Of a stretch of 64,000 nucleotides of DNA, positions 1-64,000 are shown piece by piece (position 1 is the stretch's first letter; the number at the start of each line of letters is the position of its first letter). The position numbers and the translations under genes were made by a program. Under the pieces are notes generated by a model. It was given only the letters and a program-made list of their open reading frames with translations, was not told where the DNA came from and did no database searches. Source of the stretch: Granulicella tundricola MP5ACTX9 (lineage in GTDB: Bacteria > Acidobacteriota > Terriglobia > Terriglobales > Acidobacteriaceae); the NCBI RefSeq assembly GCF_000178975.2, contig NC_015064.1, positions 1,364,001 through 1,428,000 on the forward strand. Direction: 5' to 3'.

Positions 1-1
1 C

Positions 2-592
2 TACATGATCGTGGGGCTGGTGAGGCCGGATGCGGGAAGGGTGCTCGCGGATGGGGTGGATATTACGCGACTGCCGATGTATCTGCGGGCGAGGCAGCAC
101 AGGATCAGCTATCTGCCGCAGGAGCCGAGTGTGTTTCGGAAGCTGACGGTGGAGGAGAACATCCTGGCGGTGCTGGAGGTTCAGAACCTGAGCTGGGAGC
201 TGCGGCGGACGCGGACGGAGCGGCTGATCGAGCAGTTGAATCTGGGTCATGTGAGGAAGACCAGGGGGTATGCGTTGAGTGGGGGGGAACGGCGGCGAGT
301 GGAGATCGCTCGGTGCCTGTGTATTGAACCGGCGTTTATTTTGCTGGATGAGCCGTTCGCGGGTATCGACCCGATTGCGGTGCTGGATCTGCAGGAGATC
401 ATCTTCGGGCTGAAGGCGAGCGGGATTGGGGTGCTGATTACGGATCACCAGGTGAAAGAGACGCTGAGTGTGACGGACAGGGCTTACATCATCAACGAAG
501 GGAAGATCTTTGCGACGGGGACTCCGGGGGAGCTAGGGCGGAATCCTGAGGTGAGACGGGTTTATCTGGGGGATAAGTTTTCGATGGACTAG
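2..592 (+). CDS. lptB: LptB, LPS-export ABC transporter ATPase (5' end missing)
   Basis: ATPase subunit of the LptB2FG complex, which extracts lipopolysaccharide from the inner membrane and drives it to the outer membrane. The reading frame is open to the left edge, so the Walker A region lies outside the window. Visible are the Q-loop context [19 protein letters not shown], the ABC signature [15 protein letters not shown], Walker [14 protein letters not shown] and the switch histidine LITDHQV. The signature, the IDPIAV stretch after Walker B and the close upstream position relative to rpoN fit LptB better than a generic ABC ATPase. The C-terminus (about 195 visible residues) looks complete. 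The order lptB-rpoN-hpf is conserved in many Gram-negative bacteria. Confidence 0.9.
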
Positions 593-597
593 TAGGA

Positions 598-641
598 CAG
601 TGGCGGGGTAGTGGATGGGCAGTGGCGAGGTAGTGGAGGGG
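598..641. repeat. Two tandem 22-bp imperfect repeats after lptB
   Basis: Two adjacent 22-bp units (598-619 and 620-641), both beginning CAGTGGCG and differing at two positions, follow directly after the lptB stop codon. A third partial unit (CAG) follows. No hairpin is evident. This looks like a short tandem duplication in the lptB-rpoN gap. Confidence 0.6.
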
Positions 642-663
642 CAGAAAAAGCGTAGAGAGTGCT

Positions 664-681
664 ACAACTTTTGGGTTAGTG
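664..681 (+). other. 18-bp motif shared with the region upstream of the NHL/Ig protein
   Basis: ACAACTTTTGGGTTAGTG lies about 145 bp before the proposed rpoN start. The same sequence with a single change (C for T) occurs at 33603-33620, upstream of the giant NHL/Ig-repeat gene. A 17/18 match in two unrelated upstream regions suggests a common regulatory or RNA element. Function unknown. Confidence 0.35.
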
Positions 682-808
682 ATTTCTAAGGTTTGGGCTT
701 TGTTTTCGCGGGTTTTGCGGGCTGCACGAAGCTTCAGAGAAGTGTAGACTGAGGCCAACGCCGGACTGGAGGTTGAATTGCTCAGGGCCGGTTGAGAGAG
801 GCGCACGC

Positions 809-2521
809 TTGTACCTGCAACCGAAGCTGAATCTGAGAGTGTCGCAACGGCAGGTGCTGACGCCTGGCCTGGTTCAGATGGTCAGTGTGCTGGCGCTGAA
901 CAAGCTCGAGCTGAAGGACATGATCAACTCCGAGATGGTGGAGAATCCGGTTCTCGAGGAGCTTGAGGAGTCCGCGGCGTCGCTGGATGAGCGGACGGGG
1001 ATTGAAGGGGATCGGGAGCGTTCTGCCGAGGCGGTGGCCGACGAGAAGGTTCGTGAGGAGAAAGATCCCTTCGACGAGATCGACTTTGGGAGCTACTTTC
1101 AGGACTATCTGGACCCGGGATACAAGACGGCTTCAAATTTTGAGGAGTTCGACAAGCCTTCGTTTGAGCACTTTTTATCGCAGCCGAGTACGCTGAGCGA
1201 TCATTTGCTGTGGCAGTTGGGGTCTCTGACGCTGAAGCCGGATGTGCGGGGCGCGGCGGAGCTGATCGTTGGGAACCTGGATATGAACGGGTACCTGACG
1301 GCGAGCGAAGAGGAGCTTGCGGAGGCGCTGGGTGAGGCGCTGCGGGCGCAGGTGTTGCCGGAGCCGATTCCGTTCGATCGGCACAGGGTCAAGGGTGGGG
1401 TTCTGGTGGAAGAGGCTGTGGAGCCTGGGGTGGTGCAGGCTCTGGCTGCTGAGGCGGTCGGCGGCCGGGAGTTCAAAGCTGAGCTGAAGGCGGTCAAAAC
1501 GGCGCTGGAGGTGGTGCATGCGCTCGATCCGGTGGGGGTGGGGGCAAGGGATCTGAGGGAGTGTCTGCTGCTGCAGATCGACGCACAGAAGCATGAGGCG
1601 GAGATGATGCTGCGGCGGCGGGCGAAGTATGCGGACCGGGTGAAGCTACGGGCTGAGGCGGAGGATTGGGGTGAGGTGGAGGTCGAGAGCGCGGCTGCGA
1701 TCGACGAGCGGGGCGGGGATGTGTTTGGGACGGCGCGGCATATTGTGGCGCAGTGCCTGGGGTTGCTGCAGAAGAAGGACATGCGGGAGTTGACGAAGAG
1801 CTGCGGCAAGAGCCCCGACGAGGTGCAGGCGGCGGTGGAGTTTATCCGGACGCTGGACCCGAGGCCGGGGCAACGGTACAACGTCAGTGAGACGAGGCTG
1901 ATTGAGCCGGATGTGGCGTTTGTGAAGCGCGACGATGTGTACGTGGTCGTGATGAACGAGGAGGATATGCCGACGCTGCGGCTGAACCAGGGCTATCGGA
2001 AGATGCTGAAGCAGAAGCAGACGGAAAAAGAGGTCAAGGACTACGTCAAGGAACGGTACAAGAGTGCGATTCAGTTGCTGCGGAATATCGAGCAGAGGAA
2101 GAACACGATTGTGCGGACGTGCGAATCGATTGTGCGGCGGCAGAGCGAGTTTCTGGAGCATGGTGAGAGCTCGCTGAAGCCGATGATGATCAAGGAGGTG
2201 GCGGAGGAGATTGGGGTGCATCCTTCTACCGTCAGCAGGGCGGTGGCGAACAAGTATGTGCATACGCAGCAGGGGGTTTATGAGCTGCGGTTCTTCTTCT
2301 CCGAAGGCGTGAACGGTCCGGAGGGTGGGGATCTTCCGCTGGTGCTGCTGAAGCGGAAGGTGAAGAAGCTGATTGAGGAAGAAGATCCGCGGAAGCCGCT
2401 GACCGATGATCATCTGGCTGCGGAGTTGAAGGCGCAGGGGATCAATGTGACTCGGCGGACGGTGGCGAAGTATAGGGAGGATCTGCAGATTCCCAGTACG
2501 CATCAGCGGCGGGTGCGGTGA
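809..2521 (+). CDS. rpoN: RNA polymerase sigma-54 factor RpoN
   Basis: Alternative sigma factor for -24/-12 promoters that needs AAA+ enhancer-binding proteins for open-complex formation. The N-terminus carries the activator-interacting region (LQPKLNLRVSQRQVLTPGL, then a leucine-rich stretch and an acidic segment). The central core-binding domain and the C-terminal HTH (VAEEIGVHPSTVSRAVANKY) follow, and the RpoN box appears near the end as TRRTVAKYRE. I place the start at TTG 809 because the family starts right before this LQ-x-L motif and because GAGAGAGG (794-801) gives a Shine-Dalgarno 7 nt upstream. The frame is open back to TTG 773, but its GGAGG directly abuts that codon. There is an insertion of roughly 60 residues relative to short homologues in the 1370-1480 region. 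No enhancer-binding protein is encoded in the window. Confidence 0.93.
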   Translation: MYLQPKLNLRVSQRQVLTPGLVQMVSVLALNKLELKDMINSEMVENPVLEELEESAASLDERTGIEGDRERSAEAVADEKVREEKDPFDEIDFGSYFQDYLDPGYKTASNFEEFDKPSFEHFLSQPSTLSDHLLWQLGSLTLKPDVRGAAELIVGNLDMNGYLTASEEELAEALGEALRAQVLPEPIPFDRHRVKGGVLVEEAVEPGVVQALAAEAVGGREFKAELKAVKTALEVVHALDPVGVGARDLRECLLLQIDAQKHEAEMMLRRRAKYADRVKLRAEAEDWGEVEVESAAAIDERGGDVFGTARHIVAQCLGLLQKKDMRELTKSCGKSPDEVQAAVEFIRTLDPRPGQRYNVSETRLIEPDVAFVKRDDVYVVVMNEEDMPTLRLNQGYRKMLKQKQTEKEVKDYVKERYKSAIQLLRNIEQRKNTIVRTCESIVRRQSEFLEHGESSLKPMMIKEVAEEIGVHPSTVSRAVANKYVHTQQGVYELRFFFSEGVNGPEGGDLPLVLLKRKVKKLIEEEDPRKPLTDDHLAAELKAQGINVTRRTVAKYREDLQIPSTHQRRVR

Positions 2522-2677
2522 GAGCAGAGCCTAGAGCCTAGGGCCCAGGGACTGGCAAGCGCTTCGGTTCCTTGATGGGAATTGGGTATGACGTTTGGGA
2601 TTGGGTGTCGGTTAGTGGGTGGAATTTGCGGCATCCCTGGGTGTAAAGTAGGGCATCCTACGGGATGAGGTGAATGA

Positions 2678-3043
2678 ATGAACGTTGAGTACACCGGAAG
2701 AAACACGACGATCTCACCGAAGTGGAAACAGATGGCAGATCAGGAGCTTGGTCGGATCGACAAGCTGCTGGGGCGCAGTGTTGGGGCGCATGTCATCTTT
2801 ACCGAAGACAAGTACCGTATGTGCGTGGAGGTGACGTTGGTCGCGGCGAATGAAACGCTGGTGGCGACCAACTGTCAGGACACCGACATGCTGGTGGCGC
2901 TGCATGATGCGCTGAAGAAGATCGAGTCCCAGGCGATCAAGCACAAGGAACGCCGGATGACGGTGGAGCGGCATGGAAAGCCGGACTCCGCGGAGCCGCT
3001 GATCGAACTGGCAGAGGTGCCACAGAGTTCGGCTGCGGCGTAA
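2678..3043 (+). CDS. hpf: Ribosome hibernation-promoting factor (short form)
   Basis: Ribosome-associated inhibitor that binds the 30S subunit between head and body in stationary phase and blocks mRNA/tRNA access. The 121-residue protein starts MNVEYTGRNTTISPKW, followed by the alpha/beta S30AE fold and the basic segment KHKERRMTVERH. It lacks the C-terminal dimerisation domain of long HPF (about 180-190 residues), so it should act like short HPF or YfiA. ATG 2678 is preceded by GAGGTG. A small stem, CATCC-TAC-GGGATG, ends beside that Shine-Dalgarno and could affect its access. The location after rpoN is the classical one. Confidence 0.9.
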   Translation: MNVEYTGRNTTISPKWKQMADQELGRIDKLLGRSVGAHVIFTEDKYRMCVEVTLVAANETLVATNCQDTDMLVALHDALKKIESQAIKHKERRMTVERHGKPDSAEPLIELAEVPQSSAAA

Positions 3044-3061
3044 GAGGGATTCAGGGATGGC

Positions 3062-4117
3062 TTAGAGGGGCTGGAGATGATCTCCGGCCCCTTTTTGCGT
3101 GAGGGAGAGGATGATGCGCTCCTCTGCGAGGAGGACGGCTGCGGCGGTGAAGATGGGGATGAGCTCGCCGAAGAGGCGGACCTCCGCGAAGACGCCGAAG
3201 AAGAACATGAAGACGGCCCAGACGGGAGTGATCCAGAGCCAGAGGCGGAGCTCGAGGGGGCGGGTTCTGGAGCGGACAATGAGGAGGATGGGTAGGGTAT
3301 AGCCAAGGACGGCGAAGAGCTGCGGCCAGACCATGGGCCAGGCGAGGGTGATGAGGTTGGTCTGGATGCGAGGGGCGGATTCTGAGTCGAGGCCGGCGAA
3401 GTGGCGGGTGACGAAGAGGTGCCAGGCGATCCAGGCTGCGGCCAGGGGGAGGGTGGTGGCGAGGACCCGGAGGGAAAAGGCTCGGGGCCAGTGGAATTTT
3501 TCTTCTGCGACGCAGTTGGAGACTACGAAGAAGTAGAGGAGGAAGAGGGAGGTCTCGCGGTTGAGGGTGGCGATGAGGAAGAGGGCGGCGAAGAGGATGG
3601 GATGAGCGCGGCGCTGGATGAGCCAGAGGCCGATGGCGAAGAGGCCGAGGCTGGGGAGGTCGTAGACGTAACGGAAGGCGTGGGTGGTGAGGATGCAGTA
3701 GGACGTCGCGACCATGATGAGGAAGAGGGGGTAGACGTAGGGGAGGAGCAGGGCGGTGCGGGAGTAGGTGCGGTAGAGTGAGCGGGCGACGAGGCCGGCG
3801 ATGAGGGTGAAGAGGAGGTAGATGGGAAGCTCAACCAGGTCTTCCGGGATGACGCCGCGGGGGAGCCAGGTGTTGAGCTGGGTCAGGGTGGCGGCGGCGT
3901 GGATGAGGGTGGGGGAGCTATGGGCCCAGCGGAGGGGGAGCTGCATGAGGAGACGGGCCTGGAAGGGCATACGCTCCACGCCCTGCTCATAGCGGGGGAG
4001 GCTGAGGACGGAGATGACTTTGTTGATGTAGAACCAGAGGAGATGGAGGGTGGCGAGGAGGAGGACGATACGGAGGGTGAGGGATTCGTAGCGTTGGCGG
4101 CGGGAGGGGGTCGGCAT
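3062..4117 (-). CDS. Polytopic membrane protein, possible GT-C-type glycosyltransferase
   Basis: About 351 residues with roughly nine hydrophobic segments (for example LRIVLLLATLHLLWFYI near the N-terminus and TLPILLIV later) and a short cytoplasmic tail. A charged NRET motif lies between membrane segments, a feature I associate with predicted GT-C or GT87-like membrane proteins, but no catalytic motif is decisive. I chose ATG 4117 (MPTPSRRQRYE) because GGAG lies 9 nt upstream. A start at 4216 would overlap the end of metG and add a low-complexity leader. It lies downstream of metG on the same strand, separated by a perfect 13-bp hairpin. Function not established. Confidence 0.6.
   Translation of the reverse strand: MPTPSRRQRYESLTLRIVLLLATLHLLWFYINKVISVLSLPRYEQGVERMPFQARLLMQLPLRWAHSSPTLIHAAATLTQLNTWLPRGVIPEDLVELPIYLLFTLIAGLVARSLYRTYSRTALLLPYVYPLFLIMVATSYCILTTHAFRYVYDLPSLGLFAIGLWLIQRRAHPILFAALFLIATLNRETSLFLLYFFVVSNCVAEEKFHWPRAFSLRVLATTLPLAAAWIAWHLFVTRHFAGLDSESAPRIQTNLITLAWPMVWPQLFAVLGYTLPILLIVRSRTRPLELRLWLWITPVWAVFMFFFGVFAEVRLFGELIPIFTAAAVLLAEERIILSLTQKGAGDHLQPL
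3066..3096 (+). terminator. Intrinsic terminator after hpf
   Basis: Stem AGGGGC-t-GGAGA / TCTCC-g-GCCCCT with loop tga, then TTTTT. It lies 23 nt after the hpf stop codon and overlaps the 3' end of the convergent membrane-protein gene. Confidence 0.85.
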
Positions 4118-4144
4118 CGGAGGATGCTCCGAGGATAACGCGGA

Positions 4145-4173
4145 GGGATCGTTTGCCTGCGGCAAACGATCCC
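4145..4173 (-). terminator. Perfect 13-bp hairpin between metG and the membrane-protein gene
   Basis: GGGATCGTTTGCC, loop TGC, GGCAAACGATCCC, 12 nt after the metG stop in the direction of transcription. There is no T-tract on either side, so it may be a mRNA-stabilising or attenuating hairpin and not a true intrinsic terminator. Confidence 0.5.
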
Positions 4174-4184
4174 GGGGTGTTGCG

Positions 4185-6731
4185 CTATTTGAGGCGGGAG
4201 CCCAGGGGCAGGTCATCCGCTCCGGCGAAGGTGGCTAGATGCGGCTTGCCGCCTTCTGTGCTGGCTGCCAGGAGCATGCCGTGGGATTCGAGGCCGCGCA
4301 TCTTGCGAGGGGCCAGGTTGGTGATGACGACGATGCGGCGGCCGATGAGGTCTTCCGGGGTGTACCACTCGGCTATGCCGGAGAGGATCTGGCGCTTTTC
4401 GTAGCCGAGATCGACTTCGAGGCGGAGGAGCTTGTCGGCTTTGGGGATGCGCTCGCAGACGAGGATCTGGGCTACGCGGAGTTCGATCTTGGCGAAGTCG
4501 TCGATGGTGATCTGGGGGGAGGCATCGGCTGGTCCGGCAGCAGGGGTAGACCCACTCATTCCGGGATTAGACTCCGGCATGAATGGGGCACTGAAGATTC
4601 CGGAGGCGGCTTCTGCGTGAGGTGGGGTGCCGGGGCGCTCGGTGGAGTGGGCGTTGGAGCCGGCTACGGTGGTGGCTTCTCCGAAGGCGCGGGGCGGGGC
4701 TCCGGGGTGGGTTGGGTCTTGTGGGGTTTCAGGGGAGGCGTTGAACTTTTCGTCTACAAGCTTAGAGACGGGGGCGTTGGAGACGGGGGCTTTGGATTTT
4801 TCTTGTTCCATATCGCTCATGGTTTGGGCTAGTCCTTTGTCGGCTCTTGGGAAGATGGGGGAGAGTGGGCCTAGTTTGGTGCCGGGTTGGAGGCCTCCCC
4901 AGGTGAGATTCTTTAGTTCGCCGTTTGCTGCGGCTAGTTCTATGTCTCCCAAGCCTAGTTGGTGCCAGACTTTGGCTGTGGCGTAGGGGAGAATGGGGTG
5001 GAGGAGGGCGGTGATGATGCGGATGGATTCTGCGGCGGTGTAGAGGACACTCGCTCGTTTCTCCTGCATCTCGTCGTCGCTAAGTCCGACGATGACCTTC
5101 CACGGGGCTTTGGAAGTTAGATCCGAATCAAGCAAGCGGATGAGTTCACTACAAGCTTCCAATGCTTTATTGAAACGGAGTAGCTGTGTGTTTCTTCCGA
5201 CTGCAAGTGAAAGAGCAACAGCCTCACTTGGAAGCCTAGTGACCCAGGTTCCGCTCGAATTATCGTTAACAAACCGATCAAAGAGTTGGGATTCTTTGAC
5301 AGATGACTCTAAGACTACTGAGTTGGAAGAGACCCATGATGGCGGAACTACACCGTCGAAGTACTTATGGATCATGTTCAGCGTGCGGCTGACGAGGTTG
5401 CCGTAGCCGTTGGCGAGGTCTGCGTTGTAGCGGGTGATGAGGGCCTCGAAGGTGAAGCTGCCGTCCTGGCCGAAGGGGATTTCGCGGAGGAGGAAGTAGC
5501 GGAGGACGTCGGCGGCGAAGAGGTCCTGGTCCTGTTTGGTGGGTTCGGGGGGCGGGGTGGGAGAGCCCGGGGCTAAAGCCCCTTCGTTTTCCGTTCCGTT
5601 GACGGGGGGCTGAAGCCCCCCTCTAATCCCAAGGGCCAATGCGTCCGAGGTTAGTGCGGCGGGGGGGGGCAGGAGGGTGCCGAAGGCGTCGAGGATGGTT
5701 TCGGTGCGGACTATGTTGCCCTTGGATTTGCTCATCTTCGAGTCGTCGAAGAGGAGCCAGCCGTGGGCGGTGACGGCTTTGGGGAGGTCGAGGCCGGCGG
5801 CGAGGAGGAAGGCGGGCCAGTAGACGCAGTGGAAACGGATGATCTCTTTGCCTACGAGATGGATGTCGGCGGGCCAGAATTTTTCGAACTGGGTGGTGTC
5901 GTCGGAGCCGTAGCCGAGGGCGGTGATGTAGTTGGCGAGGGCATCGAGCCAGACGTAGATGACGTGCTTTTCTTTGGCTTCGGAGGCGGCGGGCTCGGGG
6001 ACAGGGATGCCCCAGGTGAAGCTGCTGCGGGAGACGGAGAGGTCTTTCAGGGCTCCGGGGAGGTAGAGGATTCCCTTGGCGGACTGTTTGAGATCCGTGG
6101 AAACCCAGGTCCCAGAATCGGGACCTGGGGCACCCGATGTATTGCCTCTCAGGAAGCTGAGGACTTCGTTTTTACGGGCTTCTGGGGTGATTTTTAGGGT
6201 GTCGGACTCGATGAGGTTGAGGAGGGGGAGCTGGTAGTCGCTGAGGCGGAAGAAGAAGTTTTCTTCGGTGACGGTTTCGGTGGGTTTGCCGTCGGGGCCT
6301 ATGGTGCCGGGAGGGCCTTCTACGAACATCTCTTCGCCGATGCTGTACTGGCCGGTGTAGGTACTGAGGTAGATCTGGCCCTTGGCGTGGAGGTCTGCGA
6401 AGAGCTTCTGAACTCCCTTTTTGTGGGCTTCGTCCGTGGTGCGGATGTACTGGTCGTTGGTGATGCCCATGCGCTTCCAGAGGTCGCGGAAGGAGGCGCT
6501 TACCTGGTCCGTAAAGGTCTGCGGCGGAATACCCGCCGCAAGTGCTGAGCGCTCGATTTTTTGGCCGTGCTCGTCTGTGCCGGTGAGGAACCAGGTGGGG
6601 GTGCCCTGGGCTCGTGCGCGGCGTGCGAGGACGTCGGCGACGATGGTGGTGTAGGCGTGGCCGATGTGGGGGCGGGCGTTGACGTAATAGATGGGGGTGG
6701 TGACGTAGAAGCTACAGGATGGGTCTGGCAT
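4185..6731 (-). CDS. metG: Methionyl-tRNA synthetase with C-terminal tRNA-binding domain
   Basis: Charges tRNA-Met with methionine. The catalytic Rossmann domain begins FYVTTPIYYVNARPHIGHAY, with HIGH at about residues 22-25, and the KMSKSKGN loop is at about 331-338. The anticodon-binding helical domain follows. An EMAPII/Arc1p-like tRNA-binding domain (IDDFAKIELRVAQ to the end) occupies about 739-848. At 848 residues it is much longer than the usual 640-680. Part of the excess consists of palindromic DNA repeats translated in frame: one at about residues 199-210, one at about 367-388 after KMSKS, and a degenerate one at about 714-727 in the linker to the tRNA-binding domain. All core motifs are intact, so the enzyme is very probably active. 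TAAACT lies 12 nt before the ATG on the coding strand. Confidence 0.96.
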   Translation of the reverse strand: MPDPSCSFYVTTPIYYVNARPHIGHAYTTIVADVLARRARAQGTPTWFLTGTDEHGQKIERSALAAGIPPQTFTDQVSASFRDLWKRMGITNDQYIRTTDEAHKKGVQKLFADLHAKGQIYLSTYTGQYSIGEEMFVEGPPGTIGPDGKPTETVTEENFFFRLSDYQLPLLNLIESDTLKITPEARKNEVLSFLRGNTSGAPGPDSGTWVSTDLKQSAKGILYLPGALKDLSVSRSSFTWGIPVPEPAASEAKEKHVIYVWLDALANYITALGYGSDDTTQFEKFWPADIHLVGKEIIRFHCVYWPAFLLAAGLDLPKAVTAHGWLLFDDSKMSKSKGNIVRTETILDAFGTLLPPPAALTSDALALGIRGGLQPPVNGTENEGALAPGSPTPPPEPTKQDQDLFAADVLRYFLLREIPFGQDGSFTFEALITRYNADLANGYGNLVSRTLNMIHKYFDGVVPPSWVSSNSVVLESSVKESQLFDRFVNDNSSGTWVTRLPSEAVALSLAVGRNTQLLRFNKALEACSELIRLLDSDLTSKAPWKVIVGLSDDEMQEKRASVLYTAAESIRIITALLHPILPYATAKVWHQLGLGDIELAAANGELKNLTWGGLQPGTKLGPLSPIFPRADKGLAQTMSDMEQEKSKAPVSNAPVSKLVDEKFNASPETPQDPTHPGAPPRAFGEATTVAGSNAHSTERPGTPPHAEAASGIFSAPFMPESNPGMSGSTPAAGPADASPQITIDDFAKIELRVAQILVCERIPKADKLLRLEVDLGYEKRQILSGIAEWYTPEDLIGRRIVVITNLAPRKMRGLESHGMLLAASTEGGKPHLATFAGADDLPLGSRLK
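4551..4588. repeat. Family-B palindromic repeat (degenerate) inside metG
   Basis: Arms CCCACTCATTCCGG and CCGGCATGAATGGGG pair with two mismatches. The outer frame ACCCA...TGGGGCAC matches the copies at 6101 and 61626. In metG it encodes a Pro/Gly/Ser-rich piece (FMPESNPGMSGS) of the linker before the tRNA-binding domain. Confidence 0.55.
5566..5629. repeat. Family-A double-hairpin repeat, in frame inside metG
   Basis: Two hairpins, GGGGCTAAAGCCCC (5569-5582) and GGGGGGCTGAAGCCCCCC (5604-5621), separated by about 20 bp and followed by CTCTAATCC. The same layout occurs between genes at 6929-6994 and 42998-43063. On the minus strand it reads through as GIRGGLQPPVNGTENEGALA, a peptide with no counterpart in ordinary MetRS. 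Confidence 0.9.
6101..6135. repeat. Family-B palindromic repeat, in frame inside metG
   Basis: Perfect 10-bp arms CCCAGGTCCC / GGGACCTGGG with loop AGAATC, framed by GTGGAAA and GCACCC. The copy at 61626-61665 has the same frame and loop (AGAAGC) but different, compensating arm bases. It encodes GAPGPDSGTWVS within metG. Confidence 0.85.
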
Positions 6732-6873
6732 GGCGTATGTGCCAGTTTAGCAGGGGATTCTGGTGGTAGTTGGCGTAGAAACAGGCTACGGCAAGAGCAA
6801 ATGCAGGTGCAAATGCCATTACAGGGCCCTGACGGGTACCGCAATTCTGAGCCGGTCCACTCGATTGGACCTC

Positions 6874-6901
6874 GGTACATTCGCTTCGCTCAGGATGACG
6901 G
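6874..6901. repeat. Family-C repeat (variant) upstream of metG
   Basis: CTTCGCTCAGGATGACGG, the right half of the hairpin repeat also found at 22949, 28998, 43215 and 55083. It is followed directly by GCAACGGCAACGG hexamer-like DNA and then by the family-A element at 6929. Confidence 0.6.
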
Positions 6902-6928
6902 CATAAAACAAACAATTGCAACGGCAAC

Positions 6929-6994
6929 GGCCCGGGGCTGAAGCCCGAATCTTATTGTGTTCGCTAACGGGGGGCTGAAGCCCCCCTCTCATCC
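6929..6994. repeat. Family-A double-hairpin repeat in the metG-gntR gap
   Basis: Hairpins GGGCTGAAGCCC (6935-6946) and GGGGGGCTGAAGCCCCCC (6969-6986), followed by CTCTCATCCG and short GCAACC-type hexamers. The whole 302-bp gap 6732-7033 is made largely of repeats; I see no gene in it. Confidence 0.88.
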
Positions 6995-7033
6995 GAACTG
7001 CAACCACAGCCACCGAGGGGTTGTCTGTCTTGG

Positions 7034-7891
7034 CTAGGCGGGGAGGAGGGTGGTGTCTGGGGTTGGGGTGGGTGCGGCGGGGGTTTCTACGTCTTTGAGG
7101 GGCTCGGTGGCCTGGGCGGTGCGGGCCATGTTGAGGTGCTGCTCCATGGCGCGTTTGGCGGCGGCGGGGTTGCGAGAGCGGATGGCGCGGTAGATCTCGC
7201 GGTGCATTTCGGCTGATTCCTTGAGGTCTACGGCGTGATCGACGGTGATGCGGCGGGTGTCGTAGAGGCTGGCGGTGATGGTCTCCATGAGGGCGGCGAG
7301 GATGGGGTTGCCGGCGGCTCGGGAGATGGTGCGGTGGAAGCGCACGTCGTGGATGAGGTACTCCTGCGGGTCGTCCATGAAGGCGTACATCTCGGCGACC
7401 TCTTCGGCGAGCTCCGCTATGTGCTCTCCTGTGGCGCGCTCGGCTGCGAGGGCGGCTACGTTGGCCTCGAGGACGAGGCGGGCTTCAAACATCTGCCAGG
7501 GGAGGAAGCCGTGAAGTGCGCCCAGGACCGTGAGGGAGGAGGAATCGAGCGCGGGCGGGCCGGAGGAGACGAAGGTTCCGGCTCCGTGACGGGACTTGAG
7601 CACGCCCATGGCGGAGAGGAAGCCGATGCCGGCGCGGAGGGAGGAGCGGGAGATCTTGAGCTTGCGGGCGAGCTCGCGTTCTGGCGGGAGTCGGTCTCCA
7701 GGCTTGAGCTCGCCTGAGGAGATGAGGTCGCGGACGTGGTCGACGACCTGCATGGTGAGCTGGGAGTGATTGGTTGCGCCGTCTTGAGTTGGTGATTTCA
7801 CGATATGGATCGGCGCTCCTTTTAGGGCGGTGGAAACAGTTTCTCTATTGCGTTGCTTGTGGAGAGACTGTAGAGATTTGCGTGCCAGCAT
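7034..7891 (-). CDS. FadR-subfamily GntR transcriptional regulator
   Basis: Winged-helix DNA-binding domain at about residues 46-110 (VVDHVRDLISSGELKPGDRL, PPERELARKLKISRSSLR, GVLKSRHGAGTFV), followed by an all-helical FCD effector domain with the usual metal-ligand spacing (Asp and His in HDVRFHRTISRAAGNP, later His in EMHREIYRAI). FadR-type regulators of this kind control uronate and other sugar-acid pathways (UxuR/ExuR/LldR relatives). The adjacent transporter and pectinesterase suggest control of pectin or galacturonate use. The first ~30 residues are basic and unconserved. GTG 7801, 14 nt after AAGGAG, is a possible alternative start. Confidence 0.85.
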   Translation of the reverse strand: MLARKSLQSLHKQRNRETVSTALKGAPIHIVKSPTQDGATNHSQLTMQVVDHVRDLISSGELKPGDRLPPERELARKLKISRSSLRAGIGFLSAMGVLKSRHGAGTFVSSGPPALDSSSLTVLGALHGFLPWQMFEARLVLEANVAALAAERATGEHIAELAEEVAEMYAFMDDPQEYLIHDVRFHRTISRAAGNPILAALMETITASLYDTRRITVDHAVDLKESAEMHREIYRAIRSRNPAAAKRAMEQHLNMARTAQATEPLKDVETPAAPTPTPDTTLLPA

Positions 7892-7930
7892 AGCACGGGG
7901 TACGGAGTGTTGGCGATTTGAATCTTTGGC

Positions 7931-9334
7931 TTAGGCGGAGGTCAGGGCGGGGTCGGCTCCGGCATTGCTGGGTGGGGACGGACGCCGGGGCTGGCCGAGG
8001 ACGGGTACGAGAAGTTGGAAGATCGCCAGGGAGACGAGATATGCCGAGGCTGCGAGACCGAAGATGAGTAGCGGATGCAGCGAGAAGAAGTGCTTGACGA
8101 TCCAGGTGAAGGTGGCTCCGCCGGCCGCGCCTACGGCTCCGCCGATACCGACGACGGTGGAGATGGCGGTGGAGGGGAACATGTCGGTGGGGGTGGAGAA
8201 GAGGTTGGCGGACCAGCCCTGGTGGGCGGCGGCGGCGAGTGCGATGAGAAGCACGGCGGGCCAGGGGTTGGTGGGGAACATGCTGCCAAGCTGGGGGACG
8301 AAGATGATGGGCGTGACGGCGAGGGCGCAGACGAGCAGGGCGAACTTGCGGCCGCTGTTGACGGAGTGTCCGCGCTTCATGCGCCAGCCGGAGAGGCCTC
8401 CTCCAGCGATGGAGCCCACGCTGGAGACGGCGTATACGGTGACGATCTCCCAGTAGGCGTGCTTGAGATCGAGGCCGTAGTTCCGGTTGAGGAACTGGGG
8501 GAGATAGAAGAGATAGAACCACCAGATGGGGTCTGTGAGGCCTTTGGCGAGGGCGAAGGCGTAGAAGCCTCGCTGGCGGAGGAGGACGGAGTAGGGGAGG
8601 GTGGCGGATTCTCCGCGAGCCTGGCTGGCGAAGTCTGCTTCAAGATTGGCCTGGGTCTGGGTGGAGCCGCGACGGAGCTTGTTGTACGGGAAGAGGAGCC
8701 AGACGACGAGCCAGATGAGGCCCATGGAGCTGGTGGTGAAGAAGGCTGCTCGCCAGCCGTACTTTGCGGTGACGAAGGCGACGAGCGCGGGTGCGATGAA
8801 AGCGCTGACGTTGGAGCCGGAGTTGAAGAGGCCGGTGGCGAGGGCACGCTCTTCCGACGGGAACCATTCCGTGGTGGCCTTGATGGCGGCGGGGAAGTTG
8901 CCGGACTCGCCGAGGCCGAGGATGATGCGTGCGAGGCAGAAGCCGACGACGGAGCCTACGAAGCCGTTGGAGAAGGAGGCGAGGGCCCAGATGCCGATGG
9001 CGAGGGCGTAGCCGATCTTGGTGCCGACGCGATCGATGACGCGGCCGGCGATGAGGAAGCCGATGCCGTAGGCGATCTGGAAGCAGATGATGACGTTGCC
9101 GAAGTTGTTATCGAAGAGGGGCTGGTGGTGGGGGTCCGAGGCGAAGTCCCAGCCCATGAAGGGGATCTTGTGGAGGAGCGGCTCGATGAGCGAGAAGACC
9201 GAGCGGTCCATGTAGTTGATGGTGGTGGCGAAGAAGAGGAGGAGGCAGACGAACCAGCGGGCGTTGGCCTGCATGGAGTGTGGGGCTTCTGTGGTAAAGC
9301 CATCGCGGGAGAGCGGGGTGGACTTCGTCGACAT
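7931..9334 (-). CDS. MFS transporter, hexuronate (ACS) family
   Basis: About 467 residues with 12 predicted membrane helices. The first loop motif NYMDRSVFSLIEPLLHK is typical of the anion:cation symporter family (ExuT, GarP, phthalate and glucarate carriers). GRVIDRVGTKIGYALAIGIW is the MFS loop 2-3 signature (G-x-x-x-DRxG). I start at ATG 9334 (MSTKSTPLSR), which has GGGAG 9 nt upstream; extending further adds a non-conserved leader. Probable substrate is galacturonate or an oligomer released by the neighbouring pectin methylesterase, inferred from context. The gene is 39 bp upstream of the gntR start in the same direction, so the two are likely cotranscribed. A TGGTCTGACCA palindrome sits 35 bp before its start. 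Confidence 0.88.
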   Translation of the reverse strand: MSTKSTPLSRDGFTTEAPHSMQANARWFVCLLLFFATTINYMDRSVFSLIEPLLHKIPFMGWDFASDPHHQPLFDNNFGNVIICFQIAYGIGFLIAGRVIDRVGTKIGYALAIGIWALASFSNGFVGSVVGFCLARIILGLGESGNFPAAIKATTEWFPSEERALATGLFNSGSNVSAFIAPALVAFVTAKYGWRAAFFTTSSMGLIWLVVWLLFPYNKLRRGSTQTQANLEADFASQARGESATLPYSVLLRQRGFYAFALAKGLTDPIWWFYLFYLPQFLNRNYGLDLKHAYWEIVTVYAVSSVGSIAGGGLSGWRMKRGHSVNSGRKFALLVCALAVTPIIFVPQLGSMFPTNPWPAVLLIALAAAAHQGWSANLFSTPTDMFPSTAISTVVGIGGAVGAAGGATFTWIVKHFFSLHPLLIFGLAASAYLVSLAIFQLLVPVLGQPRRPSPPSNAGADPALTSA

Positions 9335-9368
9335 GGAATGTTGCTCCCGCGGCAGGCTGGGCAGGTTT

Positions 9369-9379
9369 TGGTCTGACCA
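9369..9379. promoter_or_regulatory. Candidate GntR/FadR operator
   Basis: TGGTCTGACCA is a perfect 11-bp palindrome matching the FadR-subfamily GntR consensus TNGTNNNACNA. It is located 35 bp upstream of the transporter start codon, where binding of the GntR regulator encoded two genes away would block transcription of the transporter-regulator unit. Confidence 0.55.
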
Positions 9380-9564
9380 TTGCTCACGTGGGACCGTTCG
9401 GCCCAGGCAGATTTTTTTATTGCTTAATTGAATCTGGATGAGGATAGCGGGTGAGTGGCTATGACTGTCAAGGGTGAATGGGCTTGGGCGGGCGTTGATT
9501 CCGGTTGACGAGGGTCTTGCTGGCGGCTGAGAATGGCTTCGTTCATGATGATTGGGAGAATTGG

Positions 9565-9573
9565 TTGGTCCAA
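9565..9573. promoter_or_regulatory. Possible operator half (TTGGTCCAA)
   Basis: Palindrome TTGGTCCAA preceded by GG, in the gap between the divergent transporter and pectinesterase genes. A near copy (TTGGGCCAA) lies 96 bp away at 9661-9669. Paired sites suggest a regulator acting on the divergent promoters. Confidence 0.3.
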
Positions 9574-9660
9574 AGTTGACCGCACTGGGGCATAGGCCGG
9601 GAGGACATTCCGGCAGGGAACGAGGGCTGCTGGTGATGATCTGAAGGGTAGAGTGAGTGG

Positions 9661-9669
9661 TTGGGCCAA
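9661..9669. promoter_or_regulatory. Possible operator half (TTGGGCCAA)
   Basis: Palindrome preceded by GG, as at 9565, 42 bp upstream of the pectinesterase start. It does not fit the FadR-type TNGTNNNACNA pattern, so the binding protein, if any, could be different. The rest of the 376-bp gap 9335-9710 shows no gene. Confidence 0.3.
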
Positions 9670-9710
9670 TTTTGTTGCTTGATGGGCGTCGCAGATCGAC
9701 AGGAGGCGGG

Positions 9711-10709
9711 ATGAAGGTTGGAGTTGTGGCGTTGATGATGGGGTTCACCCTGGGCGGATGGGGGCAGGGGCTGAAGACGATTACGGTGGGGCCGGCGGGG
9801 TCCAGGGCTGACTTTGCGACGGTGCAGGAGGCGGTGACTGCGGCTCCGGAGACTGGGGCGGTGATTCGGATTCGGCCGGGGATCTACCGGGAGGTGGTGC
9901 ATGTGGACAAGGCGAATATCCAGATGCGCGGGGAGACGAAGGACGCCTCGACCGTGGTGATCGTGGACGATATGGGAGATCCGAAGACGTGTGGGACGTT
10001 TTGTTCCCCGACGATGTTTGTGACAGGGGATGGGTTTGTGGCTTCCAATCTGACGATCTCCAACGACCTGAGCAAGACGGGGAAGCCGAGGACGCAGGGG
10101 GTGGCGCTTTCGATCACGGGGGATCGGGCGGTGCTGCGGAATGTTCGGCTGCTGGGGGCGCAGGATACTTTGTATGCGGCGAGCAGGAAGTGTGCGGCTG
10201 GGGCGGAGTGCAAGGCGTCGCGACAGTACTACGACCATTGCTATATCGAAGGGGAGGTGGACTTCATCTTCGGGAATGCGAAGGCGGTGTTTCATGACTG
10301 CGAGATCCATAGCGTGGTGCATGAGGCGGGTGGATATCTGACGGCACAGTCGAGGAACTCGGTGGCGGAGGACTCGGGATATGTGTTCGATCATTGCCGG
10401 GTGACTGCGGAGCCGGGGGTGTCGAAGGTGTACCTGGGACGGCCGTGGCGGGATTATGCGACGGTGACGTTTCTGAATACGGAGTTGAGGGCGCATATCG
10501 CTCCGGCGGGCTGGTCTGAGTGGCATCAGGGTGAGACGGATCGGCTGAAGACGGCCTCTTATGCGGAGTATCGGTCTACTGGTCCGGGAGCGAATGTGGC
10601 GGAGCGGGAGCCGCTTTCCAAACAGCTTACGGCGGATGAGGCGAAGGGATATGAGGTGAAGAAGTATCTGGCCGGGAGCGATGGGTGGGATGCCGCGGCG
10701 GTGAAATGA
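9711..10709 (+). CDS. Secreted pectin methylesterase (CE8)
   Basis: Removes methyl esters from homogalacturonan, making it accessible to pectate lyases and releasing methanol. An N-terminal signal peptide (MKVGVVALMMGFTLGGWGQG) precedes a right-handed beta-helix. Family landmarks are visible in order: DFATVQEAVTAAP, GAQDTLYA (first active-site region), GEVDFIFGNAKAVF (containing the catalytic Asp) and YLGRPWRDYATV (the conserved Arg/Trp). Length (332 residues) is normal. ATG 9711 is preceded by AGGAGG. It is divergent from the MFS-GntR pair and likely belongs to the same pectin-use regulon. Confidence 0.93.
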   Translation: MKVGVVALMMGFTLGGWGQGLKTITVGPAGSRADFATVQEAVTAAPETGAVIRIRPGIYREVVHVDKANIQMRGETKDASTVVIVDDMGDPKTCGTFCSPTMFVTGDGFVASNLTISNDLSKTGKPRTQGVALSITGDRAVLRNVRLLGAQDTLYAASRKCAAGAECKASRQYYDHCYIEGEVDFIFGNAKAVFHDCEIHSVVHEAGGYLTAQSRNSVAEDSGYVFDHCRVTAEPGVSKVYLGRPWRDYATVTFLNTELRAHIAPAGWSEWHQGETDRLKTASYAEYRSTGPGANVAEREPLSKQLTADEAKGYEVKKYLAGSDGWDAAAVK

Positions 10710-10722
10710 CGAGCGGTGGCGA

Positions 10723-10728
10723 TATGAT
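10723..10728 (+). promoter_or_regulatory. -10 element TATGAT, 9 nt before the mce start
   Basis: TATGAT ends 9 nt before ATG 10738. No Shine-Dalgarno separates them, which suggests a leaderless or nearly leaderless mRNA. No convincing -35. Confidence 0.5.
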
Positions 10729-10737
10729 CGTCGACGT

Positions 10738-11139
10738 ATGAGTGATGCGATCAGGCTGGATCATGTTGGGGTTGCGGTGCGGAGTATTGCCGCTGCGCGC
10801 GGGTTTTATGAGCTGATGGGATTTGAGGTTGGGGCGGCTGAGGAGATTGCTCACGAGGCGGTGCGGGTGGCGATGGTGCCGATGGACGGGAGCAGGGTGG
10901 AGTTGATTGAGGCTACGGCGGAGGATTCCGTGATCGGGCGGTTTGTGGCGCGGCGTGGTGAGGGGGTGCATCACCTGGCGGTGAGGGTGGATGGGGTGGA
11001 TGCGGAGTTCGAGAGGCTGCGCGCGGCTGGGGTGCGGATGGCGAGTGAGAACGTCAAGGTGGGGGCTGGGGGGCATCGGTATTTTTTTGTTCATCCGGAG
11101 AGCACGGGTGGGGTTTTGATGGAAGTGGTGGGGGAGTGA
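10738..11139 (+). CDS. mce: Methylmalonyl-CoA epimerase
   Basis: Interconverts (2R)- and (2S)-methylmalonyl-CoA in propionyl-CoA metabolism, feeding the B12-dependent mutase. This is a VOC-fold protein of normal length (133 residues). The metal-ligand pattern is visible: His in LDHVGVAV, His in GVHHLAVRV and Glu near the end in LMEVVGE. SGGVL-like text (STGGVLMEV) is typical of the family. Its stop codon overlaps the tsaB start (TGATG), so mce, tsaB and rimI form an operon although their functions differ. No methylmalonyl-CoA mutase is in the window. Confidence 0.9.
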   Translation: MSDAIRLDHVGVAVRSIAAARGFYELMGFEVGAAEEIAHEAVRVAMVPMDGSRVELIEATAEDSVIGRFVARRGEGVHHLAVRVDGVDAEFERLRAAGVRMASENVKVGAGGHRYFFVHPESTGGVLMEVVGE

Positions 11140-11768
11140 TGGCTTATCTGTTGATGAATACGTGTGGGCTTGAGGGGGTTGTGGCCCTGGCTGCGGATGG
11201 GGTGATGCGGGTGGAGGTGCTGCCGGGACGTGGGACGTCCGAGCACCTGATGCCTGCGGTGCGACGGGTGCTGGAGGGGTTCAAGGTAGGGGAGTTGGCG
11301 GGGGTTGGGGTGGTGGTTGGGCCGGGGTCGTTTACCGGGGTGAGGGTGGGGCTGAGTGCGGCCAAGGGGCTCTGTGAGGCTGGCGCGGTGGGGATGGTGG
11401 CGATGTCTCGGCTGGCGCTGGTGGCTGCTGCTTTGGGGGAGGCTGAGGGGGATGTGGTGGCGCTGCTCGATGGTGGGCGTGGGGAGTTTTATTGTGGGGT
11501 GTATCGCGGGGGGGAGCGGGTTTGGGAGAGGCTGATTCTGCGCGAAGAGGCTGACAGGCTGGTTGCGGAGGGGGTGGCGGTGACGTGCGAGGCTCGGGTG
11601 GCGGAGGTGCTGGGCGAGCGGGTGAGGCTGGTGCGAGAGGCCGGGGCGGAGGAGATGCTGGCTATGGTGGTTGCGAGGGGCAAGGCGGGGGACTGGAGCG
11701 ATGTGGCTGCCGTTGATGCGAACTACCTGCGGCGGACGGATGCGGAGATCCTGGTGCATGGGCGGTGA
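11139..11768 (+). CDS. tsaB: tRNA t6A biosynthesis protein TsaB
   Basis: Partner of TsaD and TsaE in making N6-threonylcarbamoyladenosine at position 37 of ANN-decoding tRNAs. ASKHA-type fold. The signature GPGSFTGVRVGLSAAKGL is clear, preceded by LLMNTCGLEG at the N-terminus. Start chosen at ATG 11139, which overlaps the mce stop; a GTG one codon earlier is also in frame. 209 residues, slightly shorter than E. coli TsaB. It overlaps the downstream acetyltransferase gene by the same TGATG arrangement, the common tsaB-rimI pairing. Confidence 0.9.
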   Translation: MAYLLMNTCGLEGVVALAADGVMRVEVLPGRGTSEHLMPAVRRVLEGFKVGELAGVGVVVGPGSFTGVRVGLSAAKGLCEAGAVGMVAMSRLALVAAALGEAEGDVVALLDGGRGEFYCGVYRGGERVWERLILREEADRLVAEGVAVTCEARVAEVLGERVRLVREAGAEEMLAMVVARGKAGDWSDVAAVDANYLRRTDAEILVHGR

Positions 11769-12262
11769 TGATTCGAGTTGGGACCGAGGGGGATCTGGAG
11801 GCGATCGTCCGTTTGGAGAGGGAGATTACGACGGCTCCGCATTGGGGGATTGGGGAGTATGAGGGGATCGTCCGCGGGGATGGGGTGAGGCGGTGTTTGT
11901 ATGTGGCGGATGCGGGGGGCGTTGTGGGGTTTGCGGTGGGGAAGGTGGTGGTGGATGAGGGAGAGGTCGAGAGCATTGCGGTGAGAGAGACTTCGCGGGG
12001 ATGTGGGGTGGGGGGTAGGCTGCTGACGGAGGTGTTGGAGTGGTGTCGAGAGGCTGGGGCTGGGGTGGTCGATCTGGAGGTGAGGGCTGGGAGTGAGGGG
12101 GCGGGGAGACTTTACCGGGCTGCCGGGTTTGTGGAGATTGGACGGCGGCGGGGGTATTACAGTGGGCCGGTTGAGGATGCTGTTTTGATGCGGGTCACAT
12201 TCGATAGGACGCCGGAGGGTTTGGATCGAGGTGGTGGGGCTGATTTTGAGCGAATAGTTTGA
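11768..12262 (+). CDS. rimI: GNAT acetyltransferase, RimI-like
   Basis: Probable N-alpha-acetyltransferase of ribosomal protein S18 or a related protein. The acetyl-CoA binding motif reads RGCGVGGRLLTEVLEW, and the downstream strand LEVRAGSEGAGRLYRAAGF is the standard GNAT motif B with the AxxLYxxxGF text seen in RimI. It follows tsaB with a 1-bp overlap, the context in which RimI is usually found. The substrate is inferred from family and context. 164 residues, a normal length. Confidence 0.82.
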   Translation: MIRVGTEGDLEAIVRLEREITTAPHWGIGEYEGIVRGDGVRRCLYVADAGGVVGFAVGKVVVDEGEVESIAVRETSRGCGVGGRLLTEVLEWCREAGAGVVDLEVRAGSEGAGRLYRAAGFVEIGRRRGYYSGPVEDAVLMRVTFDRTPEGLDRGGGADFERIV

Positions 12263-12311
12263 ACCGGGATGCGCGTTCGCCCGTACTATCGCTCCAAGGA
12301 GTGTCCGACTT

Positions 12312-13172
12312 ATGTTCCTTATCACCAGGTTTCGCGTGTGTTTGCTGGCAGCCCTTTTTGTTTCTTTGGCTGGATCGTGCGTTTACGCGCAGACGCCTAT
12401 CGTGGAAGAACCTGGATATACGCCTACGCTGACGTTTGATGTTGCGACGGTTCGCCTTGCGCCGCCTCCGGACGCGAACTTTCATGTATCCGTCACCAGC
12501 CCACCGCATTCGAGCCGTTTCGAGGCTACGAACCTTCCGATGAAGGCCCTTATCCAGATTGCTTATGGCTTTGGAGCGCCGGTTACCGGGGCACCGGAGT
12601 GGGTTGCGAACACGTTTTACGTTATACAGGCTCGGTCAGATGAGGCGGCGGACGCACGGCTCGCGAAACTTACGGATAACGAGGTCCGGCTGGAGAAACG
12701 GCATGCCATTCGCGAGTTGCTGGCGGAACGGCTGGACTTCAAGACGCATCTTGAGACCCGTCCGAGTTCGATTTATAACCTGGTTACGGCGAAGAGTGGG
12801 GTCAAGATGGAGGCCGTGCCTGCGCCTGCGGCTCGCGCCGAGGGTGAGGCAGCGCCTCCGATGGCACCGGCTAACGTTCAGGCGCATGGATCGCAGCATG
12901 GACTTGAGTTTGTGGGCTCGAATGCTCCCATGGCGGCCATCTGCGGCGCACTGAGTTCAATGGTGGAGGCTCCCGTTGTCGACAAGACCGGCCTGGCCGG
13001 GACGTTCAACTACGTGCTTCAGTTCGGGCGCGACTGGTCCGTGAAGGATCCGGAGAGCTGGCCCTCGATCTTTACCGCGGTTCAGGAACAAATGGGGCTG
13101 AAGCTGGAGGCTGTTCACGAGTCTGTGCCCAATCTTGTGGTCGACCACATCTCCAAGCCCACTGAAAACTGA
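12312..13172 (+). CDS. TIGR03435-family secreted protein
   Basis: 286 residues with a signal peptide (cleavage probably after SCVYA). The arrangement matches the acidobacterial TIGR03435 family: FDVATVRLAP near the N-terminus, FEATNLPMKALIQIAYGF, GAPEWVANTFYVIQA, IRELLAERLDFKTHLETR, VVDKTGLAGTFNYVLQF and the terminal LVVDHISKPTEN. The family is expanded in soil Acidobacteria; its function is unknown. AAGGAG lies 11 nt before the start. There is a moderately long Ala-rich segment before the TGL motif. It stands alone, not obviously cotranscribed with rimI upstream. Confidence 0.85.
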   Translation: MFLITRFRVCLLAALFVSLAGSCVYAQTPIVEEPGYTPTLTFDVATVRLAPPPDANFHVSVTSPPHSSRFEATNLPMKALIQIAYGFGAPVTGAPEWVANTFYVIQARSDEAADARLAKLTDNEVRLEKRHAIRELLAERLDFKTHLETRPSSIYNLVTAKSGVKMEAVPAPAARAEGEAAPPMAPANVQAHGSQHGLEFVGSNAPMAAICGALSSMVEAPVVDKTGLAGTFNYVLQFGRDWSVKDPESWPSIFTAVQEQMGLKLEAVHESVPNLVVDHISKPTEN

Positions 13173-13291
13173 TTGCATGTTGGCAAGCTCAGGTTGCCGG
13201 TAAATTGGTGGGACTGAACCGTAGTGGTTTCATGGGTTTTGAGCGGGCACATGCAGTGGGCGGAATGACGCTAAGTGTGGCTGGGGCCACG

Positions 13292-13297
13292 TATAAT
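13292..13297 (+). promoter_or_regulatory. -10 element TATAAT, 9 nt before psd
   Basis: A perfect TATAAT ends 9 nt before ATG 13307, with no Shine-Dalgarno between. It supports ATG 13307 as the start of psd on a leaderless mRNA. Confidence 0.5.
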
Positions 13298-13306
13298 TGG
13301 CAAACT

Positions 13307-13963
13307 ATGGTGCGTGACGGCTTTTTTTATGGACTGGGACTTGCAATTGTTGCGGCGGCTCTTTGGGCTACGACGCACTCGTGGTTTTTGATCGTTCCAG
13401 CGGTGATTCTGGCGTGTTTCTTCCTGTGGTTTTTCCGGGACCCGAATCGGACGATTCCGGCTGGTGAAGGCTTGATCGTTTCGCCTGCGGATGGAGTGGT
13501 CACCGAGGCTGAGTGGGTGGAGACGACGGCAGGCGGCAAGCTGCGTGTGAGCATCTTCCTGAATGTCTTCGATGTGCATGTCAACCGCTCGCCGATCAGC
13601 GGGACGGTGACGGTGGTGGAGCATCGCGCGGGCGGCTATATGAACGCGATGGCTCCGGAGTCCGTGCTGTCGAATGAGCAGACGTTGATTCAAATTGAGG
13701 GCGATGGCTACCAGGTTTCGTTCAAGCAGATTGCAGGGCTGCTGGCTCGGCGGATTGTTTGCAATCTTCAGCCGGGGCAGAGGATCGAGCGCGGGCAGCG
13801 GATGGGGCTGATCAAGTTCGGCTCGCGCTGCGATGTGCTGATGCCTGCGGAGGCGACGTTGAAGGTGAAGACGGGATCTCGCGTGAAGGGCGGCTCAACC
13901 ATCCTGGGCGCGATGCCTGCGATTGATTCGACAGCCGCTGTCGATCTGCTTGCGGGGTCCTAA
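13307..13963 (+). CDS. psd: Phosphatidylserine decarboxylase (short, archaeal-type)
   Basis: Converts phosphatidylserine to phosphatidylethanolamine using a self-generated pyruvoyl group. Two membrane-associated hydrophobic segments at the N-terminus (VRDGFFYGLGLAIVAAALWA and LIVPAVILACFFLWFF) are followed by FRDPNR, IVSPADGVV and FLNVFDVHVNRSP. The self-cleavage site is in IKFGSRCDV, where the Gly-Ser bond yields the alpha and beta chains. About 218 residues, typical of the PSD-A or archaeal-like group. I chose ATG 13307 (MVRDGFF) because homologues start there and a TATAAT lies just upstream; in-frame ATGs at 13232 and 13265 are alternatives. It overlaps pssA by one base. Confidence 0.92.
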   Translation: MVRDGFFYGLGLAIVAAALWATTHSWFLIVPAVILACFFLWFFRDPNRTIPAGEGLIVSPADGVVTEAEWVETTAGGKLRVSIFLNVFDVHVNRSPISGTVTVVEHRAGGYMNAMAPESVLSNEQTLIQIEGDGYQVSFKQIAGLLARRIVCNLQPGQRIERGQRMGLIKFGSRCDVLMPAEATLKVKTGSRVKGGSTILGAMPAIDSTAAVDLLAGS

Positions 13964-14823
13964 TGGCGAATGCCGGCGCTGAAGTGATACAGCAGGAGAC
14001 GGGTTCGGCGCCGGTGAGACGGCGTCCGAGCCGAGGGATGTATGTGCTGCCGTCTGTATTTACGGCGGGCAATATCGCGCTGGGGTTCTACTCGCTGACG
14101 CAGAGCATCCAGGGGACGATGGGCAACAATGCCGGCTTCGATCATGCGGCGTTGTCGATCGGGTTTGCGGTGCTGTTTGACGGTGTGGACGGGCGCGTGG
14201 CTCGCATGACGCAGACGACGAGCGACTTCGGCAAGGAACTGGACTCGCTGGCGGACGTGGTGACGTTTGGCGTGGCGCCGGCGGTGCTGGCTTACGTCTG
14301 GGGCTGCCGGATGCTGCCGGTCAACGCGATGCCGAAGCTACGGGAGACGGTGCTGGCGCTGGGTGTCGTCGTCTGTTTTCTATTTCTGATCTGCGGGGCC
14401 TGTAGGCTGGCGCGGTTCAATATCAGCATTAATCCACAGCCGAAGAATCCTGGCCGTCCGGGGAGTAAGTACTTCGTAGGGATGCCGATTCCGGCGGGTG
14501 CGGGTGTGATTGCAGCGGTGATTCACTGCTTTGATGGGAGTCCGATCTACGATCCACGCATCTCTATCGTGTGGCTGCTTTTGATCTGCGGGACTGGCTA
14601 CCTGATGGTGAGCAGTTGGCGGTTCTGGAGCGGTAAGGAGATTGACGCCGGAAGCCGGAAACCATTTCAGACTGTGGTTTTGCTGGCGCTGGTGATTGCG
14701 GCGATCTGGATGTTTTCCGAGATTACGCTGATGATTATTGCGCTGGGTTACCTGGTTTCCGGAGTGGTGGCTCGGCTGGCTTATTCGTGGGGACGTTCAA
14801 GACGTAACGCGGGGATTGCTTAG
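13963..14823 (+). CDS. pssA: CDP-diacylglycerol-serine O-phosphatidyltransferase
   Basis: Makes phosphatidylserine, the substrate of the psd product encoded immediately upstream, so the two genes form the phosphatidylethanolamine branch. The CDP-alcohol phosphotransferase motif is complete (DGVDGRVAR, then G and ELDSLADV, with the two catalytic Asp). Roughly seven hydrophobic helices follow. The motif is preceded by the NIALGFYSL region usual for PssA type II. 286 residues. The start codon overlaps the psd stop (TAATG). Confidence 0.92.
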   Translation: MANAGAEVIQQETGSAPVRRRPSRGMYVLPSVFTAGNIALGFYSLTQSIQGTMGNNAGFDHAALSIGFAVLFDGVDGRVARMTQTTSDFGKELDSLADVVTFGVAPAVLAYVWGCRMLPVNAMPKLRETVLALGVVVCFLFLICGACRLARFNISINPQPKNPGRPGSKYFVGMPIPAGAGVIAAVIHCFDGSPIYDPRISIVWLLLICGTGYLMVSSWRFWSGKEIDAGSRKPFQTVVLLALVIAAIWMFSEITLMIIALGYLVSGVVARLAYSWGRSRRNAGIA

Positions 14824-14837
14824 AGGATTGGGACGGA

Positions 14838-15881
14838 ATGGCTGACGGACTGTACAGGATCGGAATTGTTGGGGCGACATCGCTGGTTGGTAAGGAACTG
14901 AGCGATGAGTTGCAGGAGTCGTTGCTGGCGGCTTCGGACTTTGTGCTGCTCGATGATGAGGAAGAGGCTACGGGCGTGGTGGCTTCGGTGGGCGATGAGG
15001 CTGCGTTTGTGCAGCGAATCGATTCGGGGAGCTTCGACCGGATGGACTTTGTGTTCTTTGCCGGGAATGCGGCTTCCACGCTGAAGCATTGGCCGGCGGC
15101 GAAGAAGGCCGGAGTGAGCAGCATCGACCTGACCTACGCGTTGGAGCAGGAGACGGGCGTGCCGGTGCGGGCTCCGTTTGTTGCGGATGCGATGAAGAAG
15201 CGGGCTGAAGGTCAGCCTACGCTGGAGACGGCATCGGTGGTCTCTGCGCATCCGGCTGCGGTGATGCTGGCTGCGGTTGCTGCAAGGCTGCAGGCTGGGT
15301 TGGCGGTGGAGAGCTTTGCGGCTGTGGTGATGGAGCCGGCTTCACAGTATGGGCGTGAGGCGATGGATGAACTGCATCAGCAGACGGTGAATCTGCTCTC
15401 ATTCAAGGATCTGCCGAAGGAGCAGTATGACGCGCAGGTCGCGTTCAACCTGCTGCCGAGCCTGGGTGAAGATGCGAAGGTGAAGCTGGCGGAGTCGGAG
15501 AACAGGATTCGGCGGCACTATGGGGCGATTGGCGGGCTGCCGACGCTCGAGGTGCAGTTGATCCAGGCCCCGGTGTTCCATGGGTATGTGGCTTCGGTTT
15601 TGGTGGAGTTGAAGGCTGAGGCTACGGCTGCGGAGGTGGAGACGGCGCTGATGGGGGAATCGATCGACGTGGTGACGGATGAGTCCGACCCGCCGAGCAA
15701 CCTGAGCGCGGCCGGGCAGGAAGACATCATGGTTCGGGTGCGTGGGGCTGCTGGTGTCGGGGTGCGGTCCAGGCGATTCTGGCTTTGGATGGCTGTCGAC
15801 AACCTGAAGCTGACTGCGCTGAATGCGATCAGTTGTGCGAACGAGTTGAGACGGCTGAGGCCTTCAGGGAAGGTTCAGTAG
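14838..15881 (+). CDS. Aspartate-semialdehyde dehydrogenase-like protein lacking catalytic residues
   Basis: The fold is clear: N-terminal Rossmann GIVGATSLVGKEL, FVFFAGNAAST, and the C-terminal dimerisation domain with GGLPTLEVQL. Where Asd has NCST with the catalytic cysteine, this protein reads SAHPAAVML with no Cys. The Arg/His region (R-x-P-V-F-x-G-H in active enzymes) reads QAPVFHGYVAS. I conclude it cannot carry out the usual phosphorylating dehydrogenation, resembling the UsgA-type Asd paralogues. 347 residues, GGGACGGA upstream of the ATG, 14 nt after pssA, so probably part of the same operon. Its role is unknown; a regulatory, scaffold or non-oxidative role is conceivable. Confidence 0.82.
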   Translation: MADGLYRIGIVGATSLVGKELSDELQESLLAASDFVLLDDEEEATGVVASVGDEAAFVQRIDSGSFDRMDFVFFAGNAASTLKHWPAAKKAGVSSIDLTYALEQETGVPVRAPFVADAMKKRAEGQPTLETASVVSAHPAAVMLAAVAARLQAGLAVESFAAVVMEPASQYGREAMDELHQQTVNLLSFKDLPKEQYDAQVAFNLLPSLGEDAKVKLAESENRIRRHYGAIGGLPTLEVQLIQAPVFHGYVASVLVELKAEATAAEVETALMGESIDVVTDESDPPSNLSAAGQEDIMVRVRGAAGVGVRSRRFWLWMAVDNLKLTALNAISCANELRRLRPSGKVQ

Positions 15882-15890
15882 AAGATTCGG

Positions 15891-15922
15891 ATGGGCTGAT
15901 CAGAGATGATCAGCCCATTTTT
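15891..15922 (+). terminator. Intrinsic terminator after the psd-pssA-asd-like operon
   Basis: Perfect 12-bp stem ATGGGCTGATCA / TGATCAGCCCAT with loop GAGA, then TTTTT. It lies between convergent genes. Confidence 0.92.
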
Positions 15923-15933
15923 CGCTTTAATTT

Positions 15934-16704
15934 TTATAGCTTCGATCCGCCATCCACGGGGATGGTAGCCCCAGTGATCCAGCGTGCACCGTCCGATGCG
16001 ATGAAGGTGACGACATCTGCCACGTCGGAGGGTTGGCCGATCCGCTTGAGGGCTTGCATGCCGAGGGCGAGGTTGCGGCCTCCTTCCGTTTTGGTGAAGT
16101 TCGACATGTCGGTTTCAATGACGCCGGGCGCGACGCTGTTGACGCGGATACCGCTTGGACCGAGGATGGAAGCCCAGTGTTTGACGAGTGTCTCCAGGGC
16201 TCCCTTCGTGGAGGCATAGACGGGAAGGGCGGGTGCGCCGGGCTGGCCTGAGTTGCCCGGGATGGCGTGGGCGACGATGGACGTGATGGCGATGACGCTC
16301 GAGCCAGCGGTGAGTTGAGGCAGGAGTTGCTGGAGGACGAAGAATGGGCCGCGAACGTTGGTGGCGAAGAGGTTGTCGAAGTCAGCGATGGTGTGATCTT
16401 CGATCTTGGCGGCCTTGGAGATGCCGGCGTTCAGGACGAGGATGTCGAGGGGGGTGGTGAGTTTGGCGCGGACCTGCTCGGCGAGGGATGCTGGTCCGTC
16501 CGGTGCGGAGAGGTCGGCTTGCAGGGCGTCGGCCTTGGCACCTGACTGGCGGATCTCTGCGACGAGAGCTTCCGCTTCAGATGCACTGCGACCGTAGTGG
16601 ATGAGGACGTGTGCGCCTGCTGCTGCGAGTGCGATTGCGGTGGCTTTGCCGATTCCGCGTGATGCTCCTGTGATGAGAGCGACTTTTCCGGTGAGTTCGG
16701 GCAT
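15934..16704 (-). CDS. SDR-family oxidoreductase (FabG-like)
   Basis: NAD(P)-dependent short-chain dehydrogenase of 256 residues. Visible are the cofactor motif TGASRGIG at about residues 13-20, LNAGIS, the active-site YASTK with Ser about 13 residues earlier (ITSI region), and the C-terminal DGGSKL. HYGRS after strand 2 suggests NADPH preference. The substrate cannot be told. AAGGAG lies 4 nt before the ATG. It is followed on the same strand by nothing closer than the convergent terminator, and preceded by the Old Yellow Enzyme gene 66 bp upstream, so the two may be cotranscribed. Confidence 0.85.
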   Translation of the reverse strand: MPELTGKVALITGASRGIGKATAIALAAAGAHVLIHYGRSASEAEALVAEIRQSGAKADALQADLSAPDGPASLAEQVRAKLTTPLDILVLNAGISKAAKIEDHTIADFDNLFATNVRGPFFVLQQLLPQLTAGSSVIAITSIVAHAIPGNSGQPGAPALPVYASTKGALETLVKHWASILGPSGIRVNSVAPGVIETDMSNFTKTEGGRNLALGMQALKRIGQPSDVADVVTFIASDGARWITGATIPVDGGSKL

Positions 16705-16770
16705 GATGCTCCTTTATTTGTAACTTTTTCTGATACTTATGCGGCTGGGTCTGGATTTCAGCGAGTGAGG

Positions 16771-17901
16771 CTACTTTGCTGCCTTTTCGTAGAAAGGGTA
16801 GTCGGTGTAGCCCTTGGCTTCAAAGGTGTAGAAGGTGCTGCGGTCGTAGTCGTTTAGCGGCAGATGGTTGGCGATGCGTTTTGGCAGATCAGGGTTTGAG
16901 ACGAAGTGGCGTCCGAACGCGACGAGGTCGGCATCGCCGCTCTCGACGATGGCTTCGGCAGTCTCGGGTTCGAAGCCCCCTGCCGCAATGATCTTTCCTT
17001 TGAAGATCTTTCTCAATTGCTGAGAGGCGATGGGCTCCTGACCTTCGTCGACGACGATGTTGCCTTTGACTCGCGGCTCGATGATGTGGAGGTAGGCGAG
17101 GTCGAAGCGGTTGAGTTGCTCTGCGAGATAGGCGAAGAGCGCGGTGGGATTGCTGTCCGACATGTGATTCCAGGTTCCACCGGGGCCGATGCGAACGGCG
17201 GCGCGGTTGGGTCCCCAGACGGAGATCATGGCTTCAACGATCTCCAAGAGGAGCCGGCTGCGGTTTTCGAACGATCCGCCGTATTCATCCGTGCGCTTGT
17301 TGCTGACGTCCTGGAGGAACTGGTCCGGGAGATAGCCGTTGGCACCGTGCAGTTCCACGCCATCGAAGCCTGCGGCTTTTGCACGCTCGGCGGCTTTGCG
17401 ATAGTCCTCTACGATGGCCTTGATCTCAGGGACTTCCAAGGCGCGATGCGGGGAGTGCGTGACCCATCCGTTGGCGGTCGAGACGGTGGGTGCGGGATCA
17501 AGCCAGTACTCCGGATCGACTGAGGCAGAGACGGGGATGGCACCTTCCGTTACGAGGGAGTTGGAGGAGCGGCCGGTGTGCCAAAGCTGCGCGAAGATGT
17601 GGCCACCCTTGGCGTGGACGGCGTCGACGACCTTCTTCCAGCCTTCTACCTGCTGATCGTTGTAGAGGCCGGGGGCACCGTACCAGCCGCGGCCTGCGAT
17701 AGAGATGTTGGTGGCTTCGGAGATGATGAAGCCACCGTCCGAGGCTCGCTGGGCGTAGTACTCCGCCATGAGCGCGCCGGGGATGTCTCCGGGTTCGTCC
17801 GACCTTGAGCGGGTGAGAGGCGCCATGACAACGCGATGCTTCAGTTGGAACGATGCAAGTTCAATCGGGGTGAAGAGCTTCTGTTTAGCTTCGTTCGACA
17901 T
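16771..17901 (-). CDS. Old Yellow Enzyme-family NADH:flavin oxidoreductase (NemA-like)
   Basis: FMN-dependent ene-reductase acting on activated C=C bonds, nitro compounds or N-ethylmaleimide-like electrophiles. Family landmarks in order: HRVVMAPLTRSRSDEPGD, AQLWHTGRSS, AAERAKAAGFDGVELHGANG with the substrate-binding His/Asn pair, YLPDQFLQ, NRSRLLLEIVEA, and ADLVAFGRHFVSNPDLP (phosphate-binding loop). 376 residues, normal length. GGAGAACGTC gives a good Shine-Dalgarno. Together with the SDR and the VOC protein this looks like a small detoxification or redox group on the minus strand; that grouping is inference. Confidence 0.9.
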   Translation of the reverse strand: MSNEAKQKLFTPIELASFQLKHRVVMAPLTRSRSDEPGDIPGALMAEYYAQRASDGGFIISEATNISIAGRGWYGAPGLYNDQQVEGWKKVVDAVHAKGGHIFAQLWHTGRSSNSLVTEGAIPVSASVDPEYWLDPAPTVSTANGWVTHSPHRALEVPEIKAIVEDYRKAAERAKAAGFDGVELHGANGYLPDQFLQDVSNKRTDEYGGSFENRSRLLLEIVEAMISVWGPNRAAVRIGPGGTWNHMSDSNPTALFAYLAEQLNRFDLAYLHIIEPRVKGNIVVDEGQEPIASQQLRKIFKGKIIAAGGFEPETAEAIVESGDADLVAFGRHFVSNPDLPKRIANHLPLNDYDRSTFYTFEAKGYTDYPFYEKAAK

Positions 17902-18015
17902 GACGTTCTCCGGTTTCTTGTGATCCGAAGTTTGGATGAACCGGAGCGATGAACGCTTCTTGTCTGGTAGTCCTTATAGCCTGATGACGCGTAGCTCTTT
18001 AGGGGCTTTTGCTTC

Positions 18016-18924
18016 TTACGCGGAGGCTTTGAGGCGAAGACGGATACCACACGAATCGATATGCGACGGCGTTTCCTCTTCACTCGTCTCCGAAGGGAAA
18101 CCTGCCTCAGTGAGCCGTTTGGCGGCGAGCTCGAGTTCCTGTTCGGAGGGCAGGATGAGTTCCCAGAAGAGAAGACGGGCGTCGTAAGCGCTGGCGACGG
18201 GTGAGCCCGCGGCCCAGACGTTGAGGCCGACGTGATGGTGATAACCGCCTGCTGAGACGAAGAGTGCGCCGGGGTATCGCCAGGTCATGATGTCCATGCC
18301 GAGGGCTGCGTGGTAAAAGCTGGAGGCCTGATCAAGATCAGCAATGTATAGGTGGACGTGGCCGATGGTTGTGCCGGAGGGCGCGCCTTTCCAGGGAGCG
18401 TCTGTGGCTGCGAGCAGACTGCGAAAATCTACGGAGTTGGTTGCGCTGACGAGTTCTGAGCCTTCATAGATCCACGCGGAGTGAGCGCGGTCTGCGTAGA
18501 CCTCCACGGAAAGGCCGTCGGGGTCGGCGAGGTAGATGGCCTCACTGTAGAGATGGTCTCCGGCACCGTAGGGGGTGTTCGAGGCGATCAGGTGCTGGAC
18601 GAAGCTGCCGAGTGCCGCCCGGGTGGGGAGCAGGAAGGCGGTGTGGTACAAGCCGAGGCGGGTTCTGCGGCCGATGGGCTGGACCCCGGGGATGTGCTCC
18701 AGTTCGAGGAGTGCGGCGGGACTGCCGGGCACGCCGAGGCGGGCTATCTTCGAGGCCGATTCGAGCGAAGGCAGGAGTGTGAGGCCGATGACGTCGCGAT
18801 AGAAGGCTACGGAACGCTCGAGGTTGGAGACGGCGAGCCTGACCTTGCCTACGTGGGTTGAGGGGGGCAGGCGATGGGTGGGATGGATGCCGGCGTCGGT
18901 TCTGGGGGAGGGGGTTGGTGTCAT
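18016..18924 (-). CDS. Two-domain VOC protein, catechol-2,3-dioxygenase (CatE)-like
   Basis: Two tandem glyoxalase/extradiol-dioxygenase domains. The first runs from HVGKVRLAVSNLERSVAFYR to ADPDGLSVEVYAD with a potential metal site (His in HVGKV, His in GLYHTAF, Glu in VEVYAD). The second starts IGHVHLYIADLDQASSFYH, with HHHVGLNVWA. This layout matches Bacillus CatE/YfiE-type proteins. The dioxygenase activity is not certain. I start at ATG 18924, which has GAGG 7 nt upstream, and not at the in-frame ATG 48 bp earlier. About 302 residues. Confidence 0.78.
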   Translation of the reverse strand: MTPTPSPRTDAGIHPTHRLPPSTHVGKVRLAVSNLERSVAFYRDVIGLTLLPSLESASKIARLGVPGSPAALLELEHIPGVQPIGRRTRLGLYHTAFLLPTRAALGSFVQHLIASNTPYGAGDHLYSEAIYLADPDGLSVEVYADRAHSAWIYEGSELVSATNSVDFRSLLAATDAPWKGAPSGTTIGHVHLYIADLDQASSFYHAALGMDIMTWRYPGALFVSAGGYHHHVGLNVWAAGSPVASAYDARLLFWELILPSEQELELAAKRLTEAGFPSETSEEETPSHIDSCGIRLRLKASA

Positions 18925-19236
18925 CGGGATCCTCTTCTGGCGTAGCAACTGTAGATTAGAGTGTTTGAACATTGAGTTGGATTCGCCGAACCCATACGGG
19001 CCTTAGTTTGGAAGGCAGTTGAAACAACAGGACTTGAGACGACGTTGAGGTGCATTTGAGGGAAATTTGATGAAGAAAGGCGGGCGGTGACATGGTAGGC
19101 TGGGGCCACTCGAAAGACGAGTTTGAGAGCCTCTGCGTATGCGGTTGGGTCTCTCCAGTGGGCCGCTCGGTCGGACTGCTGTGCAAGACATCGATTTCGA
19201 GGATGAGCAGCCTGGGTTCAGGCCTGGAGAACATTT
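18925..19236. other. 312-bp intergenic region, divergent promoters, one hairpin
   Basis: Lies between the divergent VOC gene and the secreted low-complexity protein. I see no gene. A small hairpin ACTCGAAAGACGAGT is at 19107-19121, and GGAGAACATTT precedes ATG 19237. The hairpin recalls riboswitch stems but no riboswitch core is recognisable around it. Confidence 0.4.
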
Positions 19237-21198
19237 ATGACAACGAGACGTCATCTTTTAGAAGTCAGCCGCCGGTTGAACCTTGCCTGCTGGCCTGTGC
19301 TGTTTCTTGCATCCTCGGGGTTTGCGCAGCAGCCGGCGCATAAGGCACCCGCTGCCACCCCTGCACCCGCTCCTGCCCCGGCTCCGAGGCCAGCACCGGC
19401 TCAAACGTCCCACCCGGCACCTCAGCAGACGCATCAGAATGTGCCTGTCGTTCAACCGGCGGTGCGACAGCCGGTTGGGCAGGTTGCTCCTGCGATAAAG
19501 CCGGGTGGCCTGAATCAACCTCTTCAGCCGCAACGGAATCTTCCGGTTCAGGCAGTTGGGCAGCCTGCGGGTGCTGCCGGAGTGGGCCAACAACATATGC
19601 CGGTTACGACCGGGCAAGGGCAGATGGTGCGGACACCAGGGCAGGGTGCATACACTCTGCCTGCGGCGGGACAACGTGAGCCTGTGACGGCTGGTGGGGC
19701 GGTCCGGACGCCGGGCGGAGGAGCGTCTTATGTCGTGCCGGCTGGCAATGGACATGGTTTGCCTGCGATGGGTGAGCACGGGCAGCCGCTTGGTGGGTCG
19801 CGGGTCGGTGGGAATGTGCCGGTCGCGATGCATACCCCGGGGATTCCCGCGGGTGTGAGGCCGCAAGCGCTGCGTGGAGGGGGAGCGCAGTACACCGACC
19901 AGCGGGGCCGGACCGTGGTGACTAATCCACACGGTCAAGTGACGGAGTTCCGGGATCAGAACCACATTGCGCAGTACGACGGGCGCGGACAGGCGCGGTT
20001 CATCCAGGCGACGCATAACGGGATGACGACGACGGTGACGCATGGCTTCGGCGGGCAGAGGACGATCCAGACGCGGTATGCCGATGGGACTCGCGTGGTG
20101 AGCTATGGCGCGCACAGCGGGTTTGCGGAGAGGGCAATTGTAGGGCGGCCGGGGTTTGTGGCTCGGACGACGTCGATGGGGGGGATTACGCGGGTGTCGG
20201 TGTATCGGTCCTACTCGTATCAGAACCATGCGTATTACCGGTATGTGCCTGCGGTTTACTATCGTCCGGCGTTTTATGGATGGGTGAACTCGCCCTGGCG
20301 GCGACCGGTTGTCTATAACTGGGGGCCGCGGCCCTATGGCGGGTACTACGGAGCCTACTTTACTCCGTACCCGAGCTATCCGACTCCTGATCTGTGGCTG
20401 ACGGACTATGTGCTGAACTACAACCTGCAGCAGGCGTATGCGGCTCGGCAGGATGTGGGGGACGGACCGCAGCAGGGATTCGATGGGCCACCTGATCAGA
20501 ATTATCAGGATCAGAGTGCGGGTGCGGCGCCGCAGCAACAGCCCTTCGATGATGTAGGGAATGCGCCGGTGGGGCAGCCGGGACCGGCTCCTGAGGGAGT
20601 TCCTGTGGCGGCTCAGCAGACTCAGTTGGATCCGACTGTCAAGGCGCTGATCGCGCAGCAGGTGAAGATCGATATCGCGGAGATGCAGACGGCTTCAGCG
20701 CAGGCATCTGTCGGGGCCGGGGAGGCTCCGATGCCCCCGGATAGCGCGATGCCGGAGGTGCTGAAGCCGGATCATACGGCCTTTGAGGTGTCGAGCGATA
20801 CGCAGTTGTATTACGGGGATAACCAGTCCTGCGTGCTTTCGCCGGGGGATGTCCTGTACCGCAAGCCGGACTCCACCGCAGACATTACGGGCGGGGTGGA
20901 GGTTACTGTTGTGGGACGGAAGCCGGGGAGTTGCGACGTGAACGTTACGGCGAAGGTCAGCCTGGCTACCCTGCAGGATATGAACAACCAGTTCCAGCAG
21001 CAGTTGCAGGGCGGGATGCAGGTCCTGGCGGCTAAGGCTGGGAAGGATTCGATCCCGTCAGCTCCCGACTCGGGGCAGATCATGGTGGCTTCCGGGCAGG
21101 CTCCGGCGCAGGATGTGAATTCCATGCTGGCGCAGAACCAGACCAGCGGGCAGCAGGCTGAGACTGAGATTGCAACGGCAGCCACTGGAAATCAATGA
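19237..21198 (+). CDS. Secreted Pro/Gln/Gly-rich protein of unknown function
   Basis: 653 residues with an N-terminal signal region (LACWPVLFLASSGFAQQP). A long Pro/Ala/Gln-rich stretch (about 28-130) is followed by Gly-rich spacers with HG-type repeats (GNGHGLPAMGEHGQPLGG), then a central block resembling RHS-like short strands (DQRGRTVVTNPHGQVTEF, AHSGFAERAIVGRPGFVART). A Tyr-rich segment (YYRYVPAVYYRPAFYGW, later GPRPYGGYYGAY) ends with TPDLWLTDYVLNYNLQQAYA. The C-terminal third is more ordinary (CVLSPGDVLYRKPDS). It looks cell-envelope associated. I do not recognise a named family. GGAGAAC precedes the ATG. Confidence 0.7.
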   Translation: MTTRRHLLEVSRRLNLACWPVLFLASSGFAQQPAHKAPAATPAPAPAPAPRPAPAQTSHPAPQQTHQNVPVVQPAVRQPVGQVAPAIKPGGLNQPLQPQRNLPVQAVGQPAGAAGVGQQHMPVTTGQGQMVRTPGQGAYTLPAAGQREPVTAGGAVRTPGGGASYVVPAGNGHGLPAMGEHGQPLGGSRVGGNVPVAMHTPGIPAGVRPQALRGGGAQYTDQRGRTVVTNPHGQVTEFRDQNHIAQYDGRGQARFIQATHNGMTTTVTHGFGGQRTIQTRYADGTRVVSYGAHSGFAERAIVGRPGFVARTTSMGGITRVSVYRSYSYQNHAYYRYVPAVYYRPAFYGWVNSPWRRPVVYNWGPRPYGGYYGAYFTPYPSYPTPDLWLTDYVLNYNLQQAYAARQDVGDGPQQGFDGPPDQNYQDQSAGAAPQQQPFDDVGNAPVGQPGPAPEGVPVAAQQTQLDPTVKALIAQQVKIDIAEMQTASAQASVGAGEAPMPPDSAMPEVLKPDHTAFEVSSDTQLYYGDNQSCVLSPGDVLYRKPDSTADITGGVEVTVVGRKPGSCDVNVTAKVSLATLQDMNNQFQQQLQGGMQVLAAKAGKDSIPSAPDSGQIMVASGQAPAQDVNSMLAQNQTSGQQAETEIATAATGNQ

Positions 21199-21246
21199 GA
21201 TGAAAACATGACATTTCCCCTGTCTGGCTGACTGTAGACTCTACGG

Positions 21247-21912
21247 GTGAGTGAAACGATTTCAGGAGTGAAGCGGCGCGGGTCGGGGCGGCCCCCGGCC
21301 CGGGAGCTTGAGGCGCATAAGGAAGCGATCCTGGACGCGGCTACGGCGACGTTTCTGGAGCATGGCTACTCGAAGGCGAGTACCGCGGAGATTGCGCGGC
21401 GGGCGGGTGCGTCCAAGCAGACGATCTACTCGCTGTATCCGAGCAAGGCGGAGCTGTTTGCGGCGCTGATGCAGCGGCGGTCGGCCAGGCTGATCGATCC
21501 GCTTGCGTCCCAGGTTCTGCGCGACGATGCTCCGGTGGAGGAGGTTCTTCGGCGGTTTGCCTTCCAGGTGGTCCGTCTGCTGCTGACGGAGGTCTCGCAG
21601 AGACTGCACCGGATCATCATCTCCGAGGCGAAGTCATTTCCTGAGCTGGTGGGGGCGTTTTGGGCGAATGGGCCGGGGTGGGGGAGGGAGACGCTGAAGG
21701 TGTACCTGGATGCTCAGGTGGCGGGGGGTGTGTTGGAGGTTGGGAATACCCGGTATGCAGCGAACCAGTTCATTGGCTCGCTGGCGGACGTGATTGTGAT
21801 GCATTCCATGCTGATGCTGCCGACCCCGCTGGAGGGGGAGAAGGCGATTGGGGATTGGGTTGAGATGGGGGTGAGCGCGTTTCTGCGGGCTTACCGGAAG
21901 ATGGGTGATTAG
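21247..21912 (+). CDS. TetR/AcrR-family transcriptional regulator
   Basis: 221 residues. N-terminal HTH: STAEIARRAGASKQTIYSLY at about residues 42-61, followed by PSKAELFAAL. The variable helical C-terminal domain includes a C-terminal region typical of the AefR-like group (FIGSLADVIVMHSMLM). It starts at GTG 21247, with TAGACT six bases upstream and no clear Shine-Dalgarno. Ligand and targets unknown; it follows the secreted low-complexity protein by 48 bp, but the intervening promoter-like text suggests independent expression. Confidence 0.88.
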   Translation: MSETISGVKRRGSGRPPARELEAHKEAILDAATATFLEHGYSKASTAEIARRAGASKQTIYSLYPSKAELFAALMQRRSARLIDPLASQVLRDDAPVEEVLRRFAFQVVRLLLTEVSQRLHRIIISEAKSFPELVGAFWANGPGWGRETLKVYLDAQVAGGVLEVGNTRYAANQFIGSLADVIVMHSMLMLPTPLEGEKAIGDWVEMGVSAFLRAYRKMGD

Positions 21913-21985
21913 GGGGATCGAGGGCTGGACCCCTCCCCCCTGTTTTGATTCAAAGTATTGATTTCATTTTACTTAAGTCTGGACT

Positions 21986-23533
21986 TCAGGCTCTGGGCCG
22001 ATCATGGGCCGCACTCGTAAATGAGGCTGCGAGGAGGATCAGGATGGGGAAGAATTCGAGCGTGTAACGGGGCTCTGAGTTGTCGATGGTGAGGAGCAGG
22101 GCGGCGCGGAGGAGGATCATGCCGGCCATGGACCAGAGGATGGGGGCGGGGATGGGCCAGTTGGGGAACAGGGTGCGGCGGCGGGTGAAGGCTGCGGCGG
22201 CGAGGGCGAAGTAGGCGAGGTTCAGGGCTCCGTAGGCGTAGGAGAAGAGGGTGCTCCTGGGGTGCAGGCGGAACTTCCACCATTCGAGCGGCAGGGGGAG
22301 GAAGTCGATGCGGGGGCGGAAGGCCATATTGATAAGGCGGGCGATGGGGAGGGCGAGGTAGAAGCGGATGGGGTTGGACCGGACGCGGGTTGCGGCGAGG
22401 GTGGCGAAGCGATCGTCGAGGGATTTGGTGGGGGTGGTGGTGAGGTTGTACTCGGCGTAGAGGGCTTCGGTGGTGGCGTACTGGGTGTTGTTGTCGAAGG
22501 CGCGGTTGGGGAGGTCGGCGATCTGGAGGGTGTCGCTGCCGAGGTTCCAGTAGGTGGTTTCGGTGGAGGCGAAGTCGATGGCCCAAGTGCGGTACCAGCG
22601 CTGGAAGCCGAGGGTGATGAGTTCGCCGGGGTCAGTGGCGAAGCGGGGGGCGAGTGGCTCGAAGACGTGGAAGGTGCGCTCGTTGCGGATGGTCCAGGGG
22701 ATGAGGGGGAGGATGGTGAGGAGGGAGGCTATGACTGCCGGGCGCAGGGTGCGGAGGGTGAACTTGCTCGTGGGTTGAGTGCGCCAGGTGATGTAGAGGA
22801 TGGCGGGGATGATGGCGGCGGCGAGGATGCCTTGCTCCGGGCGGAGGAGGATGGAGTAGGCGAGGGTGGCGGCCAGGAGGTAGAGCCAGGGGTTAAAGGG
22901 GCGGTAAGGGCTTTGGGTCTCCGTTACCGCGTGGGGCGCTCCCGACAAAATACTGAGGTTCTGAGCTTCGCTCAGAATGACGACACCTTTTTTTATTGGA
23001 CTGAATTGACCAAAGATGTAGCTTTGCCAGCGGTGGAGGGCGTAGAAGGCGAGGGCGATGGTGAAGAGGGTGAGGGTTTCGGTGAGGGGGATGGCTACGA
23101 AGTTGGCGGTGAAGGGGCAGAGGCAGCCTAGCCACAGGGCGATGAGGCCGGCGCGACGGCTCACGAGGCGGTGTGCCAGGGCGGCGATGAGGCAGCAGGT
23201 CGCGAGGTCGATAAGGGTCTGGAGGATGAGGACGGGGAGATAGTGGTCGTAACCGAAGACGAGGAAGCAGAGGGCGAGGAAGGCGGGGTAGCCGGGGAGG
23301 CGGATGAGAGTGGGGCGAGGTGGGGCGGGGTGACCGTTGAGGGTCTGGGAGAAGCCGTAGATGCCGTGCTGGAGGGTGTTGCGGGCGAAGTCGCCGTAGA
23401 GGAGGGTGTCGTTGGCGACCTGGGCGAAGCGATGGATGAACCAGAGACGGAGGAGCAGGCCGGCGAGGAGGGCGGCGATGGTTAGGAGGAGATAGCGGCG
23501 TTTTGTGCCGTCGGTTGCGTCCGAGGTGGTCAT
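21986..23533 (-). CDS. Polytopic membrane protein, ArnT/PMT-like (GT-C) glycosyltransferase
   Basis: About 515 residues with 10 or more hydrophobic segments. The first periplasmic loop carries NDTLLYGDFARNTLQHGIYG, the Asp-containing motif expected after TM1 in dolichyl/undecaprenyl-phosphate-sugar glycosyltransferases, and later RLPGYPAFLAL, a text common in the ArnT-like family. The acceptor is unknown. An in-frame family-C palindromic repeat (22949-22982) adds the peptide VVILSEAQNLSIL at about residues 184-195, after the FGQFSPIKKG stretch. I start at ATG 23533 (MTTSDATDG); TATGAT ends 9 nt upstream of it. The gene is divergent from the GH18/CE4/GT2 fusion. Confidence 0.72.
   Translation of the reverse strand: MTTSDATDGTKRRYLLLTIAALLAGLLLRLWFIHRFAQVANDTLLYGDFARNTLQHGIYGFSQTLNGHPAPPRPTLIRLPGYPAFLALCFLVFGYDHYLPVLILQTLIDLATCCLIAALAHRLVSRRAGLIALWLGCLCPFTANFVAIPLTETLTLFTIALAFYALHRWQSYIFGQFSPIKKGVVILSEAQNLSILSGAPHAVTETQSPYRPFNPWLYLLAATLAYSILLRPEQGILAAAIIPAILYITWRTQPTSKFTLRTLRPAVIASLLTILPLIPWTIRNERTFHVFEPLAPRFATDPGELITLGFQRWYRTWAIDFASTETTYWNLGSDTLQIADLPNRAFDNNTQYATTEALYAEYNLTTTPTKSLDDRFATLAATRVRSNPIRFYLALPIARLINMAFRPRIDFLPLPLEWWKFRLHPRSTLFSYAYGALNLAYFALAAAAFTRRRTLFPNWPIPAPILWSMAGMILLRAALLLTIDNSEPRYTLEFFPILILLAASFTSAAHDRPRA
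22949..22982. repeat. Family-C hairpin repeat, in frame inside a glycosyltransferase gene
   Basis: Core TTCTGAGCTTCGCTCAGAA (22959-22977) followed by TGACG, preceded by AATACTGAGG. It is nearly identical to the intergenic copy at 28998-29030. Read on the minus strand it encodes VVILSEAQNLSIL. Confidence 0.88.
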
Positions 23534-23542
23534 CGTCCATGC

Positions 23543-23548
23543 ATCATA
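23543..23548 (-). promoter_or_regulatory. -10 element TATGAT, 9 nt before the glycosyltransferase start
   Basis: On the minus strand TATGAT ends 9 nt before ATG 23533, with no Shine-Dalgarno between. It supports that start and a leaderless mRNA. Confidence 0.45.
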
Positions 23549-23755
23549 CGTGGTGCGGCAGGTGGTTTGGACGGAGAACCTTCCCTCAGCGGCTAAGGCC
23601 GGTTTCGTTGCCATGCATTACGGCGAGACTAAAGTCCCGCCCCTTCAAAGCGTCCTATTTCAAGCTGTGGTTGCAATGGCAGGAGGTTGCGTTGACTGAT
23701 GGGCGAGGGGTGCATACGATCAAGCCAGTGAGAACAGCGGCACGTACTTGTATTC

Positions 23756-26700
23756 ATGGATAAACCGGTATTTTATGATCCGCAACGGAAGCGGTGGAAG
23801 CGCCTGCGTCGCATCTTCGATGTGCTGGCAGCGTTTGGGCTGTTTTTAGGGATCATCTTTGTCTTCGGTTTATGGCGGATGAAGCCTTTGCCGGAGCTTC
23901 GGCTGACGCCGCAGACGCGGAACTATCATGCGCTGGTGACGCCGCCCAAGGCGACGTTGAAGCCGAAGTCTGCCCATCGCAAGACGACGTTGAAGCCGTC
24001 CGAGATTCCGCTGAACTCGGGTGAAGGGCTGCGTGCGGCTTATTATGTGGACGATGATGCGGCGAGCTACTCGTCTTTGAAGGAACACATCCGGCAGATC
24101 GATCTGCTGTTTCCACAGTGGCTGCATGTGATCTCACCGGATGGTGGGCTGACGGCTTATACGGCTGGGGATAATCGACCGTTTGCGGTGGTGGACAAGA
24201 ATGGCGCGCATGGGGTGGACCAGGAGAACAAGGTCGCACGCGCGATTCAGTTGAACCACGCAGATATGGAAGTGTTTCCGCTGGTGGATAACTACGACTC
24301 CGTGAAGCAGGCTTACTTTCCGGGGCTCGAGGACTTTCTACAGGATGCGGATGCGCGGAACAACTTCGTCCACCAGGTAGATGTGTTTCTGGCGGCGAAC
24401 TCTGGCTATCGCGGACTGACGCTGGACTTTGAGGATGTGACTCCGTTGGGTCAGCCGGGGTTCAAGGCGCTGATTGCGGCTTTGTATGCGGATTTTCAAG
24501 CAAAGAAGCTGAAGCTTTATTTGAATACGCCGATCGAGAATCCGGACTTCGACCTGGCATATATGGCGGCGCACTCCGACGGTCTGCTGCTGATGGACTA
24601 TGACGAGCACCAGTCGACGACGGAGCCGGGACCGGTGGCGAGCCAGGACTGGTTTACGGATAACCTGGCGCGCGTGATGAAGACGGTGCCGAAGGACAAG
24701 ATCATCGTCGCGGTGGGCAGTTATGGGTATGACTGGACGACGACGATGCCTGCGGAGGGAGCAGCCGCGAAGAAGGGCAGGAGGGCAACTGCCGCAGCGC
24801 CGCTGAAGGTGGTTTCCGCGTCAACGATCAAGACGCAGGATGCTTGGCAGGGAGCCTCTGACGCTGGTGCCGAGGTGGAGTTGGATGGGGACTCGCTGAA
24901 TCCGCACTTTGCGTATGACGACGACGATGCTCATCTTCAGCACCAGGTCTGGTTTCTGGATGCGGTGACGGTGCTGAATGAGATGCGGGCGGTGCGGTCG
25001 TTTGGGCTGCAGACGTTTGCGCTGTGGCGGCTTGGGAGCGAGGACAACTCGCTGTGGAAGATATGGGATACGCCGACGCGGGTTGATCCGTTGAAGGTGT
25101 TGACGACGGTCGATCCGGGATACTCCGTGGACACGGAGGGCGATGGGGATATTCTGCGGGTGATCAGGAAGCCGCAGTCCGGGACGCGGGCGTTGACGCT
25201 GGACGACGACGACCAGGTGCCGGTGCCTCTGAAGATGGTGACCAAGGAGCAGATGGTCAGCTATCCGCTGCCGTATACGCTGCAGCAGTATGGGTACCAG
25301 GCGAAGAAGGTTGCGATCACGTTCGACGATGGACCGGATGCGGAGTGGACGCCGAAGATCCTGGACGTGCTGAAGAAGTACGGGGTAAAGGGCACGTTCT
25401 TCATGATCGGCGAGGTGGCGCAGGACAACGTGGGGGTGATGCAGCGGGTTTACCGCGAAGGTCATGAGATTGGGAACCACACGTTTACGCACCCGGATAT
25501 CAGCGAAATCTCGAACACGTCTGTCGATCTGCAGTTGAAGCTGACGGAGAGGTTGTTCGGATCGAAGCTGGGGGTGCAGCCGCTTTATTTCCGGCCGCCT
25601 TACTCGATCGATCAGGAGCCGGATACGAACGACCAGGCTGCGCCGGTGGATCGTATCCAGGGGCTGGGGTATGTGACGATCGGCAACAAGATCGATACGA
25701 ACGACTGGGATGAGCATCCGCGGAAGTCGCCGCAGGAGATTACGGACTCCGTGCTGCAGCAACTGGCGGATATGGAGGCTCATCCGGATCGGCGTGGGTC
25801 GATCATTTTGATGCATGATGGCGGCGGCGACCGGTCTGCCACGGTGGCTGCGCTGCCGATGCTGATCCAAGCGTTACGTGCTCATGGGTATCAGATTGTG
25901 CCGGTGTCCGAGTTGATGGGACGGACGCGGGTGGAGGTGATGCCCGCGTTGACATCGAAGCAGAGATGGCAGGCGCGTGCGGACTCCGTGACGTTCTTCT
26001 TCTTCAGCTTCTTCAATCACCTTGTCATTTATGTCTTCTATCTCGGCGACATTCTGATGAGTGCGCGGCTGATCATCATTGGGGTGTTTGCGACGATCGA
26101 CCGTTTCCGGAAGCGGAAGAACTATGCGACTGCGGACTACTGCCCGAAGGTTGCGGTGCTGATTCCGGCTTATAACGAGGAGAAGGTGATCGCGCGGACG
26201 ATCCGGTCTGTGATGATGTCGAACTACAAGAATCTGCGGATCGTGGTGATCGATGATGGATCGAGCGACAAGACGTATCAGACGGCGATCGATGCTTATC
26301 CGGCGGATATTGCTTCAGGACGGTTGGAGGTCATCACCAAGCCGAACGGAGGCAAGGCGGATGCGCTGAACTTTGCGCTGGAGAATATCGATGAAGAGAT
26401 CTATGTGGGGATCGATGCGGATGGCGTGATTGCGCATGATGCGATCACGAACCTGGTGCCGCATTTTGCGAATCCGAAGATTGGCGCGGTGGCGGGGAAT
26501 GCGAAGGTTGGGAACCGGGTGAATCTTTGGACCCGGTGGCAGGCGCTGGAGTACATCACGAGCCAGAACTTCGAGCGTCGGGCGCTGGATCTTTTCGACG
26601 TGGTGATGGTGGTGCCGGGGGCGATTGGGGCGTGGCGGACGGCTGCTGTGAAGAAGGGTGGCGGATACCACTCGAACACGGTGGCCGAGGATGCCGACCT

Positions 26701-27292
26701 GACGATGAACCTGCTGGAGCAGGGGTACAGTGTGATCTATGAGGATCGGACGCTGGCGTTTACGGAGGCTCCGGTGAACGCGAACGGGCTGATGCGGCAG
26801 AGGTTCCGGTGGTCGTTTGGGATACTGCAGGCGGTGTTCAAGCATCGTGGGGCGATTGCGAAGCATCGGGCGATGGGGCTGTTTGCGCTGCCGAATATCG
26901 TGATCTTCCAGATCATGCTGCCGCTGGTTTCGCCGCTGATCGACTTCATGTTTGTGGCTGGGGTGATTCACTACTTCATCGACAAACACTTTCATCCGGA
27001 TACGACGTCGACGGGGAATATTTATAAGCTGCTGACGTTCTTCCTGGCGTTCCTGGTGATCGACTTTGCGGCTTCCGCGCTGGCGTTCCTGCTGGAGAGG
27101 AAGCATCCGGCAAGCAAGGGCGATGGGTGGCTGCTGTTCCATATCTGGATTCAGCGGTTCTCTTACAGGCAGGTGTTCTCGCTGGTGCTGCTGAAGACGA
27201 TCAAGCGGGCGATCGATGGGAAGTCGTTCAGTTGGGACAAGCTGGAGCGGACGGCAACGATGTCGAAGGCTACAGACAAGATCGTGCAGTAG
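23756..27292 (+). CDS. Trifunctional GH18-like / polysaccharide deacetylase (CE4) / GT2 membrane protein
   Basis: 1178 residues with three enzyme domains. A TM helix (AAFGLFLGIIFVFGLW) is at about 25-41. A GH18-like domain spans about 85-430, with GLTLDFEDV (about 220-228) in place of the DxxDxDxE motif. The NodB/CE4 deacetylase runs about 519-720, with TFDDGP, the metal-binding GHEIGNHTFTHPD, RPPYS and LMHDGG. TM helices follow, then the family-2 processive glycosyltransferase about 797-1100, with LIPAYNEEKV, DDGSSDKT, the DxD-type DADG (about 886), AEDAD and QRFRW, and C-terminal TM helices. This combines the roles of PgaB and PgaC, so it probably makes, modifies and exports a poly-N-acetylglucosamine-like polysaccharide. 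That function is inference; the domains are clear. Confidence 0.88.
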   Translation: MDKPVFYDPQRKRWKRLRRIFDVLAAFGLFLGIIFVFGLWRMKPLPELRLTPQTRNYHALVTPPKATLKPKSAHRKTTLKPSEIPLNSGEGLRAAYYVDDDAASYSSLKEHIRQIDLLFPQWLHVISPDGGLTAYTAGDNRPFAVVDKNGAHGVDQENKVARAIQLNHADMEVFPLVDNYDSVKQAYFPGLEDFLQDADARNNFVHQVDVFLAANSGYRGLTLDFEDVTPLGQPGFKALIAALYADFQAKKLKLYLNTPIENPDFDLAYMAAHSDGLLLMDYDEHQSTTEPGPVASQDWFTDNLARVMKTVPKDKIIVAVGSYGYDWTTTMPAEGAAAKKGRRATAAAPLKVVSASTIKTQDAWQGASDAGAEVELDGDSLNPHFAYDDDDAHLQHQVWFLDAVTVLNEMRAVRSFGLQTFALWRLGSEDNSLWKIWDTPTRVDPLKVLTTVDPGYSVDTEGDGDILRVIRKPQSGTRALTLDDDDQVPVPLKMVTKEQMVSYPLPYTLQQYGYQAKKVAITFDDGPDAEWTPKILDVLKKYGVKGTFFMIGEVAQDNVGVMQRVYREGHEIGNHTFTHPDISEISNTSVDLQLKLTERLFGSKLGVQPLYFRPPYSIDQEPDTNDQAAPVDRIQGLGYVTIGNKIDTNDWDEHPRKSPQEITDSVLQQLADMEAHPDRRGSIILMHDGGGDRSATVAALPMLIQALRAHGYQIVPVSELMGRTRVEVMPALTSKQRWQARADSVTFFFFSFFNHLVIYVFYLGDILMSARLIIIGVFATIDRFRKRKNYATADYCPKVAVLIPAYNEEKVIARTIRSVMMSNYKNLRIVVIDDGSSDKTYQTAIDAYPADIASGRLEVITKPNGGKADALNFALENIDEEIYVGIDADGVIAHDAITNLVPHFANPKIGAVAGNAKVGNRVNLWTRWQALEYITSQNFERRALDLFDVVMVVPGAIGAWRTAAVKKGGGYHSNTVAEDADLTMNLLEQGYSVIYEDRTLAFTEAPVNANGLMRQRFRWSFGILQAVFKHRGAIAKHRAMGLFALPNIVIFQIMLPLVSPLIDFMFVAGVIHYFIDKHFHPDTTSTGNIYKLLTFFLAFLVIDFAASALAFLLERKHPASKGDGWLLFHIWIQRFSYRQVFSLVLLKTIKRAIDGKSFSWDKLERTATMSKATDKIVQ

Positions 27293-27307
27293 AGCGGGAG
27301 CGGGCGG

Positions 27308-27313
27308 TAAAAT
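27308..27313 (+). promoter_or_regulatory. -10 element TAAAAT, 6 nt before the P5C dehydrogenase start
   Basis: TAAAAT ends 6 nt before ATG 27320. No Shine-Dalgarno; the predicted start of transcription falls on or next to the start codon. Confidence 0.45.
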
Positions 27314-27319
27314 GGTGGG

Positions 27320-28948
27320 ATGAATACTGCTGCTTCCGCTCCTTCGCTCGCCTCTCTTTCGACTTTTGTGAATGAACCGTTTCTGGACTTTGCGGACGCT
27401 GATGTGAAGCGGTCGATGGAGGCTGCGCTTGCCGAGGTGAAGGGCGAGCTGGGGCGTGAGTACGATCTGGTGATCGGCGGACAGAGGCTGCGGACGGCGG
27501 AGAAGATTACGTCGATCAATCCGGCTCGGCCGGCGCAGGTTGTGGGCGTACACCAGATGGCGGAGGCGGAACATGCGGAACCGGCGGTGAAGGCTGCGCT
27601 GAAGGCTTTCGAGACTTGGAGCCGGCTGCCGGTGGCGGAGCGGGTGGAGCTGCTGCTAAAGGTATCGAAGATAATCTCTGAGCGGAAGTATCAGCTTTGC
27701 GCGTGGTTGACGTTCGAGGTGGGGAAGAACTGGGCTGAGGCGGATGCGGATGTGGCGGAGTGCATCGACTTCATGGAGTTCTATGCGCGTGAGGCGCTGC
27801 GGCTGGATGGATCGACGACGCCGATCCAGTTTCCGGGTGAGAAGAATGTGCTGAAGTATGTGCCGCTGGGGGTGGGTGCGGTGATTCCGCCCTGGAACTT
27901 TCCGTTTGCGATCATGGCGGGGATGACGGCGGCGGCGATCGTGACGGGGAATACGGTGGTGCTGAAGCCTTCCGTGGATGCTACGACGATTGCGGCGGTG
28001 TTCTTTGGGATTCTGGAAGAGGCCGGGCTGCCGGCGGGTGTGGTGAATTTTTGTCCGGGGGCTGGGCCGGGATTTGGGTCGACCGTGGTGGCGCACCCGC
28101 AGACGCGGTTTGTTGCGTTTACGGGGTCGAAGAAGGTTGGGCTGGAGATTCACGAGAGCGCGGCGAAGACGCAGCCGGGGCAGCGGTTCATCAAGCGGAC
28201 GATCCTGGAGATGGGCGGCAAGGACGCGATCATCGTGGATGGGGATTGCGATATCGATATGGCCGTGGATGGGGTTTTGGCGAGTGCGTTTGGGTTTAGC
28301 GGGCAGAAGTGCTCGGCTTGCTCACGGGCGATTGTGGATGCGGAGATCTATGACGTGTTCTGCGACCGGCTGGTGGAGAAGGTGGAGAAGATCAAGCAGG
28401 GCGATCCGGCAGAGAACTTCTATGCGGGGCCGGTGATCAGCCCGTTGGCTTATAAGCGGGTGCTGGACTACATCGAGATTGGCAAAGGTGAGGGGCGTCT
28501 GCTGACTGGGGGCGAGGCCGTCGCGAACGAAGGCGGGTATTATGTTGCGCCTACGGTGTTTGCGGATGTGCTGCCTACAGCTCGGATTGCGCTGGAGGAG
28601 ATCTTTGGGCCGGTGCTGGCGGTGATCAAGTACGAGAGCTTCGATGAGGCGCTGGAGATCGCGAACAATACAGAGTATGGATTGACCGGGGCGATCTATT
28701 CGGGGTCACGGGAGAAGCTGGAACGGGCTCGCGAGGAGTTCCACGTGGGGAACCTGTATCTGAACCGGAAGTGCACGGGGGCGATGGTTGGAGCGCATCC
28801 GTTTGGCGGCTTTAATATGAGCGGCACGGACTCGAAGGCGGGTGGGCCGGATTATCTGTTGCTGTTTACGCAGGGTAAGTCGGTTGCGGAGAAGGTTGGG
28901 CATGTGAGCCCAGCGGCGGATTTGCAGGAAGAGGGGATGGGGCTTTAG
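27320..28948 (+). CDS. 1-pyrroline-5-carboxylate dehydrogenase (RocA/PutA-like)
   Basis: Oxidises L-glutamate gamma-semialdehyde (P5C) to glutamate with NAD, the last step of proline and arginine degradation. 542 residues. Visible are PPWNFPFAIMAGMTAA (cofactor-binding), VLKPS, the catalytic Glu in LEMGGKDAIIVD, the catalytic Cys in FSGQKCSACSRAIV, and EIFGPVLAVIKY. The YAREALRLDG segment and the GEKNVLKYVP text before the cofactor motif match the P5CDH subgroup and not generic aldehyde dehydrogenases. No proline dehydrogenase is adjacent. Confidence 0.9.
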   Translation: MNTAASAPSLASLSTFVNEPFLDFADADVKRSMEAALAEVKGELGREYDLVIGGQRLRTAEKITSINPARPAQVVGVHQMAEAEHAEPAVKAALKAFETWSRLPVAERVELLLKVSKIISERKYQLCAWLTFEVGKNWAEADADVAECIDFMEFYAREALRLDGSTTPIQFPGEKNVLKYVPLGVGAVIPPWNFPFAIMAGMTAAAIVTGNTVVLKPSVDATTIAAVFFGILEEAGLPAGVVNFCPGAGPGFGSTVVAHPQTRFVAFTGSKKVGLEIHESAAKTQPGQRFIKRTILEMGGKDAIIVDGDCDIDMAVDGVLASAFGFSGQKCSACSRAIVDAEIYDVFCDRLVEKVEKIKQGDPAENFYAGPVISPLAYKRVLDYIEIGKGEGRLLTGGEAVANEGGYYVAPTVFADVLPTARIALEEIFGPVLAVIKYESFDEALEIANNTEYGLTGAIYSGSREKLERAREEFHVGNLYLNRKCTGAMVGAHPFGGFNMSGTDSKAGGPDYLLLFTQGKSVAEKVGHVSPAADLQEEGMGL

Positions 28949-28970
28949 GGGCGGGGATAGCTTGGGTAAA

Positions 28971-29030
28971 ACAAGCAACTTCAAAAGCCAAGGCCAATAC
29001 GGAGGTTCTGAGCTTCGCTCAGAATGACGG
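28971..29030. repeat. Composite repeat: GCAAC-like hexamers plus family-C hairpin
   Basis: ACAAGCAACTTCAAAAGCC is followed by CCAATACGGAGGTTCTGAG and the rest of the TTCTGAG-CTTCG-CTCAGAA hairpin (29006-29024). The same order, hexamer-like DNA then CAATACGG then hairpin then TGACG, occurs at 55036-55118. It occupies most of the gap between two convergent genes and may also terminate transcription. Confidence 0.8.
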
Positions 29031-29052
29031 CATTTTGCGGGGCCACGCTAGC

Positions 29053-29709
29053 CTAGGCGGATTTCATCTGGATGAGGGTTCCGGCTTTGGCCGCGGCTTC
29101 GGCCAGCAGGCGATGGTGGAGGGTGAAGAGGGCCAGCTCCAGGCGGTCTGAGACGCCGGTCTTGTCGTAGATGCTGCGGAGATAGTTCTTGATGACCTGC
29201 TCTTTGGTGTTGAGCTGGGTGGCTATGTCCTTGTTCTTGCAGCCCTGGACGATGAGGGCGACGATCTGGAGTTCTTTTGGGGTGAGGCGGTCGCGGACGC
29301 GGGCTCCCACGGCGTCGTGGCTGGGCATGGTGGAGACGGCTGAGCGCTCGATGGAGCGCTGGCCCTTGGCGACACGGCGGACGGCTTCGATGAGCTGCGG
29401 TCCGGTGACGCTGCGGGAGATGATGCCGCCTAACTGGGCGTAGACAGCCTCCGGGAGGTGGTGGTCTTTGTCCGCGATCAGGATGGCGCGGCTTCCGGCC
29501 TCCTGGATGGAGGCGAGGAGGATGGGGAGGTCGAGGGCGAGGCCTGACGAGAAGATGACGATGGAGGCGCGGAAGCTGGCGATGACCGAGGTGAGGCGTG
29601 CGGCGTCTTCACACTGGGCGACGATGCGCATGTCCTCCTCCTGGGAGAGGACGCGTGCGGCTCCGGCACGGAAGATGACCTGGTCGTCGGCGAGGATGAG
29701 TCGATTCAT
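29053..29709 (-). CDS. LuxR-type response regulator with degenerate receiver domain
   Basis: 218 residues. The N-terminal receiver-like domain starts LILADDQVIFRAGAARVL with the acidic pair present, but where the phospho-acceptor Asp should be (strand 3) the sequence is IVIFSSGLALDL. The usual Lys in strand 5 is replaced in GGIISRSV. It is therefore likely not phosphorylated in the standard way. The C-terminal HTH is intact: LTPKELQIVALIVQGCKNKD followed by IATQLNTKEQVIKNYLRSIYDKTGV. I start at ATG 29709, 12 nt after AAGGAG. It is divergent from the receiver/flavoprotein gene and near a histidine kinase gene, but may answer to other signals. Confidence 0.85.
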   Translation of the reverse strand: MNRLILADDQVIFRAGAARVLSQEEDMRIVAQCEDAARLTSVIASFRASIVIFSSGLALDLPILLASIQEAGSRAILIADKDHHLPEAVYAQLGGIISRSVTGPQLIEAVRRVAKGQRSIERSAVSTMPSHDAVGARVRDRLTPKELQIVALIVQGCKNKDIATQLNTKEQVIKNYLRSIYDKTGVSDRLELALFTLHHRLLAEAAAKAGTLIQMKSA

Positions 29710-29926
29710 GGTTGAGGTGTCTCCTTGCAGGGAACGGCCGGCGAATCGATGCCAATGCGATTCCTGCTGCAAAGCGTTCATCGGCGGCGCGGGCTGAGTG
29801 CAGGGAGGTGTACGGAATTCAGACAGCAACTTCCGTGGGGCTGGGATCACCCTTTCAGGTATTTTGAAGCCGACTGCCATAGAGGAACATCCAATTTTAG
29901 CCGCTCGGAATGTATGCGCGGGTGCG

Positions 29927-29932
29927 AGATAA
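29927..29932 (+). promoter_or_regulatory. -10 element GATAAT, 9 nt before the receiver/flavoprotein start
   Basis: GATAAT ends 9 nt before ATG 29942, with no Shine-Dalgarno between. Candidate leaderless start for the three-gene unit. Confidence 0.42.
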
Positions 29933-29941
29933 TGCTGTTCT

Positions 29942-31594
29942 ATGGCAAAGCCAGTTCTTCTTGCGATTGACGATGATGTAAGTGTGCTTGAGGCAGTAGT
30001 CCAGGACCTGCGCCGCAAGTACGGGCAGACGTACCGCATTGTGCGTGCGGCCTCTGGCGGCGCGGCACTGGATATCAGTAAACAGTTGAAGGAGCGCGGG
30101 GATGTGGTGGCGCTGTTCCTGTCCGATCAGCGGATGCCGGGTATGACCGGGGTGGATCTGCTGCAGGCGGTGATCGAGCTCTATCCGGACGCGAAGCGGG
30201 TTCTGCTGACTGCGTATGCGGATACCGAAGCGGCGATCCGGGCGATCAACTCCGCGCGAATCCACTACTACCTGAATAAGCCCTGGGACCCGCCGGAGGA
30301 GAAGCTTTATCCGGTACTGGACGACCTGCTCCAGGCTTGGAATCAAGGACATAAGCCCGCTTACGACGGGATTCAACTAGTCTCGGCACGCTGGGGCGTG
30401 GGCGATCACGAGGTGCGGAACTTTCTTTCGCGCAACCGCATTCAGTTCAAGTGGTTGAATCCTGATCTGAATCCGGAAGCTATGAGCACGCTTCGGGACC
30501 GTGGGCTTGATGAAGGCAAGCTGCCCGTGGTGCTTTTTGGGGATGGCTCATCGCTGGTGCAGCCGACTACAACTGAGATAGCCCAGAAGGTTGGACTGAG
30601 GACGCAGGCGCAACAGGAGTACTACGACGTCGTTGTCGTTGGCGCGGGTCCTGCCGGTCTGGCTGCGGGCGTGTATGGCGCGAGCGAAGGGCTGAAGACG
30701 CTACTGGTGGAGCCAATGGCGCCGGGCGGACAGGCGGGGTCGAGTTCCAAGATTGAGAACTACCTTGGGTTCCCTGAGGGCGTAAGCGGCGACGAACTGG
30801 CCAAGCGGGCTTATATCCAGGCGCAGAGGTTGGGTGCGGAGTTTTTGACGCAGGGCGTGACGAATATCTGCTCGGATAATGGCTACCACATCCTGCGTAT
30901 GACGGATGGCCGCGAGGTGACTTGCCGGGTATGCCTGATCGCAACGGGCGTTGATTATTGCTGGCTGTGTGTGCCGGGTGAAGAGCGGTTGCGGGGCAAG
31001 GGCGTGTTCTACGGGGCGGCGCTGACCGAGACAAATACGTGCGCGAACGAAGAGGTGCATATTGTGGGCGGCGCGAACTCTGCAGGCCAGGCTGCGATGC
31101 ATTTCTCGAAACATGCGACGAAGGTCAGGATGCTGGTGCGCGGGCCCTCGCTGACGCAGAGCATGTCGAAGTACCTGATCGACCAGATTGCAGCGACGCC
31201 GAACATCGTTGTGGAGACGGGGACGGAAGTGATTGGCGTCGAAGGCGATGGGAACCTGGAGCGAGTGAAGCTAATGACTCCCGAGGGTGAGGTGACGCGG
31301 GATTGTGTTTCGCTGTTCATCTTCATTGGCGCGGCACCCAAGACGGATTGGCTGCCGAAGGCGGTCGCGCTGGACAACAAGGGATTTATTCTGGCTGGTC
31401 CGGATCTGAAGACGAAGAGCAAGGAAGATTCCGTGTGGAAGCTGGAACGCGATCCTTACCTGCTGGAGACGAGTTTGCCGGGCGTGTTTGTGGCCGGCGA
31501 TGTAAGGCATGGATCGGTGAAGCGCTGTGCTTCCGCGGTCGGTGAAGGTTCGATTGCAATTCAGTTTGTGCACCAGTACCTGGCGACACTTTAG
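29942..31594 (+). CDS. Receiver domain fused to a thioredoxin-reductase-like flavoprotein
   Basis: 550 residues. The receiver domain (about 1-130) is intact: AIDDDVSVLEA, phospho-acceptor in FLSDQRMPGMTG, LLTAYAD and YLNKPWDP. A linker (about 130-215) precedes a TrxR-type FAD/NAD domain: VVVVGAGPAGLAAGVYGASEG (about 223), GGQAGSSSKIENYLGFPEG, ATGVDYCWLCVPGEERL, NAD motif HIVGGANSAGQAAMHFS and VFVAGDVRHGSVKRCASAVG at the end. The catalytic CATCDG of thioredoxin reductase is replaced by YGAALTET. A CxxC (CWLC, about 340-343) lies instead just before the VPGEERL motif. It overlaps the kinase gene by one base, suggesting that the receiver is phosphorylated by that kinase. Confidence 0.87.
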   Translation: MAKPVLLAIDDDVSVLEAVVQDLRRKYGQTYRIVRAASGGAALDISKQLKERGDVVALFLSDQRMPGMTGVDLLQAVIELYPDAKRVLLTAYADTEAAIRAINSARIHYYLNKPWDPPEEKLYPVLDDLLQAWNQGHKPAYDGIQLVSARWGVGDHEVRNFLSRNRIQFKWLNPDLNPEAMSTLRDRGLDEGKLPVVLFGDGSSLVQPTTTEIAQKVGLRTQAQQEYYDVVVVGAGPAGLAAGVYGASEGLKTLLVEPMAPGGQAGSSSKIENYLGFPEGVSGDELAKRAYIQAQRLGAEFLTQGVTNICSDNGYHILRMTDGREVTCRVCLIATGVDYCWLCVPGEERLRGKGVFYGAALTETNTCANEEVHIVGGANSAGQAAMHFSKHATKVRMLVRGPSLTQSMSKYLIDQIAATPNIVVETGTEVIGVEGDGNLERVKLMTPEGEVTRDCVSLFIFIGAAPKTDWLPKAVALDNKGFILAGPDLKTKSKEDSVWKLERDPYLLETSLPGVFVAGDVRHGSVKRCASAVGEGSIAIQFVHQYLATL

Positions 31595-33042
31595 TGAGCG
31601 ATATGAACAAGCAGATGGAAACTACGGTAGGTACGCTGAGCGCGGAGACGATTGCGAAGCTGCATCGTGCGCCGATTCTTGAGTCGCTAACGGATGAGAC
31701 GATGCATTGCCTGGATGGGGCGCATACGTTGCTGTTGAAGCCGGACGATGTGTTGATCCGGCAAGGCGAACTTAAGCGTGTTTTCTGGATTTTGCTTGAA
31801 GGATCGCTGCGCGTCTCGCAGGCGGGCCCGAAGGGTCATGAGCTTACGGTGCATACGCACGAGGCCGGTGCGGCGTTTGGCGAAGTTTTTTTGCTGGCTA
31901 ATATCGCGTCAACGTACAGTCTGAGGGCTGTGGATGAGTGCGAGTTGCTGGAGTTGGACGAGGAGCAGTTCTGGGCTCTGATGATGAGCTGCCCACTGGT
32001 TCGGCGGGCAATTCTGGGGAATATGGCGCTGCGGCTGCAGAAGATGCAGGGCATGATCTTCCAGCAGGAGAAGATGGCCGCGCTGGGGACGATGGCCGCA
32101 GGGTTGATGCATGAGTTGAACAATCCGGGTGCGGCGGCGCGGCGGGCTTCGTCGCAACTGCGCGAGAACCTGACGCGGATGCACCGGTTGACGCAGAAGT
32201 GGTCGCGTACCGAACTTACGCAGGAACAGAAGCAGTGCATGTTCGAGCTCCAAGAGTATGCTCTGTCTGCGAAAGAGAAGGTGGCTTTGAACTCTCTGGA
32301 GCAAAGCGACGCTGAGGAGAAGCTGGCGGAGTGGATGGAAGAGAATTCGGTTGAGGATGCGTGGAAGATGGCTCCGAGCCTGGTCGCGATGGGAATGCAT
32401 TCCGAGGACCTGGAGTGCGCCAGGCGTTCGTTTGCCGGGGAAACGTTCCCTGACGCGCTGAACTGGCTGGAGGCGATGGTTTCCAGTATGCGGCTGGTGG
32501 GCTCGATCGAGGAGAGCATTGGGCGCGTGTCCGACCTGGTGATGGCGGTTAAGTCTTATGCGTATGAGGGCCGGGGGCAGACGCAGACGATCGATATCAA
32601 CAAGAGTATCCATGCGACGCTGGTCATGCTGGGACACAAGCTGCGGGAGAAGCAACTTGTGATCGAGAAGAACATGGCTCCTGATCTTCCGATTCTTCAG
32701 ACGGACTGCCAGGGGCTGAACCAGATCTGGACGAATTTGATCGACAATGCGATCGATGCGTCGTTTGAGCATGGCACGGTGAAGGTGAAGACGTGGGCGG
32801 AGCCGGGTGCGGATGGGCAGACCGAGCTTTGCATCCGGATTGAGGATAACGGGAGCGGGATTCCGCTGGAGAGTCAGCCGAAGGTGTTCGACCCGTTCTA
32901 TACGACGAAAGCGGCAGGTGTGGGGACCGGGCTGGGGCTGGGGATCGTGTACAAGATCGTGGAGCAGTTTGGCGGGAAGATCTGGTTCAGTTCTACGCCG
33001 GGCGAGACGGTGTTTCTGGTGAGGCTGCCGAACAAGGCTTAG
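31594..33042 (+). CDS. Sensor histidine kinase with cyclic-nucleotide-binding domain
   Basis: 482 residues, no membrane segment, so probably cytoplasmic. The N-terminal CAP_ED/cNMP-binding-like domain (about 40-150: [32 protein letters not shown]) is followed by a dimerisation/phospho-acceptor region with His in [20 protein letters not shown]. The ATPase domain shows the N box ([16 protein letters not shown]), G1 ([15 protein letters not shown]) and G2 ([20 protein letters not shown]). The RxE cyclic-nucleotide motif is not obvious, so the sensed ligand is uncertain. GTG 31594 overlaps the upstream stop; ATG 31603 in frame is an alternative. It is probably the kinase of the preceding receiver-flavoprotein. 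Confidence 0.87.
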
Positions 33043-33046
33043 GCTT

Positions 33047-33052
33047 TATGAT
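33047..33052 (+). promoter_or_regulatory. -10 element TATGAT, 6 nt before a VOC gene
   Basis: TATGAT ends 6 nt before ATG 33059 in the 16-bp gap after the kinase gene. This suggests separate leaderless transcription of the VOC gene. Confidence 0.42.
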
Positions 33053-33058
33053 TGGGGT

Positions 33059-33487
33059 ATGTCTGAGACGATTACTCCTTTTCATATCGCCTTTCCTGTC
33101 GATGATCTTGACGCTGCGCGGACTTTCTATGGTGAGACCCTGGGCTGTCCCGAGGGGCGCAGCAGCGACGAGTGGATCGACTTCAATTTATTTGGGCATC
33201 AGATTGTGGCTCACTATAAGCCGAAGAGTGAGCGCGCTGAGGAGCATCACAATGCGGTGGACGGGCACGCGGTGCCGGTGCCGCACTTTGGTGTGGTGCT
33301 GACGATGGGAAAGTGGGAGTCGCTGGCCGAGAGGCTGAAGGCTGCTTCTGTCAAGTTCGAGATTGAACCGTATATCCGGTTCAAGGGCGAAGTTGGGGAG
33401 CAGGCTACGATGTTTTTTTATGATCCGGCGGGGAATGCGCTGGAATTCAAGGCTTTTGCGGATATGAGGCAGGTCTTCGCGAAGTAG
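33059..33487 (+). CDS. Single-domain VOC (glyoxalase-like) protein
   Basis: 142 residues: [20 protein letters not shown], then [28 protein letters not shown] and [15 protein letters not shown] at the end. Potential metal ligands are His in FHIAF, His in PHFGVV and Glu in ALEFK, which fits an active VOC enzyme, but the substrate (methylglyoxal, antibiotics or a catechol) cannot be inferred from sequence. GHQIVAHY...PKSER and VPVPHFG match a widespread uncharacterised VOC group. It has a separate promoter-like element upstream. Confidence 0.8.
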
Positions 33488-33517
33488 AACTTAAGTAAGA
33501 GAGAAGTTTGAAAGAGA

Positions 33518-33550
33518 GGGGATTCGGCCGCGAGGCTGGGTTCCCTTTTT
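33518..33550 (+). terminator. Probable intrinsic terminator after the VOC gene
   Basis: An imperfect stem around GGATTCGGCC-GCGA-GGCTGGGTTCC is followed by CTTTTTGCG. Position, 30 bp after the VOC stop codon, supports termination; the stem has mismatches. Confidence 0.55.
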
Positions 33551-33602
33551 GCGTTGTACGGGGGGAGATTGGTGGGCTCTACAACGGGCGTGGACAGGGA
33601 AC

Positions 33603-33620
33603 ACAACTTTTGGGTCAGTG
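33603..33620 (+). other. Second copy of the ACAACTTTTGGGT motif
   Basis: ACAACTTTTGGGTCAGTG, one base different from 664-681, 254 bp before the NHL/Ig start. A palindrome GTAAC-TACT-GTTAC follows at 33674-33687. I see no gene in the 369-bp gap 33488-33856 apart from the terminator. Confidence 0.35.
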
Positions 33621-33673
33621 GTGGCTGAATAGTGCCATTTCAAGCCCCGTTTGTGGCCGTTACCTTCGATTTC

Positions 33674-33687
33674 GTAACTACTGTTAC
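33674..33687. promoter_or_regulatory. Inverted repeat GTAAC-N4-GTTAC upstream of the NHL/Ig gene
   Basis: Perfect 5-bp arms with a 4-bp spacer, about 170 bp before ATG 33857; a plausible operator or small stem. Regulator unknown. Confidence 0.3.
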
Positions 33688-33856
33688 TACTTTGTACCCG
33701 GGGCCGCCCTTTATGTCGTTTGGATCAACCTTTGCTGATATGTCTCGCTCGCACGCTGAAGGAAAGAAGAGCCGTTCCGGGAAGTGTCCCGGTATTCAGA
33801 TTGAGCACCGCTGTGATGGGGCTGGGGCCTCGTCGAACCCTGCCGATGGAGATGCT

Positions 33857-36800
33857 ATGAGCTTCATGAAAAAAGCTTCGCACTACTTTTTGCTGGCGCT
33901 TGTTCTGTGCGCCGGCCTTGTTGTCTCTCCCGCGCAGGCGCAGCAGGTACTGCAGTTTCCCGGTTTGACTCCGGTGGGAACGACTGCCGGATCGCAGGCT
34001 GTGACGGTGAATTTCTCCGCGGCGGGCTCGATCAGCTCGATCAAGGTTCGGACGCAGGGCGTCGACGGCTATGACTATACGAATGCCGGTGGTGGGACTT
34101 GCTCGACGAGCATGAGCTACTCGGCTGGGCAGACCTGCACGGTGCTGGTTGGATTTACGCCGAAGGCTCCTGGCGAACGCCGCGGTGCGGTCGTGCTGGT
34201 GAACTCGAATGGCGGCGTGCTGGGCACGGCGCTGATGGATGGTTTTGCGAGCGGCGCGGTCGGCGTGTTTATCCCGGGTGAAATTACGACGGTGGCTGGG
34301 TCGTCGGTGTGGATCTACAACGGCGAGGGTGTGGCGACGCAGTCACCGTTCTTTCTTCCGTTTGGCGTAACACTGGATGCTGCCGGGAATCTGTACATCA
34401 CGGATACGAGCAACACACGTATCCGCAAGGTGGATGCGGTGACGGGAATGACCTCCACGATTGCCGGCAATGGCACGATCGGCGGGACGGGCGATGGCGG
34501 ACCGGCGACGAGCGCGACGCTGAGCAGCCCGTCATCGGTTGCGCTGGACGGTGCGGGGAACGTCTTCATCTCCGACACCGGGAACAACGTGATCCGGAAG
34601 GTGAACGTGTTTGACGGCACGATCTCCACGATTGCGGGCCAGATGGGCAAGAATGGATATGTGGGCGATGGTGGTCCGGCAAGCTCCGCAAAGCTGAACG
34701 GACCGAATGGTCTGGTCTTCGACGCACAGGGGAACTTGTACTTTTGCGATACGAATAACAACGTCGTTCGCCGGATAGACGCCGGAACTGGAGTGATCAC
34801 GACGTTTGCCGGGAATGGTGTGACGACGGGTGGCTATGGCGATGGTGGTCCTGCAGCTGCGGCGATGCTGAATGCTCCCTGGGGTATCGCGGTCTCCAGC
34901 AAAGGGGAGATCTATATTGCAGACCAGGGCAACAGCCTGATCCGCAAGGTGGTGAACGGAACGATCAGCACGGTTGCGGGTACGCATGACGCGGCTGATA
35001 CCGGGAGCAACCCCCCTGCAATTCACACTCAGTTGAACTCTCCGGCGGGCGTTGTCGTGGATGTGGCGGGAAACCTCTATATTTCGGACTCCGGAAACAA
35101 CCTGATCCGTAAGGTGAACACAAACACGGGCGTGATCTCAACGATCGGCGGCGGAACGGCGCAGTCCACGACGCAGAATACGAATGACAATGGGCCGGCT
35201 ACCCAGGGCAGCGTCTATGGACCATACACATTGGCTTTAGACGCACAGGGAAGCCTGTACATTTCTGACGTGTTTGAGAACCGCATCCGCAAGATCAGCA
35301 GCAACCTTGCTGTGCTGAAGTTTCCGACCCAGAGAGTCGGGCGCGTATCCGCTCCTCTGCCGCAGATTCTGGAGAACGATGGAAATGCGGATCTGAACAT
35401 CTCTACCGTTCTGGGCGTGCAGCAGGCCAAGGTGGATGCGGGATCGACGACTTGTGTGATGGGCACTCCTCTGGCGGCTTTGAGCCAGTGTGTGATCGGT
35501 GCGGAGTTCGCGCCGACGCAGGTGGGAACGGTGATCGCAGGTACGCTGGATGCTTCGTCCGATGCTTCGAACTCTCCGGCAGAGATATCCCTGCAGGGCC
35601 AAGTGCTCGATGTGGATCCTTCCACGGTCACTTTGACGTCCAATACGAACCCAAGCCTGGCGGGGCAGGTCATCACGTTTGTGGCGACGGCGACCAGCGT
35701 TGGCACAACGCCTACGGGCGAGATGGACCTCATGGACGGCACCACGCAGGTTGCGACGGGAACGTTGCAGCCGGGCGGAACGATCTCCTTCAACGTCAGC
35801 ACGCTCGCAGTGGGAACGCACGCGATGACGGCGGTGTACAGCGGAGATTCGAGCAACTCCAATGGCACATCGGCAGTGGTGTCCCAGATTGTGAAGCCGG
35901 TGGTTGCGCCGACCGCGACGAGTCTGGGATCGAATATCAATCCTTTGAATGCGGGTGCGACGGTTCAGTTCACCGCCACTGTAACAGTGGTGACGGCGGG
36001 GTCGGGCACGGGCGAGATCACGGGGAGTGTGGTGTTCTCCGATGGTGTGAACCAGCTTGGTTCTTCAAACATCGTGAACGGAATGGCCACGCTGAATGTC
36101 TCGACGCTTTCAGTGGGGACGCATAATGTGATCGCCACTTATAGCGGGAGCACGAGCTACTCTACGAGCAAGTCAGTTGCTGTGGTGGAGATCGTGCAGA
36201 CGGCGACGAGCAAGACGGCGCTGAGCACGGCTTCCAATCCTTCTACGGCAGGAGCTGCACTCACCCTGACCGCTACCATTCTTACGACTGGCGGTACGGC
36301 GACTGGACCGGTGAGCTTCCTCGACGGAACGACCGTCCTGGGCTCCGCAACGCTGAACAAGCAGGGAGTGGCAACGCTGGTTGTGCCGGGTTCCGCCTGG
36401 ACCGTAGGGACGCATCCACTCACAGCGAACTACGGGGGCGACTCGTTCGACACGGGCAGCATCTCGCCGGGGGTCTCTCAGATCGTCAACGTTGCCTCTA
36501 CATCGAGCGTGGTGACGTCTTCTCTCAACCCGGTTGGCCTGGGCGGTTCCGTGACCTTTACGGCAACCGTGACGAGCAACGGCGGTGGTCAGGCAACGGG
36601 TACAGTGCAGTTCATGGACGGCACGGCTCTGTTGGGCTCAGGCACGCTGAATGCGGCCGGAGCGACGACGTTCACGACCTCGACTCTGGCGTTGGGCTCG
36701 CACCCGATCACAGTGGTTTATGGCGGCGATGCGTATGATAGCGGCTCCAGCTCGGTCAGTATGACTGAGGTGGTGCAGTCCGCGACCATCAACATTGCGT

Positions 36801-38752
36801 TCGCTACGAGCGGGAACCCGGTCACCTTCGGGACGGCCCTGGTGTTGAATGCCAAGGTTGCGGGTTCGGGCAGCCAGCCTGTGGGCACGGTGATCTTTAC
36901 TGACGGAGGACTCTCCATCGGTACGGCTACGCTGGATGCGAACGGTGCGGCTACCATCACGACTTCGACGCTTGCGATCGGATCGCATCCGCTGGTTGCA
37001 GTTTATGGCGGCGACACGAACCATGCTTCGGTGACCTCAACCGGGATCACGGAGAGCGTGATGCAGGTGACGACGACGGCGCTGAGTGCGAGCACACAGA
37101 GCCAGATCGCTGGTCTGCCGGTGCAGTGGACGATCAACGTAGTGGGCGCGAACGCGAAGGCGCTGACGGGTTCGGTGACGATCTCCGACAATGGCACACT
37201 GGTGACGACGCTGCCTCTGGATGCTACGGGCGCGGCGAGCTACAGTTCTTCAAGCCTGACGCCTGGACAGCACTCCATGGTCGCGAAGTATAGCGGCGAT
37301 GCGAACGATCAGGTGAGCGCATCCACGCCTGCTGTGACCACGATCAACACGGCCACGACGACAACCACCTTCACAACCAATGCAAACCCGGTGTTCACGG
37401 GCACGCCGATCGTCTTCACCGCAGTGGTGACGGGCAACGGTGGCACTCCGACAGGCAGCGTACAGTTCCTGGATGGAACGACGGTGCTGCAGACGGTGCC
37501 GGTGGTGACTGCTAACGGTGCGACGACGGCTTCGATGACGCTGTCGACGCTGGCGGCCGGTATTCATAAACTCTCGGCGAGCTATACCGGCGATACGCTG
37601 GATCACTCCAGCGTGTCCTCAACGATCAACGAGCAGATTGCCCAGAAGACGAGCATCACGATCGCTTCCAGTGCGAATCCTTCCTTGCTGACCGACGACG
37701 TGAGCTTCACGGTGACGGTGTCGAACGGTGTGACTGGCTCGGTTCCGACCGGGACGGTTACGCTGACAGACGGCGGTACGGCTGTCGGCTCTCTCGCCCT
37801 GAATGGCAGCGGTGTGGCAACGTTCACGCTGCAGGCTCCGGCACTGGGCGCGCACACGCTGGTCGCAAGCTACGCGGGTGACAACTCGAACTCGCCTGCT
37901 ACTACTGCTCCTCTGGTCCAGACTGTAGTGCTGCGGCCTTCGACGAACACCTTCTCAACCTCAACGACGGCTCTGTCTGCTGGACAGTCTGTCACGCTGA
38001 TCTCCGTGGTGCAGGGCGTAGGGCCCAAGGCTCCGACGGGATCTGTGACCTTCGCAGCGGGCGGGATCGTGCTGGGTACGGCTCCGATCAATGCGACTGG
38101 TGTTGCTACGCTTTCGGTCACTCCGATCCAGGCGACATACAAGATCGTGAGCACGTATAGCGGCGACTCGCTCTACGCGCCCTCGGACTCTGCGGCGATC
38201 ACGGTTGTGGTTGGTCCGACGATCGAGTTCACGATCAACATGACGCCTTCCAGCATGACGATCAAGAGCGGCGATCACGGTACGTTGCAGATCGCCATCA
38301 CGACGGCAAGCACCTTCACGGATACGCTGGCGCTGGGTTGCGCGGGTCTTCCGACCGCCGCTACCTGCACCTTCTCCCAGAACGAGATCAAGGTGAGCAA
38401 TGGGTTGGCGACGACGGTGACGGTGATTGTCGATACCGGCAACCCGCTGGGCGCTGGAGCGAATGTGACTGCGAAGAACGAGCATGGCGGGTTCGGTGGA
38501 AATGGCGTGCTGGCTTGCATGCTGCCTGCCGGGCTGCTGGCGATGTTCTTTGGACGCAAGAGGATCCGCCGTCCGCTGGGACTGCTGGTGATGATGCTTC
38601 TGCTGGGCAGTGTGGCTGGTCTTTCGGGATGCGCAAACAGCTTCTCGATGACGGATACGCCGGCTGGAAGCTACACCTTCCAGATCGTTGGATCGGGTAA
38701 CGCAACAGGGGCGACACAGGCAGGGACTGTGAAGCTGACGGTGACCCAGTAA
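33857..38752 (+). CDS. Giant secreted NHL-repeat and bacterial Ig-like-repeat protein
   Basis: About 1631 residues. The signal peptide MSFMKKASHYFLLALVLCAG ends near SPAQA. An ASPM/SPD-2/Hydin-like region (about 30-140) precedes a six-bladed NHL beta-propeller (about 145-480; repeats of the type GNLYISDSGNNLIRKV and TIAG-x-GDGGPA). A second Hydin-like region (about 485-585) is followed by nine tandem Ig-like domains of about 95 residues (588-1455), each ending (V/L)G(T/S)H-x-(L/I)xAxYxGD. The C-terminus holds a hydrophobic segment ACMLPAGLLAMFFG with basic residues after it, then LGLLVMMLLLGSVAGLSG, which suggests membrane or cell-surface anchoring. It is predicted to be a structural or adhesive surface protein. 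ATG 33857 has GGAG upstream. It overlaps the next gene by one base. Confidence 0.85.
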   Translation: MSFMKKASHYFLLALVLCAGLVVSPAQAQQVLQFPGLTPVGTTAGSQAVTVNFSAAGSISSIKVRTQGVDGYDYTNAGGGTCSTSMSYSAGQTCTVLVGFTPKAPGERRGAVVLVNSNGGVLGTALMDGFASGAVGVFIPGEITTVAGSSVWIYNGEGVATQSPFFLPFGVTLDAAGNLYITDTSNTRIRKVDAVTGMTSTIAGNGTIGGTGDGGPATSATLSSPSSVALDGAGNVFISDTGNNVIRKVNVFDGTISTIAGQMGKNGYVGDGGPASSAKLNGPNGLVFDAQGNLYFCDTNNNVVRRIDAGTGVITTFAGNGVTTGGYGDGGPAAAAMLNAPWGIAVSSKGEIYIADQGNSLIRKVVNGTISTVAGTHDAADTGSNPPAIHTQLNSPAGVVVDVAGNLYISDSGNNLIRKVNTNTGVISTIGGGTAQSTTQNTNDNGPATQGSVYGPYTLALDAQGSLYISDVFENRIRKISSNLAVLKFPTQRVGRVSAPLPQILENDGNADLNISTVLGVQQAKVDAGSTTCVMGTPLAALSQCVIGAEFAPTQVGTVIAGTLDASSDASNSPAEISLQGQVLDVDPSTVTLTSNTNPSLAGQVITFVATATSVGTTPTGEMDLMDGTTQVATGTLQPGGTISFNVSTLAVGTHAMTAVYSGDSSNSNGTSAVVSQIVKPVVAPTATSLGSNINPLNAGATVQFTATVTVVTAGSGTGEITGSVVFSDGVNQLGSSNIVNGMATLNVSTLSVGTHNVIATYSGSTSYSTSKSVAVVEIVQTATSKTALSTASNPSTAGAALTLTATILTTGGTATGPVSFLDGTTVLGSATLNKQGVATLVVPGSAWTVGTHPLTANYGGDSFDTGSISPGVSQIVNVASTSSVVTSSLNPVGLGGSVTFTATVTSNGGGQATGTVQFMDGTALLGSGTLNAAGATTFTTSTLALGSHPITVVYGGDAYDSGSSSVSMTEVVQSATINIAFATSGNPVTFGTALVLNAKVAGSGSQPVGTVIFTDGGLSIGTATLDANGAATITTSTLAIGSHPLVAVYGGDTNHASVTSTGITESVMQVTTTALSASTQSQIAGLPVQWTINVVGANAKALTGSVTISDNGTLVTTLPLDATGAASYSSSSLTPGQHSMVAKYSGDANDQVSASTPAVTTINTATTTTTFTTNANPVFTGTPIVFTAVVTGNGGTPTGSVQFLDGTTVLQTVPVVTANGATTASMTLSTLAAGIHKLSASYTGDTLDHSSVSSTINEQIAQKTSITIASSANPSLLTDDVSFTVTVSNGVTGSVPTGTVTLTDGGTAVGSLALNGSGVATFTLQAPALGAHTLVASYAGDNSNSPATTAPLVQTVVLRPSTNTFSTSTTALSAGQSVTLISVVQGVGPKAPTGSVTFAAGGIVLGTAPINATGVATLSVTPIQATYKIVSTYSGDSLYAPSDSAAITVVVGPTIEFTINMTPSSMTIKSGDHGTLQIAITTASTFTDTLALGCAGLPTAATCTFSQNEIKVSNGLATTVTVIVDTGNPLGAGANVTAKNEHGGFGGNGVLACMLPAGLLAMFFGRKRIRRPLGLLVMMLLLGSVAGLSGCANSFSMTDTPAGSYTFQIVGSGNATGATQAGTVKLTVTQ

Positions 38753-39333
38753 TGAAGATGACTGCGATCCAATCTAAGCGGATCGCAGGGGGAGTGGGAG
38801 CGCTGATGCTGGCGCTCTCCGCCTCCCTCTGCGGAGCACAGGCGGCTTACACGGCGACCGGGCCTGGCACTTATGTATCAGTGGGTGCTACTTTCTCCGG
38901 CTTCAATACGGACTATGGCAAGCAGAAGGTTGGCGGCGGAACGTTGTATGTGGATGCCAACCTTTACCGGCGGTTCGGGATTGAGGCTGAGGCTCGCAAG
39001 CTGACGCTGAATACGACCGAGGATGTAAAGGAATCGACTTACCTGGTTGGACCCAAGATCTCTTTCCTGCGGCACGGTTATAGGCCGTATGGAAAGCTGC
39101 TAGTCGGGCGCGGAGACTTCAACTTTCCGTTCAACTATGCCAAGGGGCAGTACTTTGTGATGGCACCGGGCGGCGGGATCGACTACCGGGTGAAGCATAG
39201 CCGGTTGAGCCTGCGGATGATCGACTTCGAGTACCAGGTCTGGCCGCAGTTCACGTTTGGAGCGATCCATCCTTATGGCGTGAGTGCGGGCTTGAGCTTC
39301 CAGGTTTACTCGGGTAGTTCGCGGCTGCGGTAG
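38752..39333 (+). CDS. Outer-membrane beta-barrel protein
   Basis: 193 residues with a signal peptide (ending near LCGAQA) and alternating hydrophobic strands (YVSVGATFSGF, YRRFGIEAEARKL, YLVGPKISFL, YRPYGKLLVGRGDF, FVMAPGGGIDYRV, SLRMIDFEYQVWP, PYGVSAGLSFQVY), typical of an eight-stranded OmpA/OmpW-like barrel. The start codon overlaps the stop of the NHL/Ig gene (TAATG), so it is translationally coupled and may help locate that protein in the outer membrane. No exact family recognised. Confidence 0.75.
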   Translation: MKMTAIQSKRIAGGVGALMLALSASLCGAQAAYTATGPGTYVSVGATFSGFNTDYGKQKVGGGTLYVDANLYRRFGIEAEARKLTLNTTEDVKESTYLVGPKISFLRHGYRPYGKLLVGRGDFNFPFNYAKGQYFVMAPGGGIDYRVKHSRLSLRMIDFEYQVWPQFTFGAIHPYGVSAGLSFQVYSGSSRLR

Positions 39334-39359
39334 CGCATCAGGCTTGCAAGGATAAGACG

Positions 39360-39403
39360 ATCAGAGTAGAGCGACTGGCAACAGCCAGTTACTCTGCTCT
39401 GAT
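39360..39403. terminator. Bidirectional terminator between convergent genes
   Basis: 20-nt arms ATCAGAGTAGAGCGACTGGC and GCCAGTTACTCTGCTCTGAT around a 4-nt loop, with only two or three mismatches. It lies between the outer-membrane protein gene and the convergent LolA-like gene, whose stop codon abuts it. T-tracts are weak on both sides. Confidence 0.7.
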
Positions 39404-40057
39404 TTACTTGTTGCAGGAGTTCCCTTTTATCTCAAAGGGCTTGGTATCGATCTTCTGGTTCAGCCTGATGTTGGTGTAGGTGGCGGTGTGTGTGTCTTTC
39501 GTAGGCGCCAGCAAAACCTGCTTCAGGGAGACGTCCCGAGCCAGGTCAAGCCAGAGAGTAAATTTTGTGACGTTGGCTTTGACGCCGGCGTCTTTTGGAG
39601 TTAGCTCCAGCTTCTCAACCTTGATGCCGTCAACCGTCTCCTGGCCCAGGTCAACGATGTTCCAGGCGCTGGCAAGGTCTTTGCCGCTGCCCCCGAATCC
39701 GAGGGTCAGGTAGGTCTCGATGCTGGAGTTATGAACGGTGTTGTAGCACTTTGAGCCTGGGATATAGTCGCGCAGGGTCCCGTTCTTGTACTCGACGGTG
39801 CGAGCGCCCTTGCCGTCGGTCTTGATGCCCATCTGGGAGCCGCTCTTGGCACGCTGGAAATAGACGATGCCGTGCTGGTCGTCGTCGATGTCCTTGATGA
39901 CGTTGTTGTAGGAGACGTTGTGAACGTCGGCCTGGGCGTTCGAGAACTTGGCGCTGGCGGCGTCGAGCTTCGCGAGAGTTTCGGTGAGATTACCCTGGGC
40001 CTGGGCTGCGCCGGCAGCAGTCAGTAACAGAGCGAGGCTGAGAAGAGCTTTGTTCAT
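39404..40057 (-). CDS. LolA-like periplasmic lipoprotein-carrier-fold protein
   Basis: 217 residues with a clear signal peptide (MNKALLSLALLLTAAGAAQA). The rest looks like the LolA/LppX or DUF2092-type half-barrel: LAKLDAASAKFSNAQADVHN, FQRAKSGSQMGIKTDGKGAR, KYKNG-like YKNGTLRDYIPGS, DGIKVEKLELTPKDAG, FTLWLDLARDVSLKQVLL. It may carry a lipid or lipoprotein through the periplasm; family assignment rests on fold-level pattern only. It follows the small membrane protein and serS on the same strand, 31 bp after the former. Confidence 0.65.
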   Translation of the reverse strand: MNKALLSLALLLTAAGAAQAQGNLTETLAKLDAASAKFSNAQADVHNVSYNNVIKDIDDDQHGIVYFQRAKSGSQMGIKTDGKGARTVEYKNGTLRDYIPGSKCYNTVHNSSIETYLTLGFGGSGKDLASAWNIVDLGQETVDGIKVEKLELTPKDAGVKANVTKFTLWLDLARDVSLKQVLLAPTKDTHTATYTNIRLNQKIDTKPFEIKGNSCNK

Positions 40058-40088
40058 TGCGTTCCTCGTTAGTGCTTCTGGTTAGACG

Positions 40089-40472
40089 CTAACGGAGCAC
40101 CCACGCGTTATACGCAATGATGTCACCGGTGGCGTTGCGGACGGGCTCGTACTTCTCTACTGTGACCTCTCCGGAGACGGGCTCTACGACGCGCAGGATA
40201 GCGACGCGGAGCTCGGTGTCGGATTTGGCGTTGCCCAGGTCTTCGGCGCGGACCTGGTAGACGAAGCGGCTGCTGCCGGCGCTGGTGGTGCCGGCCTCTT
40301 TGACGAGGACCTCGCTGGAGTGGAGGGCGACGGTTTCTACGGGTTTGTCCTTGAAGTTCATGAGGCGGGGTGCGCCGAACATGAAGATGAGGATGGCGGT
40401 GACCATGACGTCGTAGTGCAGGGAGCCGCGGTCATAGGTCCAGAAGACGTAGCTTTTGAGGAGTTTGCCCAT
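40089..40472 (-). CDS. Conserved small membrane-anchored protein of unknown function
   Basis: 127 residues: an N-terminal hydrophobic segment (YDVMVTAILIFMFGAPRLM), then a soluble domain (VALHSSEVLVKEAG, RFVYQVRAEDL, LRVAILRVVEPVSGEVTVEKYE, NAWVLR). I recognise no family. The start ATG 40472 overlaps the serS stop codon by one base, so the gene is translationally coupled to serS. A frame extending further upstream overlaps serS extensively and is unlikely to be real. Confidence 0.62.
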   Translation of the reverse strand: MGKLLKSYVFWTYDRGSLHYDVMVTAILIFMFGAPRLMNFKDKPVETVALHSSEVLVKEAGTTSAGSSRFVYQVRAEDLGNAKSDTELRVAILRVVEPVSGEVTVEKYEPVRNATGDIIAYNAWVLR

Positions 40473-41818
40473 TATTTTTTCCAAGGTCCTTGCTGGCGGC
40501 CTATGACGGTTTCGCCGTCCATGTACGGGATGAGGACTTCCGGGATGCGGATGGTGCCGTCGGCCTGCTGGTAGTTTTCCAGGATGGCGACGTAGGTGCG
40601 GCCCACGGCCAGGCCGGAGCCGTTGAGGGTGTGGAGGAAGTCGGGTTTCTTGGCTGGTTTGCCGTCGACCAGCGGACGGTAGCGGATGTTGGCGCGGCGG
40701 GCCTGGAAGGACTCGAAGTTGGAGCAGCTTGAGATCTCGCGGTAGGTGCTTTGACCGGGGAGCCATACCTCCAGGTCGTAGGTTTTGGCAGAGGAGAAGC
40801 CCATGTCGCCGGTGCAGAGGAGCATGCGGCGGTAGGGCAGGCCGAGCTGCTCGAGGATGGTCTCGGCGTTGCGGGTCAGGTTCTCGTGCTCGGCCTCTGA
40901 GTCCTGGGGGCGAGTGAACTTGACGAGCTCCACCTTCTGGAACTGGTGCTGGCGGATGAGGCCTCGTGTGTCCTTGCCGTGGCTGCCGGCCTCGCTCCGG
41001 TAGCAGGAGGTGTAGGCGCAGAAGCTGATGGTGAGGTCTGCCTCGTCGAGGGTCTCGTCGCGGAAGATGTTGGTGAGGGGGACCTCGGCGGTGGGGATGA
41101 GCCAGTGGTCGGAGTCCTGATAGTTGCCGGGTTCGTAAGGGCCCTTGTCGTCGCAGTGGAAGAGGTCTTCTGCGAACTTTGGAAGCTGGCCTGTGCCGAA
41201 GAGGGACTTGGAGTTCACCATCGCCGGGGGGAGGACCTCTGTGTAGCCGTGCTGGCGGGTGTGGAGGTCCAGCATGAAGTTGGCGAGGGCTCGCTCCAGG
41301 CGTGCGCCCTGGCCGAACTGTACGACGAAACGTGCGCCGGTGATCTTGGCGGCGCGCTCGAAGTCGAGGACGCCGAGGGCTTCGCCGAGCTCCCAGTGGG
41401 GCTTGGGGGTGAAGTCGAGCGTGGGGATTGTGCCCCAGGTCTTGACCTGCTGGTTCGCGTGCTCGTCTGCTCCTAGCGGGACTGAGTCCGCGGGGAGGTT
41501 GGGGACGGTCTGCATCATGTCGCGGAGGCGGGTGTCTGCTTCCGCGGCTGCGACTTCCAGGCCTTCGCCTTCAGCCTTGAGGGCTTTCACGGCGTCCATC
41601 TGCGACGTGGCGTCCTGGCCGGACTTCTTCAGGGCCTGGATCTCGTTCGAAAGGCGATTGCGCTCGGCTTTGGTGGTCTCGGAACGGGTGATGGCCTCGC
41701 GGCGTGCGGTGTCGATGGCGGCGAAGTTGGCTAGGGCTACGGCGGGGTCGAGACCGCGGGTGCGAAGTTTTTCTTCCACCTGGGCGAGATTGGTACGGAC
41801 AAAGGCTAGGTCTAGCAT
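40472..41818 (-). CDS. serS: Seryl-tRNA synthetase
   Basis: Class II synthetase charging tRNA-Ser and tRNA-Sec. N-terminal coiled-coil arm (about residues 1-105: [38 protein letters not shown]), motif 2 in the [18 protein letters not shown] region, and motif 3 with the [20 protein letters not shown] text. 448 residues. I start at ATG 41818 (MLDLAF), where homologues begin, and not at the ATG three codons earlier, because TAAAAT ends 7 nt before it. It heads a minus-strand group with the two small envelope-related genes. Confidence 0.96.
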
Positions 41819-41825
41819 CGAGACC

Positions 41826-41831
41826 ATTTTA
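41826..41831 (-). promoter_or_regulatory. -10 element TAAAAT, 7 nt before serS
   Basis: On the minus strand TAAAAT ends 7 nt before ATG 41818. The upstream ATG 41827 would overlap this element. No Shine-Dalgarno. Confidence 0.45.
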
Positions 41832-41974
41832 CCGGGGTTGAGGGGGTGCTGGTCCTTGGCGATAGATTAAGGGGATAAGTATTGATAAAAGCGCTCGAGG
41901 CAGATTTTTGTCGGGGTGGGGCGAGTGGTGCGGGGAGCGTTTGGATGACGAGCAGAGATTGGACTTGGAACTAA

Positions 41975-41980
41975 TACAAT
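41975..41980 (+). promoter_or_regulatory. -10 element TACAAT, 6 nt before pyrD
   Basis: TACAAT ends 6 nt before ATG 41987; the predicted start of transcription is at the start codon. No Shine-Dalgarno precedes the ATG. Confidence 0.45.
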
Positions 41981-41986
41981 CTGGGA

Positions 41987-42940
41987 ATGGGTGAGGATGC
42001 GGCGAAGGTAGGGAAGGTGGCCAAGGGGCCGGATATGCGGGTGACCGTGTGTGGGGTGGAGCTGGCTTCGCCGGTGATTGCGGCTAGTGGGACGTTTGGG
42101 TATGGGGTGGAGTTTGAGGAGATTCTTTCGTTTGAGAGGATTGGGGCCTTTGTCACCAAAGGCTTGTCCAGGGAGGCTATGGCGGGGAATCCTACGCCTC
42201 GGATTATTGAGACCGCCTCCGGGATGATGAACGCGATTGGGCTCCAGAATATGGGGGTGAAGGCGTTTGTGGAGGGGAAGATGCCTCGGCTGCGGGAGAT
42301 TGCGGGGGCGGTGGTGATTGCGAATGTGTTTGGATTCACGGTGGAGGATTGCCTGGAGGTGATCCGGGTGCTGAACGATGCGCCGGGGATCTCGCTGTAT
42401 GAACTGAATGCTTCGTGCCCGAATACGGCGCATGGGGGCATGGTGTTTGGGACCGATCCGACGCTGCTGGGGAATCTGGTGGGGAAGTGCGCGAAGCTGG
42501 CTGCGAGGCCGGTGGTGGTGAAGCTTTCGCCGAATGTGACTTCGATTGCGCTGATGGCGAGGACTGCGGCTGGGGCGGGGGCGCAGGGGCTTTCGCTGGT
42601 GAATACTTTCTTGTCGATGGCGATCGATCCGGAGACTCGGCGGCCGAGGATTGCGAATGTGACAGCGGGTCTTTCAGGGCCGGGGATCAAGCCGATTGCG
42701 GTGAGGATGGTTTATGAGGCGGCGCAGGCGGTTCGGATACCCATATTAGGCATGGGGGGGATTTTGAATGCGAGCGATGCGGTGGAGTTTATGTTGGCGG
42801 GGGCGACGGCGGTGCAGGTGGGGACGGCTAGTTATGCCGATCCGAGGGCGGTGGAGAATATTGCGAATGGGTTGCGGCGGTGGTGTGAGAAGCATTCGGT
42901 GGGGAAGGTGAGTTCGCTTACGGGTGGGGTGGTGCTGTAA
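41987..42940 (+). CDS. pyrD: Dihydroorotate dehydrogenase, class 1B catalytic subunit
   Basis: Oxidises dihydroorotate to orotate in pyrimidine synthesis. TIM barrel with FMN. The active-site Cys is in LYELNASCPNTAHGG, the hallmark of class 1 enzymes; also visible are PVIAASGTFGYG, KLSPNVTSIALMA, GAQGLSLVNTFLSMAID and ILGMGGILNASDAVEF. The class 1B enzyme normally works with PyrK, which is not in this window. 317 residues, including about 16 extra at the N-terminus before MRVTVCGVEL. Upstream TACAAT suggests a leaderless mRNA. Confidence 0.94.
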   Translation: MGEDAAKVGKVAKGPDMRVTVCGVELASPVIAASGTFGYGVEFEEILSFERIGAFVTKGLSREAMAGNPTPRIIETASGMMNAIGLQNMGVKAFVEGKMPRLREIAGAVVIANVFGFTVEDCLEVIRVLNDAPGISLYELNASCPNTAHGGMVFGTDPTLLGNLVGKCAKLAARPVVVKLSPNVTSIALMARTAAGAGAQGLSLVNTFLSMAIDPETRRPRIANVTAGLSGPGIKPIAVRMVYEAAQAVRIPILGMGGILNASDAVEFMLAGATAVQVGTASYADPRAVENIANGLRRWCEKHSVGKVSSLTGGVVL

Positions 42941-42942
42941 GG

Positions 42943-42966
42943 GCAAGGGCAATGTCTTGCCCTTGC
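42943..42966 (+). terminator. Hairpin after pyrD
   Basis: Perfect 10-bp stem GCAAGGGCAA / TTGCCCTTGC with loop TGTC, beginning 3 nt after the pyrD stop. No T-tract follows. Confidence 0.6.
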
Positions 42967-42997
42967 GGGGCAAAGTGGCGGGGTAAAACGAGCAACG

Positions 42998-43063
42998 GCC
43001 CGGGGCTGAAGCCCCGCATGTTTGTGGCTTGTTGACGGGGGGCTGAAGCCCCCCTCTAATCCG
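42998..43063. repeat. Family-A double-hairpin repeat in the pyrD-tex gap
   Basis: Hairpins GGGGCTGAAGCCCC (43002-43015) and GGGGGGCTGAAGCCCCCC (43037-43054), followed by CTCTAATCCG. It is preceded by a GCAACGGC hexamer-like piece and followed at once by the hexamer array. Confidence 0.9.
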
Positions 43064-43214
43064 AACCGCAACCGCAACCGCAACCGCAACTGCAACCGCA
43101 GCGGCAACCGCATCGGCAACTGCAACCGCAACTGCAACCGCAACCGCAGCGGCAACGGCAACCGCAGCGGCAACGGCAACGGCAACCGCAACCGCAACCG
43201 CAACCGCAACCGCA
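43064..43214. repeat. Array of about 25 GCAACC-type hexamers
   Basis: An almost uninterrupted run of 6-bp units of the form GCAAC(C/T/G), with scattered GCAGCG variants. Because the unit is a multiple of three, both strands stay open (Asn-Arg repeats one way, Arg-Leu the other), but no start or Shine-Dalgarno supports a gene. Likely to vary in copy number. It lies between family-A and family-C repeats. Confidence 0.9.
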
Positions 43215-43248
43215 GCTACTGAGATTCTTCGCTGCGCTCAGAATGACC
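43215..43248. repeat. Family-C hairpin repeat after the hexamer array
   Basis: CTACTGAGATTCTTCGCTGC continuing to GCTCAGAATGACC; stem between ATTCT and AGAAT with GCTGCGC inside. The gap 42941-43333 is otherwise without a gene. Confidence 0.78.
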
Positions 43249-43333
43249 TCGTTGGTTGGTTTGGGTGTGTGTGGAGTGGGGATAGGTTGGGACGGGATTT
43301 CCTCGGGTGGGGCGGGTAGGATTGGGGGAGATT

Positions 43334-45631
43334 ATGAGTGAGACTAAGACCCTTCCGCACGAGATCCTTTTTCATATTGCCCAAAACCTTTCTTCCCCGC
43401 TGAGCTCCGTCGTGGCTGTGATTTCGCTGCTCGATGAGGGTGGGACTGTGCCGTTTATTGCGCGATACCGCAAGGAAGCGACCGGTGCGCTGGATGAGGT
43501 GAAGATCCGGGAGATTGAGGAGAAGCTGGCGTATTTCAGGGATCTTTTGAGCCGGCGGGAGACGGTGCTGAGCTCGATTGCGGAGCAGGGCAAGCTGACC
43601 GATGAGCTGAAGGCGAAGATCGAGGGGACGCTGGATAAGGGTGAGCTCGAAGACCTTTATCTGCCGTACAGGCCGAAGCGGCGGACGAAGGCTACGATCG
43701 CGAAGGAAAAAGGGCTGGAGCCGCTGGCGGATTATGTCTGGGGGCAGGCGGCGGGGGCTCTTTCCCTGATGGACTTGGCGGGTTCGTTTATAGACGAGGC
43801 CAAGGGGGTGGCTTCGATTGTGGAGGCGCTTGAGGGGGCTCGGCATATTGTGGCGGAGCGGATTGCGGAGACGGCGGAGCTGCGCAAGGCGCTCAGAACG
43901 CTGCTGCATGATGAAGGCGTGATCGTGAGCCGGAAGGCGATGGATGCCGTCGATGCGCAGGAGAAGTTCAAGATGTACTACGAGTATCGGGAGCCGGTGA
44001 AGACGATTCCTTCGCACCGGATGCTCGCGATCCGAAGGGGTGAGGCGGAGAATGTGCTTTATTTCCTGATCGAGATGGATGCGGCGCGGGCGACGGGGAT
44101 CATGCGGAAGCAGGTGCTGGGGCCGGATGGGGATTGGACGGCGCAACTGGAGCTGGCGATTGAGGATTCCTGGAGCAGGCTGCTGAGCTCTTCGATTCAA
44201 GGCGAGCTGAGGCTGGAGCTGAAGAAGCGGTCCGATGTGGATGCGATCCAAGTGTTCCGGGAGAACCTGGGGAATTTGTTGATGGGTGCGCCGGCTGGGC
44301 CGATTGCGGTGCTGGGGCTCGATCCGGGGCTGAGGACGGGGTGCAAGGTTGCGGTGGTGGATGAGACGGGCAAGTTCCTGGCGCATGACGTGATCTATCC
44401 GCATACGGGGCAGACTGCGAAGTCGAACCAGGTGATGGCGGGTCTGGTGAAGGCGCACAACGTGAGGGCGATTGCGATTGGGAATGGGACGGCTTCGCGG
44501 GAGACGGATGCGTTTGTCAGGGACTTTCTGGCGGAGCAGGGGTTGACGGAGATCTTTAAGGTGATGGTGTCGGAGTCGGGGGCTAGTGTGTATTCGGCGA
44601 GCGATGTGGCTCGGCAGGAGTTTCCGGAGCTGGACCTGACGGTGCGGGGGGCTATTTCGATTGCGCGGCGGCTGCAAGACCCGCTTTCTGAGCTGGTGAA
44701 GGTGGACCCGAAGGCGATTGGGGTGGGGCAGTATCAGCACGATGTGGATCAGCGGCAGTTGCAGCAATCGCTGGAGGCGACGATTGAGAGCTGCGTGAAC
44801 AAGGTGGGGGTGGATTTGAATACGAGCTCGTGGACGCTGCTGCGGTATGTGGCGGGGATTACGGAACGGACGGCGTTGAATATCGTGCAGTTCCGGGATG
44901 AGAATGGGCGGTTCAATTCTCGGGCGCAGTTGAAGAAGGTGCCGGGGGTGGGGGCGAAGACGTTCGAGCAGGCGGCGGGATTTTTGAGGATTCGGGGCGG
45001 GGTGCAGCCGCTGGATTCTACGTCCGTCCATCCGGAGAGCTATGCGCTGGTGGAGCAGATTGCGAAGGAGGTGGGCGCGCCGGTGGATCGGATTATTGCT
45101 ACTCCGGGGCTGCTGGATGGGGTGGATAAATCGAAGCTGGCGGGCGGGAGCTTTACGCTGAACGACATTCTGGAGGAGCTGCGGAAGCCGGGACGCGATC
45201 CGCGCGACAAGTTTGTGGCTCCGAGCTTCCATGAGGGGGTGCGGGAGCTGGCGGATGTGCAGCCGGATATGGTGCTCGAGGGGGTGGTGACGAACGTGAC
45301 GAAGTTTGGGGCGTTTGTGGATATCGGGGTGCATCAGGATGGGCTGGTGCATATTTCGGAGCTGTCGAACCGGTTTTTGAAGGACCCGAACGAGGCTGTG
45401 AAGGTTGGGCAGATTGTTAAGGTGAAGGTGATCTCGGCGGATATGGCGTCGAAGCGGATTGCCTTGTCTATGAAGGCTTTGATGAGCGGTGTGGTTCCGG
45501 CTGCGCGGGCTCCGCAGGTACGGGGGCAGGAGCGTGGGCGGCCGCAGATGCAGCCGAAGGTTGCGGCTCCGAAGCCACAGACGATGGACGATAAACTGGC
45601 GGCGCTTTCTACGCGGTGGAAGGTTCGGTAA
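43334..45631 (+). CDS. tex: Tex, S1-domain nucleic-acid-binding protein
   Basis: Highly conserved protein linked to transcription (Spt6 relative) in bacteria. 765 residues. N-terminal helical Tex domain (VIS...FIARYRKEATGALDEVKIREIEEKL), YqgF-like domain (VLGLDPGLRTGCKVAVVDETG), HhH region (GVGQYQHDVDQRQLQQSLEA, ESCVNKVGVDLNTSSWTLL, LKKVPGVGAKTFEQAAGFLR) and a C-terminal S1 domain (VLEGVVTNVTKFGAFVDIGV, HISELSNRF). I start at ATG 43334 (MSETKTLPHE), preceded by GGGGGAG. It lies 9 bp before purH, probably cotranscribed. Confidence 0.95.
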   Translation: MSETKTLPHEILFHIAQNLSSPLSSVVAVISLLDEGGTVPFIARYRKEATGALDEVKIREIEEKLAYFRDLLSRRETVLSSIAEQGKLTDELKAKIEGTLDKGELEDLYLPYRPKRRTKATIAKEKGLEPLADYVWGQAAGALSLMDLAGSFIDEAKGVASIVEALEGARHIVAERIAETAELRKALRTLLHDEGVIVSRKAMDAVDAQEKFKMYYEYREPVKTIPSHRMLAIRRGEAENVLYFLIEMDAARATGIMRKQVLGPDGDWTAQLELAIEDSWSRLLSSSIQGELRLELKKRSDVDAIQVFRENLGNLLMGAPAGPIAVLGLDPGLRTGCKVAVVDETGKFLAHDVIYPHTGQTAKSNQVMAGLVKAHNVRAIAIGNGTASRETDAFVRDFLAEQGLTEIFKVMVSESGASVYSASDVARQEFPELDLTVRGAISIARRLQDPLSELVKVDPKAIGVGQYQHDVDQRQLQQSLEATIESCVNKVGVDLNTSSWTLLRYVAGITERTALNIVQFRDENGRFNSRAQLKKVPGVGAKTFEQAAGFLRIRGGVQPLDSTSVHPESYALVEQIAKEVGAPVDRIIATPGLLDGVDKSKLAGGSFTLNDILEELRKPGRDPRDKFVAPSFHEGVRELADVQPDMVLEGVVTNVTKFGAFVDIGVHQDGLVHISELSNRFLKDPNEAVKVGQIVKVKVISADMASKRIALSMKALMSGVVPAARAPQVRGQERGRPQMQPKVAAPKPQTMDDKLAALSTRWKVR

Positions 45632-45640
45632 GCTGTAAGG

Positions 45641-47272
45641 GTGAACAACATTGAATGCATTACCGACGCCGTCCATGATCCTGCGATTGACCTGAAGCCT
45701 GTTCGCCGGGCACTGCTCTCTGTAACCGATAAGACGGGGCTGGTGGAGTTTGCGCGGGCGCTGGCGGGGCATGGGGTGGAGCTGGTTTCGACCGGCGGGA
45801 CGTCCAAGGCGCTGCGTGAGGAGGGGCTGACGGTGCGGGATATTTCCGACCTGACCGGCTTTCCGGAGATGCTGGATGGGCGCGTGAAGACGCTGCACCC
45901 GAAGGTGCATGGCGGGATTCTGCATATTCGCGGGAACGAAGGACATGTGGCTTCGGTGACCGAGCATGAGATCCAGGCGATCGATATGGTCGTGGTGAAT
46001 CTGTATGCGTTTGAGAAGACGGCGGCGAAGGTGGGGGTTTCGGCTGCGGAGATTATCGAGAATATCGATATCGGCGGGCCTTCGATGGTGCGGTCGGCGG
46101 CGAAGAACTTTGAGGATGTCGCGGTGGTGACGGCGGTGGCGGACTATGCGGGGCTGGCGGAGGAGATGGCGGCGAACGAGGGGCAGCTGGGGCGGGCTAC
46201 CCGCTGGCGGCTGGCCAAGGCTGCTTTCAGCACGACGGCGGCTTACGATGCGGGGATTGCTACGGCTCTCGAGGCGCTGGTGGTGACGGATAATCCGCAT
46301 GATGCGGCGGTGTTTGATAAGGAGGCTCTCCCCAAGACGGTGCGGGTGATCGAGCCGCAGAGTGTTGTGCTGCGGTATGGGGAGAATCCGCATCAGTTGG
46401 CGGCGCTTTACAGCGATGGGTCCGGGAAGGGCGTTGCTGGGGCGAAGCAGTTGCAGGGTAAGGAGCTTTCTTACAACAACCTGGTGGACCTGGACGCGTG
46501 CTGGGAGCTGGTGAGTGAGTTCGATGAGACCGCTGTGGTGATCATCAAGCATACGAATCCGTGCGGGGCTTCTACGGGAGACTCGGTGCTGGATGCTTAT
46601 ACGCGTGCGCTGGCGGCCGATCCGGTGTCTGCGTTTGGCGGGGTGCTGGGGATCAATCGTGAGGTGGATGGAGCTGCGGCGGAGGAGATTGCGAAGCTGT
46701 TTGTGGAGGCGATCGTCGCGCCGAGCTTTACTGCCGATGCGTTGGCTCGGTTTGGGGCGAAGAAGAATTTGCGGCTGATTCAGATTGCTCCGGCGGAGAC
46801 TCCGCGGGTGATCAAGCAGATCTCCGGTGGGTTGCTGGTGCAGACTGCCGACCGGAAGCACATTACGGCGGAGGATTTGAAGACGGTGACGAAGCGTCCG
46901 CCTACGCCGGAAGAGCTGCGGGCTCTGCTGTTTTCGTGGTCGATCTGCAAGCATGTGAAGTCGAATGCGATTGTGTATGGCCGGTTTCATGAGGGGCATG
47001 GGCAGACGGTCGGGATCGGCGCGGGACAGATGTCGCGTGTGGATGCGGCTCGGTTTGGCGCGATGAAGGCTGTGCTGCCGCTGAGCGGGACGGTTGCGGC
47101 TTCGGACGCGTTCTTCCCGTTCCCGGATGGGCTGGAGGTTGTGGCGCAGGCGGGTGCGACGGCGGTGATTCAGCCGGGCGGATCGATGCGGGACAACGAG
47201 GTGATCGAGGCGGCGGACCGGCTGGGTCTGGCGATGGTGTTTACGGGGGTCCGGCACTTCCGGCACGGGTGA
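45641..47272 (+). CDS. purH: Bifunctional AICAR transformylase/IMP cyclohydrolase
   Basis: Catalyses the last two steps of de novo IMP synthesis. N-terminal MGS-like cyclohydrolase domain: RRALLSVTDKTGLVEFA, LVSTGGTSKALRE, GFPEMLDGRVKTLHPKVHGG, NIDIGGPSMVRSAAKN. C-terminal transformylase: LRYGENPHQLAALY, KHTNPCGAST, the SDAFFPFPDG motif and QPGGSMRDNEVI. 543 residues, including an N-terminal extension of about 20. The start is GTG 45641, with TAAGCT 6 nt upstream. Only 9 bp separate it from tex. Confidence 0.95.
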   Translation: MNNIECITDAVHDPAIDLKPVRRALLSVTDKTGLVEFARALAGHGVELVSTGGTSKALREEGLTVRDISDLTGFPEMLDGRVKTLHPKVHGGILHIRGNEGHVASVTEHEIQAIDMVVVNLYAFEKTAAKVGVSAAEIIENIDIGGPSMVRSAAKNFEDVAVVTAVADYAGLAEEMAANEGQLGRATRWRLAKAAFSTTAAYDAGIATALEALVVTDNPHDAAVFDKEALPKTVRVIEPQSVVLRYGENPHQLAALYSDGSGKGVAGAKQLQGKELSYNNLVDLDACWELVSEFDETAVVIIKHTNPCGASTGDSVLDAYTRALAADPVSAFGGVLGINREVDGAAAEEIAKLFVEAIVAPSFTADALARFGAKKNLRLIQIAPAETPRVIKQISGGLLVQTADRKHITAEDLKTVTKRPPTPEELRALLFSWSICKHVKSNAIVYGRFHEGHGQTVGIGAGQMSRVDAARFGAMKAVLPLSGTVAASDAFFPFPDGLEVVAQAGATAVIQPGGSMRDNEVIEAADRLGLAMVFTGVRHFRHG

Positions 47273-47289
47273 TTCTGGGGGACAAATCA

Positions 47290-47317
47290 TTGGATTCAGG
47301 GCGTTTCGTTGTACACT
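47290..47317 (+). promoter_or_regulatory. Candidate sigma-70 promoter of the TPR gene
   Basis: -35 TTGGAT and -10 TACACT with a 16-bp spacer, about 124 bp before the start codon, after purH. Spacing is good, boxes only moderate. Confidence 0.4.
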
Positions 47318-47440
47318 GCCTAGCAATCGTATGTGCTGTGCCGCATCCAATCTGTTGAAAGCATCGTCTAACCCAGAAGACTAGTCACGGGCATCATTCG
47401 CGGCTCCTACTCGCTGTTTAGGCAAGGAAAGACGATCCTC

Positions 47441-49513
47441 ATGACACTGCGCTCTTCCGCGAAGCATATCGTTCCTGTTGCTGCACTGTTGCTTGCTGCC
47501 CATGCTGTGATGGCGCAGGTGAAGCCGGCCCCGGTTGTTCCTCCTGCAATCACCGATCGTTCCAGCGCCTACTACCATGATGGGCTGGCGCATCTGTACG
47601 AAGAGATGGCGATCAACAACGGCCGTCCGGACTATGCGACGCAGGCGATCGAAGAGTACAAGCTGGCGCTGAATGCAGACCCCAACAGCAAGTATCTGCA
47701 GGATGGGCTGGCGGATCTGTACTTCAAGATCGGGCGTATCCGCGAGGCGGTGACGACGGCGCAGGAGCAGGTGAAGAAGGATTCCACCGACCTGTCTGCT
47801 CACCTGCTGCTGGGTAAGGTTTATCTGCGGTCGTTGAACGACATGCAGGGGCCGCAGGCGACGGAGATGTTGCAGTTGGCGATCGGTGAGTACGAGAAGA
47901 TTGCACAGTTGCAACCGAAGGATCTGGAGACGCACCTGATCCTGGGGCAGCTTTATGGGTTGAACCACGACTCGGTGAAGGCCGAGGCTGAGTTCAAGAC
48001 GGCGCGGGAGATCGATTCAAACTCCGAGGAGGCTGTGCTTTCGATTGCGCGGCTCTACATGGAGGAGGGTCAGCCGCAGCGTGCGGTGGATGTACTGGGT
48101 GGGATTCCGGCGGATGATCGCGGATCGCGGACGAGCGCGGCGCTGGGTGCGGCTTACGATCAGTTGCACAAGCCGAAGGATGCTGCGAAGGCTTATCAGG
48201 AATCGCTCGATCAAGAGCCGGACAATGTGGATACCGAGCGTGCGCTGGCTGCGGCGCTGCTGCTGGACAACCAGCTTGACCCTGCGCTGACGGTGCTGAA
48301 GCAGATTGTGGCGGCCGATCCGACGGATGTGCAGAGCACGATTCATATCTCCGAGATTCAACGTCGGCAGGGGCATTACGACGAGGCTCTGGTCACGCTG
48401 GATAAGGCGAAGTCGCTGAATACGAACTCCGACAATTTGGAGCTGGTGTTCAACGAGGCGGTGCTGTACGACTCGCTGGGTAAGTACGACCAGGCGATTC
48501 AGACGCTGCAGGGTGTTCTCGCTTCTACGAAGAAGACTGATGGGAAGTACTCCGAGCCGGAGAAGTCGAACCGGGCGATCTTCCTGGATCGGCTGGGGAT
48601 TGTGTACGGCGAGGAGAGCAAGACTCCGGAGGCGATTACGGCTTATAAGGAGATGGTCTCGATGGGTGGGGACTATGCGATTCGCGGCTATCAGCGCGAG
48701 ATCGATACCTACCGCGATGCACACCAGTGGAAGGACGCGGTGGCTGTGGGCGCGGAGGCTTCCGCGGCTCTGCCGAACGATAAGAGCATCCAGTTGACGT
48801 ATGCGTTTCAGCTTGCGGATACGGGCCAGGTGGAAAAGGGACTCGCGCTGGCGAATGCTCAACTGAAGGGCGGGGCTGACGACCGGGATACGCTGGTGGC
48901 GATTGCGAATATCGACCTGCGGCTGAAGCGGTCCGACGATGCGATGAAGCAGTTAGACAAGGCCGAGGCTTTGTCTGCGAAGCCGGATGACAAGGCTTAC
49001 GTTTATCTGCTGCGGGCGACTGTGCTGGACCACGACAAGCATTATGACGAGGCTGAGGCGGAGTACAAGAAGGTCCTGGCGATCGACCCGAACAATGCGA
49101 CGGTGCTGAACGATCTTGGGTATATGCAGGCGGAGCGCGGAATTGCGTTGCCGGATGCGCTGGCGATGATTCAGAAGGCTGTGACGCTGGACCCGCAGAA
49201 TGGGGCGTTTCTGGATTCGCTGGGCTGGGTTCAGTTCAAGATGGGGCAGTATGGGCCGGCGGAGACGAACCTGAAGAAGGCGATCGACCGGACGGCTTCC
49301 GATCCTTCCATTCACGATCACCTGGGGCAGTTGTATGAGAAGACCGGGCACCTGCAGCAGGCTGTGGCGCAGTGGGAACGGTCTATGACGGAGTATGCGC
49401 GGTCACTGCCGGCGGACGCCGATCCTGCGGATGTGGCGAAGGTGAAGCATAATCTGGAGCAGGCTCGGACTAAGCTGGCTCGGGTTGGTGGAGCGGCGAA
49501 CAAGAAGTCCTAA
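47441..49513 (+). CDS. Periplasmic TPR-repeat protein
   Basis: 690 residues with a signal peptide (KHIVPVAALLLAAHAVMAQ). The remainder is built of TPR-like helical pairs from about residue 45 to 660, for example ATQAIEEYKLALNADPNSKY, IGEYEKIAQLQPKDLETHL, EAEYKKVLAIDPNNATVLND, PAETNLKKAIDRTASDPSIH. It is likely a scaffold for envelope or secretion machinery, as with other acidobacterial tetratricopeptide proteins. No partner is evident. AAGGAAAG lies upstream of ATG 47441. Confidence 0.82.
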   Translation: MTLRSSAKHIVPVAALLLAAHAVMAQVKPAPVVPPAITDRSSAYYHDGLAHLYEEMAINNGRPDYATQAIEEYKLALNADPNSKYLQDGLADLYFKIGRIREAVTTAQEQVKKDSTDLSAHLLLGKVYLRSLNDMQGPQATEMLQLAIGEYEKIAQLQPKDLETHLILGQLYGLNHDSVKAEAEFKTAREIDSNSEEAVLSIARLYMEEGQPQRAVDVLGGIPADDRGSRTSAALGAAYDQLHKPKDAAKAYQESLDQEPDNVDTERALAAALLLDNQLDPALTVLKQIVAADPTDVQSTIHISEIQRRQGHYDEALVTLDKAKSLNTNSDNLELVFNEAVLYDSLGKYDQAIQTLQGVLASTKKTDGKYSEPEKSNRAIFLDRLGIVYGEESKTPEAITAYKEMVSMGGDYAIRGYQREIDTYRDAHQWKDAVAVGAEASAALPNDKSIQLTYAFQLADTGQVEKGLALANAQLKGGADDRDTLVAIANIDLRLKRSDDAMKQLDKAEALSAKPDDKAYVYLLRATVLDHDKHYDEAEAEYKKVLAIDPNNATVLNDLGYMQAERGIALPDALAMIQKAVTLDPQNGAFLDSLGWVQFKMGQYGPAETNLKKAIDRTASDPSIHDHLGQLYEKTGHLQQAVAQWERSMTEYARSLPADADPADVAKVKHNLEQARTKLARVGGAANKKS

Positions 49514-49522
49514 CGGCTCAGA

Positions 49523-49528
49523 TAAAAT
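49523..49528 (+). promoter_or_regulatory. -10 element TAAAAT, 8 nt before dgt
   Basis: TAAAAT ends 8 nt before ATG 49537, in the 23-bp gap after the TPR gene. It suggests an independent, leaderless transcript. Confidence 0.45.
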
Positions 49529-49536
49529 TGGCGTAG

Positions 49537-50688
49537 ATGACCAATCTTTCCAGTGCTTGTGCCGTCAACGACGTTGCGGGTGATGTGTTGCTCACCCGCG
49601 CCTATCCTGCGCCCTCTCACCCTTATCGGACTCCCTTTCAGCGGGACCGGGAACGCATTGTGCAGGCGCGTGCGTTTCGGCGGCTCGCGGGTAAGACGCA
49701 GGTGTTTACGTCGAGGGCTTCAGACCATTTTCGTTCGCGGCTGACGCATACGATCGAGGTGGCACAGATCGCGCGGGCGGTGGCTTGCGCGCTGGGGCTG
49801 AATGAGGACCTGGCGGAGACGCTGGCGCTGGTGCATGACATTGGGCATCCGCCGTTTGGACATGCGGGTGAGCGTGCGCTGGACCGGTGCTTGCAGAAGC
49901 ATGGCAGACGCTTCGACCATAACCTTCATGCGCTTCGGATTACGGAACACTTTGAGCAGAGGTATGCGGCGCATCGCGGGCTGAACCTTACGCTGGGGGT
50001 GAGGGAAGGGATCGTCAAGCACTCCAAGGATTATTCTGCGGAACAGTATCCGGAGCTGGCTTGCTACTTTCTGGATCAGGCGCCGCCGCTGGAGGCGCAG
50101 ATCATCGATCTGGCGGACGAGATTGCTTACCTGACTGCGGACCTGGATGATGGGGTGGAGTCGGGGCTGCTGGAGATCTCTCATGTGAGGACCAATGTTG
50201 AGATATTGGCGCGGTGTTTTCAGATCGTGGAGCGGGATCACATTGGGTTGGCGGAGAAGTTTCTGTTTCATGAGGCGCTGCAACTCATGCAGAACACTTT
50301 GACGAACGATTTGATTGCGAATACAAGGGCGAACCTGTCTGCGGCTAAGTTGACCTCGTTGAGTGCGGTGCGGGCGCATAAGGCGCGGGTTGCGACCTTC
50401 TCTGCGCTGGTGGAGTCAGAGCGGTTGCAGGAGAAGCGATATCTGTACGACACGCTGTATACGTGCGAGGCGCTGGAGATCGAACATGCGAAGGCCGAAG
50501 AGGTGGTGACGGCGCTGTTCGAGTTCTGGATGGAGAACCCGGAGGAGCTTCCTGAAGGGTATGGGGAAGAGGTAAAGGCCGAAGGGCTGGCGCGGGTGGT
50601 GGCGGACTATATTGCGGGGATGACGGACGCTTATATTCTGCTGCAGTATGCGCACATCAAGCGGAATCCGAGGCTTGTCCGGCGGTAA
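49537..50688 (+). CDS. dgt: Deoxyguanosinetriphosphate triphosphohydrolase-like HD protein
   Basis: Hydrolyses dGTP or related dNTPs to deoxynucleoside and tripolyphosphate, keeping dNTP pools balanced. The HD-domain metal ligands are in RSRLTHTIEVAQIARA and TLALVHDIGHPPFGHAGE. Upstream FQRDRERIVQARAFRRLAGKTQVF is typical of the Dgt family. Later DEIAYLTADLDDGVE contains another ligand. 383 residues, close to the type-2 Dgt length. Confidence 0.92.
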   Translation: MTNLSSACAVNDVAGDVLLTRAYPAPSHPYRTPFQRDRERIVQARAFRRLAGKTQVFTSRASDHFRSRLTHTIEVAQIARAVACALGLNEDLAETLALVHDIGHPPFGHAGERALDRCLQKHGRRFDHNLHALRITEHFEQRYAAHRGLNLTLGVREGIVKHSKDYSAEQYPELACYFLDQAPPLEAQIIDLADEIAYLTADLDDGVESGLLEISHVRTNVEILARCFQIVERDHIGLAEKFLFHEALQLMQNTLTNDLIANTRANLSAAKLTSLSAVRAHKARVATFSALVESERLQEKRYLYDTLYTCEALEIEHAKAEEVVTALFEFWMENPEELPEGYGEEVKAEGLARVVADYIAGMTDAYILLQYAHIKRNPRLVRR

Positions 50689-50708
50689 CGGCGCGATGAT
50701 TTGGGGCG

Positions 50709-52226
50709 CTAGTTTCCGGGTGGGAGGCGAAGTTCTGCGCGAAGATTGACGAAGCGCGGGTCCTTCTGCAGGGGGAAGAGCATGGGGTCGACGAAGATGC
50801 TGATGATGGCGCGATCATGGCGGTGCATGAGGTCATCAAGATCGGCGAGGGCCTGATCCGGCCGGCCTAGAAGAACTTCAGAGTCTGCCATGCGAACCGT
50901 GCGGGCGGTGGAATAGGAGTGCTGCTTCTGCTCTGCTGCCAGCATGATCTGCCACATGAGTGGCTCGCCACCGTGGTGGTATGCGGCTTCCGCCTTGTTG
51001 ACGAGGTCCAGGGATTCACTGTCCTGACGGCGCTCCGCGCCTCGTCTCCATTCATGCAGGAAGCCGGGGACGTCATGAGGCTCCATCATGTCCAGGATTC
51101 CGAGGACGATGTGAGTGGTCGAGGAGTTGTGGTCTTCGCGATTGTGGTCCTGGGAGAGATGCTCTTCGAGCATGGCGCGGGCTTCATCGCGATGGCCGGA
51201 GAGGCCGAAGGCGAGGGCTCGGCTGGTGAAGATGGCGGAGGAGCTGGGCTGGAGGCGCTGGGCTGTGTCGAGCTCGCGAAGTGCCTCTGTGTAACGGCCT
51301 TCATGGGTGAGGACGGAGCCGTACCAGTGATGGGCCAGGACTAGGGATGGATCGAGGGCTAATGCGGTCTGGAACTCGCGTTCTGCTGCGGGGGCGTCTA
51401 CGGACCAGAAGTATTTGACGAAGCCGAGGGAGGCGTGGGCCTGGGGGAGGGAGGGATCGAGGGCGATGGCTTTTTCGTCGGCCTCCAAGGCTTTGGGGAA
51501 GGCGATTTCATCGGGGACTACGGAGTACTCGCGGAGGAGGTTGTAGGTGTTGGCGAGGCCTACGTAGGCGGGGGCGTAGGTGGGGTCCTTTTCGATGGCG
51601 GCGGTAAAGTGCTGGAGGGCGCGGTTGAGGGTGTCGGGGGTGCGCTGCTCAAAGAAGAAGGTTCCGCGGAGGTAGAGGGCGTCGACGCCTGGGACCTGGG
51701 ACTGGCGGACGGGGCCGGCGGGGGACGCGGAGACGGCGCTGATGCCGTGCGCGGGGGGTGGGGTGTGAGCGGCGGCGCGGCGGGCGAGAGGCTGGGTGAT
51801 GAAGATGGCAAAGACGCTGCCCAGGATCAGGGCCATGGCGGGGATGAAGTACTTGTGGTGGATGAGGCTGGCTGCGGGGTCGGGGCGAACGGGTTGGTAG
51901 AGGACCGGGGGGGCTGGTGAATCGATTGTGGGGCTGGTGGCGGCTTCGGAGAGGGTGGGGAGTTCTGCTATTGCGAGGGCGGTGGGACGGGAGTGGGTCT
52001 GGTCCTCGAGCGCTATGAGCGGTTCAGTCTCTGCGAGGTTGCTGCTGTGCAGCCAGAGTTCCAATTCCGAGATGCGGGCGAAGACGGTGGCGCGACCTGC
52101 ACCGGGGACCCGGCGTACGGGGAGCCCGCGTTGTTTTTCCCAGCGTTCGACGGTTCGGATATCCCTTGCGACGTACTGGGCTATCTCCTTCCAGCCGTTG
52201 AGGATGTCGTTATGGGCGTAAGTCAC
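50709..52226 (-). CDS. HTH-TM-TPR protein, ToxR/CadC-like layout
   Basis: About 505 residues. N-terminal HTH_17/MerR-like domain: ILNGWKEIAQYVARDIRTVE, RWEKQRGLPVRRVPG, RISELELWLHSS. A disordered stretch leads to one TM helix (IPAMALILGSVFAIFITQ, about 130-147). The rest is TPR-type helices (LNRALQHFTAAIEKDPTYAP, PKALEADEKAIALDPSLPQA, EREFQTALALDPSLVLAHHW). A cytoplasmic DNA-binding head and a periplasmic TPR domain would let an envelope signal control transcription directly. I prefer GTG 52226, with GAGG 5 nt upstream, over TTG 52247. No target known. Confidence 0.78.
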   Translation of the reverse strand: MTYAHNDILNGWKEIAQYVARDIRTVERWEKQRGLPVRRVPGAGRATVFARISELELWLHSSNLAETEPLIALEDQTHSRPTALAIAELPTLSEAATSPTIDSPAPPVLYQPVRPDPAASLIHHKYFIPAMALILGSVFAIFITQPLARRAAAHTPPPAHGISAVSASPAGPVRQSQVPGVDALYLRGTFFFEQRTPDTLNRALQHFTAAIEKDPTYAPAYVGLANTYNLLREYSVVPDEIAFPKALEADEKAIALDPSLPQAHASLGFVKYFWSVDAPAAEREFQTALALDPSLVLAHHWYGSVLTHEGRYTEALRELDTAQRLQPSSSAIFTSRALAFGLSGHRDEARAMLEEHLSQDHNREDHNSSTTHIVLGILDMMEPHDVPGFLHEWRRGAERRQDSESLDLVNKAEAAYHHGGEPLMWQIMLAAEQKQHSYSTARTVRMADSEVLLGRPDQALADLDDLMHRHDRAIISIFVDPMLFPLQKDPRFVNLRAELRLPPGN

Positions 52227-52393
52227 CTTGGCCTCGGTGCAAATCAATTCTTCGCGATGAAGCTAGTGTAATGATTTGCACAGCTGCTGAGAACGAAAGA
52301 ACGTATCACTTTGGGTAAATATTTCGCGCTTCCTGATGCCTGGAAGGGACTTAGCTTCTTAGCGCGGAGGAAGGGAGCTCCAGAAAGGGGGCG

Positions 52394-52954
52394 CTACAGC
52401 TTTGAGGTGTTCATGTTTTTCAGGAGCTGGGGGAGGTCTGGGTCTGGTTCCGGGTGGACTGGGTGGCCGAGCGTGGTGAAGAGCCGGTGGGCGAGGGCCT
52501 GGGTGGCTGGGGAAGTTGCGGCGGCGAGGAGGAGACGGACGGGTGAGGCGGGGATGGGGTCGCCGCGGAACATGATGCAACGGTCCGGGCGGTAGGTGCA
52601 GGAGGCCAGGTCGGTGATGCTGAGGACCTGGCTGGGGGTGCAGAGGATGGTCTTTGGGGGGGCCATGCGGTCGAGCATGCTGTAGATTTCGAGTTTGGAC
52701 TCTAGGTCGTCGGGAACGAAGTCTACGGCTATATCGGCTTCTCGGACGGCGTCTTCGATGGTGAGGGCGAGGCCTACGGTGAGGCCGAGGGAGGAGAAGT
52801 CGGACTCGGCGTGGCGGAGCTTGGCCGGCATGACGTCTTCAAGGACGACGGAGAAGCCGGCGGTGGCGCAGGCGAGGGCGAAGTGCCGGCCGGAGGTGCC
52901 GGCGCCTATGATCGCGACCTTGATTTTGGAAGGTGAGATCTCAGGCGCCGTCAT
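52394..52954 (-). CDS. Short 3-hydroxyacyl-CoA dehydrogenase NAD-binding-domain protein
   Basis: 186 residues covering only the Rossmann domain of the HCDH_N family: VAIIGAGTSGRHFALACATA, ADIAVDFVPDDLESKLEIYS, ILCTPSQVLSITDLA, PDRCIMFRGDPIP. Compared with full 3-hydroxybutyryl-CoA dehydrogenase (about 280 residues) the C-terminal helical dimerisation domain is missing and the Ser/His catalytic region is altered (PSQVLS in place of TSS; the GxHFxNP motif reads CIMFRGDP). It may not be a dehydrogenase. It starts 4 bp after the 59-residue small gene upstream, so the two are probably cotranscribed. Confidence 0.75.
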   Translation of the reverse strand: MTAPEISPSKIKVAIIGAGTSGRHFALACATAGFSVVLEDVMPAKLRHAESDFSSLGLTVGLALTIEDAVREADIAVDFVPDDLESKLEIYSMLDRMAPPKTILCTPSQVLSITDLASCTYRPDRCIMFRGDPIPASPVRLLLAAATSPATQALAHRLFTTLGHPVHPEPDPDLPQLLKNMNTSKL

Positions 52955-52958
52955 GAGG

Positions 52959-53138
52959 CTACTTGGCGATGGCGATGAGGACGGATTCGTAGTTGGGCTC
53001 TGAGTTGCGGATGTAGTCGCTGACGCGGGCGCGCTCTTCTTCCGTCAGGGACGGGAGGACGGCCTGGATGCGGCGGAGGGTTACTGCGATATCGTCAACG
53101 TAGTTCATCATGCGGATTGCTTCGCCGGACAGTGGCAT
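52959..53138 (-). CDS. 59-residue small protein, cotranscribed with the HCDH-like gene
   Basis: ATG 53138 has GGGAG 5 nt upstream. It encodes MPLSGEAIRMMNYVDDIAVT, a helix-forming stretch LRRIQAVLPSLTEEERARVS, and a short C-terminus ending IAIAK. Its stop codon is 4 bp before the HCDH-like start. It looks like a soluble helical protein with no family I recognise, but the ribosome binding site and tight spacing support it as a gene. Confidence 0.6.
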   Translation of the reverse strand: MPLSGEAIRMMNYVDDIAVTLRRIQAVLPSLTEEERARVSDYIRNSEPNYESVLIAIAK

Positions 53139-53188
53139 TGTTGCTCCCGATCTTTGGTGTGGATGTGGTTCGCTGGTAACAGTCTACA

Positions 53189-53286
53189 GGCAACGGCAGA
53201 GCGAGGACAGACAACGGCAAAAGCCAGAACAGGCAACGGCGAAAGCAACTACGGAGATTCTCCCCCTTACAGGGGCAGAATGACGG
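53189..53286. repeat. Composite repeat: hexamers plus family-C variant
   Basis: GGCAACGGC-like units (CAACGGCAGAG, CAACGGCAAAAG, CAACGGCGAAAG) lead into AACTACGGAGATTC and a variant hairpin CCCCC-TTACA-GGGG, then CAGAATGACGG. The frame is the same as at 28971 and 55036, with a different stem. No gene lies in the 214-bp gap 53139-53352. Confidence 0.7.
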
Positions 53287-53352
53287 TTTTCTGGGGTAGA
53301 GGATTGTGCCTTGGGCAGACGACCGTGTCTGGGTTGTACGGTTGTGCCGGGG

Positions 53353-54936
53353 TTAGACGGTTGTGCCGAGCTCTGCTCGTTTGCTTGCGTCCTCGGTGGG
53401 TTTGCCGGCGGCCTCGGTGCCTTCGACTGGAGCGGAGTAGCCGTCGCGGTCTGTCATTTCCATGAGGGCTCCGAGCTGGTAGGCGAAGTCTGGATGGAGG
53501 GTGCCCTGATCGTAGCGCCAGGCCCAGTTTTGTCCGATGCCGGCGGGGGTGTTCATGCGGGCGTCGCTGCCGAGGTGCAGGATGTCCTGGAGGGGAAAGA
53601 TGCAGACGTTGGCGACGGAGCGGGCGGCGGCTCGCATCATGGCCCAGACGATCTCGGCGGGATGATCGATCTTGCCGAGGTAGGTCTGGGCGTTGGCGCG
53701 TTCGGCCTCGCCGGTGTCGTCAAGCCACCAGCCGAGGGTGGTGTTGTTGTCGTGGGTGCCGGTGTAGGTGACGGTGTTGGGGACGAAGCGGTGGGGGAGA
53801 TAGAGGTGGGAGCCTCGGTCCGTGAAGCCGAACTGGAGGATGCGCATGCCGGGCATGCCGTAATGCTCGCGGAGTTCGTCGACCTCCTTGGTGATGACGC
53901 CTAGATCCTCTGCGACGAAAGGGAGGTCGCCGAAGACGTCGCGGAGACGCTGGAAGAGATCGTGGCCGGGGGCCTTGACCCACTGGCCGTTGATGGCCGT
54001 CTCTTCATCTGCGGCGATGGACCAGAAGGCCTCAAAACCGCGGAAGTGGTCGAGGCGGATGACGTCATAGAGGGTAAGGGAGCGGCGGATGCGGGCGACC
54101 CACCAGTCGAAGCCGCGTTCCTTGAGGGTGGACCAGCGGTAGAGGGGATTGCCCCAGCGCTGGCCGGTGGCGGAGAAGTAGTCGGGTGGGACGCCGGAGA
54201 CACGGATGGGGCGGAGCTGATCGTCTAGCTCGAAGATGTCTGGGTTGGTCCAGACGTCGGCGGAGTCATAGTTGACGAAGATGGCGACGTCGCCGAGGAT
54301 CTGGATCTTGCGGTCGGCGCAGTAGCCGCGGAGGGTACACCACTGTTCTGAGAAGAGGAACTGGACGGCCTGCTCGATGGCGAGCTCACGGCCGCGCTCA
54401 TTCATGAGGGTGGCGAGGGCGTCGGACTTGCGGCGGGCGTACTCTTCGGGCCACTCGTGCCAGCTTGCGTACTCGTAGGTGCGGCGGAGGACGGTGAACA
54501 TGGCGTAGTCAGAGAGCCAGGAGTGGTTATCCGTGCAGAACTTCTGGAAGCGCAGGCGCTGGTCGCCGGTGGCGCGGTCAAGGAAGTTTGCGGCGGCTTC
54601 TTCCACGAGCGGGAGCTTTTCCGTAGCGGCGCGACCGAAGTCGCAGGGGCCGGAGTGTGGGGCGAGGTTGGCGATGCGGTCGCGGTCGATCCAGCCCTGG
54701 TCGGCGAGGATTTCAAGCGAGATGAGGATGGGGTTGCCGGCGAAGGCCGAGAGTGCGGAGTATGGAGAGCTTCCGTAGCCGGTGGGGCTGAGGGGCAGGA
54801 CCTGCCAGATGCGCTGCTTGGAGGCTGCGAGGAAGTCGACGAAGTTGTAGGCTTCAGGGCCGAAATCGCCTATGCCACCGTAAGACGGCAGTGATGTGAC
54901 GTGCAGTAAAACCCCGGATACGCGCTCTTGAAGCAT
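53353..54936 (-). CDS. malQ: 4-alpha-glucanotransferase (amylomaltase)
   Basis: GH77 disproportionating enzyme transferring maltooligosaccharide segments in glycogen and maltodextrin metabolism. 527 residues. Characteristic text in order: RVSGVLLHVTSLPSYGGIGD, WQVLPLSPTGYGSSPYSALS, GDVAIFVNYDSADVW, SGVPPDYFSATGQRWGNPLY, IRLDHFRGFEAFW with the catalytic Asp, LPFVAEDLGVIT, TVTYTGTHDNNTTLGWW. GGGAG lies 6 nt before the ATG. No maltose transporter or glycogen genes are adjacent. Confidence 0.95.
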   Translation of the reverse strand: MLQERVSGVLLHVTSLPSYGGIGDFGPEAYNFVDFLAASKQRIWQVLPLSPTGYGSSPYSALSAFAGNPILISLEILADQGWIDRDRIANLAPHSGPCDFGRAATEKLPLVEEAAANFLDRATGDQRLRFQKFCTDNHSWLSDYAMFTVLRRTYEYASWHEWPEEYARRKSDALATLMNERGRELAIEQAVQFLFSEQWCTLRGYCADRKIQILGDVAIFVNYDSADVWTNPDIFELDDQLRPIRVSGVPPDYFSATGQRWGNPLYRWSTLKERGFDWWVARIRRSLTLYDVIRLDHFRGFEAFWSIAADEETAINGQWVKAPGHDLFQRLRDVFGDLPFVAEDLGVITKEVDELREHYGMPGMRILQFGFTDRGSHLYLPHRFVPNTVTYTGTHDNNTTLGWWLDDTGEAERANAQTYLGKIDHPAEIVWAMMRAAARSVANVCIFPLQDILHLGSDARMNTPAGIGQNWAWRYDQGTLHPDFAYQLGALMEMTDRDGYSAPVEGTEAAGKPTEDASKRAELGTTV

Positions 54937-55035
54937 CTTCTTCTCCCTCTTGCTCTCTGCTGTGATGCTAACGGGCGGAGGTGGGGTTCGGGTGAGGGGA
55001 GAGTTTGGCGAATCTGGATGGGTAATGGGAGGGTT

Positions 55036-55118
55036 TGAACAGGGAACAGGGAACAGGGATCAGCAACTGCAACAGCCAGTCCCAATACGGGGGTTCTTCG
55101 CTGCGCTCAGAATGACGA
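55036..55118. repeat. Composite repeat: 7-bp tandem units, hexamers and family-C hairpin
   Basis: Three tandem GAACAGG units (55037-55058), then CAGCAACTGCAACAGCC hexamers, then CCAATACGGGGGTTCTTCGC and GCTCAGAATGACGAG. The hairpin is the same as at 43215. It lies in the 260-bp gap between malQ and the PpiD-like gene, where I see no gene. Confidence 0.75.
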
Positions 55119-55145
55119 GAGTTTTTTAGGGTGGGGAAAGGGAAA

Positions 55146-55170
55146 CGGCCAGGGATTGTGTCCCTGGCCG
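55146..55170 (-). terminator. Terminator hairpin after the PpiD-like gene
   Basis: Perfect 10-bp stem CGGCCAGGGA / TCCCTGGCCG with a 5-nt loop, then TTTCCC on the minus strand, 26 bp after the stop codon. Confidence 0.7.
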
Positions 55171-55196
55171 CTTCGATTGAGTGAGATGCTTTGTGT

Positions 55197-57185
55197 TTAG
55201 AGGCCCAACGGGGAGGAGCCTGGAGCGCCGGGTGCGTTGGTCTTCTTTGCGTAACGGATGCCGCCGGACTTCTGGTACTTCTCCGTGAGGGTGCCGAGGT
55301 AGAGGCGGAAGACCTCTTCGCGGCGCTCGTTGAGGAGGCCTTCACGGGTTGCCGTGAAGTTCTTGGCGATGTCATCCGCGCTGGGCTCCTGCTTGTCCGT
55401 TACGACGAGCACGATGCCGTTGGAGCCGGTATTGATGGGATTGGAGACGGTGCCCTTGGCGAGATCGAAGGCGGGAGCTCCGGGGCCGGACATGGCACCG
55501 AGATCGGGGACCTGGCCATCCTTGCCTACAAGGTCGCTAGACTTGACGGGAATGTTGAGCTCGGCGGCTGCCTTGTGGAGATCGTTGAGCTCCTTGGCGC
55601 GGGCGTCGAGCTTGTTGAGCTTCTCATTGAGGAGCTGGGGGACCTTCTCGGCGCGGTAGTCGTCCAGGATGTGCGACTTGTAGGCGTCGAAGGTGGGAGC
55701 GTGCGGGGCCTGGATATCGACGACCTGGAAGATGGCGAAGCCGTCGCCGGTGGAGACGGAGATGGGATCGCCTTTCTTGGTGGTGGTGAAGGCCTGGGCG
55801 AGGAGGGCGGTGGAGTCAGAGACGCCGGGGACTACGCCATCCTTGCCGACGAAGTCGGTGGTGGTGGCGTGGAGGCCGTGTGCGGCAGCGGTCTTGTCGA
55901 TGCCATTCTTCCTGGCTTCGTCCGACAGGGACTTGGCATAGGCTGCTTCCGCGTTGCCGAACTTCTGCTGCTCGACGATGGGCGTGATCTCTGCCTTGAC
56001 CTCATTGAGGGGCTTGGTGTGGGCGTTCTGACGCTCCTCAACCTGCAGGATGTGATAGCCAAACTTGGTCTTGATGACGTCCGAGGTCTGGCCGGGCTTG
56101 AGCGAGAAGGAGGCCTTGTCGAACTCGGGAACGGTCTGACCGGGGCTGAGGAAGCCGAGTTCGCCGCCGTTGGCCTTGGAGCCGGGATCGTCTGAGTTCT
56201 TGCTGGCGAGGTCGGCGAAGTTACCGCCGGCCTTGATCTGCTTGAGGAGATCGTCTGCCTTGGCCTTGGCGGCTGCGTCGGTCCTGGCATCAGCTCCGGC
56301 AGGGACGGCGATGAGGATGTGGCGGACCTTGGCCTGATCCTTGACCTGATACTGGGCGAGGTGGGCGTTGTAGTAGGTCTGGAGATCGGCGTCGGTGACC
56401 TGGGGCTTGCCGCCGGGGATCTGGTCTGCTCCGAAGGCGAAGTAGTTCAGCTTGCGGGACTCCGGTACGGCGGTGGCGTAACGGGCCTGATTGGTTTTGA
56501 AGAAGGTCTGAAGGTCCGAGTCGGACGGGTTGACGGTGGCGCGGAGGGTGTCCGAGGTGATTACGGCGTAGTCAAACTTCACCTTGGTGCCGGAGACGCG
56601 GTAGGAGTCGCGGACTGCGTTGTCCGAGACGGTGACGCCGCCGGTGATGAGCGCCTGGAGACGGGCTACTTCCATCTCTTTCTTGACGAGAATCTCAAAG
56701 TCGCCGCGGGTCATGTTGAGCTGGTTCTGGACGAAGTTCATGTAGGCGTCGTCGCCGATGTACTGCCCGTTGGGGAAGAGGATCTGGCCGATCTGGCCCT
56801 GGTGGAGCTCGCGGAGGAGATCACTGTCTGCGACCTGGAGGCCGAGGCGGTCTGCTTCGAGCTTGAGGATGGCCTCCTGGACGAGCTGCTGGGCGACGCG
56901 GCTCTCAATGTAGGGCATGAGCATGGGGGGGAGCTTCTGCTGCTCGAGCTGCTGGGTGGCGGCGCGGGTGACTTCGGTCTGGAGGACGGGCTCGCTGTCT
57001 CCACCGAAACGGCCGAAGAGGCCGGGGGCGTGTACGGTGGCATAGTTCACGCCGCTTCCGCCGCTGTCCACGTTGTCAAAGATGCCTGGGACGAGGGTGA
57101 TCACCATGGCTCCGAGGGCGACAGTGATAAAGCTGGCGATGGCGAGTTTGACGAACTTATTGTCCTGCTGAAAGATACGAATCAT
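55197..57185 (-). CDS. PpiD/SurA-like periplasmic peptidyl-prolyl isomerase
   Basis: 662 residues. An N-terminal signal anchor (KFVKLAIASFITVALGAMVI) is followed by a SurA_N/PpiD chaperone domain (LPPMLMPYIESRVAQQLVQE, LGLQVADSDLLRELHQG). A clear parvulin domain occupies about 340-450 (VRHILIAVPAG, GGNFADLASKNSDDPGSKAN, GGELGFLSPGQTVPEFD, SDVIKTKFGYHILQVEER). A second parvulin-like region follows. Such proteins fold or hold outer-membrane proteins at the inner membrane face. I start at ATG 57185 (MIRIFQQDNKFV), because the upstream extension is not conserved-looking. A PpiD assignment is likely but SurA-like use cannot be excluded. Confidence 0.88.
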   Translation of the reverse strand: MIRIFQQDNKFVKLAIASFITVALGAMVITLVPGIFDNVDSGGSGVNYATVHAPGLFGRFGGDSEPVLQTEVTRAATQQLEQQKLPPMLMPYIESRVAQQLVQEAILKLEADRLGLQVADSDLLRELHQGQIGQILFPNGQYIGDDAYMNFVQNQLNMTRGDFEILVKKEMEVARLQALITGGVTVSDNAVRDSYRVSGTKVKFDYAVITSDTLRATVNPSDSDLQTFFKTNQARYATAVPESRKLNYFAFGADQIPGGKPQVTDADLQTYYNAHLAQYQVKDQAKVRHILIAVPAGADARTDAAAKAKADDLLKQIKAGGNFADLASKNSDDPGSKANGGELGFLSPGQTVPEFDKASFSLKPGQTSDVIKTKFGYHILQVEERQNAHTKPLNEVKAEITPIVEQQKFGNAEAAYAKSLSDEARKNGIDKTAAAHGLHATTTDFVGKDGVVPGVSDSTALLAQAFTTTKKGDPISVSTGDGFAIFQVVDIQAPHAPTFDAYKSHILDDYRAEKVPQLLNEKLNKLDARAKELNDLHKAAAELNIPVKSSDLVGKDGQVPDLGAMSGPGAPAFDLAKGTVSNPINTGSNGIVLVVTDKQEPSADDIAKNFTATREGLLNERREEVFRLYLGTLTEKYQKSGGIRYAKKTNAPGAPGSSPLGL

Positions 57186-57367
57186 GCCTGGCTGACGACC
57201 TTCACTTCGTGCGTATTTTCGCTGCGCTGCCGAGAGGCAGGAGCGTGTCCGGGCTATTCCGCGTTCCGGATGCGTGTAAGAGTGCGACGCACGGGTGCCT
57301 GGCTCCGGGACAAGCCTCAAGTATAAATCAGGGTTGCGACGGTTTGAGCGGGTGCGGAGGAAATGCG

Positions 57368-57396
57368 AAGGCCCGGGGATCGCTCCCCGGGCCTTT
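57368..57396 (-). terminator. Terminator hairpin after the BON-domain gene
   Basis: 12-bp perfect arms AAGGCCCGGGGA / TCCCCGGGCCTT around a TCGC loop, 25 bp after the BON gene stop in its direction of transcription. The remaining 235-bp gap 57186-57420 contains no gene. Confidence 0.75.
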
Positions 57397-57420
57397 GCCA
57401 TGCTTTGTACGGGGTGAAGC

Positions 57421-58848
57421 TTAGTACGGTGGGGGGTAGGGAGCCGGGTATGGCGCGTAGGGGCGGGGGTAGGCTCGGCGGGCGTAGCGGGGGTCTGCTC
57501 CGGGGGCTACGCCGTAGGCCAGACGCTGCATCTCCTGCTCTGAGACGGTGAGGATGGGGGCGGGCTGTGCGAGGTGGAAGGTGACGACCGCCTCCGAGGG
57601 GACGAAGACCTGTCCGCGTCCTGAGGCTGCCGACGAGCCTAGACCGGCTGCCGCGCCTACGCCGCCGCCGACAGCTGCTCCGACTCCTCCGCCTGCGACT
57701 GCGCCGATGAGGGCTCCTACTGCGCCGAAGCCGAGGGTTTTGTTGACGGATTCGATGGTCTTATCACCGCCGTTGTGGATCCAGTCGTCCGAGACGATGG
57801 GGTAGGTTTTGCCGGCGAGGATGATCTGGTTGAGCTGGAGGGTCATCTCGCCGCGGCCGTTGAGGGCGCCGGAGGGCTTGGCGTCGACTACGGTGCCGCG
57901 GACGGTGGCTCCGCGGGGGATGGCGATGAGGCCGCCTGCGACGACGTCATTGATGATGATGCCGTCAAAGTTGCTGCCGGGCTGAGAGTGTTGGCTGGAG
58001 AGCGTCTGGTTGACGCGGATGCGGATCAGAGTGCCGGCGGGCACTGTGACAGGCTGGCCTGCGACCTGGCCGCCGTCCATGGGCGCGGCGTATCCGTGGG
58101 CACTGTAACCGGGTTGAACAGGGGGATACTGCTGGTATTGCGGCGGGTAGCCCTGGGGCTGTTGCTGGGGGTAAGGCTGGCCTGCCTGCGGAGGATAGTT
58201 GCCGCCCTGAGGAGAGGGCGGATAGTTTGAGGCTGAAAGGGGGCGGCGATTGGCTGGATCGTTCGTCTGGGCTGGGGTTTGCTGAGGCTGCTGGTTGGCG
58301 GCCTGCTGGTCCAGAGCCTGGTCCGCGTCTGGGTTGTTGCGCTGATACTGGCCGTTGGGTGAGGTTGGCGGTGGTGCGTTCTGAGCCGTGTCAGGCTGGG
58401 TGGAATCGGCGGGGGCGTAGGAACCGTCGGACTGCAGGACCATGTTGGGGCCGGGGCCGGCGGACTGATTTGCGGAGACGGATGCGCCGCCGAGGGTGAG
58501 TTGGTCGACGACCTTTTTTACCCCTGGGGCGTTGGCGGCAAGGTTTTCGGCACGCTTGCGGAGTGGCTCGGTGGCGACCGTTCCGCTGAGGGTGACGGTG
58601 CCGTAAACCGTTCTGGTAGTGATCGCTTCGGAGGCCAGCTCGGGCGCTCCGGCGAGGGCTTTGAGGACGTTCGACTCGACCTGAGCGTCGGAGACGTTCG
58701 GGGCCTGGGCGAGCAAAGCGCCGGTCGATGCGATCATGCCTGCGATGAGCGCGGTGTTGCGTGTGGTGCGGATCAGCTCCGCAGTCCACCTGGAGGAGCT
58801 GCGTGCGGGTGAAATATTGCTCCTGGACAAAGTATCCCCTTGTGACAT
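57421..58848 (-). CDS. BON-domain envelope protein with Gln/Pro-rich linker
   Basis: 475 residues. A signal region (ALIAGMIASTGALLAQA) precedes a BON domain at about 50-115 (VESNVLKALAGAPELASEAI, TVTLSGTVATEPLRKRAENL, GVKKVVDQLTLGG), which generally binds phospholipids. A long Pro/Gln/Tyr-rich linker (about 130-250) leads to a TrbI/VirB10-like beta region (GTLIRIRVNQTLSSQHSQPG, IAIPRGATVRGTVVDAKPSG). A Gly-rich helix (GALIGAVAGGGVGAAVGGGV, glycine-zipper-like) and a C-terminal segment with Pro/Tyr repeats follow. I start at ATG 58848, which has GGAGG 6 nt upstream. Likely outer-membrane or periplasmic. Confidence 0.75.
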   Translation of the reverse strand: MSQGDTLSRSNISPARSSSRWTAELIRTTRNTALIAGMIASTGALLAQAPNVSDAQVESNVLKALAGAPELASEAITTRTVYGTVTLSGTVATEPLRKRAENLAANAPGVKKVVDQLTLGGASVSANQSAGPGPNMVLQSDGSYAPADSTQPDTAQNAPPPTSPNGQYQRNNPDADQALDQQAANQQPQQTPAQTNDPANRRPLSASNYPPSPQGGNYPPQAGQPYPQQQPQGYPPQYQQYPPVQPGYSAHGYAAPMDGGQVAGQPVTVPAGTLIRIRVNQTLSSQHSQPGSNFDGIIINDVVAGGLIAIPRGATVRGTVVDAKPSGALNGRGEMTLQLNQIILAGKTYPIVSDDWIHNGGDKTIESVNKTLGFGAVGALIGAVAGGGVGAAVGGGVGAAAGLGSSAASGRGQVFVPSEAVVTFHLAQPAPILTVSEQEMQRLAYGVAPGADPRYARRAYPRPYAPYPAPYPPPY

Positions 58849-58993
58849 CTGTAACCTCCGCCTACTGCCTCGCACATTGAGATGCGCGTGCCTCGGCCTA
58901 TGTATGGAGACGCTATTTTGAATAAAAAGTTTTGCTGGCTGGCGGCGGAAGCTTTTTTCGTGGTCGGCGCGCGCTTTGGACGGGGGGCTAGGC

Positions 58994-60034
58994 TCAGTTC
59001 CGGGGCTGCCCCGTCGTCTGCCGGACGATGAGCCTGGTGCCGATGGTGATCTCGATCTCTCCCTTTCCGCCTTCGGGGGAGAGATGGGAGAGGAGGATTC
59101 GTACGGCCTTCTGGGCCAGGTCCTTGCAGGACATCTGGACCGTGGTGAGGGGAGGGATGGTGTACTCCGCCATGTGGATGTTGTCGAAGCCGATGAGGGA
59201 GAGGTCTTCCGGGATGCGGAGGCGGGCTTCAAAGACGGCGTGCTGGACCCCGATCGCGGTCATATCGTTGGAGCACATGACGGCCGTTGGCAAGGCTTTT
59301 TGAGACAAGATCGTCTGCATGGCGTCTCGGCCGCCCTCCAGGGTGTGATCCCCTTCGACGATCCATTTGGGGTTGATCGGGACCGCTGCGGACTGCATTG
59401 ACTCCAGGAAGGCAGACTTGCGTGCCTGGGCCGAGCGGAGATGTAGCGGGCCGGAGATGAAACCGATCTTGCGGTGACCCAGAGCGGCCAGGTGCTGGAC
59501 GCCTTCCTGAATCCCCTCGCGATAGTTGACGGAGAGAACGCCGCTGCGCGGGTGTTTCGAAGCTACGTCGATGAAGACGAGCGGGATCTCGTCCGCGATG
59601 AGGCGATCGAGGACGATCTCCTCAAAGCCGAAGGTCATGATGGCTACGCCGTCGACCTTGCGCTCCAACATGCGGCGAACGCAGGTGTCCATTTTTTTTG
59701 GGTCGTGGCTGGTCGAGCCGATGAGGATCTCGTAGCCCTGGTCGACGGCGATGCGTTCAAACTCCTGGATGAGCTCAGGGAAGAACGGGTTTGTGATCTC
59801 GGAGACGATGAGGCCGAGGAGTCTGCTTTTGCCGGAGACGAGGGCGCGGGCTTGGGTGTTGGGGAGATAGTCGAGTTCGGCGACGGCCTTCCAGACACGG
59901 GCGGCGAGGGCAGCGTCTACGGTGGGGACGTGGTTGAGGGTGCGCGAGACGGTTGCGATGGAAACCCCAGCGTGAGCCGCGACGTCGTGGATATCGGTCT
60001 TTTGTGCGGAGCTGCGCTTCGACGATGACTTCAA
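58994..60034 (-). CDS. LacI-family transcriptional regulator
   Basis: 346 residues. HTH IHDVAAHAGVSIATVSRTL at about residues 15-33, hinge with LDYLPNTQARALVSGKSRLL, then a periplasmic-binding-protein fold (LIVSEITNPFFPELIQEFE, GYEILIGSTSHDPKKMD, PTAVMCSNDMTAIGVQHAVF, LIGFDNIHMAEYTIPPLTTV). Start TTG 60034 has GAGG 6 nt upstream. It is divergent from the sulfatase gene and probably controls it, perhaps together with the TonB-dependent receptor, in response to a sugar. The target sugar is unknown. Confidence 0.9.
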   Translation of the reverse strand: MKSSSKRSSAQKTDIHDVAAHAGVSIATVSRTLNHVPTVDAALAARVWKAVAELDYLPNTQARALVSGKSRLLGLIVSEITNPFFPELIQEFERIAVDQGYEILIGSTSHDPKKMDTCVRRMLERKVDGVAIMTFGFEEIVLDRLIADEIPLVFIDVASKHPRSGVLSVNYREGIQEGVQHLAALGHRKIGFISGPLHLRSAQARKSAFLESMQSAAVPINPKWIVEGDHTLEGGRDAMQTILSQKALPTAVMCSNDMTAIGVQHAVFEARLRIPEDLSLIGFDNIHMAEYTIPPLTTVQMSCKDLAQKAVRILLSHLSPEGGKGEIEITIGTRLIVRQTTGQPRN

Positions 60035-60162
60035 TGCGTGCCTCTGATGGCCATTATGACAGGAGCGATTCTTGCGGGGTGGCGCGGGTTGTCACTGGTT
60101 TCACCTGGGAAATAGTTCCTTGTGGGGTTGTATACTTCTCGTCGAAACAGATGAGGGGTGCC

Positions 60163-61596
60163 ATGCCGTCTTCAACACAATTGAGCCGCAGGGGCTTTCT
60201 GGTTAGTGCGCTTGCGGCGGGGTCTGCCTACGCGCTGGGTGCGGATAAACCCAGCGGACGCCGGCCAAACATTGTCTTCATCCTGGCGGACGATATGGGG
60301 TATGGGGATCCGGCTGTCTATGGGCAGACGAAGATTCGGACGCCGAACATCGACCGGATGGCCGCCGGGGGGATGCGGTTTACGCAGGGGTATGCGGGGG
60401 CACCGGTGTGTGCGCCTTCGCGGTGTACGTTGATGACCGGGATGCATGGGGGACATGCGAGGGTGAGGGATAACTTTGCGCTGGCGGCGGGGCATGTGGG
60501 GCATAAGAAGAAGGAGGAGATCCGGCGGGCGAGTTTGACGACCGAGGATCGGACTGTGGCGGATTACTTGAGGGGGGCGGGGTACCGGACGGGCTTGATG
60601 GGGAAGTGGCACCTGGATGGGTACGACCCGGATGCGGTGCCGACCAAGCATGGGTTCGAGGAGTTCAAGGGGTGGCTGACGCAGATCGACGAGACGCAGG
60701 GGTATTGGCCGGAGAAGCGGATGCATGGGGAGACGCTGATCGATATCCCGGAGAATGCCGGGGGGAAGCAGGGGCGGTATGACACGACCATGATTACGGA
60801 GGACTCGGTGGACTACATTGAGCGGCATAAGGCTGATCCGTTCTTCCTGTACGTGGCTTATGACAGTCCGCATAGCCCTTATACGGCTCCGGACTTTGGT
60901 CCTTACAAGGACCATCCGACCTGGGCGGACGATGAGAAGACGTATGCGGCGATGATCTGGTACATGGACCTGGGGATCGGGAAGATCCTGGATACGTTGA
61001 AGAGGCTGAAGCTGGACGAGGATACCGTGGTGTTCTTTGCTTCGGACAATGGCCCGCGGTCTGAGCCTACGGTCCAGCAGACGAGGGTGATCGATTTTTT
61101 CGATTCAAACGGGAACCTGACCGGGTATAAGCGGGATATGTATGAGGGGGGGATACGTGATCCGCTGATCGCACGGTGGCCGGGGCATATTCCGGCTGGC
61201 GCGGTGAACCAGATGTCGGCTTACTTTCCGGACTTCCTGCCGACAGCTCTCGACCTGGCGGGTGCGCCGGTGGAGAAGGGGGACGGGATCAGTCTTCGTC
61301 CTTACCTGATGAATCCTAAGCTGACCGGGGAGGAACGGTTTCTGTACTGGGAGTTCTATGAGCCTGTGTTTCGGCAGGCCGCTCGGCTGGGGAGGTGGAA
61401 GGCGGTGCGGCTGAAGCGGGGCGGGAAGCTCGAGCTTTATGATCTTTCGGTCGATGCTTGGGAGAGTAAGGATGTGGCTGTAGACCATCCGGAGATTGTG
61501 GCGAAGATGGAGGCGGGGATGGCTCGGGAGCATCGTGCTTCTGCTGAGTATCCCGATCCGGGGAAGGGTGCGGTTGCTGCGCCGAATATTCCTTAG
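60163..61596 (+). CDS. Arylsulfatase, type I (formylglycine) family
   Basis: 477 residues. A Tat-type signal (LSRRGFLVSALAAGSAYALG) suggests export in the folded state. The metal-binding start PNIVFILADDMGYGDPAVYG and the FGly motif CAPSRCTLMTG (Cys to be converted to formylglycine) are present, as are GYWPEKR-type substrate-pocket regions and FFASDNGPRSE, another metal ligand. It should release sulfate from a sulfated sugar or aryl ester. No formylglycine-generating enzyme is in the window. Start ATG 60163 has GAGGGG upstream; TATACT at 60131-60136 is a candidate -10. Confidence 0.9.
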   Translation: MPSSTQLSRRGFLVSALAAGSAYALGADKPSGRRPNIVFILADDMGYGDPAVYGQTKIRTPNIDRMAAGGMRFTQGYAGAPVCAPSRCTLMTGMHGGHARVRDNFALAAGHVGHKKKEEIRRASLTTEDRTVADYLRGAGYRTGLMGKWHLDGYDPDAVPTKHGFEEFKGWLTQIDETQGYWPEKRMHGETLIDIPENAGGKQGRYDTTMITEDSVDYIERHKADPFFLYVAYDSPHSPYTAPDFGPYKDHPTWADDEKTYAAMIWYMDLGIGKILDTLKRLKLDEDTVVFFASDNGPRSEPTVQQTRVIDFFDSNGNLTGYKRDMYEGGIRDPLIARWPGHIPAGAVNQMSAYFPDFLPTALDLAGAPVEKGDGISLRPYLMNPKLTGEERFLYWEFYEPVFRQAARLGRWKAVRLKRGGKLELYDLSVDAWESKDVAVDHPEIVAKMEAGMAREHRASAEYPDPGKGAVAAPNIP

Positions 61597-61625
61597 TAGG
61601 CATTATTGGGGGAAGGGTGAGAGCC

Positions 61626-61665
61626 GTGGAACCCATGTCTCAGAAGCGAGACATGGGGCACCCAG
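61626..61665. repeat. Family-B palindromic repeat, intergenic copy
   Basis: Perfect 10-bp arms CCCATGTCTC / GAGACATGGG with loop AGAAGC, framed by GTGGAA and GCACCC. It matches the frame of the copy inside metG at 6101, with compensating changes in the arms. Confidence 0.88.
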
Positions 61666-61677
61666 TATCTGGGAATG

Positions 61678-61715
61678 AAAAAGCCCCGGCTACCTTTTGG
61701 GCGGCCGGGGCTTTT
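61678..61715. terminator. Bidirectional intrinsic terminator
   Basis: Stem AAAAGCCCCGGC / GCCGGGGCTTTT with a 13-nt loop, A-rich on one side and TTTT on the other. It separates the convergent sulfatase and TonB-receptor genes. Confidence 0.92.
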
Positions 61716-61731
61716 GCTTGAGGGGAGCGGG

Positions 61732-64000
61732 TTAGAAGTTGAGGTGGCCGGCGAATTGGAAGTCGCGCGGGTTGGCCTGGGCTCCGGTGATTTTGCCGAA
61801 GGCAGACCCAGCGGCTGTGCCCGGTGCTCCCCAAGTGGTGGTGGGGTTGGAGAGGGTTGCGTGGTTGGCTACGTTGAGGGCGTCGACCTCTGCAACGAAC
61901 TTCAGGCGACTCGTCCCCAGGTTGAACGAGCGGCGGAGGCTGATGTCGTCCTTCCAGAAATAGGGGTTGCGGAGACCGAAGGGTGCGGTGCGGGGTGCGT
62001 TGCCGACCTTGTTGTAGTTGGTGGCGAAGCCTGTGGAGTAGGTCGTGGGTGCGCTAAAGGCGTTGGGGTCGATGTACTGGGTTCCGAAGGAGCGGTAACC
62101 CTTGGCGAGCTTTCCAGTACCGGTGTAGTTGGGGTTGATGTCCAGTTCGCAGGTGCCGGCGTTGGGTGACTGGCAGCCGCTATAGGTTGGGATGAAGGGA
62201 GTTCCGCTGGTGAACTGGTAGATGGTGGAGATCTGGAAGCCGCTGGTGACGCCGCGAACGAGGCGGTTACCCGACTTTGCTCCCGGGATCTCCCAGACGC
62301 CGTACGCGGAGATGTTATGGGTCATGTCCGTGGTGGTGAGGCCACGGTCGATGCGGTTCTGGTGATAGGCGGCGTTGGTTCCGGAGACGGAGCCCGAGGG
62401 TAGATCGAAGCCGGAGCGGTAGGTGCCGTCGTCACCGATGTTGCGCGACCAGGTGTAGTTGAAGGTGTAGGACAGGCCGTGCGAGGCGCGCTGGGCCAGC
62501 GATACCTGGAGAGAGTTGTAGCTGATGTTGGCTACGTTCTGACCCCATGTATCCGAGACACCGTTGTACTGGGGGAACGCAACCAGTGTCTGGGCGATGG
62601 TCGCCTTGGTGGTGGGTGAGGAGATGGCGTTGTACGGCAATCCGTATCCAGGCAACGCATTCTTGGCGAGTTGGACGTTGGCCGGGGTTGCGAGTGCTCC
62701 CAGGAGGGAGTTCTTGCCTGTGGAGTCCGCTACGCCTGCGAGGGCTACGTAGTACTTGGGGTTGAGTTGGTCTGCGAAGTAGCCGCGCGGATTGGAGCCG
62801 CCGCCGAGAAGAAAGTGACTCTGGGTTCCGGCGTAGTTAACGGTGAGGGTGAGGTCCTTGGTGAGGGCCTGCTGGATGCCGCCGTTGAACATGTTGAACT
62901 CCGGTGCGCGGCCCGAGAGGTATGGGTCCGCGTAGCCGGGGCCTGCACCAGTAGAGCCAGTGCTTCCGAAGTAGCTGGTGAGCAGGGTCTGCGAGGTTGC
63001 ATTCTGCGCGGGGAGGGTGGGCAGTGCGTAGCCGGGGCCACCGTACTGGGTGTTCGCGATACCCGCACCAGTGAAGAAGGCCCCGTTGTTGAGGTAATAC
63101 GAGGGTCCGGGAGCGCCGGCGCTGGTTTGTGTGATCTCCGTGGGGCTGGGGGCAGCGATATTGAAGCCGGTCTGGCCGGTTCCTGTGCCTGCGCCGCCAC
63201 GTCCGCCTACGCCTCCGCCAATGGAGTAGACCAGGGCATAGCCGGCGCGAACAACGGTGGTTGGTGTAACGGAGTACGCAAGGCCGACACGCGGACCGTA
63301 GTTCTTCCACCATGTGTTGACCGGTGTGCGGCAGCCGCAACTTACGCCAGCCCCGCCGTGGTTTCCAGCGAACTGAAGTTCGCCCATGTTGCCGGTGATG
63401 GCGTTCTGAAGATTGGGATTGAGGAAGCTCCAGCGGTCCTGGACCTCATGGAAGGGTGGGAAGTAGTCCCAGCGCAGGCCTATGTTGACGGTGAGTTTTG
63501 GTGTGACCTTCCAGACATCTTCCGCGTACGGGGAGATGTCATGGTATCGACCACCGGTCTCCGAGACTGCCTGTTCCGTGAGGGTGGTGTTCTGGCTGGC
63601 TGCTCCGAGGAGGAAGCTGGCGTAAGAGAATCCGGCGGAGGTGGTGGAGATGGTCCCGTTGACGATGGGCGCGGTGGAGTTGGCGGAGAAGGCAAGTTGA
63701 TAGATGCTCGAAGGTCCGAGCTGTGCAGCTACATTGTCCTGCAGCCACTGGGTCGTGAAGCCGATGGTGAAGCTATGCTTGCCCTTGGTGACGAGGAAGT
63801 TATCCAGCAGGGTGTAGGTGTTGGGGACGGTAGTCTGAGTTGCTCCGGATGCGCCGTTGGAGGTCCAGGAGGCGAGCGCGGTGGGGTTGCCGGTGTTTGC
63901 GGTGAAGGCTACTCCGGGGAACTCGGTCTGGGCTTGTCCTGCTGGCAGACCAGTGATGCCGAAGTCTGCTGCTGCACGGTCGCCCACAACTCCATCGGTA
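61732..64000 (-). CDS. TonB-dependent receptor (Oar-like), 5' end missing
   Basis: The last ~755 residues of a large outer-membrane receptor; the frame is open to the right edge of the window, so the plug and any carboxypeptidase-regulatory-like N-terminal domain lie outside. Alternating amphipathic beta strands are seen throughout (HSFTIGFTTQWLQDNVAAQL, LTVNIGLRWDYFPPFHEVQD, YGPRVGLAYSVTPTTVVRAGY, SYTFNYTWSRNIGDDGTYRS, SRLKFVAEVDALNVANHATL). The C-terminus ends with DFQFAGHLNF, an aromatic barrel terminus. Gly-rich loop insertions are present (SIGGGVGGRGGAGTGTGQ). Acidobacteria have many such receptors, thought to import glycans; linkage to the sulfatase and LacI genes supports a sulfated-glycan role, by inference. 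Confidence 0.9.
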   Translation of the reverse strand, partial: TDGVVGDRAAADFGITGLPAGQAQTEFPGVAFTANTGNPTALASWTSNGASGATQTTVPNTYTLLDNFLVTKGKHSFTIGFTTQWLQDNVAAQLGPSSIYQLAFSANSTAPIVNGTISTTSAGFSYASFLLGAASQNTTLTEQAVSETGGRYHDISPYAEDVWKVTPKLTVNIGLRWDYFPPFHEVQDRWSFLNPNLQNAITGNMGELQFAGNHGGAGVSCGCRTPVNTWWKNYGPRVGLAYSVTPTTVVRAGYALVYSIGGGVGGRGGAGTGTGQTGFNIAAPSPTEITQTSAGAPGPSYYLNNGAFFTGAGIANTQYGGPGYALPTLPAQNATSQTLLTSYFGSTGSTGAGPGYADPYLSGRAPEFNMFNGGIQQALTKDLTLTVNYAGTQSHFLLGGGSNPRGYFADQLNPKYYVALAGVADSTGKNSLLGALATPANVQLAKNALPGYGLPYNAISSPTTKATIAQTLVAFPQYNGVSDTWGQNVANISYNSLQVSLAQRASHGLSYTFNYTWSRNIGDDGTYRSGFDLPSGSVSGTNAAYHQNRIDRGLTTTDMTHNISAYGVWEIPGAKSGNRLVRGVTSGFQISTIYQFTSGTPFIPTYSGCQSPNAGTCELDINPNYTGTGKLAKGYRSFGTQYIDPNAFSAPTTYSTGFATNYNKVGNAPRTAPFGLRNPYFWKDDISLRRSFNLGTSRLKFVAEVDALNVANHATLSNPTTTWGAPGTAAGSAFGKITGAQANPRDFQFAGHLNF

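Follow-up and report, generated by a model that had tools for sequence, protein, structure and literature searches.

In-frame REP-type palindromic repeats in the methionyl-tRNA synthetase gene of Granulicella tundricola and their association with Y1 transposase genes across the genus

How can a gene for a methionyl-tRNA synthetase (MetRS) hold three palindromic repeats and still keep its reading frame? The question is raised by metG of Granulicella tundricola MP5ACTX9, which lies in the window analysed here (the whole stretch of 64,000 nucleotides, positions 1,364,001 to 1,428,000 of contig NC_015064.1). The best-known cases of palindromic elements within proteins come from Rickettsia, whose members are obligately intracellular and in which reduced selection provides a ready excuse for them. 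Ogata and colleagues reportedly described these elements in 2000 as read in frame in a large number of essential proteins that are unrelated to one another, where they occupy tolerant sites. The metG product is assigned to MetRS by NCBIfam PRK12267 (709 bits against a cut-off of 598), and its frame is open throughout, with all three repeat elements read in frame (Table 1).

Table 1. Position of metG, of the repeats within it and of the intergenic copies in the window
Feature	Position	Strand	Basis
metG, methionyl-tRNA synthetase with C-terminal tRNA-binding domain, 848 aa	4185-6731	minus	open frame and profile match
Family-B REP, 31-nt form, encodes GAPGPDSGTWV (residues ~199-210)	6103-6135		hairpin
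Family-A REP, complete two-hairpin composite, encodes GGLQPPVNGTENEGALAPG (residues ~368-389)	5565-5629		motif and genome copies
Degenerate family-B REP, 42-nt subtype, encodes SAPFMPESNPGMSGST (residues ~713-727)	4551-4592		similarity to a relative's copy
Family-A unit, intergenic, upstream of metG, first hairpin imperfect	6929-6992		pattern match
Family-A unit, intergenic	42998-43062		pattern match
Family-B 31-nt element, intergenic	61626-61664		hairpin and pattern match

The first element, of family B, has a perfect 10-bp stem with a 6-nt loop and occupies what we call site 1, with VLSFLRG on one side and the ALKDLSVSR region on the other. Site 2, after KMSKS..TILDAFG, holds a pair of family-A hairpins (GGGGCTAAAGCCCC at 5569-5582 and GGGGGGCTGAAGCCCCCC at 5604-5621), and the complete unit, including its CTCTAATCC tail, agrees with family-A copies elsewhere in the genome. 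A 14-mer family-A pattern allowing up to 2 mismatches gave 11 matches in the window against 1.3 expected (both strands, with some places counted twice), a count reached by 0 of 100 shuffles. The third element, lying in the linker that leads to the tRNA-binding domain, is a decayed copy, identical at 35 of 42 positions to a family-B subtype listed from a relative; the best other place on the same strand of the window scored 24, and 20 mononucleotide shuffles, for which the reference differed by one letter, scored at most 27. An earlier note, made from the sequence alone, had named these three elements, had placed them between conserved motifs without a frame break or stop, and had located further copies of both families outside genes, all of which was borne out. 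The intergenic unit at 42998-43062 is followed by imperfect CAACCG/CAACGG hexanucleotide runs.

We aligned 53 MetRS proteins of the genus (that of the window included, two cut sequences, L084 and L085, having been excluded beforehand) with 15 outgroup MetRS from other families of the same class. Site 2 measures 51 aa in the window protein, 11-91 aa in the genus (median 23) and 0-5 aa in the outgroup. Site 1 measures 31 aa in the window protein and 1-124 aa in the genus; because it lies within a lineage-specific extension (genus median 25 aa, 1 aa in 15/15 outgroup proteins), the REP is only part of the insert. In solved MetRS structures, residues 192-226 and 351-403 are unmatched save for a few residues in 7wpi. 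Judged by alignment, sites 1 and 2 are genus-specific extensions, and REPs fill part of each. The linker (97 aa in the window protein; genus median 85, range 36-132; outgroup median 38, range 18-81) is variable in all the MetRS compared, too variable for an insertion to be called there from alignment. The expectation that the repeat peptides would be absent at orthologous sites thus held for sites 1 and 2, which have no counterpart in the 15 outgroup proteins or the solved structures, and did not extend to the linker. In an AlphaFold2 model of moderate quality (mean pLDDT 72, 33 sequences), pLDDT falls below 50 at residues 204-211 (site 1), 361-389 (site 2) and 651-748 (linker), and the KMSKS loop (327-338) is of low confidence as well. 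The very low predicted confidence of the three segments is probably that of disordered loops.

At least five repeat types occur in the insert DNA of genus MetRS genes: A, B, C (GTCATCCTGAGCGAAGCG), D (TCATCCCGACCGGAGCG) and E (ACGGCTTCAGCCGT). Several families can share one protein, with C, B and E in L061, D, A and E-type units in L083, D and A in L076, and C and D peptides at sites 1 and 2 of the G055 protein, and the peptides GAPGLDSQTWDG, VILSEAKNPRIS, VSSRPERSGVEGSAS and KGTASAVP recur in the inserts. By a motif list used without a control, 50 of the best 120 database MetRS, the window protein among them, carry such peptides (18 at site 1 and 43 at site 2). Many genus members have non-repeat segments at these sites. 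Between species, the contents of sites 1 and 2 can differ completely when MetRS cores, by sequence, are ~90% identical: L043 and L047 have 90% identical cores, and only L043 carries family B at site 1; L061 and L044 (85% core identity) have a family-B element in common, and only L061 carries an additional family-C element. None of the relatives compared is close to G. tundricola, the best MetRS core identity being 74%, which leaves its own insertions undated. In a search for exact empty sites among AlaRS, ClpB and close MetRS pairs, neither a target site nor an inserted length could be read, because the flanking loops diverge too fast.

The repeats extend well beyond metG. The family-B pattern had 80 + 56 = 136 matches in the G. 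tundricola genome, a place with two possible starts being counted twice, and the reversed pattern had 0 + 0; the consensus of family B is AACCCA..TGGGGCACCC(A/G)G. The pattern was found in 62/62 genomes of the genus, with 2-268 matches each (0-4 for the reversed-pattern control), and pattern C in 48/62, with no control match. The family-B copies examined were drawn from 100 of the 136 matches listed, with three chance-like places left out; 99 matches in the examined DNA yielded 93 unique palindromic copies, one or two of which (L196, L210) may be chance under a lenient palindrome threshold. Palindrome sizes ranged from 28 to 45 nt, and 70 of the 93 copies were of the 31-nt form. Family-B copies are mostly intergenic: 26 of the 93 fell in called genes of at least 450 nt, 1 in a small ORF and 66 elsewhere. 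A later check showed one of the 66 to be inside MutS2, which our gene finder, using its own codon model trained on the window, had missed in a longer piece. There are therefore at least 27 in-frame copies in at least 24 genes among the 93 examined, including a ValRS copy (L219) that was reached through its gene and not through the match list (26/92 without it) and a doubtful copy of the 45-nt form near the start codon of a TPR-protein gene (L193). These data uphold the claim that the repeats occur elsewhere in the genome and within other coding sequences. Exact family-A hairpins numbered 34 in the genome, with 1 in a gene of at least 450 nt (metG), 5 in small ORFs and 28 elsewhere.

The genes hit by family B, named by Pfam or NCBIfam matches (some by the names we take to go with those families), are diverse. 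They include the tRNA synthetases MetRS, AlaRS and ValRS; MutS, MutS2, ClpB and a DPRP-type photolyase; two Lhr-type helicases, one of which has two copies; a Dpp5-like S9 peptidase and a P-type ATPase with two copies each; GlmS, NadE, ScpB, an AmiC-like amidase, an RsmE-type RNA methyltransferase and a LarC-type Ni_insertion protein; an aminotransferase, an SDR, a GH20, a NamZ/Beta-lactamase (PF00144) protein, a PMT_2 protein and the TPR protein; and one gene without an NCBIfam name. When ClpB, GlmS, MutS and AlaRS are aligned with solved structures, their REP peptides fall in gaps or in stretches left unaligned. In a comparison of ClpB loci, 5/29 of which lay outside the pattern used, the ClpB of one relative (G021) carries a peptide of family-B type that matches the one in G. 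tundricola ClpB in both place and frame.

Random, unselected insertion would put ~90% of copies in genes, given the coding share of the window; the observed figure is 27/93. Copies within genes are spread along their length (relative positions 0.02-0.87), and 25 of the 26 in called genes are of the 31-nt form (Fisher p = 0.003). Five of the six frames of the 31-nt repeat are open in at least 68/70 copies, and in the longer forms stops are commoner in two frames. The 25 called 31-nt copies use four frames 10, 6, 5 and 4 times and two frames never, and the two unused frames are open in 68/70 and 45/70 copies; if each copy were equally likely to use any of the frames open to it, the probability of this bias would be ~0.00025. 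Since the most used frame encodes Trp and sometimes Cys, frame use obeys no simple composition rule. The bias fits a process in which all but the tolerated peptides would be purged.

Which machinery might spread such repeats? The G. tundricola genome has four Y1_Tnp genes, and 51/62 genomes of the genus have at least one. Of the G. tundricola genes, L103 is flanked on both sides by family B, L102 on both sides by family-A-type hairpins, and L104 by A/E motifs lying within 500 nt to each side; L101 has none of the scored REP motifs and is accompanied by a hairpin, GGCACGCCTTCAGGCGTGCC, outside the scored set. These hairpins come from our own hairpin scan, a generic repeat search of the same loci having given nothing at the settings used. 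Across these four genes and the 30 best of a genus search, a REP motif lay within 500 nt on at least one side of 20/34 Y1 genes versus 4/59 control loci (clpB and valS; Fisher 6e-8), and on both sides of 13/34 versus 0/59 (Fisher 4e-7). The other 14/34 had no REP motif within 500 nt; on some of the contigs, which are short, flanking sequence may be truncated or misplaced. Family C flanks only one of the 34 Y1 genes (L414, on a short contig) and family D none, so that neither family has a convincing transposase among the loci compared. The concentration of REP motifs at Y1 genes points to mobilisation of the RAYT type, short of proof, and suggests that these repeats are REP-like elements tied to such transposase genes.

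We therefore consider it very probable that the metG elements are REP-type repeats that spread with Y1 (HUH, RAYT-like) transposases and were retained as tolerated, probably neutral loops. Y1 proteins would transpose the repeats around the genomes of the genus, and a copy landing in a gene would survive if its length keeps the frame, if that frame is free of stops and if the site tolerates a short flexible peptide; copies failing these conditions would be purged. Sites 1 and 2 and the linker would thus have taken up repeats, sites 1 and 2 from several families in many species, and the repeat segments would be translated as loose surface loops, probably without effect on fitness.

Alternatively, exchange between repeats (recombination, gene conversion or template switching) could have copied the inserts, with no dedicated transposase. 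The adjoining of two or three families in some proteins (e.g. L076, L083) agrees with such copying, as does our reading neither a target duplication nor a fixed tag; yet in-gene copies have no common flank beyond the element itself, and the concentration of motifs at Y1 genes also speaks for a transposase, leaving this alternative improbable. Slightly less probable still is that the elements are kept because they form RNA hairpins in the metG message, acting in pausing for co-translational folding, mRNA stability or regulation. The two metG family-B copies do fold strongly (z -3.6 and, for the degenerate element, -4.5), and two of the insertions, that in the linker and that at site 1, which follows a helix, fall between structured units, but the family-A unit folds no better than its shuffles (z -0.8), the elements turn over between species with ~90% identical cores, 34/52 relatives have no strict motif in metG, and the repeats also occur in unrelated genes at unrelated positions. 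That these are ordinary variable MetRS loops, palindromic by chance and without mobile DNA, is highly improbable and is contradicted for the three named elements by the exact repeat matches, the complete family-A unit with its tail, the identity of the decayed copy and the 0 motif matches in reversed metG sequences, although it may apply elsewhere in these loops, given the non-repeat segments that many genus members carry there and an AlaRS hypervariable stretch (392-450) in which no REP-type peptide was seen.

Transposition by Y1 proteins followed by retention at tolerant sites leaves room for a further, more tentative reading, in which REPs are a continuing source of new protein segments, REP-bearing loops attract further families and old copies decay. 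We regard this as possible and rather doubtful, and hold the same of its corollary that the hypervariable segments of MetRS, AlaRS and ValRS are decayed REP copies. Since the AlaRS stretch lacks such a peptide, REPs do not plainly account for all loop variation. If the reading is true, docking beside earlier copies would be a property of the elements and not only of tolerant sites. Strict REP motifs were present in 18/52 metG loci versus 9/56 valS loci (p = 0.044; some valS loci are cut by contig ends), a modest enrichment by motif count. The idea of metG as a unique hotspot, which arose from 18/52 metG versus 0/30 valS and 2/29 alaS, fell once the valS set was enlarged, the first 30 valS loci being the best-scoring ones and thus a biased draw to which 26 further loci were added; the alaS set, the first 29 loci by score, has a like bias.

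The earlier note had compared the metG elements with those of Rickettsia. This served as a working analogy, since in both cases insertion is in frame, in genes for unrelated proteins and at tolerated sites; it was incomplete in leaving out the Y1/RAYT association and the other genes hit, metG being one of at least 24. The host here is an acidobacterium rather than an intracellular Rickettsia, the inserts are short (~11 aa for B and ~22 aa for the A unit) and associated with Y1 genes, and the likeness is one of description. REPINs, in the usage of Bertels and Rainey, are said to be two REP hairpins forming one mobile unit in inverted orientation; the family-A composite likewise pairs two REP hairpins, but in direct orientation (GGGGCTAAAG / GGGGCTGAAG).

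The closest likeness is to REP/RAYT systems. Passages of a survey by Di Nocera et al. (2013; PMC3733652) describe short palindromes, single or as dimers, that are mostly intergenic, sometimes in frame and associated with Y1 transposases. According to those passages, REPs lie wholly inside ORFs in several species, many of them in DNA repair genes, with in-frame REPs in uvrA, DnaE and tRNA synthetases of X. oryzae and others; CGTC repeats are not associated with transposase genes; and intragenic R. conorii repeats, equated with RPE-4 and RPE-6, are counted among the survey's repeats. The same passages mention acidobacteria only for transposases, a distinct tyrosine group that in species such as K. 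versatilis and G. mallensis has long terminal inverted repeats at its flanks, and passages of PMC6006769 mention class-3 TnpA proteins in acidobacteria. Unlike the GTAG and CGTC REPs of the survey, the family-B repeats of G. tundricola have no such tag at a fixed position (none among 31-nt copies, 45 of them intergenic and 25 in genes), and several families at common MetRS sites throughout a genus are found only here relative to those passages. The earlier claim of novelty for acidobacterial MetRS stands in that the open-licence PMC literature, a scope outside which most subscription papers fall, yielded no report of REPs there; it does not extend to in-frame REPs as such, which the survey's passages describe in other bacteria. 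What is new is the acidobacterial host, the repeats without a GTAG or CGTC tag and the repeated, multi-family insertion into MetRS.

A soil-lineage bacterium of 5.5 Mb that carries dozens of in-frame REPs, in tRNA synthetases, in proteins of mismatch repair and in ClpB, would show that genome decay is unnecessary for repeats of this kind to enter proteins. The genus also offers a natural series, in which the same two MetRS sites occur without repeats, with one family, and with two or three, and in which one could ask whether the repeat peptides become functional, whether Y1 proteins are moving REPs now and what share of loop evolution comes from mobile DNA. Repeats shape how long MetRS and other marker proteins of Granulicella's group are and how they align, which calls for caution; among the best 120 database MetRS, lengths reach 1085 aa.

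A family-B-type peptide precedes MLKEEVDEED in ClpB of both G. tundricola (SHVSDARHGAP, L216) and one related genome, G021 (THVPGAGHGAP, L389), and its place and reading frame are identical in the two proteins. Among the 29 clpB loci, 5 of which were not aligned, this peptide was absent at that place from the 23 other aligned relatives. The common peptide may represent either one shared insertion or parallel insertions.

Places of insertion with repeat-type peptides, such as EAVILSEAKNPEEANA, were also seen in ValRS of two related genomes, G031 (L371) and G041 (L374); the family-C motif is found in both proteins and the family-B motif in that of G041. Beyond the genus, the MetRS linker of a member of another family of the class (G076, L092) contains GTGFQPVEQPTRNTGFQPVEQ, apparently a further repeat-coded peptide arranged in tandem.

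Comparison of the alaS loci (L245-L274) identified a hypervariable segment of up to about 80 aa, corresponding to residues ~392-450 of the G. tundricola AlaRS, in which many species within one genus show unrelated sequence; inspection of this stretch by eye revealed no REP-type peptides.

The window contains further hairpins, of which the 19-nt hairpin is similar to the family-C core. A core, CGTTTGCTTCCGCAAACG, that is similar to the perfect 13-bp hairpin adjoins the 45-nt family-B form at a TPR protein locus of the same genome (L193). Imperfect CAACGG/CAACCG hexanucleotide runs often trail family-A units (window 43060-43200 and the tails of many copies).

Further hairpins in the window
Feature	Sequence	Position	Remark
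19-nt hairpin	TTCTGAGCTTCGCTCAGAA	22959-22977; 29006-29024	two identical copies
Strong terminator-like hairpin	AAAAGCCCCGG..CCGGGGCTTTT	61679-61715	just past the family-B copy at 61632
Perfect 13-bp hairpin	GGGATCGTTTGCC	4145-4173	between metG and the next gene
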